Origin: Candidatus Nealsoniibacteriota bacterium
GTDB lineage: Bacteria > Patescibacteriota > Minisyncoccia > Minisyncoccales > UBA6532
Assembly: GCA_016186485.1 (NCBI GenBank)
Contig: JACPLN010000007.1
Coordinates: 1-33,602, forward strand
DNA length: 33,602 nt
Reading direction: 5' to 3'
Shown: positions 1 through 33,602 of the stretch, one piece after another
Layout of the letters: every line of letters starts with the position of its first letter
How positions within the stretch are numbered: position 1 is the stretch's first letter
The notes under the pieces: generated by a model
What the model was told of the DNA's origin: nothing
Database searches by the model: none
The model's input: the letters and a program-made list of their open reading frames with translations, nothing else
Position numbers and translations under genes: made by a program

Positions 1-893
1 AAAGAAGAAATTGAAGCTCTTTTCAGAAAAAGGTCAGAATACCTTAATAAAGATTGCGAACTGGTCTGGTGCCAGTCTCCAAAAGATCTGGCAAAGAGGA
101 GCGTAGATTGTTTAAATAAAAATGATCAGTTCAGGGATCAGTTCGTGGTTCAGCTCAGGGATCAGTTCAGGAATCAGCTTAGGGATCAGTTCTGGGTTCA
201 GCTCAGGGATCAGTTCGTGGTTCAGCTCAGGGATCGGTTCAGGGATCATCTCTGGGATCAGCTCTGGGTTCGGTCCATGGTTCAGTTCAGGGGTCAGCTC
301 TGGGTTCAGTTCTGGGATCAGTTCTGGGATATATATTACTGCGCATACTACGATTTTCTGTATAACGCCCTGCCCGTGAAGAAATTCAAGAACTACTTTA
401 GATTTACCAGAGAGGCGTTTGAATATGGCCTAGGTTTCTTTCTCCAAACCAGAAATAAGATATTCTTGCTGCCAATGCCTCGTTGTTTTATAGACGACCA
501 AAGAAGGCTTCACAGAGAGGGAGGTCCTGCCATTGAATGGCCGGATGGAACCAAGGAGTATTACTACCAAGGTATTGGGGTGCCAGAAGAACTCATCTTG
601 CGCCCAGAGAACATCAATCCGGAAGACATCCTCAAACAAAGGAACGCTGCTGTCAGAGGAGTGATGATGACGTTGACAAAAAGCAGGCTTTTGAAGCATT
701 TCCCCTCAAAGTTGGTTGATAAGAGCGTCTGGGGAGAGCTTTATCAATTGGCTTGTTCCAGGGTTTTGACCCGGCAACCAATGATTATTGCTACCTGTTT
801 GTTCCAACCAATCTCAATAACAGTCTTGAGGCAGTTGCCTGGACCTACAGGGTAACGCCTGAAGAGTACTCGCAGCTCAAACTGAGAACCTGA
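1..893 (+). pseudogene. DUF6745-like protein with 4-aa repeat region, 5'-truncated by the window; apparent frameshift near 750-756
   Basis: Frame 1 is open from base 1 to 855. The motif HREGGPAIEWPDGTKEYYYQGIGVPEELI resembles DUF6745 proteins. The expected C-terminus (LFQGFDPATNDYCYLFVPTNLNNSLEAVAWTYRVTPEEYSQLKLRT*) is in frame 3 at 753..893. Confidence 0.6.
124..327 (+). repeat. 17 tandem degenerate 12-nt units (consensus gatcagttcagg; DQFR/VQLR/DQFW)
   Basis: Direct reading: 17 consecutive 12-mers in phase with the CDS. Confidence 0.95.
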
Positions 894-900
894 AAACAAC

Positions 901-945
901 AGGCTTCCTGTCATGATTAAATGACAAGGAGCCTTTTTTCTTTAA
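901..945 (+). terminator. Putative rho-independent terminator
   Basis: AGGCTTCCTGTCAT-GATTA-AATGACAAGGAGCCT followed by TTTTTTC. Confidence 0.6.
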
Positions 946-1008
946 TGAACCTACGGAAAAGTCCGACTTCAGCAAGACTTCTATCGGGGTTGACCCCGCT
1001 CGGCGCCC

Positions 1009-1037
1009 TTGACTAGATTTTGACGCTTTGTTATAAT
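1009..1037 (+). promoter_or_regulatory. Sigma70-type promoter for the 1058 gene
   Basis: TTGACT - 17 nt - TATAAT. Confidence 0.7.
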
Positions 1038-1057
1038 AAGCGAGGTGAAGATAAGGA

Positions 1058-1375
1058 ATGGGGTATTCAAATGATACGGTTTTATCTGTATGCACCATCC
1101 TTTTTTTAGCAGGGATCGTGTTAGGTCTGATTGGAGGGAATGTTTTTTACGGCGACCCGCTTTCTAAATCAGACATGAGGGCTGGCGAAGAATACGCTGT
1201 GTTGGGCATATCGCAAGACGGTGGCAAAACTTACCTTTACCTTAAAAACAGCAATGGATCCGTAGAGTCTTTCTGGTATGCTCAAGGCGACTTGCCTTTG
1301 AGCCTTAAGGTCGGAGACGTAATCTCCAAAAATATACAAGACAAGATAAGAATAGTTTTTCCGGTTTCAAAATAA
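1058..1375 (+). CDS. Hypothetical protein with N-terminal transmembrane segment
   Basis: Complete ORF with upstream promoter and AAGGA; hydrophobic N-terminus; terminator-like hairpin downstream. Confidence 0.7.
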   Translation: MGYSNDTVLSVCTILFLAGIVLGLIGGNVFYGDPLSKSDMRAGEEYAVLGISQDGGKTYLYLKNSNGSVESFWYAQGDLPLSLKVGDVISKNIQDKIRIVFPVSK

Positions 1376-1383
1376 AAACACAT

Positions 1384-1408
1384 AAGGAGGGAAAACCCCT
1401 TTTTTTAT
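1384..1408 (+). terminator. Putative terminator (AAGGaGGG AAAA CCCCTTTTTT)
   Basis: Short GC stem plus U-tract just after the stop. Confidence 0.55.
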
Positions 1409-1414
1409 TCTTGA

Positions 1415-1476
1415 CCCCGTAGTGAATTTTTGACAAATTTCATTTTACGGAGTAAGTCCAAAATCTACTACCGGGG
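1415..1476. repeat. Hairpin repeat element, family iv copy A
   Basis: CCCCGTAGTGAATTTTTGAC...GTCCAAAATCTACTACCGGGG: imperfect inverted arms around loop AAATTTCATTTTACGGAGTAA. Confidence 0.85.
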
Positions 1477-1480
1477 TTGA

Positions 1481-1549
1481 CCCCGTAGTGAATTTTGGAC
1501 CGGCTTCGCATTACGCCTTTAGGCGGATGTCCAAAATCTACTATCGGGG
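1481..1549. repeat. Hairpin repeat element, family iv copy B
   Basis: CCCCGTAGTGAATTTTGGAC...GTCCAAAATCTACTATCGGGG: same arms as copy A, different loop. Confidence 0.85.
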
Positions 1550-1598
1550 TTGACCTGGTTTAGATTTTTATTTAATGTTCCTTTAGCAACTTGAAAAG

Positions 1599-2858
1599 GT
1601 GGTTTTGGTGGAAAATACGATAACCGTTATGAAAGAAGTTGAAGAATTGGATGCCTTGAATTTATGCGGCAGGAGAACGAAAATGATAGTTGAAGAAATG
1701 GAAAAAGTTTGCCAGGGGTTATTTGAAAAAGAGCTGGAAAGCTACTTTGAAGGAAAGGCAAATATGGATAGGATAAAACTTCTTGGCGAGCGCAGATTGC
1801 TTGGCATTGGCATACCAAGGGATTATGGCGGAATAGGAGGAAACAATCTTGATACCGCTTTGGCATTCGTTTCTTTGGGAAGCAATTTGGGAATGTCCGC
1901 AGTCAGCTTTATGAACGTCCAGAACGGCTTGGTGGCAAAGACCATTTTAAGGTGGGGTACGGAAGAGCAGAAAAAAAGATTTCTGCCGGATTTGGCAAGC
2001 GGTAAAAAAATAGGATCTTTTTGTTTGACCGAACCTGAAGCCGGGAGCGATCCTTCTTCCCTTAGGACAACCTTTGATTCTCCGGCGACGCATTTTGCCA
2101 ATAATTTCATCAGCGGCACCAAATACCTTATAACTAATGGAAACATGGCAGACGTATTCATAGATTTTGCCTATCCTAAAGGGCCTAAAAGGAAAAAAGA
2201 AGATTTGTCGGTATTTATAGTGGAAAGATCCGGCAATGAAAGCCAAATATTGACCGAAAGCCTGCATCACAAAATCGGATTGCACGCTTCAGATACCGCT
2301 CTCATTGAATTTAATGACGCCTTTGTTCCGAAAGAAAACATATTGCGTCTTGGCCGGGGCAACTACGTTTACGATCACTCTTTTCTTTCCGGCAGATTGG
2401 GGATTGCCGCAGGATGCGTAGGAGTAATATTAGACTGCCTAAACTCAGCTATGGAAAGGTCAAAATACAGGGTTCAGCACGGAAAACCAATAGCAAAACA
2501 CCAACTGGTTCAAGCCCACATCTCTGCAATAGCGGAGGATTTTGAAAAGGCAAGGCTGCCGACCTACAACGCGGCTATTATCAAGGATATTTATGATTTG
2601 CATCAAGAAAGCAGCGAGTTAAGAAAGAAGACCGATTACAAGATTTCTATTGCAAAGAGAATAGCGGCTAATGCCGCCTTTGACGCAGCTGACCGCGCCG
2701 TTCAGGTCGGAGGAGGATTCGGCTACTCAACTCTGTATAGCCCTGCCAGGCACTTCAAGGATGTCAGGGTTGCTAGGATCTACGAAGGTTCGGACGAGAT
2801 GATGACGCTTAAAGCAGCTTATTATCTTTTGGGCGAAGGCTTTGAGGCTTTCAAGTAA
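1599..2858 (+). CDS. Acyl-CoA dehydrogenase family protein
   Basis: ACAD motifs: CLTEPEAGSDPSSLRT, GLHASDTALIEFNDAFVPKENIL, VQVGGGFGYS, RIYEGSDEM (catalytic Glu position in YEG). The start could be GTG 1599 or ATG 1629. Confidence 0.9.
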   Translation: MVLVENTITVMKEVEELDALNLCGRRTKMIVEEMEKVCQGLFEKELESYFEGKANMDRIKLLGERRLLGIGIPRDYGGIGGNNLDTALAFVSLGSNLGMSAVSFMNVQNGLVAKTILRWGTEEQKKRFLPDLASGKKIGSFCLTEPEAGSDPSSLRTTFDSPATHFANNFISGTKYLITNGNMADVFIDFAYPKGPKRKKEDLSVFIVERSGNESQILTESLHHKIGLHASDTALIEFNDAFVPKENILRLGRGNYVYDHSFLSGRLGIAAGCVGVILDCLNSAMERSKYRVQHGKPIAKHQLVQAHISAIAEDFEKARLPTYNAAIIKDIYDLHQESSELRKKTDYKISIAKRIAANAAFDAADRAVQVGGGFGYSTLYSPARHFKDVRVARIYEGSDEMMTLKAAYYLLGEGFEAFK

Positions 2859-2873
2859 TATTTTCTTGTTCTT

Positions 2874-2902
2874 TCAAAGAGGTTAAAAACCTCTTTTTTA
2901 TT
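2874..2902 (+). terminator. Rho-independent terminator
   Basis: AAAGAGGTTAAAAACCTCTTTTTTATTTT. Confidence 0.8.
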
Positions 2903-2928
2903 TTCCTTCCGGGTGTTAAAATTTAAAA

Positions 2929-3666
2929 ATGCAAGGTTCAACTCATCTTTCCGTTATTATCCCCGCTTTCAACGAAGAAAAACGATTGAGCAAAACCCTG
3001 GAAGCGATTGACCTTTATTTAAAAAAGCAGAATTACGCTTATGAAATCATCGTTGTTAACGACGGCTCTAAAGATAAGACTTCGGAAATTACAAATGGTT
3101 TAATGGGCAATATTAGGAATCTTAAGCTTATTGATAACAGGGAAAATCGCGGCAAAGGAGCCGTTGTAAGACAGGGAATGCTGGGATCTGGAGGGGATTA
3201 CCGGGTTTTCACAGACGCGGATAACTCAACCCCAATAGACCAGATTGAAAAAATGTGGCCCTATTTTAAACAAGGCTGCGATGTTGTAATCGGTTCTCGC
3301 GACCTGCCGGAATCTGTTTTGGCCATCCGCCAGCCTTGGTTCAGAAAGTTGATCCTTGGAGGGGGATTTAAGCTGTTCAGAAAAATGACAGTTGGACTTT
3401 GGGAAATTCACGATACCCAATGCGGTTTCAAGGTTTTTACAAAAGACTCGGCTGAAAATATATTTAGGAAAACTAAAATTGACAGGTTCGCTTTTGATTC
3501 AGAAGTCTTAATTATCGCTAAAAAGCTGGGGTATGGGATAAAGGAAGTCGGGGTAACGTGGCTGAATGACCCGGAAAGCAGGGTAAAATTCAAAAGCGTA
3601 ATAAAAATGGGTTTTGATTTAATAAAATTAAGGTTAAATTTAATAAAAGGAGCATATGATTTTTAA
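2929..3666 (+). CDS. Family 2 glycosyltransferase (polyprenyl/dolichyl-phosphate sugar transferase-like)
   Basis: SVIIPAFNEEKRL, IIVVNDGSKDKT, FTDADNSTP, TQCGFKVF motifs. Confidence 0.9.
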   Translation: MQGSTHLSVIIPAFNEEKRLSKTLEAIDLYLKKQNYAYEIIVVNDGSKDKTSEITNGLMGNIRNLKLIDNRENRGKGAVVRQGMLGSGGDYRVFTDADNSTPIDQIEKMWPYFKQGCDVVIGSRDLPESVLAIRQPWFRKLILGGGFKLFRKMTVGLWEIHDTQCGFKVFTKDSAENIFRKTKIDRFAFDSEVLIIAKKLGYGIKEVGVTWLNDPESRVKFKSVIKMGFDLIKLRLNLIKGAYDF

Positions 3667-4273
3667 GCTGCTGGAAATAATCGGCTCTTTCATCATCTTG
3701 ATTATAGAGAAATCCGGATATTTTGGAGTTTTCTTCCTGATGCTTTTGGAAAGCGCTTCTTTGCCTTTTCCGTCTGAAATCATAATGCCGTTCTCCGGAT
3801 TCTTGGCAGGCCTGGGGGAATTCTCTTTTTGGGCTCTGGTAATAATTGGAACCCTGGGAAACTTAGCGGGTTCCGTTGCGTCATATATCCTGGGTTTTTA
3901 CGGAGGCAGAATGGTTATTGAAAGATACGGCAAATACTTTTTTATATCCCGCCATGAGTTAAATAAAGCAGACGAATTTTTCAAGAAGCACGGCGAAATT
4001 ACGATTTTCTTTACCAGAATGCTGCCCGCAATAAGAACTTTTATATCCCTGCCCGCCGGCATAGCTAAAATGGATTTTAAAAAGTTTGTTTTTTACACCA
4101 TTATTGGTTCCTTGCCGTGGAATTTCGCTTTAACATATTTGGGTTTGATTTTGGGCGAGAATTGGGAATCTCTAGAAGCTTATTTTCGCAAGTTTGAATG
4201 GGCAATTGCAATTTTAATTTTAGGGTTTTTGGGCAAACTGCTCTTGAAAAAAATTAAAAAACCATTAAGATAA
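3656..4273 (+). CDS. DedA family (SNARE-associated/VTT) membrane protein
   Basis: ESASLPFPSEIIMPFSGFLAG, GNLAGSVASYILGFYGGR, FFTRMLPAIRTFISLPAGIAKM; overlaps the GT2 end by 11 nt. Confidence 0.9.
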   Translation: MIFKLLEIIGSFIILIIEKSGYFGVFFLMLLESASLPFPSEIIMPFSGFLAGLGEFSFWALVIIGTLGNLAGSVASYILGFYGGRMVIERYGKYFFISRHELNKADEFFKKHGEITIFFTRMLPAIRTFISLPAGIAKMDFKKFVFYTIIGSLPWNFALTYLGLILGENWESLEAYFRKFEWAIAILILGFLGKLLLKKIKKPLR

Positions 4274-4289
4274 TAACCAGATCTTCAAA

Positions 4290-5057
4290 ATGGGTACAAA
4301 AGCAAAACGTTTGGTTGTGGCAAATTGGAAGATGAATCCCAAAAGCGATAAAGAGGCGCTGGCTTTGTTTAAAGAGCTGGCCGAGGGATTAAAAGATTTA
4401 AAAGAGGTTGATGTTGTTGTTTGCCCTTCGTTTTTGCACATTCCCGCCATAGTCTACAGCGGTAAGGGCAGAAACCTTCAGCTTGGCGCCCAAAATATGT
4501 TTTGGGAAGAAAAAGGGGCTTTTACAGGAGAGGTATCCCCGGCGCAGCTTTCTGGTTTTGGGGTAAAATATGTAATTTTGGGGCATTCAGAAAGGCGGAA
4601 GATTGGCGAGACAGACGAGATAATCGCCAAAAAGGTCAGAGCGGCTTTAGATGTCGGCTTTACACCCATACTCTGCATCGGAGAAACCCTTGATGACAGA
4701 AATAGCGGAGAGTGGTCAAACAGGTTAAATTTTCAGTTAAGGTGTGGTTTGGAGAATGTCCGCAGGGAAGAAATGGGCAATGTGGCGATTCTTTATGAGC
4801 CATTTTGGGCGGTTGGCACTAGTAGAGCTTGCGGAGCAAAGGAAGCGCGAGAAACCAGATTGTTTGCCGAAGATAGCATAGGAGGCTTTTATAATGATCC
4901 AAATATTTCAAAAGATATCAATAGTCTTTATGGAGGGAGCGTAACTTCAAAGAATGCGGGAAGCTATGTAAAAGAAGCCGGATACAATGGTTTGCTGGTT
5001 GGGGGCGCGTCTTTGGACCCAAAGGAATTTATAAAAATCATCAAGGCGGTAGCATAG
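4290..5057 (+). CDS. tpiA: Triosephosphate isomerase
   Basis: VANWKMNP, YVILGHSERR, LCIGETLDDR, YEPFWAVGTS, LYGGSVTSKNA, GLLVGGASLDP. Confidence 0.95.
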   Translation: MGTKAKRLVVANWKMNPKSDKEALALFKELAEGLKDLKEVDVVVCPSFLHIPAIVYSGKGRNLQLGAQNMFWEEKGAFTGEVSPAQLSGFGVKYVILGHSERRKIGETDEIIAKKVRAALDVGFTPILCIGETLDDRNSGEWSNRLNFQLRCGLENVRREEMGNVAILYEPFWAVGTSRACGAKEARETRLFAEDSIGGFYNDPNISKDINSLYGGSVTSKNAGSYVKEAGYNGLLVGGASLDPKEFIKIIKAVA

Positions 5058-5071
5058 CCTTGATTTTTATT
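5036..5071 (+). terminator. Terminator overlapping the tpiA stop
   Basis: ATCAAGGC-ggtagcata-GCCTTGATTTTTATTTT. Confidence 0.75.
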
Positions 5072-5093
5072 TTCAGTCTGCTAAATTATTGGT

Positions 5094-5609
5094 ATGGAAG
5101 ATGTTTTAGACGGATATTTTTATAACCCAAGCCGTGGCCAGCTTTCTATTGATGAAGTTTTGAAAGAAATCTTCGGATATATTTCTGAGAAACCGGAAAG
5201 GTTTTACGATATTATCGTTGGCTGCGATTCTTCTTCGGAAGAAGAGCCCAATTTCCCAATTGCCATAGTTGTTTTAAGGCAGGGCCAGGGGGGAAGGTTT
5301 TTCTTAAAGAGAGTTAAGTACCCCATATCACAAAGGAAATTCGGCAGCTGGAAGCAGAGGATCCTTGAAGAGGTTTTGCTTTCCTGCCAATTGGCTTTAA
5401 GTCTGAAAGAGAGTATTGCTAAGATGGCGAACGTTTTAACCCTTCCTATGAATTACCAGTTTAAGTATATTCATGCGGACGTTGGGGAAACGGGGCAAAC
5501 AAGGGATATGATAAGGGAGGTGGTTGGGCTTATCCGCGGAAACGGCTTTGAAGCAAAAATAAAGCCGGAATCCTACGCGGCCTCGGTGGTAGCTGATAGG
5601 TATAGCTAA
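5094..5609 (+). CDS. YkuK-like (DUF458) RNase H-like protein
   Basis: IIVGCDSSSEE..., YIHADVGETGQTRDMIREVVGLIRGNGFEAKIKPESYAASVVADR. Confidence 0.8.
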   Translation: MEDVLDGYFYNPSRGQLSIDEVLKEIFGYISEKPERFYDIIVGCDSSSEEEPNFPIAIVVLRQGQGGRFFLKRVKYPISQRKFGSWKQRILEEVLLSCQLALSLKESIAKMANVLTLPMNYQFKYIHADVGETGQTRDMIREVVGLIRGNGFEAKIKPESYAASVVADRYS

Positions 5610-5636
5610 TAGCGAGATTTTGCCGCTATCATTTTT

Positions 5637-6680
5637 ATGAAGAAGATTTTAGTAGCAATGTCGGGCGGCGTTGACAGCTCGGTGGCGGCGGCTCTATTAA
5701 AACGGGCCGGTTTTAATGTTGCCGGAGCTTTTTTGCGTTGTTATGAAACTCCGGGATGTCCGGCATTGGAGGATCTTGGAGTCGCAAGGCTGGCTGCGGC
5801 GAAAATAGGCATTCCTTTTTATGTTTTTGATTTTCGCAAAGAATATAAAAAGAAAGTAATTGGCTATTTCGTCAGTGGATACAAAAAAGGCCTGACTCCA
5901 AACCCCGATATTATGTGCAACAAGACCGTTAAGTTCGGGCTTTTGTTTGAAAAAGCAATGGCTTTAGGCTTTGATTATCTGGCTACCGGCCACTACGCCA
6001 GGCTGGAAGAGAAAGGCGGCAAGATTAAACTTTTGAAAGGAAAAGATCCGAACAAAGACCAGTCTTATTTTCTGTACGCAGTAAAACCGGAGTTTTTAAA
6101 AAGAGTTATTTTTCCCGTCGGGGATAAAAAGAAAGCAGAGGTTAGAAAATTAGCAAAAAAGTTCGGTTTGCCAAACGCCCAAAGGCCCGATAGCCAGGGA
6201 ATTTGTTTTGTTGGCCGAGTCAGACTCGGTGATTTTCTTGACCAATATATTAAACCAAAAACAGGAAAAGTCAGGCTTTTCCTTGGCAATGGTGAATATA
6301 AAGAAATCGGTGAGCACCAGGGCGCCCATTACTTTACCATTGGTCAGCGGCAGGGTTTGGGTTTGGGCGGGGGCCCTTATTTCGTTCTGGGTACAGACGT
6401 AAAAAAGAATTTTGTTACCGTGACCAAAAACGAAAAGGATCTTTGCCGGAAAGAAATTATTATTTCTGGCTTAAGCTGGATTTCCGGAGAGCCGAAATTC
6501 CCCTTGAGAGCAACAGTTAAAATTCGCTATCGCCATAAAGGAGGCACAGCCACAATATACAAGATGCCAGACGCTAAATACAGGATATTATTCCAAAAGC
6601 CCCAGCGCGCCATTGCCAAGGGCCAGTCAGCCGTGTTTTACAAAGGCAGCCAGCTTTTGGGCGGGGGCCTGATTGTTTAG
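5637..6680 (+). CDS. mnmA: tRNA 2-thiouridine(34) synthase MnmA
   Basis: MSGGVDSSVAAALLK, NPDIMCNK (catalytic Cys), YLATGHYAR, DPNKDQSYFL, DSQGICFVG, HQGAHYFTIGQRQGLGL. Confidence 0.95.
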   Translation: MKKILVAMSGGVDSSVAAALLKRAGFNVAGAFLRCYETPGCPALEDLGVARLAAAKIGIPFYVFDFRKEYKKKVIGYFVSGYKKGLTPNPDIMCNKTVKFGLLFEKAMALGFDYLATGHYARLEEKGGKIKLLKGKDPNKDQSYFLYAVKPEFLKRVIFPVGDKKKAEVRKLAKKFGLPNAQRPDSQGICFVGRVRLGDFLDQYIKPKTGKVRLFLGNGEYKEIGEHQGAHYFTIGQRQGLGLGGGPYFVLGTDVKKNFVTVTKNEKDLCRKEIIISGLSWISGEPKFPLRATVKIRYRHKGGTATIYKMPDAKYRILFQKPQRAIAKGQSAVFYKGSQLLGGGLIV

Positions 6681-6681
6681 C

Positions 6682-6710
6682 TTGACTTGATGATTATCAG
6701 TTGTTAAGAT
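6682..6710 (+). promoter_or_regulatory. Sigma70-type promoter
   Basis: TTGACT - 17 nt - TAAGAT. Confidence 0.65.
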
Positions 6711-6738
6711 AACGAAAGCAAGAGAGGTTTGAGCATAA

Positions 6739-7143
6739 TTGGAATACAGCGTTGAAGTAGGGGATTTTGTAAAACAAGGCAGTTTGGACGATCTTTGCCA
6801 AATGGTTTTTTCTCATAATTTACAGGCACTCTACTACACAGAAGTAGGCGATCAAAAATTTTTGATAGCGTTTTCTGCGGCTACCTCTAACTCAGTAGTC
6901 AACAACAGGAATCTCGTGGAAGTGTTTATTACAGAAGTTATTTTCTCCCCAGTAGACGCCTACAAAAGAATGGTGGTTTACGACCATAAAAAAGGTTTTT
7001 CCCAATATTTGGATAAAGACAAAGACGGCAGCATGATTTCCGATCAGACAATGAATATTCCCGTCTTTTGGGTCCCCTGCATCAGAGTGTCTAAAATAGC
7101 AGAAAAGATAGAAAAAATAATAAGCAATAAACTTCAACCATAA
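6739..7143 (+). CDS. Hypothetical protein
   Basis: Complete ORF (TTG start) flanked by a promoter and a terminator. Confidence 0.7.
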   Translation: MEYSVEVGDFVKQGSLDDLCQMVFSHNLQALYYTEVGDQKFLIAFSAATSNSVVNNRNLVEVFITEVIFSPVDAYKRMVVYDHKKGFSQYLDKDKDGSMISDQTMNIPVFWVPCIRVSKIAEKIEKIISNKLQP

Positions 7144-7165
7144 GGGCCAAAAACCCCTTTTTATT
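7141..7165 (+). terminator. Putative terminator
   Basis: AAGGGccaaaaacCCCTTTTTATTT. Confidence 0.6.
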
Positions 7166-7210
7166 TGACAAACAAAAGAATTTATTATAGCTTATAAGCA
7201 GTACTTTAAA

Positions 7211-7762
7211 GTGATTAAGATGTGGAATAGGAAAATAGTAAACGTCTTGAAAGGATTTTTGCCAAGAAAGAATATCGGCGGCTACATAGACGCCGAGACC
7301 GCAAAAACCAGTTCCGTTATGGATGCCGATTTCTTAACAAATGAGTTTATGAATACGGGTTTGAACATGGTTCAAGCAGAAGAAGAAAGGGGTATGGCCC
7401 AATCAGGATTGATGGTTTTTCTTTTCAGAGACAAGTCTTCTTTGGCGAAAGAAGCATATATCGCCCATTTTAGGGGTTCGCCGGTATTCTCGCTTGTCAG
7501 GGGCGAAAAAGGCTGGGGCATTTTTGAACTAAAGCCCTTAGTCGTGAGGCCGCTGGAAGAGATAGTTTCATTAGGAGGATTGACTTGGGAAACAGCAAAA
7601 AATCTGGCCGTAATTAGACAAAAGATGGCTGGCAGGGGTGAGGCAGAACCGTACCCGGAAGCGATAGATCCTCTTTGGGAGAACCAAATTAGCCAAGTGC
7701 TAATGCCTTTTATCCAGTTAAACCCGGTTATTAAAGGTATTGATGTAAGCTACATAACCTAG
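7211..7762 (+). CDS. Hypothetical protein
   Basis: Complete ORF; TTGACA at 7165; terminator downstream. Confidence 0.7.
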   Translation: MIKMWNRKIVNVLKGFLPRKNIGGYIDAETAKTSSVMDADFLTNEFMNTGLNMVQAEEERGMAQSGLMVFLFRDKSSLAKEAYIAHFRGSPVFSLVRGEKGWGIFELKPLVVRPLEEIVSLGGLTWETAKNLAVIRQKMAGRGEAEPYPEAIDPLWENQISQVLMPFIQLNPVIKGIDVSYIT

Positions 7763-7788
7763 ACAGCAGACTTTCTGCTGTTTTTTTG
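7763..7788 (+). terminator. Rho-independent terminator
   Basis: CAGCAGA CTT TCTGCTG TTTTTTT. Confidence 0.85.
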
Positions 7789-7804
7789 CGCATAATGCAC
7801 CGAC

Positions 7805-7832
7805 TTGACAGATTGAGTTCATTGGGTAGAAT
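7805..7832 (+). promoter_or_regulatory. Sigma70-type promoter for the presenilin-like gene
   Basis: TTGACA - 16 nt - TAGAAT. Confidence 0.65.
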
Positions 7833-7846
7833 AAAATGGAAGTTCT

Positions 7847-8713
7847 TTGACAAAAATGTCTTTTCTTTTGCCGATAGGAATGAGTATAGTGCTCGCTTGG
7901 TGTTTTGCCATTCTGATTAGCGCATCTAACCTTTCTTTGCCCCAATTGAGCATAACCCCATTCTTGGAATCCGAAAACGCAATATCAACTCCTGCGCCGT
8001 ATCTCAATGCTCTTATGGTAATCGTGTTAATGGCGATATCAGGAACCCTGTTTTTTACCTTTATGAGTCTCATAAAGAATATACTGAAGATTTTCATAAT
8101 GATAGTTTTGGGGCTGGCTAGCTTTAGCGTTACTTTTATCCATACCAGTCTTCTGCTCACGCTTTTTTTGCCAGGCTACCCTCAAGAATCCATACTTATC
8201 GCCGTTTCTATATTCGCTATGTTTGTTGTTCCCGTTGCGGCGGTAAATCAGAAAGAATTAGTGTCGCTTTCCGCTCTTTTATACATAGGCGCATCTCTCG
8301 GCGCTCGTTGGGCTGGCTCGGTGCCTTTCTGGACGGTTATCGTGTTGTTGGTCGGGGTTTCTTTCTTTGATATCATAATGGTATTTAAAGGATACTTGAG
8401 TTCTTTCCGCAATGCTCCATATAGAGGGACGGACAACGGAAAAGATAAAGCAGCAAATCCTCTTAAAGGGCTTATGCTGGATTTTGGAGGGGTAAGCATG
8501 GGTCTCGGGGATATATTCTTCTATTCTATGACAGTCGTTTTTTCCATTTTGCATTTCGGCTTTTTTAGCGCGCTGTTTGCGAGCGCCGGTATTCTAATAG
8601 GTTCCGCGATTACCCTCGCGCTTATTTCGCGCCAAAACGGAAAAGCTCTTCCCGGATTGCCAATTCCCATTTTCATGAGTTTAGGACTACTGTTTTTCAG
8701 CACCATTTTGTAG
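7847..8713 (+). CDS. Presenilin/signal-peptide-peptidase-like GxGD intramembrane aspartyl protease
   Basis: Polytopic membrane protein with SFFDIIMVFKG (YD-type Asp), VSMGLGDIFFYSM (GxGD) and KALPGLPIPIFMSLGLLFF (PAL-type motif), in the expected order. The start could be TTG 7847 or ATG 7856. Confidence 0.82.
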   Translation: MTKMSFLLPIGMSIVLAWCFAILISASNLSLPQLSITPFLESENAISTPAPYLNALMVIVLMAISGTLFFTFMSLIKNILKIFIMIVLGLASFSVTFIHTSLLLTLFLPGYPQESILIAVSIFAMFVVPVAAVNQKELVSLSALLYIGASLGARWAGSVPFWTVIVLLVGVSFFDIIMVFKGYLSSFRNAPYRGTDNGKDKAANPLKGLMLDFGGVSMGLGDIFFYSMTVVFSILHFGFFSALFASAGILIGSAITLALISRQNGKALPGLPIPIFMSLGLLFFSTIL

Positions 8714-8729
8714 CGCCTTTATTAAAAAC

Positions 8730-8759
8730 GCAGCAATATGCTTTGCTGCTGTTTTTTTG
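8730..8759 (+). terminator. Rho-independent terminator
   Basis: GCAGCAA tatgct TTGCTGC TGTTTTTTT. Confidence 0.85.
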
Positions 8760-8779
8760 TCTGCTAGAATTAAAACATC

Positions 8780-10504
8780 ATGACTTCAAATGAACTGCGG
8801 CAAAGATTTTTGGATTTTTTTGAAAAAAAAGGGCATAAAATTGTGCCATCTTCTTCGCTTGTCCCCCAAGATTCAAGCGTTCTTTTTACCAGCGCCGGCA
8901 TGCAGCAGTTTAAACCCTATTTTTTGGGCGAAAGAAGCCCTTACGGAAAGAAAGTTGCCAGTTCCCAGAAATGTTTCAGAACCTCTGATATTGATGAGGT
9001 CGGTGACGAACGACACTTAACTTTTTTTGAGATGCTGGGAAATTTTTCTTTCGGCGATTATTTCAAGCAAGAAGCAATAAACTATGCCTATGATTTTTTA
9101 AAGGAAATAGGACTGCCAATCCAATACGTAAGCGTTTTTAAAGGCGACAAACAAGTTCCTAAAGATGAAGAATCGGTTAAAATCTGGAAAAAGCTGGGGG
9201 TAAAAAAAATCAAGGGAGCTGGAAGAGAAGACAATTTCTGGGGGCCGACAGGCAAAGAGGGCCCTTGCGGGCCAACCACCGAAATTTATATTAATGATAC
9301 CGAGATTTGGAATATTGTTTTCAATGAGTATTATCAAGACGATAAGGGCAAATTAACCAAGCTGAAACAAAAAGGAGTGGATACGGGCATGGGGTTGGAG
9401 CGTCTAGCGATGGTTTCCCAAAACAAAAAAAATATATTTGAAACAGATTTGTTTTCAAAGATAACCAAAGAGATAAGCGGCCAAGACAGGGCGAAAAGAA
9501 TAATCGCAGACCACGTAAAAGGAGCGGTTTTTCTCATTGCAGACGGCATCCTGCCCTCAAACATTGAAAGAGGATATATTTTAAGGCGGATAGTCAGAAG
9601 AGCAATCAGGTTTGGGAAATTACTGGGGTTAGCTTCCGGCTTTCTTATTCCTTTGGCTCAAAAAGTCGTTGATATTTATAAAGACGTTTACCCTGAACTT
9701 TTATCAAAGCAGCCAGACATTCTGACGGTAATTCAGCAGGAAGACGAAAAGTTCGGCAAGACCCTGGAAAAGGGACTGAAGGAATTTGAAAAACTGGCTA
9801 TCAAAATAGAAAATGGCGGAACCGCAGGGATTGGAGGAAATGATACATTTATGCTTTACGAAACATATGGTTTTCCCTTTGAACTCACAAAGGAGTTGGC
9901 AAAGGAAAGAGGCATGAAAGTCAATGAGAAAGCCCACAAGGAATTTGAAGAGCGACACAAAGAAATCTCTCGCGCTGGGTTTGAAGGAAAATTCGGCGGG
10001 CATGGGCTTTTGTTGGACACCGGCGAATTAAAAGCCGCTAATCAAGAAGAGTTAAAAAAAGTAACGAGGTTGCATACCGCAACCCATCTTTTGCAAGCCG
10101 CTTTAAGGAAAGTTTTGGGAGAAGAGGTGCATCAGGCAGGATCTGACATTACCGTTGAGCGAACCCGTTTTGACTTTTCTTTTGGCAGAAAACTAACTTC
10201 AGAGGAATTAAAAAAGACAGAAGATTTAGTAAACGGGGTTATTTCCAAAGATTTTAAAGTAGAATACAAGGAAACGCCCTACGAAGAAGCAATTAGAAGC
10301 GGGGCGCTTTATTCTAAAAGAGAAAAATACCCTTCGGTGGTAAGGGTCTATTCTGTTTTTGACGAAAATACAAAAGAAGTTTTTTCAAAGGAATTATGCG
10401 GCGGACCCCATGTCCAGAGGGCGTCTGAAATCGGCCGATTCAAAATAATCAAAGAAGAATCGTCGGGAGCAGGCATCCGCCGCATAAGAGCAGTAGTAGA
10501 GTGA
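8780..10504 (+). CDS. alaS: Alanine--tRNA ligase (compact form)
   Basis: LRQRFLDFFEKKGHKIVPSSSLVP, FTSAGMQQFKPYFLG, HLTFFEMLGNFSFGDYFK, HTATHLLQAALRKVLG, LCGGPHV; ends after the editing domain (574 aa). Confidence 0.95.
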   Translation: MTSNELRQRFLDFFEKKGHKIVPSSSLVPQDSSVLFTSAGMQQFKPYFLGERSPYGKKVASSQKCFRTSDIDEVGDERHLTFFEMLGNFSFGDYFKQEAINYAYDFLKEIGLPIQYVSVFKGDKQVPKDEESVKIWKKLGVKKIKGAGREDNFWGPTGKEGPCGPTTEIYINDTEIWNIVFNEYYQDDKGKLTKLKQKGVDTGMGLERLAMVSQNKKNIFETDLFSKITKEISGQDRAKRIIADHVKGAVFLIADGILPSNIERGYILRRIVRRAIRFGKLLGLASGFLIPLAQKVVDIYKDVYPELLSKQPDILTVIQQEDEKFGKTLEKGLKEFEKLAIKIENGGTAGIGGNDTFMLYETYGFPFELTKELAKERGMKVNEKAHKEFEERHKEISRAGFEGKFGGHGLLLDTGELKAANQEELKKVTRLHTATHLLQAALRKVLGEEVHQAGSDITVERTRFDFSFGRKLTSEELKKTEDLVNGVISKDFKVEYKETPYEEAIRSGALYSKREKYPSVVRVYSVFDENTKEVFSKELCGGPHVQRASEIGRFKIIKEESSGAGIRRIRAVVE

Positions 10505-10536
10505 AAAAGATAATGGTGTTAAAATAAACAATAGAA

Positions 10537-11802
10537 ATGCCAAGAGAAAAATTTTTTGATATCGTTCCTCCGAGAGAAAAGAAGCGAGAAAAACCCGCTT
10601 TTGAAATAAATAATTTAAAGCCGTTTTTCGGAGCAGGAAAAATCCCTTTAAATAACAGGCGATTAATCGCTTTTGGTTTTTCTTTGGCAATCCTGTTTTT
10701 GTTTGTTTATTTTTCAATCAATACCGCGGCAAAGGTTACATTGTTTCTTGAAACCGACATTTTGAAATTTAGCACTACGGCTAGCTTGAGGGCGGATGAG
10801 AAAGAGGTAAATTCGGAAAATAGCGTTATTCCGGTCCTTGTCCTTACCAAAGACAAAACTTCAGCCGAGCAATTTTTATCAACAGGAAAGGAGTTAAAAC
10901 AGGAGAAAGCCAGGGGCAAAATTACGGTATATAACGGCTATTCAGCTTTGCCCCAGCTCCTTGTTGCAACTACCCGTTTTGTTTCGGCGGACGGAAAGCT
11001 TTTCAGGACCCCAAAGACCGTAACGATTGCAGGGGCGAAAAATGTTGGCGGCAAATTGGTTCCTGGAAACGGCGAAATTGAGGTTGTCGCGGACGAAACG
11101 GGGGAAGAATACAATATCGGGTCAACAACCTTTTCTATCCCCGGTTTTGTCGGAACCCCAAGATACACCGCCGTTTATGCAAAGTCTTTTTCGTCAATGG
11201 CCGGGGGAATGTCAAAAGAGGTTCAGGCTGTTACCCAGCAGGATTTAGACCAGGCAAGAAGCGCTCTTTTAAAAAAGATGATTGACGAAGGTTCTGCCGA
11301 ATTGCTGAACGGTTTGCCGGAAGGATTTATTCTTGCTGAAAAGACCGTTATTCTTGATAATATTGAAACATTATCCAAGGTTGCAGCCAAAGAAGAGACG
11401 CCCTCTTTCAGGCTTGAACTAAAAGGTAAGTTAAAGGCATTCGCATTAAAGCGTTCTGACCTTAATAAGTTCGTTTTTGATTTTGTCACAAGCAAGATTC
11501 CTCAGGGTAAACTCCTGAAAGAGGGAAGCATAGAAGTCAATTATTCTGCTTACGATTTTAATTTTGACCAAGGCAAGTCTAAGATTGACCTTTCGGTTTT
11601 AGCAACGATTTATTCTAAGATTGATTTTCAAAAGATAAAAGAAAAAATAGCAGGGCAGGAGTTGTTTTCCGCCCAAAGATATATTTTGGAGAATTCTCCG
11701 GAAATTTCTAAAGTAAAATTGAAAATCCAGCCATTCTGGATTCAAAGGTTGCCCAAATTTTTAAATAAGATTAATATAGAAATAAGTCTTAATCCCATAT
11801 AA
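10537..11802 (+). CDS. Membrane-anchored protein with a possible baseplate J-like region
   Basis: Cytoplasmic N-terminus, one TM (LIAFGFSLAILFLFVYFSI), extracytoplasmic beta-rich region. Confidence 0.65.
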   Translation: MPREKFFDIVPPREKKREKPAFEINNLKPFFGAGKIPLNNRRLIAFGFSLAILFLFVYFSINTAAKVTLFLETDILKFSTTASLRADEKEVNSENSVIPVLVLTKDKTSAEQFLSTGKELKQEKARGKITVYNGYSALPQLLVATTRFVSADGKLFRTPKTVTIAGAKNVGGKLVPGNGEIEVVADETGEEYNIGSTTFSIPGFVGTPRYTAVYAKSFSSMAGGMSKEVQAVTQQDLDQARSALLKKMIDEGSAELLNGLPEGFILAEKTVILDNIETLSKVAAKEETPSFRLELKGKLKAFALKRSDLNKFVFDFVTSKIPQGKLLKEGSIEVNYSAYDFNFDQGKSKIDLSVLATIYSKIDFQKIKEKIAGQELFSAQRYILENSPEISKVKLKIQPFWIQRLPKFLNKINIEISLNPI

Positions 11803-11825
11803 AGGGGGTTGACTAAATTAAACTA

Positions 11826-12044
11826 ATGGCGCAAGATAGGAAGTATCGCGTTTCGGGTAACGTTTTGGAAGCTTTGCCAAACCTTCTTTTTAAGGTGAAA
11901 TTGGATGACGGGAAAGAAGTCCTTGCTCATTTGGCTGGAAAAATGAGGATATTTAAGATTAAGATTTTAGCCGGAGACAGGGTTACCGTGGAAATGACTC
12001 CTTATGACGAAAGGAGGGGAAGAATAGTTTATAGAGGAAAATAA
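11826..12044 (+). CDS. infA: Translation initiation factor IF-1
   Basis: [33 protein letters not shown]...[22 protein letters not shown]. Confidence 0.95.
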
Positions 12045-12051
12045 AAACAAA

Positions 12052-12171
12052 ATGAAAGTACGGCCATCGGTAAAAACAATTTGTAAAGACTGTAAAATTG
12101 TCAGGCGCAAGGGCTACGTTTATGTAATTTGCAAAAAAAATCCAAAACATAAACAGCGCCAAGGCGCTTGA
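12052..12171 (+). CDS. rpmJ: Ribosomal protein L36 (39 aa, below the ORF track cutoff)
   Basis: [39 protein letters not shown]; position between infA and rpsM. Confidence 0.95.
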
Positions 12172-12179
12172 TTGGATTT

Positions 12180-12569
12180 ATGCCGAGAATCGCAGGGGTT
12201 AACATACCAGAAAACAAAAGAATAGAAATAGCCTTAACCTATATTTACGGCATAGGCCGGTCTTTGAGCGCAAAAATCCTGAAAGAAGCAAACATAGATT
12301 TTAACCTCAGGGCAAGTCAATTAAACGCAGAACAAACTAATAAACTTAAAGATATTATAGAAAAGAAGCACATAGTAGAGGGGGATTTGAGAAGGGAATT
12401 AATGATGTCAATAAAAAGATTGAAAGATATAGGTTCCTGGAGAGGCGTCAGGCATATTAAAAAATTGCCGGTTAGAGGCCAAAGGACAAGGACCAATACT
12501 AGAACCGTAAGAGGAAACGTGAGAAAAACAGTGGGATCCGGCAGGAAACCGCCGGCAGAACCAACATAG
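12180..12569 (+). CDS. rpsM: Ribosomal protein S13
   Basis: [26 protein letters not shown]...[12 protein letters not shown]-type end ([17 protein letters not shown]). Confidence 0.95.
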
Positions 12570-12572
12570 TTT

Positions 12573-13022
12573 ATGGGAAAAAAGCGCATCATACAAAAAA
12601 GCCAAGAGGAGCTTATAAAGGAAAGAGAGGTTGTGGATACAAAGGTTCAGAAGGAAACTAAAACCCCTGCGTCTAAAATAACCAGGGGCCTGGTTAATAT
12701 TTCATCTTCTTATAATAATACAATTATTAGCCTTTGCGATCCTAATGGCAATATTATTTATTGGGCGTCTTCAGGAAGCGTTGGATTTAAGGGAGCAAAA
12801 AAGGCTACCCCGTTTGCGGCTTCAAAGGTTGCGGAGGCGGTTGGCCAAGCGATGAAAAAGATAGGCATCCAGGAGGTCGCCATAAAAATTAAAGGGGTGG
12901 GATCGGGAAGAGATTCTGCTTTGAGATCTTTGGCCGCGAGAGGCGTTGAAATTTCGTCAATTGAAGACGTAACTCCAATCCCTCATAACGGCTGCCGTCC
13001 TCCGAAAGTGAGACGGGTATAA
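12573..13022 (+). CDS. rpsK: Ribosomal protein S11
   Basis: ISSSYNNTIISLCDPNGN..., GRDSALRSL, DVTPIPHNGCRPPKVRRV. Confidence 0.95.
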   Translation: MGKKRIIQKSQEELIKEREVVDTKVQKETKTPASKITRGLVNISSSYNNTIISLCDPNGNIIYWASSGSVGFKGAKKATPFAASKVAEAVGQAMKKIGIQEVAIKIKGVGSGRDSALRSLAARGVEISSIEDVTPIPHNGCRPPKVRRV

Positions 13023-13024
13023 TT

Positions 13025-13642
13025 ATGACAACATTGGCTAAATGCAAAATAGTAAGAAGGCTCGGTGTCAATATTTTCACTAAATGCGAGAAGGTTTTTG
13101 CCAAAAAACCATATCCTCCGGGGCAAAAGAGAAAAAGAAGGAGAGGCGGCGGGATTTCTGAATTTGGCAAAGAATTGCTTGAGAAGCAGAAATTAAGGGT
13201 TCTTTACGGGTTGAGAGAGCGCCAGTTTGGAAAGTATGTTGAAGAAATCTTAGAAAAGAAAGGCAAGGTGGAAGATGCGCCTACTTTGCTGATTCAGAAA
13301 CTGGAGAACAGGCTGGACAATACGGTTTTTAGGCTTGGTTTTGCGACAACCAGAGCTCAGGCAAAACAGTTGGTTTCCCACGGGTTTGTTTTGGTTAGAG
13401 GAAAGCCTATTGATGTCCCCTCCTATCAGGTTAAAACAGGGGACGTTGTTTCTATAAAACCACACAAAATAGGGAAAGCAATATTTAAAGATATTGGCAT
13501 AAAATTAAAAAAGTATCAGCCGCCTTCCTGGCTGGAACTTGATAGAGACAAGCTAGAAGGAAAAGTCAGCGGTTCCCCGGTCTTTAGCGAAGTGGCTCCG
13601 CCAGTAGAAATTTCATCAATATTTGAGTATTACTCGCGTTAA
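13025..13642 (+). CDS. rpsD: Ribosomal protein S4
   Basis: YGLRERQFGKYVEE, LENRLDNTVFRLGFATTRAQAKQLVSHGF. Confidence 0.95.
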   Translation: MTTLAKCKIVRRLGVNIFTKCEKVFAKKPYPPGQKRKRRRGGGISEFGKELLEKQKLRVLYGLRERQFGKYVEEILEKKGKVEDAPTLLIQKLENRLDNTVFRLGFATTRAQAKQLVSHGFVLVRGKPIDVPSYQVKTGDVVSIKPHKIGKAIFKDIGIKLKKYQPPSWLELDRDKLEGKVSGSPVFSEVAPPVEISSIFEYYSR

Positions 13643-13669
13643 TAATTAATTCTAATAAACTAAAAAAAT

Positions 13670-14479
13670 ATGATTTCACTGCCAACAACGCCAAAGATTA
13701 CGGAAAAAAAGGGAAACTTCGCAAAAATTGAAATTGAGGGGCTTTACCCCGGATACGGTGTTACCGTCGGCAACACCCTAAGGAGGGTTTTGCTTTCTTC
13801 TTTGCCCGGAGCCGCAGTTGTTCAGGCAAAAATTAAAGGAGTCCAGCATGAATTTTCTACGATTTCCGGGGTTTTGGAAGACGTAGTTAATATTTTGCTG
13901 AACCTAAAACAGCTTCGTTTTAAGCTCTATACCGACGAGCCCCAGATGGTTGTCCTAAAAATAAGAGGAGTTAAGGAAGTTAAAGGTTCGGATATTGAAC
14001 TGCCGGGCCAGGTGGAATTGGTAAACAAGGATGCGCATATAGCGACAATTACAGATAAGAAAAAAGAGTTAGACATGGAATTGCTTGTAGCAAAAGGCCT
14101 GGGTTATGAGCCCGTTGAGAGGCGCAAAAGAGAGAAACTGCAAATAGGGGTGATAGCCTTGGATGCGATTTTTACGCCAGTCAGGAAAGTCAGCTACAAG
14201 GTAGAAAATATGAGAGTTGGGGAGAGAACCGATTTTGACAGGCTGTCCTTGGAATTAGAAACTGACGGCACAATAAGCCCCGAAGAAGCATTCTTTAAGG
14301 CATCAGAGATTTTAGTAAAACACTTTTCTCTTTTTGAAGAAGCTTTCAAGTCGGCCCTAGAGGTTAAAAGTTTTGCGGTAGAAAAAACCCGCCAAAAGAC
14401 AAAAAAACATTTGGTCAAACAAGGAAAAATAACAGTAAAAAAGCATGAAAAAAGGAAAAAAGGGAAGAAAATTAAGTAG
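13670..14479 (+). CDS. rpoA: RNA polymerase alpha subunit
   Basis: GYGVTVGNTLRRVLLSSLPGAAV...; C-terminus is a short lysine-rich tail with no obvious full alpha-CTD. Confidence 0.93.
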   Translation: MISLPTTPKITEKKGNFAKIEIEGLYPGYGVTVGNTLRRVLLSSLPGAAVVQAKIKGVQHEFSTISGVLEDVVNILLNLKQLRFKLYTDEPQMVVLKIRGVKEVKGSDIELPGQVELVNKDAHIATITDKKKELDMELLVAKGLGYEPVERRKREKLQIGVIALDAIFTPVRKVSYKVENMRVGERTDFDRLSLELETDGTISPEEAFFKASEILVKHFSLFEEAFKSALEVKSFAVEKTRQKTKKHLVKQGKITVKKHEKRKKGKKIK

Positions 14480-14792
14480 GGAGAAAGACCAGCGCAAAGC
14501 TTTGCTTAAGGCACTGATCAGTGCCCTTATTTTGGCGGATAGGATAAAAACCACAGAAGCTAAGGCAAAGGAAATACGCCCTTTTGTAGAGAAGTTTATA
14601 ACCAGAGCAAAAAAAGGAGATCTGACTTCAAGAAGGTTATTGTCCAGATTTTTTCATAAAAGAGTCGTCAAAAAATTAGTTGACGAAATTGCACCGCGGT
14701 ATAAAGACAGGCGAGGCGGATATGCCAGAATTGTTAAGCTGGGACAAAGAAGATCAGACGGGGCAAGAACAGCCATAATAGAGTTTGTTTAA
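14445..14792 (+). CDS. rplQ: Ribosomal protein L17
   Basis: KLSREKDQRKALLKALISALI...GGYARIVKLGQRRSDGARTAIIEFV; overlaps the rpoA 3' end. Confidence 0.93.
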   Translation: MKKGKKGRKLSREKDQRKALLKALISALILADRIKTTEAKAKEIRPFVEKFITRAKKGDLTSRRLLSRFFHKRVVKKLVDEIAPRYKDRRGGYARIVKLGQRRSDGARTAIIEFV

Positions 14793-14796
14793 TAAC

Positions 14797-15144
14797 ATGG
14801 AACGCAAAACCCACACAATTGATGCCACCGGCAAAGTACTGGGCAGATTAGCAACCGAGATAGCTGTTTTGCTGCGCGGCAAGCAAAAAACCGACTTTGC
14901 TCCATATAAAGATATTGGAGATTTTGTTGTTGTGAAAAACGCCGGTAAAATCAGGGTTACCGGAAAGAAAATGGAGCAAAAGAAATATTTTCAGCATTCT
15001 GGTTATTTGGGCAACGCAAAGGAAATCTTGTTTAAAGATATTTTTAAGAAAAATCCCGGAGAAGTTTTAAGAAGGGCGGTATACGGCATGTTGCCGAAAA
15101 ACAGGTTAAGGGCAAAACAGATTAATAGATTAAGCTTTGAATAA
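14797..15144 (+). CDS. rplM: Ribosomal protein L13
   Basis: HTIDATGKVLGRLATEIAVLLRGK..., VYGMLPKNRL. Confidence 0.95.
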   Translation: MERKTHTIDATGKVLGRLATEIAVLLRGKQKTDFAPYKDIGDFVVVKNAGKIRVTGKKMEQKKYFQHSGYLGNAKEILFKDIFKKNPGEVLRRAVYGMLPKNRLRAKQINRLSFE

Positions 15145-15149
15145 ATAAG

Positions 15150-15650
15150 ATGCCAAAAACTAAAAAACCAAAAACTGAAGTCAAAAAACCGACTAAGACT
15201 AAAAAACCCTCCAGCAGCACCGCAGCTAGGCGGGCGGGGAAAAAACCAGTTGAAGAACCGGGTAAATATTTTGAGGCGGTCGGCAGAAGGAAAACTTCAA
15301 CAGCTAGGATAAGAATATCCGTTAAAGGGGATAAGGTTTTTTCGGTTAACCAAAAGCCCCTTAACGCCTATTTTCCTGTCCCCGAACTGCAAGTGATTGC
15401 TTTATCCGCTTTTGAGAAAATGGGTTGTCTGGATAAATTTATGATTTTTGTGAGAGTTCAGGGCGGAGGAATTCATAGCCAGGCAGAGGCAATCAGGCAT
15501 GCTGCGGCCAGGGCATTGGTAAAATTTGACCCAGAATTTAAAAAGCCTTTGAGGCGGATAGGTTATTTAACTCGCGATCCCAGGATGCGAGAGCGAAAGA
15601 AATTCGGCCTCAAGCGCGCCCGCCGCGCTCCCCAGTGGGCCAAGAGATAA
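15150..15650 (+). CDS. rpsI: Ribosomal protein S9 with basic N-terminal extension
   Basis: FEAVGRRKTSTARIRI..., GGGIHSQAEAIRHAAARAL, DPRMRERKKFGLKRARRAPQWAKR. Confidence 0.95.
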   Translation: MPKTKKPKTEVKKPTKTKKPSSSTAARRAGKKPVEEPGKYFEAVGRRKTSTARIRISVKGDKVFSVNQKPLNAYFPVPELQVIALSAFEKMGCLDKFMIFVRVQGGGIHSQAEAIRHAAARALVKFDPEFKKPLRRIGYLTRDPRMRERKKFGLKRARRAPQWAKR

Positions 15651-15658
15651 TGGGCTTA

Positions 15659-15679
15659 TTGCTTCCTCGGAGGAAGCAA
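15659..15679. repeat. Palindromic repeat, family i copy 1
   Basis: TTGCTTCCTCGGAGGAAGCAA followed by CTGCC. Confidence 0.95.
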
Positions 15680-15701
15680 CTGCCATACTGATAAAAAAAT
15701 T

Positions 15702-15734
15702 GCCCTCTGGGTTAAAAACCTGAGGGCTTTTTAT
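15702..15734 (+). terminator. Terminator after rpsI
   Basis: GCCCTCtgggttaaaaacctGAGGGCTTTTTA. Confidence 0.75.
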
Positions 15735-15997
15735 GCTAGCAATCCGACTGCTTCTTGTTTTCGTTTTTTTGAAGGTTCTTGGCTTCCTTGTTTGACCCAG
15801 ACTTCAAAGTCGTAGCTTCTGGCAAGTTCCAGCCTGATTACTACGTACCAGTTTGTTGCCGGCAAGCCGTACCTTCTCGTTATATCCTTGAAAGCGCATT
15901 GCAGTTCTCGCAGAGAATTGTATCCATCAACCATTTTGTCGTCAGGGCCGGTTTCCCTGTATGACCTGAATTCTGCCCCATCTATCCATATTGGCAT
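15731..15997 (-). CDS. Hypothetical protein (88 aa)
   Basis: Isolated ORF between family i copies 1 and 2; no family recognised. Confidence 0.55.
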   Translation of the reverse strand: MPIWIDGAEFRSYRETGPDDKMVDGYNSLRELQCAFKDITRRYGLPATNWYVVIRLELARSYDFEVWVKQGSQEPSKKRKQEAVGLLA

Positions 15998-16071
15998 TTA
16001 TTCCACCTGGCTAATATTCTATATCAAAGAATGAATTTGTCAATACGTTGCGGCAATGCGCGCATTTTCTA

Positions 16072-16102
16072 GGCTATTGCTTCCTCGGAGGAAGCAATAG
16101 CC
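16072..16102. repeat. Palindromic repeat, family i copy 2 (31-bp palindrome)
   Basis: GGCTATTGCTTCCTCGGAGGAAGCAATAGCC. Confidence 0.95.
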
Positions 16103-16109
16103 ATAATAA

Positions 16110-16136
16110 AAATGGGAAAGTGAAATACTTTCCCTA
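16110..16136 (-). terminator. Putative terminator for the 16145..16636 gene
   Basis: Minus strand GGGAAAGTATTTCACTTTCCCATTTTTATT. Confidence 0.65.
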
Positions 16137-16144
16137 TGGTTTTA

Positions 16145-16636
16145 TTAATCGTCCCAGGTCGTTACCCCGACTATTAGCATGGCCATGAAGACCAGTGAAA
16201 ATACCGCTGTGATAACCACGTTTAGCCCTGAGTTAAACGTCCAGTCGGCGGCGCTATCTGCCTGCTCTTTTAGTCTTGAGAATTTGTCTTTTGCCACATC
16301 CATTCCTTGCTGATAAGCCTCGTCGCTTGAAGACAGTTCCGAGATTTTCTCTAGGTTTTTGATATTGCTTGCTAAATCCTTTTTGATGAGATCCCAGTTA
16401 GTTGTGTCTGTGGCATACCACCAGGCAGGATTTCCGCGCTCATATTTGAATATCTCTTGCGCTTTTTGACCATACTCGATCATCTCGTTGGCGCTACCGC
16501 CAACTTTTGCCCTATCTATCCAGGCCACCCCCTGTTTTAATGGGTAGACATTGACATTGTAATTGTTCCACACAATTATTATCCCAAGTACTGCAATGAA
16601 CACGGCAACTGCGACAAATGCTTTTCCAATAGACAT
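16145..16636 (-). CDS. Hypothetical membrane protein, N- and C-terminal TM segments
   Basis: FVAVAVFIAVLGIIIVW at the N-terminus, VVITAVFSLVFMAMLIVG at the C-terminus. Confidence 0.7.
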   Translation of the reverse strand: MSIGKAFVAVAVFIAVLGIIIVWNNYNVNVYPLKQGVAWIDRAKVGGSANEMIEYGQKAQEIFKYERGNPAWWYATDTTNWDLIKKDLASNIKNLEKISELSSSDEAYQQGMDVAKDKFSRLKEQADSAADWTFNSGLNVVITAVFSLVFMAMLIVGVTTWDD

Positions 16637-16783
16637 TATTTATCACCTCTAATAACCATACTATTTCGTTTATCAATTTTTGTCAAGATAAAACAGAGCT
16701 AAACATAAAAGCGTTACCAGCGTATTCATCCCGTACATTGGTTTGACATTTTAATTTAAAAGTTATAAAAAGCGTCAGGTACC

Positions 16784-18049
16784 TTGAAATTGAAAAAATT
16801 GGAGGCAGAAAGAAAATTGGGTATGGGAACTAGCGTTGTTCACTCGGGTTGGACCCCGGAAACAAATAACCCTCATATTTTGCCTATTTACCAGACCGGG
16901 ACCTTTACATTTAAAAGCGTTGCAGAAGCGAAGCGGGCTTTTGAAAAAGGCGACAGATTCGTTTATACCCGATTTAATAATCCAAACTTTCGCCAGCTTG
17001 AGGAAAAGATAGCTTCTCTTGAGGGAACAGGAGATGCTTTGATATTCCCTTGCGGTCTATCGGCAATACACTCAACATTGCTGGAAGTGCTCTTGGGCAA
17101 AAAAGGACAGCTTATTTGCACAAAAACCTTGTATGGCGGCACAGACGAGTTGTTTTCAAAACAATTCCCGCGTTTTGGCATAAAAGTTAATTTTGTGGAC
17201 ACAACGGTTTATGAAGACGTAGAAACAGCCATAGAAAAGGCTTTTCGGGAAGGCGCCAAAGCAATTGCGGTATTTTTGGAAACACCGGCAAATCCTACCC
17301 TTTCTATTTCAGATATTCGCATGATTTCAAAAGTTATTAGCTGCCATGACGAAAACATGGAAATACCGCTTGTGGTTGATAATTCCTTTGCAACTCCTTA
17401 CAACCAGAGGCCTTTATTCTTGGGCGCGGACATTATTGTTCATAGTGTTACAAAGTATCTTAACGGTCATGGAGATTTAATTGAGGGAGCGGTAGCCGGC
17501 AGCAATAAATTCATACGCAAGTATCTGCAGTTATGGAGAAATGTAATGGGCATCAATCCCTCGCCGTATGAATGTTGGCTGGCAGACAGAGGGCTAGAAA
17601 CCTTTGTATTAAGGATGGAAAAACACAATTCAAACGCGGCAAAACTTGCGGAATTCCTGGAAAATCATCCTCTTGTAGAAAGAGTGCTTTACCCCGGTTT
17701 AAAATCGCATCCTCAGCACGGAATCGCTTTGCGACAAATGAGGACCCCGAACGGAGAGAATGGCTTTGGGGGCATGATTTCCTTTGAGCTGAAAGGAGAG
17801 GTTGGCACGACTGAAAAATTCCTTAACTATTTCCCAAGGCATAAAAGTTTTGTTACTCTTTCTGTTAGTCTCGGCTATACAAGCACTTTAATAGAATCTC
17901 CCGCTTTAATGACCCATTCTGCTCTTCCTAGGGAAGAAAGATTAAAGAAGGGGATTACAGACAAATTAGTTCGTCTGTCCGTGGGGATAGAAGACTATCA
18001 GGATTTGGAAGATGAATTTGCCAAGGCCCTTGCTTATATTAATAGATAA
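16784..18049 (+). CDS. Cys/Met metabolism PLP-dependent enzyme (gamma-lyase / gamma-synthase family)
   Basis: VYTRFNNPNFRQLEEKIASLEG, TKTLYGGT, VVDNSFATPYNQRPL, HSVTKYLNGHGDLIEGAV (PLP Lys), RLSVGIED. Confidence 0.92.
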   Translation: MKLKKLEAERKLGMGTSVVHSGWTPETNNPHILPIYQTGTFTFKSVAEAKRAFEKGDRFVYTRFNNPNFRQLEEKIASLEGTGDALIFPCGLSAIHSTLLEVLLGKKGQLICTKTLYGGTDELFSKQFPRFGIKVNFVDTTVYEDVETAIEKAFREGAKAIAVFLETPANPTLSISDIRMISKVISCHDENMEIPLVVDNSFATPYNQRPLFLGADIIVHSVTKYLNGHGDLIEGAVAGSNKFIRKYLQLWRNVMGINPSPYECWLADRGLETFVLRMEKHNSNAAKLAEFLENHPLVERVLYPGLKSHPQHGIALRQMRTPNGENGFGGMISFELKGEVGTTEKFLNYFPRHKSFVTLSVSLGYTSTLIESPALMTHSALPREERLKKGITDKLVRLSVGIEDYQDLEDEFAKALAYINR

Positions 18050-18058
18050 GGGCTTTTT
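18026..18058 (+). terminator. Terminator overlapping the end of the PLP enzyme gene
   Basis: CCCTTgCTTAT...ATAAGGGCTTTTTTG. Confidence 0.65.
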
Positions 18059-18116
18059 TGTTTAATCAAGTCAGATTTAGTTTGACTGCTTTTCTTGGCA
18101 AGGTTAAGATGATTTA

Positions 18117-18821
18117 ATGCTTAAGGACATTTTAGACAAGTTTTATTTAGATAGGCAAAGAGATAGGGAACAGCAGCATTTTTATATTACGGACGCTGGC
18201 AAATGCGGCCGGGCTATTTTTTTTAAATTCAAAAACGTTCCCAGGGCGGCAATGGAACCCCATATTTTAAGAATGTTTGACCGGGGCGACTATCTTCAAA
18301 TGCAGATTTTAAACGCTCTTTTTAGCACAGGGGTTGTCAGGGCTTCCGAAGTGGTAATCCCTCCCCAGCAATTGATTTCCGGCAGAGCCGACGCCATTAT
18401 CACATTAAACAACGAGCTATATGTCGTTGATTTCAAAAGCATGAACAGCATGATCTTTAGGACTTTGGAAAAGGCAAAAGAAGAAAATATCAATCAGCTT
18501 CAGCTTTATTTGCATTATTTTAAGATACCAAAAGGCATTCTTCTTTATATAAATAAGGACAATCTGGAACTAAAAGAGTTTGTCATACAATACGACCCAA
18601 AGCTGGTGAAATCTTTGCTTGAAGATTTGGAAGTTTTGAAGTCAAAAATTGATTCCAATGTAGTTCCGGACAGGCTTGAAGATTATCCCGAAAACTGGCA
18701 ATGCATGTATTGCCAGTTTAAGGAAATATGCGCTATGGCGGGACCGAAAGAAGTCAGCTGGCAAGACTTCAAAAATAAAGTTGAATCAATAAAAGCCATA
18801 AATAATGGGAAGGCTTCCTAG
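18117..18821 (+). CDS. Cas4/RecB-like PD-(D/E)XK nuclease with Fe-S type cysteines
   Basis: AGKCGRAIFF, SGRADAIITLNNELYVVDFKSMN (D...DxK), NQLQLYLHYF, CMYCQFKEIC. Confidence 0.78.
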   Translation: MLKDILDKFYLDRQRDREQQHFYITDAGKCGRAIFFKFKNVPRAAMEPHILRMFDRGDYLQMQILNALFSTGVVRASEVVIPPQQLISGRADAIITLNNELYVVDFKSMNSMIFRTLEKAKEENINQLQLYLHYFKIPKGILLYINKDNLELKEFVIQYDPKLVKSLLEDLEVLKSKIDSNVVPDRLEDYPENWQCMYCQFKEICAMAGPKEVSWQDFKNKVESIKAINNGKAS

Positions 18822-18921
18822 GAAATTTTACCTTAACTCTGCTTTGTCGGCGGCGAAGGAACTCTTGGGCTAAGAAACCGTGGCGACTTTGCATCAAAGG
18901 CAGTCGTTTCGTTTCTAAGTT

Positions 18922-19761
18922 TTAAGGGAGGAGTTTTTTGGAGGCAAAAACTTTCCCCTCGCTTAAAACGTAGAGCCTGTTATCGCCTTGGCTGAAAAAT
19001 ATTTTTGGGTCTTTAAATTCGGTTAAGTCAATTATATTTAAGCCGTCTCTGGTATCGGTTTCAGAGATTTTTATTTTATCGCCGGCGTTAAACAGCAAAT
19101 AATAATTATCTGCCCAGAAAACATTGCCGATTTTTTCTGAGAACCTTGTCAAAAATACCTTTTCCTTTGCCTCATGTCTTGGCTGGCCCAAGTCTTCCTC
19201 CAAGAAATAAAGCCAAATTTCATAATCGTTGAAGTAGGCAACTTTTTTATTGTCCGGTGAAAACATAAAGCCTTTTGCCTCATCCAGAATATCCTTGGTT
19301 TTAGCATCCTTTATTTTTTTAGTCGTCCCATTATTTGATTTTTCTTTTTCCAGCAAAGAAAACCAGAATTCTTTTCCATTTTCATCAAGCAAAGAAAACT
19401 CCGGATTTTCCGGGAAAAGGACAATATTTTTGATTTCGGTCACCATTTTTTCTTTGATCGGAAGATTTTTCTTCCAAGGAAAGTATCCCTCTTTTTGGAT
19501 TTCTATTTCGTAATTTTTTGGCAAAAGGTTTTCAATCAAGGCATTTCCGAATAGAAAGGATGTTTTCTTTTTGGGTTTGCCGGAAACGAAAACTTCTGCA
19601 TTATCCGGCCTCGTCTTGAAATAAAAAGCGCCGGTCTGAACCAGCTTTTTTTGTTCAAAGTCAAAGCGGTAACCTTGGGAGTAAAGGATTATGGAAGGAG
19701 TTGTGATTAAAAACGAAACTGCCAAAATTACAAATAACGCCTTTTTAAAGCTTTTCTGCAT
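18922..19761 (-). CDS. PEGA-domain-like membrane-anchored protein
   Basis: N-terminal TM; GAFYFKTRPDNAEVFVSGKPKKKTSFLFGNALIENLLPKNYEIEIQKEGYFPWKKNL fits the PEGA pattern. Confidence 0.7.
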   Translation of the reverse strand: MQKSFKKALFVILAVSFLITTPSIILYSQGYRFDFEQKKLVQTGAFYFKTRPDNAEVFVSGKPKKKTSFLFGNALIENLLPKNYEIEIQKEGYFPWKKNLPIKEKMVTEIKNIVLFPENPEFSLLDENGKEFWFSLLEKEKSNNGTTKKIKDAKTKDILDEAKGFMFSPDNKKVAYFNDYEIWLYFLEEDLGQPRHEAKEKVFLTRFSEKIGNVFWADNYYLLFNAGDKIKISETDTRDGLNIIDLTEFKDPKIFFSQGDNRLYVLSEGKVFASKKLLP

Positions 19762-19794
19762 TTCCTTTATATTCTATAATGATAATAGAATATC

Positions 19795-19823
19795 TTGATT
19801 TTTTTCTCAACTGCTTGTATAAT
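19795..19823 (+). promoter_or_regulatory. Sigma70-type promoter for clpB
   Basis: TTGATT - 17 nt - TATAAT. Confidence 0.65.
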
Positions 19824-19836
19824 ATTTTGAAATACT

Positions 19837-22551
19837 ATGAACGGAGGCAATTTTACCCATAAAGCCCAAGAAGTCATGCTTATAGCCCAGGACGTTGCCA
19901 GAGAAAGGGGGCAGCAGCAGATAGATGCTCTGCACCTGCTTTTGGCTTTGATTTCTCAAGAAGAGAGCGTAGTTGTAACCCTGCTGCAAAAAATTGGAGC
20001 AGACATTGACAGTTTGAAGAAAAAAGCAATATCTGCCATAGAGAAAATTCCCGTTATAGCCGCGCCTCAAACATTGGGCCAGTTTTACCTGACCCAGGAC
20101 ATGGCTAAGGTTTTAGACAGGGCCCGCGAAGAGGCAATGAGGATGGGGGACGAATTTATTTCTGTAGAGCACCTATTTTTGTCTTTGCTGGATATGCCGA
20201 CTCGCGCCAAAGAAATTTTGGCAAAGACGTCTTTCATCCAGCCGGGAGAAGGAGCGGCAGTTTTAGAATTCGGAAAGCTGGATTATAACTCTGCCCTTAA
20301 GATACTTTCTCAAATCAGGGGAGGGGCGAGAATTACCGATCCTGAACCAGAATCTAAATATCAGGTCATTGAAAAGTATGCCCGCAACTTAACTACCCTA
20401 GCCCTTCAGGGAAAACTAGATCCTGTGATTGGCAGGGAAAATGAAATAAGAAGATTGATGCAGGTTCTTTCAAGGCGCACAAAGAATAACCCCGTGCTTA
20501 TAGGCGAGGCGGGAGTGGGGAAAACCGCTATTGTTGAGGGTTTGGCCCAGAGAATAATTAAAGGCGATGTGCCGGAGTCCTTGAGAGACAAGGAAATTAT
20601 CGGTTTGGACATAGGATCTATGGTGGCAGGCACCAAATACAGAGGCGAGTTTGAAGAAAGAATCAAGGCTTTTCTTAAGGAGTTTAACAGGGCTGGCGGG
20701 AAATATATTTTGTTTATTGACGAGCTTCATACGTTGGTTGGGGCGGGAGCAGCCGAAGGAGCGATTGACGCTTCAAATCTTTTAAAGCCGGCTTTGGCCA
20801 GGGGCGAGCTCAGGGCAATCGGAGCCACAACGCTGAAAGAGTACCAGAAGCATATTGAAAGAGACCCCGCTCTTGAAAGGCGTTTTCAGCCAATTTATGT
20901 TGCAGAGCCCTCAATTGAGGACACTATTGCCATTTTGCGCGGCCTGAAAGAAAAGTACGAAACCCATCACGGAGTAAGGATTAAAGACGAAGCCCTGGTT
21001 GCGGCTGCAAATTTGGCTGCAAGGTACATCGCAGACAGGTTCTTGCCGGATAAAGCCGTTGACTTAATGGATGAGGCAGCCTCTGCCTTAAGGCTTGAGA
21101 TTGAATCAAAACCAGCCGAAGTTTATGAATTAAAAAAAGAAATTCAAAAGCTTGAAATTGAAAAAGAGGCTTTAAAGAAAGAAACAGTTAAAGGAACGAA
21201 AAACAGGCTGGCTGCCATTAACCGTTCTCTGGCGGACTTGGGAGAAAAACTTAAAAACATTGAACTTCATTGGAAAACGGAAAGGGATTTAATTCAGGCG
21301 ATAAGGAACCTAAAAAGGGAGCTTGACCAGTTTTCTTTCCAGGCGGAGATAGCTGAAAGAGGGGCGGATTTGCAAAAAGTTGCCGAAATAAAATACGGGA
21401 AAATTCCCGAAATAACCAAAGAAATTAAAGACAAAGAAAAGGAGCTGTTTAATTTTCAAAAGAAACACAAGATATTGAAAGAAGAAATAGGAGAGGAGGA
21501 AGTGGCTCGGGTGGTATCTCGCTGGACGGGAATTCCGGTAACAAGGCTTATTGAGGGGGAGGCTAAAAAGCTTGAGAAAATTGAAGAGATTCTTTCTCAA
21601 AGGGTTGTTGGGCAGCTGGAAGCAATTGCCGCCGTGGCAAACGCCATAAGAAGATCAAGGGCCGGCATCTCCGAAGAAAACAGGCCAATGGGTTCATTTA
21701 TGTTTTTGGGGCCGACCGGAGTCGGCAAAACAGAAACCGCCAGAGCTCTAGCCGGGTTCCTCTTTAACGATGAAAACGCTCTGATAAGGCTTGATATGTC
21801 AGAGTATATGGAAAAGCACACTGTTTCTAAAATGATAGGTTCTCCTCCGGGATACGTTGGATACGACGAAGGGGGCCAGCTGACGGAAAAAGTTCGCAGA
21901 AGGCCCTATAGCGTTATTCTGCTTGATGAAATTGAAAAGGCGCATCCCGAAGTATTTAACATTCTTTTGCAGATTTTGGAAGACGGTAGGTTAACCGATG
22001 CAAAAGGCAGAACCGCTTCTTTCAAAAATACAATCTTGATAATGACTTCTAATATTGGTTCAGAACACATTGCTAAAATGGGCTCTTTGGGGTTTTTAGG
22101 AGAAAGCGAAAACGAAACCAGGTCTAGTTTGAAAGATAAGGTAATGGAGGCATTGAAAGAAGAGTTTAGGCCGGAGTTTTTGAATAGAATTGATGAAATC
22201 GTTATTTTCAATTATCTTGGAAAGCAGGAGATTAAGAAAATTGTTGAGTTGGAGCTAAAAAAGGTGGTAGATAGGCTGTTCTCAAGAAAAATTGATTTGA
22301 GCATTTCCCAGAAAACTAAAGATCTTTTGGCAGAAAGGGGTTTTGACCCGAATCTTGGAGCAAGGCCGTTAAGAAGAGTTATTCAAAAGCTTGTTTTGGA
22401 TCCTTTGGCCCTGAAGATTGTTTCTAGAGAAGTAAAAGAGGGCGACAGGGTGGTGGTTGACAGCGAAGACGGCAAAATAGTTTTCCGTGGCGTCCAGGAC
22501 ATATTGAAAGTCAGCCGCAGGGAGAAGTCCGAGAATATCTTGGTGAAATAA
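19837..22551 (+). CDS. clpB: ATP-dependent chaperone ClpB/ClpC-type AAA+ protein
   Basis: Two Walker A/B modules ([27 protein letters not shown]), [16 protein letters not shown], coiled middle domain, [32 protein letters not shown]. Confidence 0.93.
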
Positions 22552-22552
22552 A

Positions 22553-22613
22553 CCCCATAGTAGAAATTTGACAAGTTTCACTTTACGCAGTAAGTCAAAT
22601 TTTCACTACGGGG
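22553..22613. repeat. Hairpin repeat element, family iv copy C
   Basis: CCCCATAGTAGAAATTTGAC AAGTTTCACTTTACGCAGTAA GTCAAATTTTCACTACGGGG; loop closely matches copy A. Confidence 0.88.
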
Positions 22614-22654
22614 TAAAAAAATAAAGAGCGGTTTTCAGACTTGCTCAGGTCTTT

Positions 22655-22912
22655 TTAACAACTCTCGGAGAGAAGCAGCCTGACTATTGTTTGGTTAGCA
22701 TTCCTAAGCACTATCATTCCGCCAGGTGTTATTTCCAGAGAATCCCCGACGTATTCTTCGTTTTTGCCTGATCCGGCAACTATTCTGCGCAGGTTTTTCT
22801 TCCTTCTTGCCACAAACGTTAGTATTTTTACGGCACTACTCAGTCTTTTCTCCTCCAGAGTTATTTCATAAGTTGACCCTTGTGTTTTAAGAAGCAATTC
22901 TTCTCTGCCCAT
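22655..22912 (-). CDS. Hypothetical protein (85 aa); true start may be internal
   Basis: ORF with a consensus promoter directly upstream on the minus strand. Confidence 0.6.
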   Translation of the reverse strand: MGREELLLKTQGSTYEITLEEKRLSSAVKILTFVARRKKNLRRIVAGSGKNEEYVGDSLEITPGGMIVLRNANQTIVRLLLSESC

Positions 22913-22941
22913 ATAATATCACATTATTATTTATTTGTCAA
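22913..22941 (-). promoter_or_regulatory. Sigma70-type promoter, minus strand
   Basis: TTGACA - 17 nt - TATTAT, directly abutting the annotated ATG. Confidence 0.6.
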
Positions 22942-23627
22942 TACTAATGACAGGAAAATTTATTAGCGTAGTATATGTTTTCGTCATTGGCGCAATCGGC
23001 GGCATTTTTGCCGATCAGATTCTTTGGCCCTATTTTATTGAGAGGCCGCTTTTCTATCAGTATAAGTTAGAGCAAAGCCCTGTTTACGTAACAGAGAGGA
23101 AACAAGTGACAATAAAAGAAAATCAGGCTCTTGAAGAAGCGGTTGAGAAAGTGAAAAAAGTTGTAGTCGGGGTTTATCCCCAAGGATCCGGCATTATTGT
23201 AACTTCCGATGGCCTTTTGGTTACCCTTAACGATCTTTTGCCGCAAGGTTCAAAATTCTATTTTTTGGTTGGCGCTTCCCGGCCGGCATACCAGGTGTTG
23301 AAAAGAGACGTTAAGAATAATTTAGCTTTGGTAAAAGTTGAGGAAGATAGATTATCAACCGCTGGCTTTGCCAGTTTTGATAGTTTAAAAGCGGGGGAGA
23401 GGGTATTTTTGGTTGGCAGTTTGTTTGAGGAGCAGTCGGTAAACGAAGGAATTATTGCTTCAATTGATAAAGATTTTGTTAAGACTAATATCTTTGACGA
23501 AGCCAAGCTCGCTGGCAGTCCTTTGTTTGATATTGAAGGAAACTTAGTCGGCTTGAGCGAAATTGACGAATCCGGCAGAGTTAAGGCTGTGCCGGTTAAC
23601 AAAATAAAGGAATTCATCGGATTTTGA
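22935..23627 (+). CDS. Membrane-anchored HtrA/trypsin-fold protein, predicted pseudoprotease
   Basis: GSGIIVTSDGLLVTLNDLL, NNLALVKVE, KLAGSPLFDIEGNLVGL align by eye to DegP-type motifs but lack H, D and S. The start could be TTG 22935 or ATG 22947. Confidence 0.7.
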   Translation: MSILMTGKFISVVYVFVIGAIGGIFADQILWPYFIERPLFYQYKLEQSPVYVTERKQVTIKENQALEEAVEKVKKVVVGVYPQGSGIIVTSDGLLVTLNDLLPQGSKFYFLVGASRPAYQVLKRDVKNNLALVKVEEDRLSTAGFASFDSLKAGERVFLVGSLFEEQSVNEGIIASIDKDFVKTNIFDEAKLAGSPLFDIEGNLVGLSEIDESGRVKAVPVNKIKEFIGF

Positions 23628-23666
23628 ACTCATTATTTTTAACTCGTCCCGCGTCAATTTTTATAT

Positions 23667-23695
23667 TTGACGTTTTTAATTTTTCCATCTAATAT
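23667..23695 (+). promoter_or_regulatory. Promoter for the PP2C gene, -35 inside a CGTCAA/TTGACG inverted repeat
   Basis: TTGACG - 17 nt - TAATAT. Confidence 0.5.
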
Positions 23696-23719
23696 TTTAG
23701 TTGTTGACGGTGAGTAAGA

Positions 23720-24478
23720 GTGGTTGTAAAAGCTTCTATTGTGTCAGAACAGGGCAGAAGGGATCATATGGAAGACGCTTATTTTCTGGCTTCAAACCTT
23801 GCCGGAAAGGGTTGGATTTTCGGAGGAGTTTATGATGGCCACAGAGGCAGCTATGCAGCCGAATATGCGTCAAAGAACATTTACAGGAGATTTTTGGGAA
23901 GTTTCTTGAGAATTCATTCTCCGGAAAAGGCGTTTATAAGAAGCTATGAGAGAGTTTCCAAAGAACTTAGCAATCAGGTTTCCGGAACGTGCGCCGCGAA
24001 CTTCTTTATCAAAGACGGGAAGATTTACTACGCAAATGCCGGAGACGCCAGGATTATTTTAGTCCAAAAACGGCAGGCGCTTCAATTGACTGCTGTTCAC
24101 AGGGCAAATATGAAATTTGAAAGGGATAGGATTGAAATGATGGGCGGAAAGATAGAGGATGGTTACGTTTGGAGCGGACAACTAGGATTGCAGCCCACTA
24201 GAACGCTTGGAGACGAAGACTTTAAGCGAGCGGGGGTGATAGCTGCGCCTTCGGTTGGTTTTCACGAAATTACAAAAGATGATTTGTTTTTGATCGCGGG
24301 AACAGACGGCCTATTTGACGTTATGGGTAAAAGTTCAATATGGGATTTGATGATGATGAAGGGTTTAAATGATGCAAATGAGGTAGCTCGGCTTTTGAAA
24401 GAAGAAGTTTTGAAAAATCCCAAAGCAAGAGATAATCTTACCGTCATAGTTCTTTCCCTTAAACAGTTTTGGCCTTGA
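23720..24478 (+). CDS. PP2C-family Ser/Thr protein phosphatase (eukaryote-like motifs)
   Basis: EQGRRDHMEDAYF, GGVYDGHRGSYAAEY, NAGDARIIL, PTRTLGDEDFK, GTDGLFDVM, RDNLTVIVL. Confidence 0.92.
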   Translation: MVVKASIVSEQGRRDHMEDAYFLASNLAGKGWIFGGVYDGHRGSYAAEYASKNIYRRFLGSFLRIHSPEKAFIRSYERVSKELSNQVSGTCAANFFIKDGKIYYANAGDARIILVQKRQALQLTAVHRANMKFERDRIEMMGGKIEDGYVWSGQLGLQPTRTLGDEDFKRAGVIAAPSVGFHEITKDDLFLIAGTDGLFDVMGKSSIWDLMMMKGLNDANEVARLLKEEVLKNPKARDNLTVIVLSLKQFWP

Positions 24479-24502
24479 CAGAAACTTATATTCTGCTATT
24501 AT
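24475..24502 (+). promoter_or_regulatory. Sigma70-type promoter
   Basis: TTGACA - 16 nt - TATTAT. Confidence 0.6.
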
Positions 24503-24521
24503 ATTGACAGTGAACGAAAAA

Positions 24522-24737
24522 ATGTCTGATAGTTGTCTGATCTGCGACGGGAAGCTGAATCTGGAGATGTATGAGATGACAAGCTATTTCCAGTGCGATA
24601 AAGATCCCACCCATCGTTTGAGTTTTGAGGAATACTGTAGATTGGTTCCGGAAAGTGGAAATCGTGAGAAAGTTAAAAAAGCTATGGAGAGGCGCGCAGC
24701 TCATCTTAAATCTCAAATTAATAAAAAAAGGGCATAA
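24522..24737 (+). CDS. Small hypothetical protein with CxxC motif
   Basis: MSDSCLICDGKLNLEMYEMTSYFQCDKDPTHR...; start moved to ATG 24522 because the -10 box nearly touches TTG 24504. Confidence 0.55.
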   Translation: MSDSCLICDGKLNLEMYEMTSYFQCDKDPTHRLSFEEYCRLVPESGNREKVKKAMERRAAHLKSQINKKRA

Positions 24738-24753
24738 CCCCTTTTTATTTTGT

Positions 24754-24796
24754 ATCTTGGGCAGTTGCTTCCTCGGAGGAAGCAACTGCCCAAGAT
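24754..24796. repeat. Palindromic repeat, family i copy 3 (perfect 43-bp palindrome)
   Basis: ATCTTGGGCAGTTGCTTCCTC-G-GAGGAAGCAACTGCCCAAGAT. Confidence 0.97.
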
Positions 24797-24844
24797 GGGG
24801 GAAAATGGATTATTGTTCTTGACAGATGAAAGGAGAGTTTTAAT

Positions 24845-25420
24845 ATGAAACCGATGAATAGGAAATTTGTTATTCTCGTTCTCGCTGTTTTGTTTTTGGC
24901 CGGAGGATTTTTTTATTGGTGGAATAACCAAGCGGATGTGAGAGGGTTGAACAAAACTTTGCCCGATGGTGTTCGGGTAACAAAAAGTTTTTTCGGAAGC
25001 GAATACAAAGTTGTTAACAAAATTGATGGATATTCGTTTAAAGTTCCACCCGAGTGGAAAGGGGTAAAAGAAATAGAGTATGTACCCGAGAGGACAGAAC
25101 AAGGGTATACGGGGACTAGTATTAGTGTAGAAGGAAGCGAAGGGATAAAGAGAGATAGGGTTTTTACTATAGATAAGTTTAAAATAAAAGAGCAAAATAT
25201 CGATTTGTTGCAATGGGTAAAGGATAACTTTAAAGTTTTTGAGCTGGTGGGTGAATTTACCCAGGAGAGCATTGGAGGTTTTGAAATTGTTAAAACACGG
25301 GAAAATATTCACTTATTGGGAATGTATATATATCACTTTCAGAGAAATTTTGCCGCATATTCTATTACTGGCGGTTCCGAAGAATTTATTCGTTATATTA
25401 TTGCTAATGGAAAATGGTAA
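24845..25420 (+). CDS. Membrane-anchored or secreted hypothetical protein
   Basis: N-terminal TM (FVILVLAVLFLAGGFFYWW); AGGAG RBS; stop overlaps the next start (ATGGTAA). Confidence 0.7.
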   Translation: MKPMNRKFVILVLAVLFLAGGFFYWWNNQADVRGLNKTLPDGVRVTKSFFGSEYKVVNKIDGYSFKVPPEWKGVKEIEYVPERTEQGYTGTSISVEGSEGIKRDRVFTIDKFKIKEQNIDLLQWVKDNFKVFELVGEFTQESIGGFEIVKTRENIHLLGMYIYHFQRNFAAYSITGGSEEFIRYIIANGKW

Positions 25421-28400
25421 ACTTATTGGATTCGGATAAAATTAAATCTTTTTTTAGAAGGGAAGGCAGGCTTTTGGTGATTACTCTGGTAATCGCTTTT
25501 TTGTTTGCGAGTAGTTTTCAGACGGCGAAAGCGCAAATAAGCGATGAAACTTTAGATAAAATAGAGGAATTTTTAAAGTTATCTAACCTGCCGGAATTTC
25601 TTAAGTTCAGCAAAGAAGATATTAAAAAAATTCTGAAAAAAGAGGTTGACTCCGCAATTCTGCCGGATTTCACTTATGAAATGTATATTTCGGGAATTAT
25701 TAACGAAGTTGATTTCTTGGATTATGTTTTGAGCCAGAGATACAAAGAAGAAAACAGGGAATACTTTAATCGTATTTTGAACAATAAGCTTAATTTAGTT
25801 TCGTACTGGAAAAAGACCGGTAAAGATATAAGCTCGTTACTTAAGCAGGGGAGTTCTGCTAGTCCAATTTCCGTTTTAGCGCTGCAGAGCGTTGAGATGA
25901 CGAACAATGTAGTTGAGATTTTGGGTGTCGTAAAAACCTTGGAAGATAGTAAAAGATATGATGGCCTATGGTATTATTTTGACCAAAGGAAAAATGGGCA
26001 CGAACCACATGATGTTGTGTGGGGTGAGGCTAAGTATGTAATGGGATTCGCGAGTAAGTCGACCTCTTTTAGGAGGCCAACAATCATAGCTAAAGATATG
26101 AGTTCCGAGCAGCTAGAGTTACAGTTTGCTACGCTTTACGACGAATGGGGTAAATACGCGACGCCCTATGGGTTGAGTGATGATATAAAAGAGCAGGTGA
26201 GGGAGGAGGTAGAAACAACCTTGGTAATGGCGGCAGAAGAATATAGATTGGTCCAGGAAAAAAAGAAAGAAAAGGAGGCGTTGCTTCCTCGGAGGAAGCA
26301 ACTGCCCAGGCAGGGTGTGGAAAACATACTGGAGGGAATAGCCAAACAAATAGAAGATATAAAGGTTTTGCTTCAAAAAGGGCGGGGCGTTGCCGCAGCC
26401 TTAGCCAGCAGCATCCAGGAATCTGTATCTCAAATAACCCCATTTGGTGAAACTGGTTTGCTAACTTCTGTAGTTCTAGAACCAATTGCGGAAACTGCCG
26501 AAATGGAAACTTCCGAGGCTCGGCCCCTGCCAGACGAAGCTGAGGGAAACCCATTGACCTTAGATGAATCCCAAGAAGATCTTGATGATATTTCAGAAAG
26601 GATTGAAGATTTAACCCCGGAAATAATTCCAGAGCCAGTAGAATTAGCGGAGGTTGAACCTCTGCTAATTGAACCTCCAGAGGCAATTGAGGAATTTGCG
26701 TCCGCTACTTCTTCAGAAGAAATCGTTTGGTGTAAAACCAAGCTTAGCACAAAGCCGGCGAGAGACAGGGTTATTTTAAGCGAGATTTCCTGGGCAGGAA
26801 CGCCAGCCTCTGTTGATAACGAATGGTTTGAGCTAAAAAACATTTCTTTAGCAGAAGTTAATCTAACCGGGTGGCAAATTCTTGATAAAGACGGCCAAAT
26901 TAAAATCGCAATTAGCAGCGGAGGTTCAACCTCCGCTAACGGGTTTTATGTTTTAGAGCGCCAAAGCGATGAGGTAATTCCTAACGTTAAAGCTGACCTT
27001 ATTTATGAAGGCCCGATAGAAGACCGGAACGAAGCCATTTATCTTTTTGATCAGGATTGCCAGCTCCAAGATTTAGTTGAAGCCAATCCTGATTGGCCGG
27101 CCGGCGACCCAAACATGCGTTCATCAATGGAAAGAGGAAAAGATTTTTCTTGGCATACCTACCTTGGATACGCGCAAGATAGGGTATTTGGCACCCCAAA
27201 AAGCGAAAGCAGTCCGGAAGTATTTGTTTTTACGCCGCCGGCGCCAAAGGAGGATATTAAAATTTTGATTACAGAAATAGGAACGGACCATTCTTCTTCA
27301 ACAGACTACGATTTTATTGAGTTTTACAATCCCAACAATAAATCAGTTGATATTTCCGGGTTCCAACTCAAAAAGAGAGTTTCTACAGGAACGGAGTATT
27401 CAATAAAGGTTTTTCAAGAAGCTAGCATTATTGCGTCAAAAACTTATTATATATGGGCAAATTCCAACTATTCGGCAGCCGGATTAATCACAGCTAACGC
27501 AACCACCACTCAAACGCTAGCCGCGAATAACAGCGTCGCTTTATTGGACGCGGACAAAAAGGTTATTGACGAGATAGCATGGGGAACAAGCACAAACCCA
27601 TTTTTAGAAACAAAACCGTTTCCAAGCAATCCTGATGATAAAAAAAGTTTAAGCAGGAAATGGGTTAATTCCTCCAATAGTTATCAAGACAGCAACAATA
27701 ACGCTGAAGATTTTGAACTTAAAACATTTACACCCGGAGCCCGGAGTTCAGAAGAGAACGGAGGCGGCGGTGGCAATTCCGAAGAAACCCCCACATTAGA
27801 GGCGGTAATTAACGAAATTGCCTGGATGGGAACAAAAGCCAGCGCTCAAGACGAATGGATAGAGCTTTACAACAATACCACTTCAAGCATTGACCTAGAC
27901 GGCTGGCGGCTGGTTTCTTCCGATGGCGGCCCTGACATTGTTTTTTCCAGCACCACCGCCACCACCACTAGTCTTATCGCCAAAGGATTTTATCTGGTTG
28001 AAAGGACCAATAACAACACAATCAGCGATATTTTTGCCGAGTGGACAGGCAGCTTTGGCAGCGGATTGCACAACACCAGCTGCGAAGTTCTTTCTCTGTA
28101 TGATAAAAATAACAAACTTATAGATAAAACAGCTTGTCTTGACAGCAGCGGCTGGCCGGCTGGAATAGCTTCACCCAATTATATTTCAATGGAAAGGATT
28201 AACTCTACTTCTACCGGTACCAGCACCGACAACTGGGCTAACAACAATAGGATTACCAAGAATGGTTTGGACGCAAACGGTACAGTTATTAACGGCACTC
28301 CTAAATCTCAAAACAGCGTTTCCAAAAATAAGACGGAAATTTCCGGAGTCCTTGATTTTACGGAAGATTTTACTTTAACGTATCTCGGCAGTCCTTATTT

Positions 28401-29622
28401 TATTGACGGTTCAATAAACGTCGCTTCTACAACAAAACTAACCATAGAACCGGGGGTAATTATTAAATTCAAAGACGGCTTTTGGGATTCCCAGTTCAAA
28501 GTAACGGGTTCTTTGCTAGCTAGAGGCGAGGCGGACAAAAAGATCGTTTTCACCTCTTCAAGCACTTCGCCGACAGCGGGCGACTGGCAATGGCTTTATC
28601 TAGAAAACGCCAGCACTACATTGGAAAATGTGGCCATAAGCTATGCTGGCAAGAGAGAAGAAGGTTCTCCGCCGCTAACTTACGGTTCAATTTATGTTGA
28701 TGGAGGAAATTTAACCCTTAAAAATTCAACGATTGAGCAAAGCGGGACTATAGGAGTTTGGATTAGAAATTCTACCAGCACCATCATTGACGGGGTAACG
28801 TTTGACGACAACAATAATATTTCTTGGGGAAAGCCGGCCGCAGTTTACGTTGAGAATTCGGGATCTACAATTAAAAATTCTACTTTTACCAATAACAATA
28901 TAGGCATACTTGTGGAAAATTTTTCAGCCCCTGCTATTGAGAATAATTCTTTTACAAACAACCAAAAACCAATCCAAATTGGCAGTATTTTGCCTAATAT
29001 TTCCGGAAACGCCGCTTCAAGCAATACCGATCATAATGGTATTTCTTTGGATAGTTTAACCTTGCCAGGGGCGCAGACTTCGGCTGTCTGGAGAAATGCC
29101 GGCCTGCCATACGTTGTCAATACTCTTTATTTGGCTTCGGGCGTCAATCTGACTATGGAGGCCAGCACCACGATTAAGTTTTTGGACCAGGGCAACATAG
29201 AGATAGCAGGCACTTTGCAGGCCCTGGGAGAACCTCAAAACAAAATAACTTTTACCTCTGTTTCTAGCAGCCCGACTGCTGGCAGTTGGAAATATATTTT
29301 GTTTAATTCTTCCAGCGCCAACTCTTTGTTGAGAAATACCATTATCAGTTACGGCGGAGGGTATTTGGGGGCGGTAAGGGTTAGCAGCGGCTCCTTGTCT
29401 GTGGAAAACTCCATATTTGATAATAACTTGTATTCTGGGTTATACTTGGATAATGCCAGCAGCACTGTTTCTGGCACACTTTTTAAAAACCATTCTGCTT
29501 TAGGAACATCTAAAGGAATCAATGTATTTGCCGGAAGCTGTCCTGTTGTTTCCGGCCTAACCTTTGGAAGCGGCGCCGAAAGCAATTCAATTGACATTTA
29601 TCCGGAAACCTGTAATCCTTAA
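25414..29622 (+). CDS. Large surface protein: N-terminal signal/TM, three lamin-tail-like domains, C-terminal parallel beta-helix
   Basis: LTD-like repeats: VILSEISWAGTPASVDNEWFELKN, ILITEIGTDHSSSTDYDFIEFYNP, AVINEIAWMGTKASAQDEWIELYN; then repeated ADKKIVFTSSSTSPTAGDW / QNKITFTSVSSSPTAGSW and NSTF..N.IGI beta-helix rungs. Confidence 0.85.
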   Translation: MVNLLDSDKIKSFFRREGRLLVITLVIAFLFASSFQTAKAQISDETLDKIEEFLKLSNLPEFLKFSKEDIKKILKKEVDSAILPDFTYEMYISGIINEVDFLDYVLSQRYKEENREYFNRILNNKLNLVSYWKKTGKDISSLLKQGSSASPISVLALQSVEMTNNVVEILGVVKTLEDSKRYDGLWYYFDQRKNGHEPHDVVWGEAKYVMGFASKSTSFRRPTIIAKDMSSEQLELQFATLYDEWGKYATPYGLSDDIKEQVREEVETTLVMAAEEYRLVQEKKKEKEALLPRRKQLPRQGVENILEGIAKQIEDIKVLLQKGRGVAAALASSIQESVSQITPFGETGLLTSVVLEPIAETAEMETSEARPLPDEAEGNPLTLDESQEDLDDISERIEDLTPEIIPEPVELAEVEPLLIEPPEAIEEFASATSSEEIVWCKTKLSTKPARDRVILSEISWAGTPASVDNEWFELKNISLAEVNLTGWQILDKDGQIKIAISSGGSTSANGFYVLERQSDEVIPNVKADLIYEGPIEDRNEAIYLFDQDCQLQDLVEANPDWPAGDPNMRSSMERGKDFSWHTYLGYAQDRVFGTPKSESSPEVFVFTPPAPKEDIKILITEIGTDHSSSTDYDFIEFYNPNNKSVDISGFQLKKRVSTGTEYSIKVFQEASIIASKTYYIWANSNYSAAGLITANATTTQTLAANNSVALLDADKKVIDEIAWGTSTNPFLETKPFPSNPDDKKSLSRKWVNSSNSYQDSNNNAEDFELKTFTPGARSSEENGGGGGNSEETPTLEAVINEIAWMGTKASAQDEWIELYNNTTSSIDLDGWRLVSSDGGPDIVFSSTTATTTSLIAKGFYLVERTNNNTISDIFAEWTGSFGSGLHNTSCEVLSLYDKNNKLIDKTACLDSSGWPAGIASPNYISMERINSTSTGTSTDNWANNNRITKNGLDANGTVINGTPKSQNSVSKNKTEISGVLDFTEDFTLTYLGSPYFIDGSINVASTTKLTIEPGVIIKFKDGFWDSQFKVTGSLLARGEADKKIVFTSSSTSPTAGDWQWLYLENASTTLENVAISYAGKREEGSPPLTYGSIYVDGGNLTLKNSTIEQSGTIGVWIRNSTSTIIDGVTFDDNNNISWGKPAAVYVENSGSTIKNSTFTNNNIGILVENFSAPAIENNSFTNNQKPIQIGSILPNISGNAASSNTDHNGISLDSLTLPGAQTSAVWRNAGLPYVVNTLYLASGVNLTMEASTTIKFLDQGNIEIAGTLQALGEPQNKITFTSVSSSPTAGSWKYILFNSSSANSLLRNTIISYGGGYLGAVRVSSGSLSVENSIFDNNLYSGLYLDNASSTVSGTLFKNHSALGTSKGINVFAGSCPVVSGLTFGSGAESNSIDIYPETCNP
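26281..26301. repeat. Palindromic repeat, family i copy 4, inside a CDS (LLPRRKQLP)
   Basis: TTGCTTCCTCGGAGGAAGCAA followed by CTGCCCAGG. Confidence 0.95.
26642..26670. repeat. Palindromic repeat, family ii copy 1, inside a CDS
   Basis: AATTAGCGGAGGTT-G-AACCTCTGCTAATT (one mismatch). Confidence 0.88.
26917..26937. repeat. Palindromic repeat, family ii copy 2, inside the same CDS
   Basis: AGCGGAGGTT-C-AACCTCCGCT (perfect). Confidence 0.88.
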
Positions 29623-29625
29623 AAA

Positions 29626-30129
29626 ATGGATAAAAACTTATTTATCCGTCTAACTTTTGCTGTCCATAGGGTAATAGAAAAATTGCCCAAGGAAGAATTA
29701 AGGGATCGCATTGAAAACCTAGCTAATGATATTTTGGCTGATTTGGTGTGTTTGAAGCCGGCGGCAGAAAAGCTGAAAGAGCTGGATAGCTATTTTGAAG
29801 CGGCAAAAGAGAAGAATTTTATTAACCCGATAAACTTTTTGATTTTAAAGAAAGAATACGCTAAAATAAGGGAACGTTTTGGGAAAGAAGAGGATAAATT
29901 ATCAGTAGTAAAACCAGGATTCCCAGCCAGGCAGGAAACAATATTTCAGGCAGTTAGTTCCAACGGGAAAACTCGTTTAAGCGATTTGGTTGGTTTGCTT
30001 CCCAGCGTTCACAGGAGAACCCTTCTTAGGGATGTTGATAAGTTAGTCAGTTCCGGCGCCATTGTCAGAAATGGCGACGGCAGGGGAACGTATTACCGGC
30101 CAAACGGCATTCATAAGAATACGACATAA
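29626..30129 (+). CDS. Putative winged-helix DNA-binding protein
   Basis: C-terminal ARQETIFQAVSSNGKTRLSDLVGLLPSVHRRTLLRDVDKLVSSGAIVRNGDGRGTYYRP fits a DeoR-like wHTH. Confidence 0.7.
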   Translation: MDKNLFIRLTFAVHRVIEKLPKEELRDRIENLANDILADLVCLKPAAEKLKELDSYFEAAKEKNFINPINFLILKKEYAKIRERFGKEEDKLSVVKPGFPARQETIFQAVSSNGKTRLSDLVGLLPSVHRRTLLRDVDKLVSSGAIVRNGDGRGTYYRPNGIHKNTT

Positions 30130-30179
30130 AATGCGACAAATATATACATATATATATGTATGTCGCAATTATTGTCACA
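30120..30179. promoter_or_regulatory. Symmetric array of four TGYGACA-like half-sites
   Basis: TACGACA-5-TGCGACA-22-TGTCGCA-5-TGTCACA, with inner palindrome TACATATATATATGTA. Confidence 0.75.
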
Positions 30180-30202
30180 TTTACGATAAGTTTAATTGAA
30201 CT

Positions 30203-30715
30203 ATGTCCAATTTAAGAAAGGAATTCAGCAACATTTACGATAAACACGTAAGCCAGATTTACCGCTTTATTTACTTAAAGGTAAGTTCTAATGATATAGC
30301 CGAAGACTTAACTTCAGAGGTCTTTTTGCGCGCCTTTGAAGCCTTTCGGGGTAAAAAACGCGACATTGAGAACGTGTCAGCATTTCTTTACCAGATTGCA
30401 AGGAATTTAGTAGTTGACCATTATCGGGACAAAGCCCAGGCCCAGTTTGTTTCAACGGATTACGTTATCTTAAAAGACCAGAGGCCGGGGGTTGAGGAAA
30501 AGGCGGCTTTGGGTTCGGATTTAGAAGTAGTTAAGAGCGCAATGGCGGGCCTTAAAGACGAGTATCGCGAAATTCTCGTTCTGCACTATTTGGACGACCT
30601 TTCGGTAAAAGAAGTGGCTAAAATTGTGGATAAGTCAGAGGACGCGGTCAGGGTTACAATCCATCGCGCCCTCCAAGCCCTAAAAGAGCAGTTTAGCGTC
30701 AAAAAAGAGGTGTAA
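30203..30715 (+). CDS. Sigma-70 family (ECF-type) RNA polymerase sigma factor
   Basis: IYDKHVSQIYRFIYLKVSSNDIAEDLTSEVFLRAFEAF, AFLYQIARNLVVDHYR, LKDEYREILVLHYLDDLSVKEVAKIVDKSEDAVRVTIHRAL. Confidence 0.93.
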   Translation: MSNLRKEFSNIYDKHVSQIYRFIYLKVSSNDIAEDLTSEVFLRAFEAFRGKKRDIENVSAFLYQIARNLVVDHYRDKAQAQFVSTDYVILKDQRPGVEEKAALGSDLEVVKSAMAGLKDEYREILVLHYLDDLSVKEVAKIVDKSEDAVRVTIHRALQALKEQFSVKKEV

Positions 30716-30734
30716 TAAAACCCTCTTTTTTACG
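30703..30734 (+). terminator. Putative terminator after the sigma factor gene
   Basis: AAAAAAGAGG...CCCTCTTTTTTA. Confidence 0.6.
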
Positions 30735-30768
30735 TCATAATTATTGTAGAACCGCAAATAAAGCTAAA

Positions 30769-31512
30769 ATGAACGACAAAGAACTTATCCAAAAAATTAG
30801 ACTATTGAAACAGGTTAATCCCAGAGAAGACTGGGTTCTTTTGACTAAATCCCGAATTCTCAGCCAGGAAGAGTTTAGCCCTTCGACTTCGCTCAGGGTA
30901 AACTGGCTGGATATTTTGATGCTGAGATGGAAGCCGGTTGTTGTTGCCCCGATCCTCACTGTTTTAGTGGTTTTCGGACTTACTTTCACTCTAGCCAAGT
31001 CAAGTTTACCTGGCGACTTCTTTTATCCGGTTAAGAGAATGAGCGAAAATACTCAGGTTAATCTTTCCAGCGAGAAAGACAAGCCAAAGGTTCATTTGGA
31101 ATTGGCCAACAAGCGATTAGAGGAATTAAACGTTATCGCAGAAGGCAATAGGGTTGGGAATCTGGCTCCGGCAATTAAAGAATTTCAAGACAGCCTTGCC
31201 CAGGCAGTTAAAGATATAAACGGCATTCAGGCAAACACTTCTTCAGATCCGGTTTTATTCCAGCAGATTGTTAAAGAAACCAAAAAGCTTTCTGAAAACA
31301 AAGAAAAGGTGGAATTGCTGGGGGTTGTAATCGGCGACACGAAAGATTTGGACAATGCTTTGGCAAAACTTGTTGAGAGAGAAATTAATGATTTGGAAGG
31401 CAGGATTCTTAACGAAGATCAATGGGCGCTGTTTGCAAAATCAAGAGAGGAGTTTGGGAAAGGAAATTACTCTTCTGCTTTAGAAAAAATACTATTAATC
31501 AATAACCATTAA
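30769..31512 (+). CDS. DUF5667-like membrane protein, possible anti-sigma partner
   Basis: Cytoplasmic N-terminus, one TM, then SSLPGDFFYPVKRMSENTQVNLSSEKDKPKVHLELANKRLEELN. Confidence 0.78.
   Translation: MNDKELIQKIRLLKQVNPREDWVLLTKSRILSQEEFSPSTSLRVNWLDILMLRWKPVVVAPILTVLVVFGLTFTLAKSSLPGDFFYPVKRMSENTQVNLSSEKDKPKVHLELANKRLEELNVIAEGNRVGNLAPAIKEFQDSLAQAVKDINGIQANTSSDPVLFQQIVKETKKLSENKEKVELLGVVIGDTKDLDNALAKLVEREINDLEGRILNEDQWALFAKSREEFGKGNYSSALEKILLINNH
30879..30898. repeat. CCCTTCGACTTCGCTCAGGG palindromic word inside a CDS (SPSTSLRV)
   Basis: Flanked by AGTTTAG / TAAACT, which extend the pairing. Confidence 0.75.
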
Positions 31513-31603
31513 ATTTTGAGGGGCCGTTATCCCCCTCACACCTAATGAAAATGCGCATATTAGGCGTGAGGGAGGAGGGGTCGATAATGGCTTAAAATTA
31601 TAA
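31509..31603. repeat. Long imperfect inverted repeat between the DUF5667 and S-layer-like genes
   Basis: GCCGTTATC...CCCTCACACCTAAT-gaaaatgcgcat-ATTAGGCGTGAGGG...GATAATGGC. Confidence 0.85.
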
Positions 31604-31620
31604 TTAATAAATAAATTACA

Positions 31621-33602
31621 ATGAATAACATAACAAAAAAGATCGTAGCGATTATTACCGCATTGACTGTTTCCGTTTGGTTAGTAGGTCCCGGCGTGGC
31701 GCACGCCTTAACAGCGGCTGAACTGCAGGTCCAAATTGACGCCTTAATGGTTCAATTGCAGGCTTTGCAGGCCCAGTCTACTGCTCTGGAAGGAGGAACA
31801 ATCTCCGGCGTTCCGGCTGATTTTACCTTCACCAGCAATCTTAGCCAAGGCAGTTCGGGCAACGCAGTGAAATACCTGCAGATTGTTTTGAACTCCAACG
31901 CTGACACAAAAGTCGCTTCATCCGGCGTAGGTTCTTCGGGGAGTGAAACCACTTACTTTGGTTCTTTAACCAAAGCGGCGGTTGTCAAATTCCAGGATAA
32001 ATACGCTTCCGATGTTCTGGCCGTTTACGGCTTGACTTCAGGAACCGGCTTTGTTGGTTCAACCACCAGAGCTAAACTGAACAGCTTATTGTCAGCAGGC
32101 GTAACTGAAACTCCAGCAGAGACTCCAGCAGAAACCCCAGCAGAAACTCCAGCCGCAACCAGCGAAGCTAAAGCTGAATTGGATTCAGCCACGCCAGCTG
32201 CTAAATCAGTTGCTCTTAACGGCCAGAATGTTCTTTTCTTCAAGGTTAACTTTTCAGGCGGAACTGATGGCTACACAATTAGCAAAATAGTGATAACTAG
32301 AGGCGGAGTGTCTGCCGACGCTGATTTAGCCGACGTCAAAATATGGGACGGCGCTACTCAGCTTGGCTCAACTCAAGCCGTTGACACTAACACGCATAAG
32401 GCAAGCTTCTCAGGATTATCTGTAAGCGTGCCTGCAGGCGGAAGTAAGTTGTTAACAGTTACCGGCTCAATTGCAGCTTCCGGAACCGCAACAGTTGGAG
32501 ACGACGTTAAGTTGTCTATTGCTAAAGCTTCCGACATTACATCCACCAAAACCATTGGGGGAACCTTCCCAATTTCCAGCAACGCGATGAACATCGCTGG
32601 AATTTCGGTTGGCAGCGTTGACATAGCAAAACAAACTACTCCGGCAACAACTACTTTATTGTCTGGAGCAGTTGACCAGGGTATTGGCGGATGGAAGTTT
32701 ACAGCTTCAAGCACCGAGGCAATGGATATTGAAAAGATTGTCATTACTCATGTTGGATCAGCCACCAGGGATGACATCAGCAATATCAAGATAAAGTACC
32801 TTGGAGACCAGCTTGGAAGCACAGTAGCCAAACTTGATTCCCAAAACAAAGCCGTCTTTGATTTGTCAGCCAGTCCGTTAAACATCAGAGCGAGTTCTTC
32901 AAAGATAGTTACTGCTTATGCCGACGTAGCTGCTGGTATTTGGACATCAAGGACAGTAATCTTTGAGATTACCGAATATCTTGATGTTACCGCTCGCGGT
33001 AACAATTCCGGCGGTGTCGCCACTCCTCAAGCTACTGTTAGCGGAGTGACATTCCAGACATACGCCAGGCAGACTGCCAACACCATGACCATTGGTCAGG
33101 GTACGCTGACTGTAACCGAAGACGCGGCTGTTAGCCCAAGCTCCGACATGCAATACGTGAAGGGAAGCGAGGACAGACTGTTCTCCGCTTTCAAGTTCAC
33201 CACAGGTTCTAGGGAAGGAGTAAGGGTAACCAAGTTGAGGGTAAAGGTTAACAATGGATCAGGTACAGCTTCAGATATTTCCAATATCACCCTTTGGGAT
33301 GGCACCACAAAGATAGCCGGACCCGTCGGTTTAGTGGGTTCTTACGCTACCTTTGGAGCCAATACCACAGGATACGATCCAACTGGATTATTTGACGTTG
33401 CTGCTTCTTCCAACAAGACGATTTCTGTAAAAGCAGGCATTCCTACCGGAGCTACAAACAGCAGGACCCTTGACCTTGATATTGCTGCAGCCAGCGATAT
33501 TTGGGCTGATGGCTTGGATTCAAAGTACGATTTGCCTTCAGGCGACGTTACCCTTTCTGACGGTAACGCCCAGACCCATACGGTTAACGCCAACGGCGCT
33601 TT
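31621..33602 (+). CDS. S-layer-like / peptidoglycan-binding-domain surface protein, 3' truncated by the window
   Basis: Frame 1 stays open from ATG 31621 to the window end: signal peptide (MNNITKKIVAIITALTVSVWLVGPGVAHA), SQGSSGNAVKYLQIVLN...YFGSLTKAAVVKFQDKYA (PG-binding-1-like), then Ser/Thr/Gly-rich beta repeats. Not in the ORF track. Confidence 0.88.
   Translation, partial: MNNITKKIVAIITALTVSVWLVGPGVAHALTAAELQVQIDALMVQLQALQAQSTALEGGTISGVPADFTFTSNLSQGSSGNAVKYLQIVLNSNADTKVASSGVGSSGSETTYFGSLTKAAVVKFQDKYASDVLAVYGLTSGTGFVGSTTRAKLNSLLSAGVTETPAETPAETPAETPAATSEAKAELDSATPAAKSVALNGQNVLFFKVNFSGGTDGYTISKIVITRGGVSADADLADVKIWDGATQLGSTQAVDTNTHKASFSGLSVSVPAGGSKLLTVTGSIAASGTATVGDDVKLSIAKASDITSTKTIGGTFPISSNAMNIAGISVGSVDIAKQTTPATTTLLSGAVDQGIGGWKFTASSTEAMDIEKIVITHVGSATRDDISNIKIKYLGDQLGSTVAKLDSQNKAVFDLSASPLNIRASSSKIVTAYADVAAGIWTSRTVIFEITEYLDVTARGNNSGGVATPQATVSGVTFQTYARQTANTMTIGQGTLTVTEDAAVSPSSDMQYVKGSEDRLFSAFKFTTGSREGVRVTKLRVKVNNGSGTASDISNITLWDGTTKIAGPVGLVGSYATFGANTTGYDPTGLFDVAASSNKTISVKAGIPTGATNSRTLDLDIAAASDIWADGLDSKYDLPSGDVTLSDGNAQTHTVNANGA
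32107..32154 (+). repeat. 12-nt tandem repeat x4 (ETPA linker)
   Basis: GAAACTCCAGCA / GAGACTCCAGCA / GAAACCCCAGCA / GAAACTCCAGCC. Confidence 0.9.

Follow-up and report, generated by a model that had tools for sequence, protein, structure and literature searches.

Presenilin-type proteases, which have been recognised in eukaryotes and in Asgard archaea, use two intramembrane aspartates to cut transmembrane segments. Presenilin is the proteolytic core of the Alzheimer's-linked gamma-secretase, for which helper proteins are required in animals. The type IV prepilin peptidases (A24) are the other GxGD family. PSH of Methanoculleus marisnigri (PDB 4HYC/4HYG), used here for comparison, is of the archaeal signal-peptide-peptidase type (PF06550). 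Archaeal PSH cuts transmembrane segments without accessory components (PMC9282858, PMC2947513). According to an earlier survey, most Asgard proteomes contain presenilin homologues (PMC7997004). Our literature searches found no paper describing a bacterial presenilin-type protease.

Here we describe a predicted presenilin-family intramembrane aspartyl protease gene in a 33,602-nucleotide stretch of DNA (the window) from a Candidatus Nealsoniibacteriota bacterium. The gene and all features given below lie on the forward strand. The open reading frame (ORF) runs from 7847 to 8713 and would encode 288 aa from a TTG start at 7847 or 285 aa from an ATG start at 7856, in which case the gene occupies 7856..8713. 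Translation could begin at either codon, since the ATG lies just 3' of a promoter close to consensus. An initial annotation, made from the letters of the DNA, had called the product a presenilin-like GxGD protease in a CPR-like bacterium. Genome size and gene content likewise suggest a CPR (Patescibacteria-like) organism. The protease call was supported by a PF01080 match over the cut-off, by a phylogenetic position on the Asgard side, and by a structure search that returned presenilins first.

The annotation had proposed a search against family profiles. The Pfam Presenilin model (PF01080) matched the ORF at 46.2 bits (E 3.6e-12), where the curated cut-off is 34.3. Up to E 10 the ORF had no other Pfam match, to PF06550 or otherwise, and no NCBIfam model matched. 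Type IV prepilin peptidases have the same GxGD wording, which could point to an A24 enzyme. However, the ORF has no PF01478 match, and the genome carries a separate A24 gene on another contig (G000:C9:66395-66715 on contig C9, L129; 60.7 bits). The family and fold searches refute a prepilin peptidase identity, and we give it a negligible probability. A sequence comparison with the PDB gave human presenilin-1 and presenilin-2 as the only relatives, with a best E value of 6.9e-6. The alignment to human presenilin-1 (PSEN1) spans GLGD..FYS and the KALP.LPI C-terminal region and extends, weakly, over the N-terminal half too.

We then compared the ORF with two profiles built without its protein, one of Asgard presenilins and one of the SPP-type proteins of its own phylum. 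The ORF scored 131 bits with the Asgard presenilin profile and 27.8 bits with the phylum SPP profile. Human PSEN1 scored 94 and 14 bits, respectively, while PSH did the opposite, with 43 bits on the Asgard presenilin profile and 116 on the phylum SPP profile. The phylum's SPP-type proteins reached at most 61 bits on the Asgard profile. As controls for that profile, 200 shuffles of the ORF's letters gave a best score of -0.4 bits, and the best of the other ORFs in the window scored 3.2. With a profile of the Asgard proteins plus the window's own protein, PSEN1 was found at E 2.6e-39 and PSH at E 9.7e-10. Membership in the presenilin family is well supported.

The motifs agree with this assignment. 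The initial annotation had quoted FFDIIMVFKG, GVSMGLGDIFFYSM, and KALPGLPIPIFMSLGLLFF, and each is found exactly as quoted; its positions for the two catalytic Asp codons were likewise exact. The first codon, GAT at 8369..8371, encodes D172 (numbered in the 285-aa form) within FFDIIMVFKG, in predicted TM6, and this residue is invariant in an alignment of the ORF with 21 Asgard proteins. The second, GAT at 8510..8512, encodes D219 within MGLGDIFFYSM, at the predicted start of TM7, where GxGD is invariant. The equivalent of the PAL motif is PGLP (residues 266-269, 8651..8662) at the start of TM9, with P266, L268, and P269 invariant. Altogether, the 22 proteins agree fully in 10 columns, which include both Asp, GxGD, and P.LP. 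The GxGD wording of presenilins, GLGD..FYS, is present as GLGDIFFYSM. A TPFLE...LNA segment, located by alignments and a motif scan in the TM1-TM2 loop (residues 34-52, 7955..8011), is also present in human PSEN1 (as TPFTE...LNA) and in a number of Asgard presenilins; the motif scan did not find the same pattern in the phylum's SPP-type proteins. Compared with the signature of the phylum's PSH/SPP-type proteins, the ORF lacks KT.HM after the first Asp, where it has KGYLS, and lacks the Pro four residues after GxGD, where it has GLGDIFFYS.

The motifs come in the same order as in human presenilin, and their wording differs from it at two places: the ORF has FD where human presenilin has YD, and PGLP where it has PALP. 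PGLP is the form in most Asgard presenilins. Two otherwise conserved residues are changed, the Tyr before the first Asp to Phe and the Pro after KG to Tyr. These changes, FD for YD and KGY for KGP, could be taken as signs that the protein belongs to the presenilin family but lost proteolysis or never had it, and that it serves instead as, say, a chaperone, a lipid scramblase, or an ion channel. Work cited in PMC7997004 has claimed that archaeal homologues of presenilin act as channels. However, F or W before the first Asp also occurs in some Asgard relatives, and both Asp, GLGD, and PGLP are intact, in columns conserved over 22 proteins. A nonproteolytic role is, in our judgment, unlikely, and the protein is probably a protease.

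A structure prediction placing the two Asp in TM6 and TM7 had also been proposed. We used an AlphaFold2 model made from three sequences only, with a pLDDT of 47.7. This model has nine long helices, with D172 in helix 6 and D219 at the start of helix 7, so that, as far as a low-confidence model can indicate, the two Asp appear to lie in TM6 and TM7. A Foldseek search of the PDB with the model returned presenilin, PSH, or SPPL2a chains at all of ranks 1-16 and nothing convincing below. The hits to PSEN1 had a Foldseek probability of 1.00. With TM scores of ~0.45 and an rmsd of ~17 A, the search supports the presenilin fold only loosely. The TM6-TM7 loop (8414..8503, delimited by predicted helix ends) is short, at ~30 aa, and predicted to be cytosolic. 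Lys and Arg residues are concentrated in this loop (n = 4), and there are none in the predicted outer loops. This distribution of charge matches the orientation of presenilin.

The proposed phylogeny was built twice. A first tree, which included human PSEN1, put PSEN1 and the ORF both on the Asgard side (split 96/92); its PSEN1 sequence was incomplete, two of its rows were very long, and it left the placement of the ORF undecided (p-AU 0.24). We replaced it with a cleaner tree from which PSEN1 was dropped. In this tree, the ORF groups with Asgard presenilins with a split of 100/99. Its branch is long, at ~2 changes per column, and a placement just outside the Asgard presenilins was not rejected (p-AU 0.185).

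That long branch and that outside placement are compatible with another origin, in which the gene is a fast-evolving PSH/SPP-type (PF06550) protease of its own phylum, and its likeness to presenilin is due to convergence or to retained ancestral residues. Proteins of this type do occur in the phylum (13 of 384 genomes). A wider profile, with matches in 38 of the 387 class genomes sampled, picks up proteins of this type as well. However, a clade of the ORF with the phylum's SPPs was rejected (p-AU 1.9e-5). The missing PF06550 match and the scores of 131 against 28 bits argue in the same direction, as do the absence of the KTKHM-type and GxGD..P residues and the TM1-TM2 loop segment held in common with human and Asgard presenilins. 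Descent from the phylum's PSH/SPP-type proteases is strongly disfavoured, and we regard it as very improbable.

Across four overlapping samples of the phylum, of 241-387 genomes each, this gene was the sole case of the presenilin type. The PF01080 cut-off was passed by the source genome alone, both in the sample of 384 phylum genomes and in that of 247 genomes from its order. A three-sequence profile (241 genomes) and a 22-sequence profile (387 genomes of the class) gave extra matches of at most 54 bits; with the latter, the ORF itself scored 233 bits. All 19 of the weaker matches that we examined carry the signature YD..(A/S)(V/I)Y.T.HM and G.GD...P. PF06550 proteins are absent from the entire source genome. 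The initial annotation had regarded a bacterial homologue with such presenilin-like motif wording as notable. GxGD proteases of the PSH/SPP type are not rare in the phylum, so that the unusual feature is the presenilin type rather than the occurrence of a bacterial GxGD protease as such.

The phylum's PSH/SPP-type proteases (L010-L022, L025, and L110-L128) are scattered through it and seem little described in the literature that we searched. Several other candidates were set aside. Weak PF01080 matches of 16-22 bits (L005-L009, L023, L024, L026, and L027) were not taken as members, and on inspection L005 and L009 contained no matching protease. L004 and L025 are of the SPP type. L002 matched weakly at the protein level (E 4.8e-4), and its frame, which contains stops, lies next to uvr-type genes.

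Among archaea, our sampling for presenilin-type genes covered the Asgard group, in which 168 of 232 genomes had a family profile match. We also scanned 85,462 named prokaryotic genomes with exact 8-residue peptide patterns. The only confirmed relatives were in two Njordarchaeota (Asgard), L028 and L029; a scan that needs exact 8-residue words shows the nearest relatives rather than the full distribution. Both proteins carry an LGLGDIFFYSM active site and PALP, and GLGDIFFYSM is unchanged between them and the ORF. Against PF01080 one scored 46 bits and the second 27 bits, below the cut-off. Since the nearest relatives found are Asgard archaea, the gene was probably borrowed from an archaeon. 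No relatives were found in plasmids, phages, or viral contigs, and there is thus no sign of a mobile carrier.

The chromosomal surroundings of the gene are bacterial. The 687-kb source genome consists of 10 contigs, with a completeness of 98% and an estimated contamination of 0.02%, and the window lies on a contig of 115 kb. The left neighbour is mnmA (5637..6680; NF001138, 411.9 bits) and the right neighbour is alaS (8780..10504; NF002436, 611 bits), both conserved in related genomes by synteny; infA, rpoA, L17, and clpB are also nearby. In related genomes we observed the recurring order GT2-tpiA-RNaseH-like-(mnmA)-alaS-hypothetical-infA-rpsM. In the sister genome G002, of the same family, the mnmA-alaS gap is 60 bases with no presenilin gene between. 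The G001 genome likewise has no presenilin in the mnmA-alaS interval; it has an ORF there that resembles the hypothetical gene at 7211-7762. The G+C content of the presenilin ORF is 0.43, against 0.42 for the window, and its GC3 is 0.46; both values match those of the neighbours.

A gene of this type in only one genome of the phylum samples could also be an assembly or binning artefact, that is, an archaeal or eukaryotic gene in a bacterial bin. The gene, however, sits inside its contig, in a bin of low estimated contamination. It is flanked by mnmA and alaS, both bacterial, and the arrangement of genes there is conserved throughout the order. It has no intron and no eukaryotic-type loop. We consider an artefact highly improbable. 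The conserved bacterial gene order and the matching G+C and GC3 point to a chromosomal insertion in the lineage rather than a contaminant. Judged by its base composition, the inserted gene is long resident or came from a donor of like composition.

Two hypothetical genes, at 6739-7143 and 7211-7762, also lie between mnmA and alaS and have no Pfam or NCBIfam match. The G001 ORF shares an AHFRG region with 7211-7762 and is at the same place, which indicates that the mnmA-alaS interval is variable. Elsewhere in the window, an incomplete ORF (1-855) has a run of short QLRDQF-like repeats followed by a DUF6745 domain (38 bits over 27). A PP2C-type protein phosphatase (23720-24478, 129.8 bits) adjoins a trypsin-like protease (22935-23627), and an apparently secreted protein of 1402 aa (25414-29622) shows, by eye, repeated lamin-tail-like and beta-helix-like segments.

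The presenilin gene appears to stand alone. A candidate sigma-70-like promoter, TTGACA-16-TAGAAT (7805..7832), matches the consensus at 11 of 12 positions. Promoter-like matches around the ORF were in total no more numerous than in shuffles, and we therefore place weight only on this 11/12 match. Downstream, an intrinsic-terminator-like element (8730..8757) consists of a hairpin at 8730-8749 with a 7-pair stem and a T tail. Direct reading also found a hairpin and T-run at ~7763-7787, directly after the preceding gene, that is absent from the scan list. Given the candidate promoter, the terminator hairpin, and the hairpin after the upstream gene, the earlier claim of a single-gene unit with its own promoter and terminator seems reasonable.

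We think it likely that the gene encodes a cofactor-free intramembrane aspartyl protease of the presenilin family, derived from an archaeon, that clears or releases the stubs of single-pass membrane proteins. The enzyme would be a single chain of nine helices in the bacterial inner membrane. D172 in helix 6 and D219 of GLGD in helix 7 would activate a water molecule within the membrane, and PGLP of helix 9 would help keep the substrate at the active site. It may cut transmembrane stubs, such as the remnants of signal peptides and the tails of shed surface proteins, and so clear or release them. By analogy with archaeal PSH in the test tube, it could work without partner subunits. That the gene seems to have a promoter and a terminator to itself, with no substrate gene linked to it, fits a stand-alone enzyme of this kind. 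The donor was probably an archaeon that carried a presenilin of the Asgard type, Asgard being the archaea sampled, and the gene would have been inserted between mnmA and alaS long enough ago to acquire the base composition of its host.

A stronger version of this proposal takes the protein to be a presenilin proper rather than an SPP relative, acting as a one-gene, cofactor-free protease in a small-genome bacterium and obtained from an Asgard-like archaeon that was possibly its host or a close neighbour. We advance this version tentatively, giving it slightly less than even weight. If it is true, the catalytic core of gamma-secretase could be studied in a bacterial form without nicastrin, APH-1, and PEN-2. 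More generally, this appears to be an isolated bacterial case of a presenilin-type protease, a known kind of protease in an unexpected host, and possibly a minimal presenilin for laboratory work. It would also add to the examples of bacteria with reduced genomes that have acquired an archaeal, eukaryote-like gene. If active, it would be a minimal presenilin whose sequence resembles the catalytic motifs of the human protein more closely than that of the model enzyme PSH does, and so could separate the properties of gamma-secretase that are intrinsic to presenilin from those that derive from its partners.

Compared with known systems, the ORF shares its phylum, size, and catalytic scheme with the SPP-type proteins L010-L022, L025, and L110-L128. 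These differ in matching PF06550 or the phylum SPP profile and in carrying KT.HM and G.GD...P, and they were rejected as its parent clade. PSH resembles it as a single-chain prokaryotic GxGD intramembrane protease that needs no cofactors, as the ORF product presumably would not, and the structure search with the low-confidence model points loosely to the same overall fold. However, the ORF has no PF06550 match, has other residues after both Asp, and falls on a separate side of the tree. The Asgard presenilins L028 and L029 are closer, with both Asp, KG after TM6, GLGD..FYSM, and P(A/G)LP. Asgard presenilins also have an acidic TM1-TM2 loop followed by LN, a length of ~285-320 aa, and a short TM6-TM7 loop; the ORF differs from them in its bacterial host, in an overall identity of 23-31%, and in F for Y and KGY for KGP. 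Human presenilin-1 and -2 (gamma-secretase, MEROPS A22A) are longer, at 467 aa against ~285 aa, have PALP where the ORF has PGLP, and have a long TM6-TM7 loop with an endoproteolysis site, against a loop of ~30 aa here. A search for gamma-secretase partners, covering APH-1 only and run without a positive control, gave no APH-1 match in the source genome. Human presenilins nevertheless have GLGD.(I/F)FYS and KALP.LPI motifs nearly identical to those of the ORF, and they share with it the TPF.E...LNA loop and the same order of motifs.
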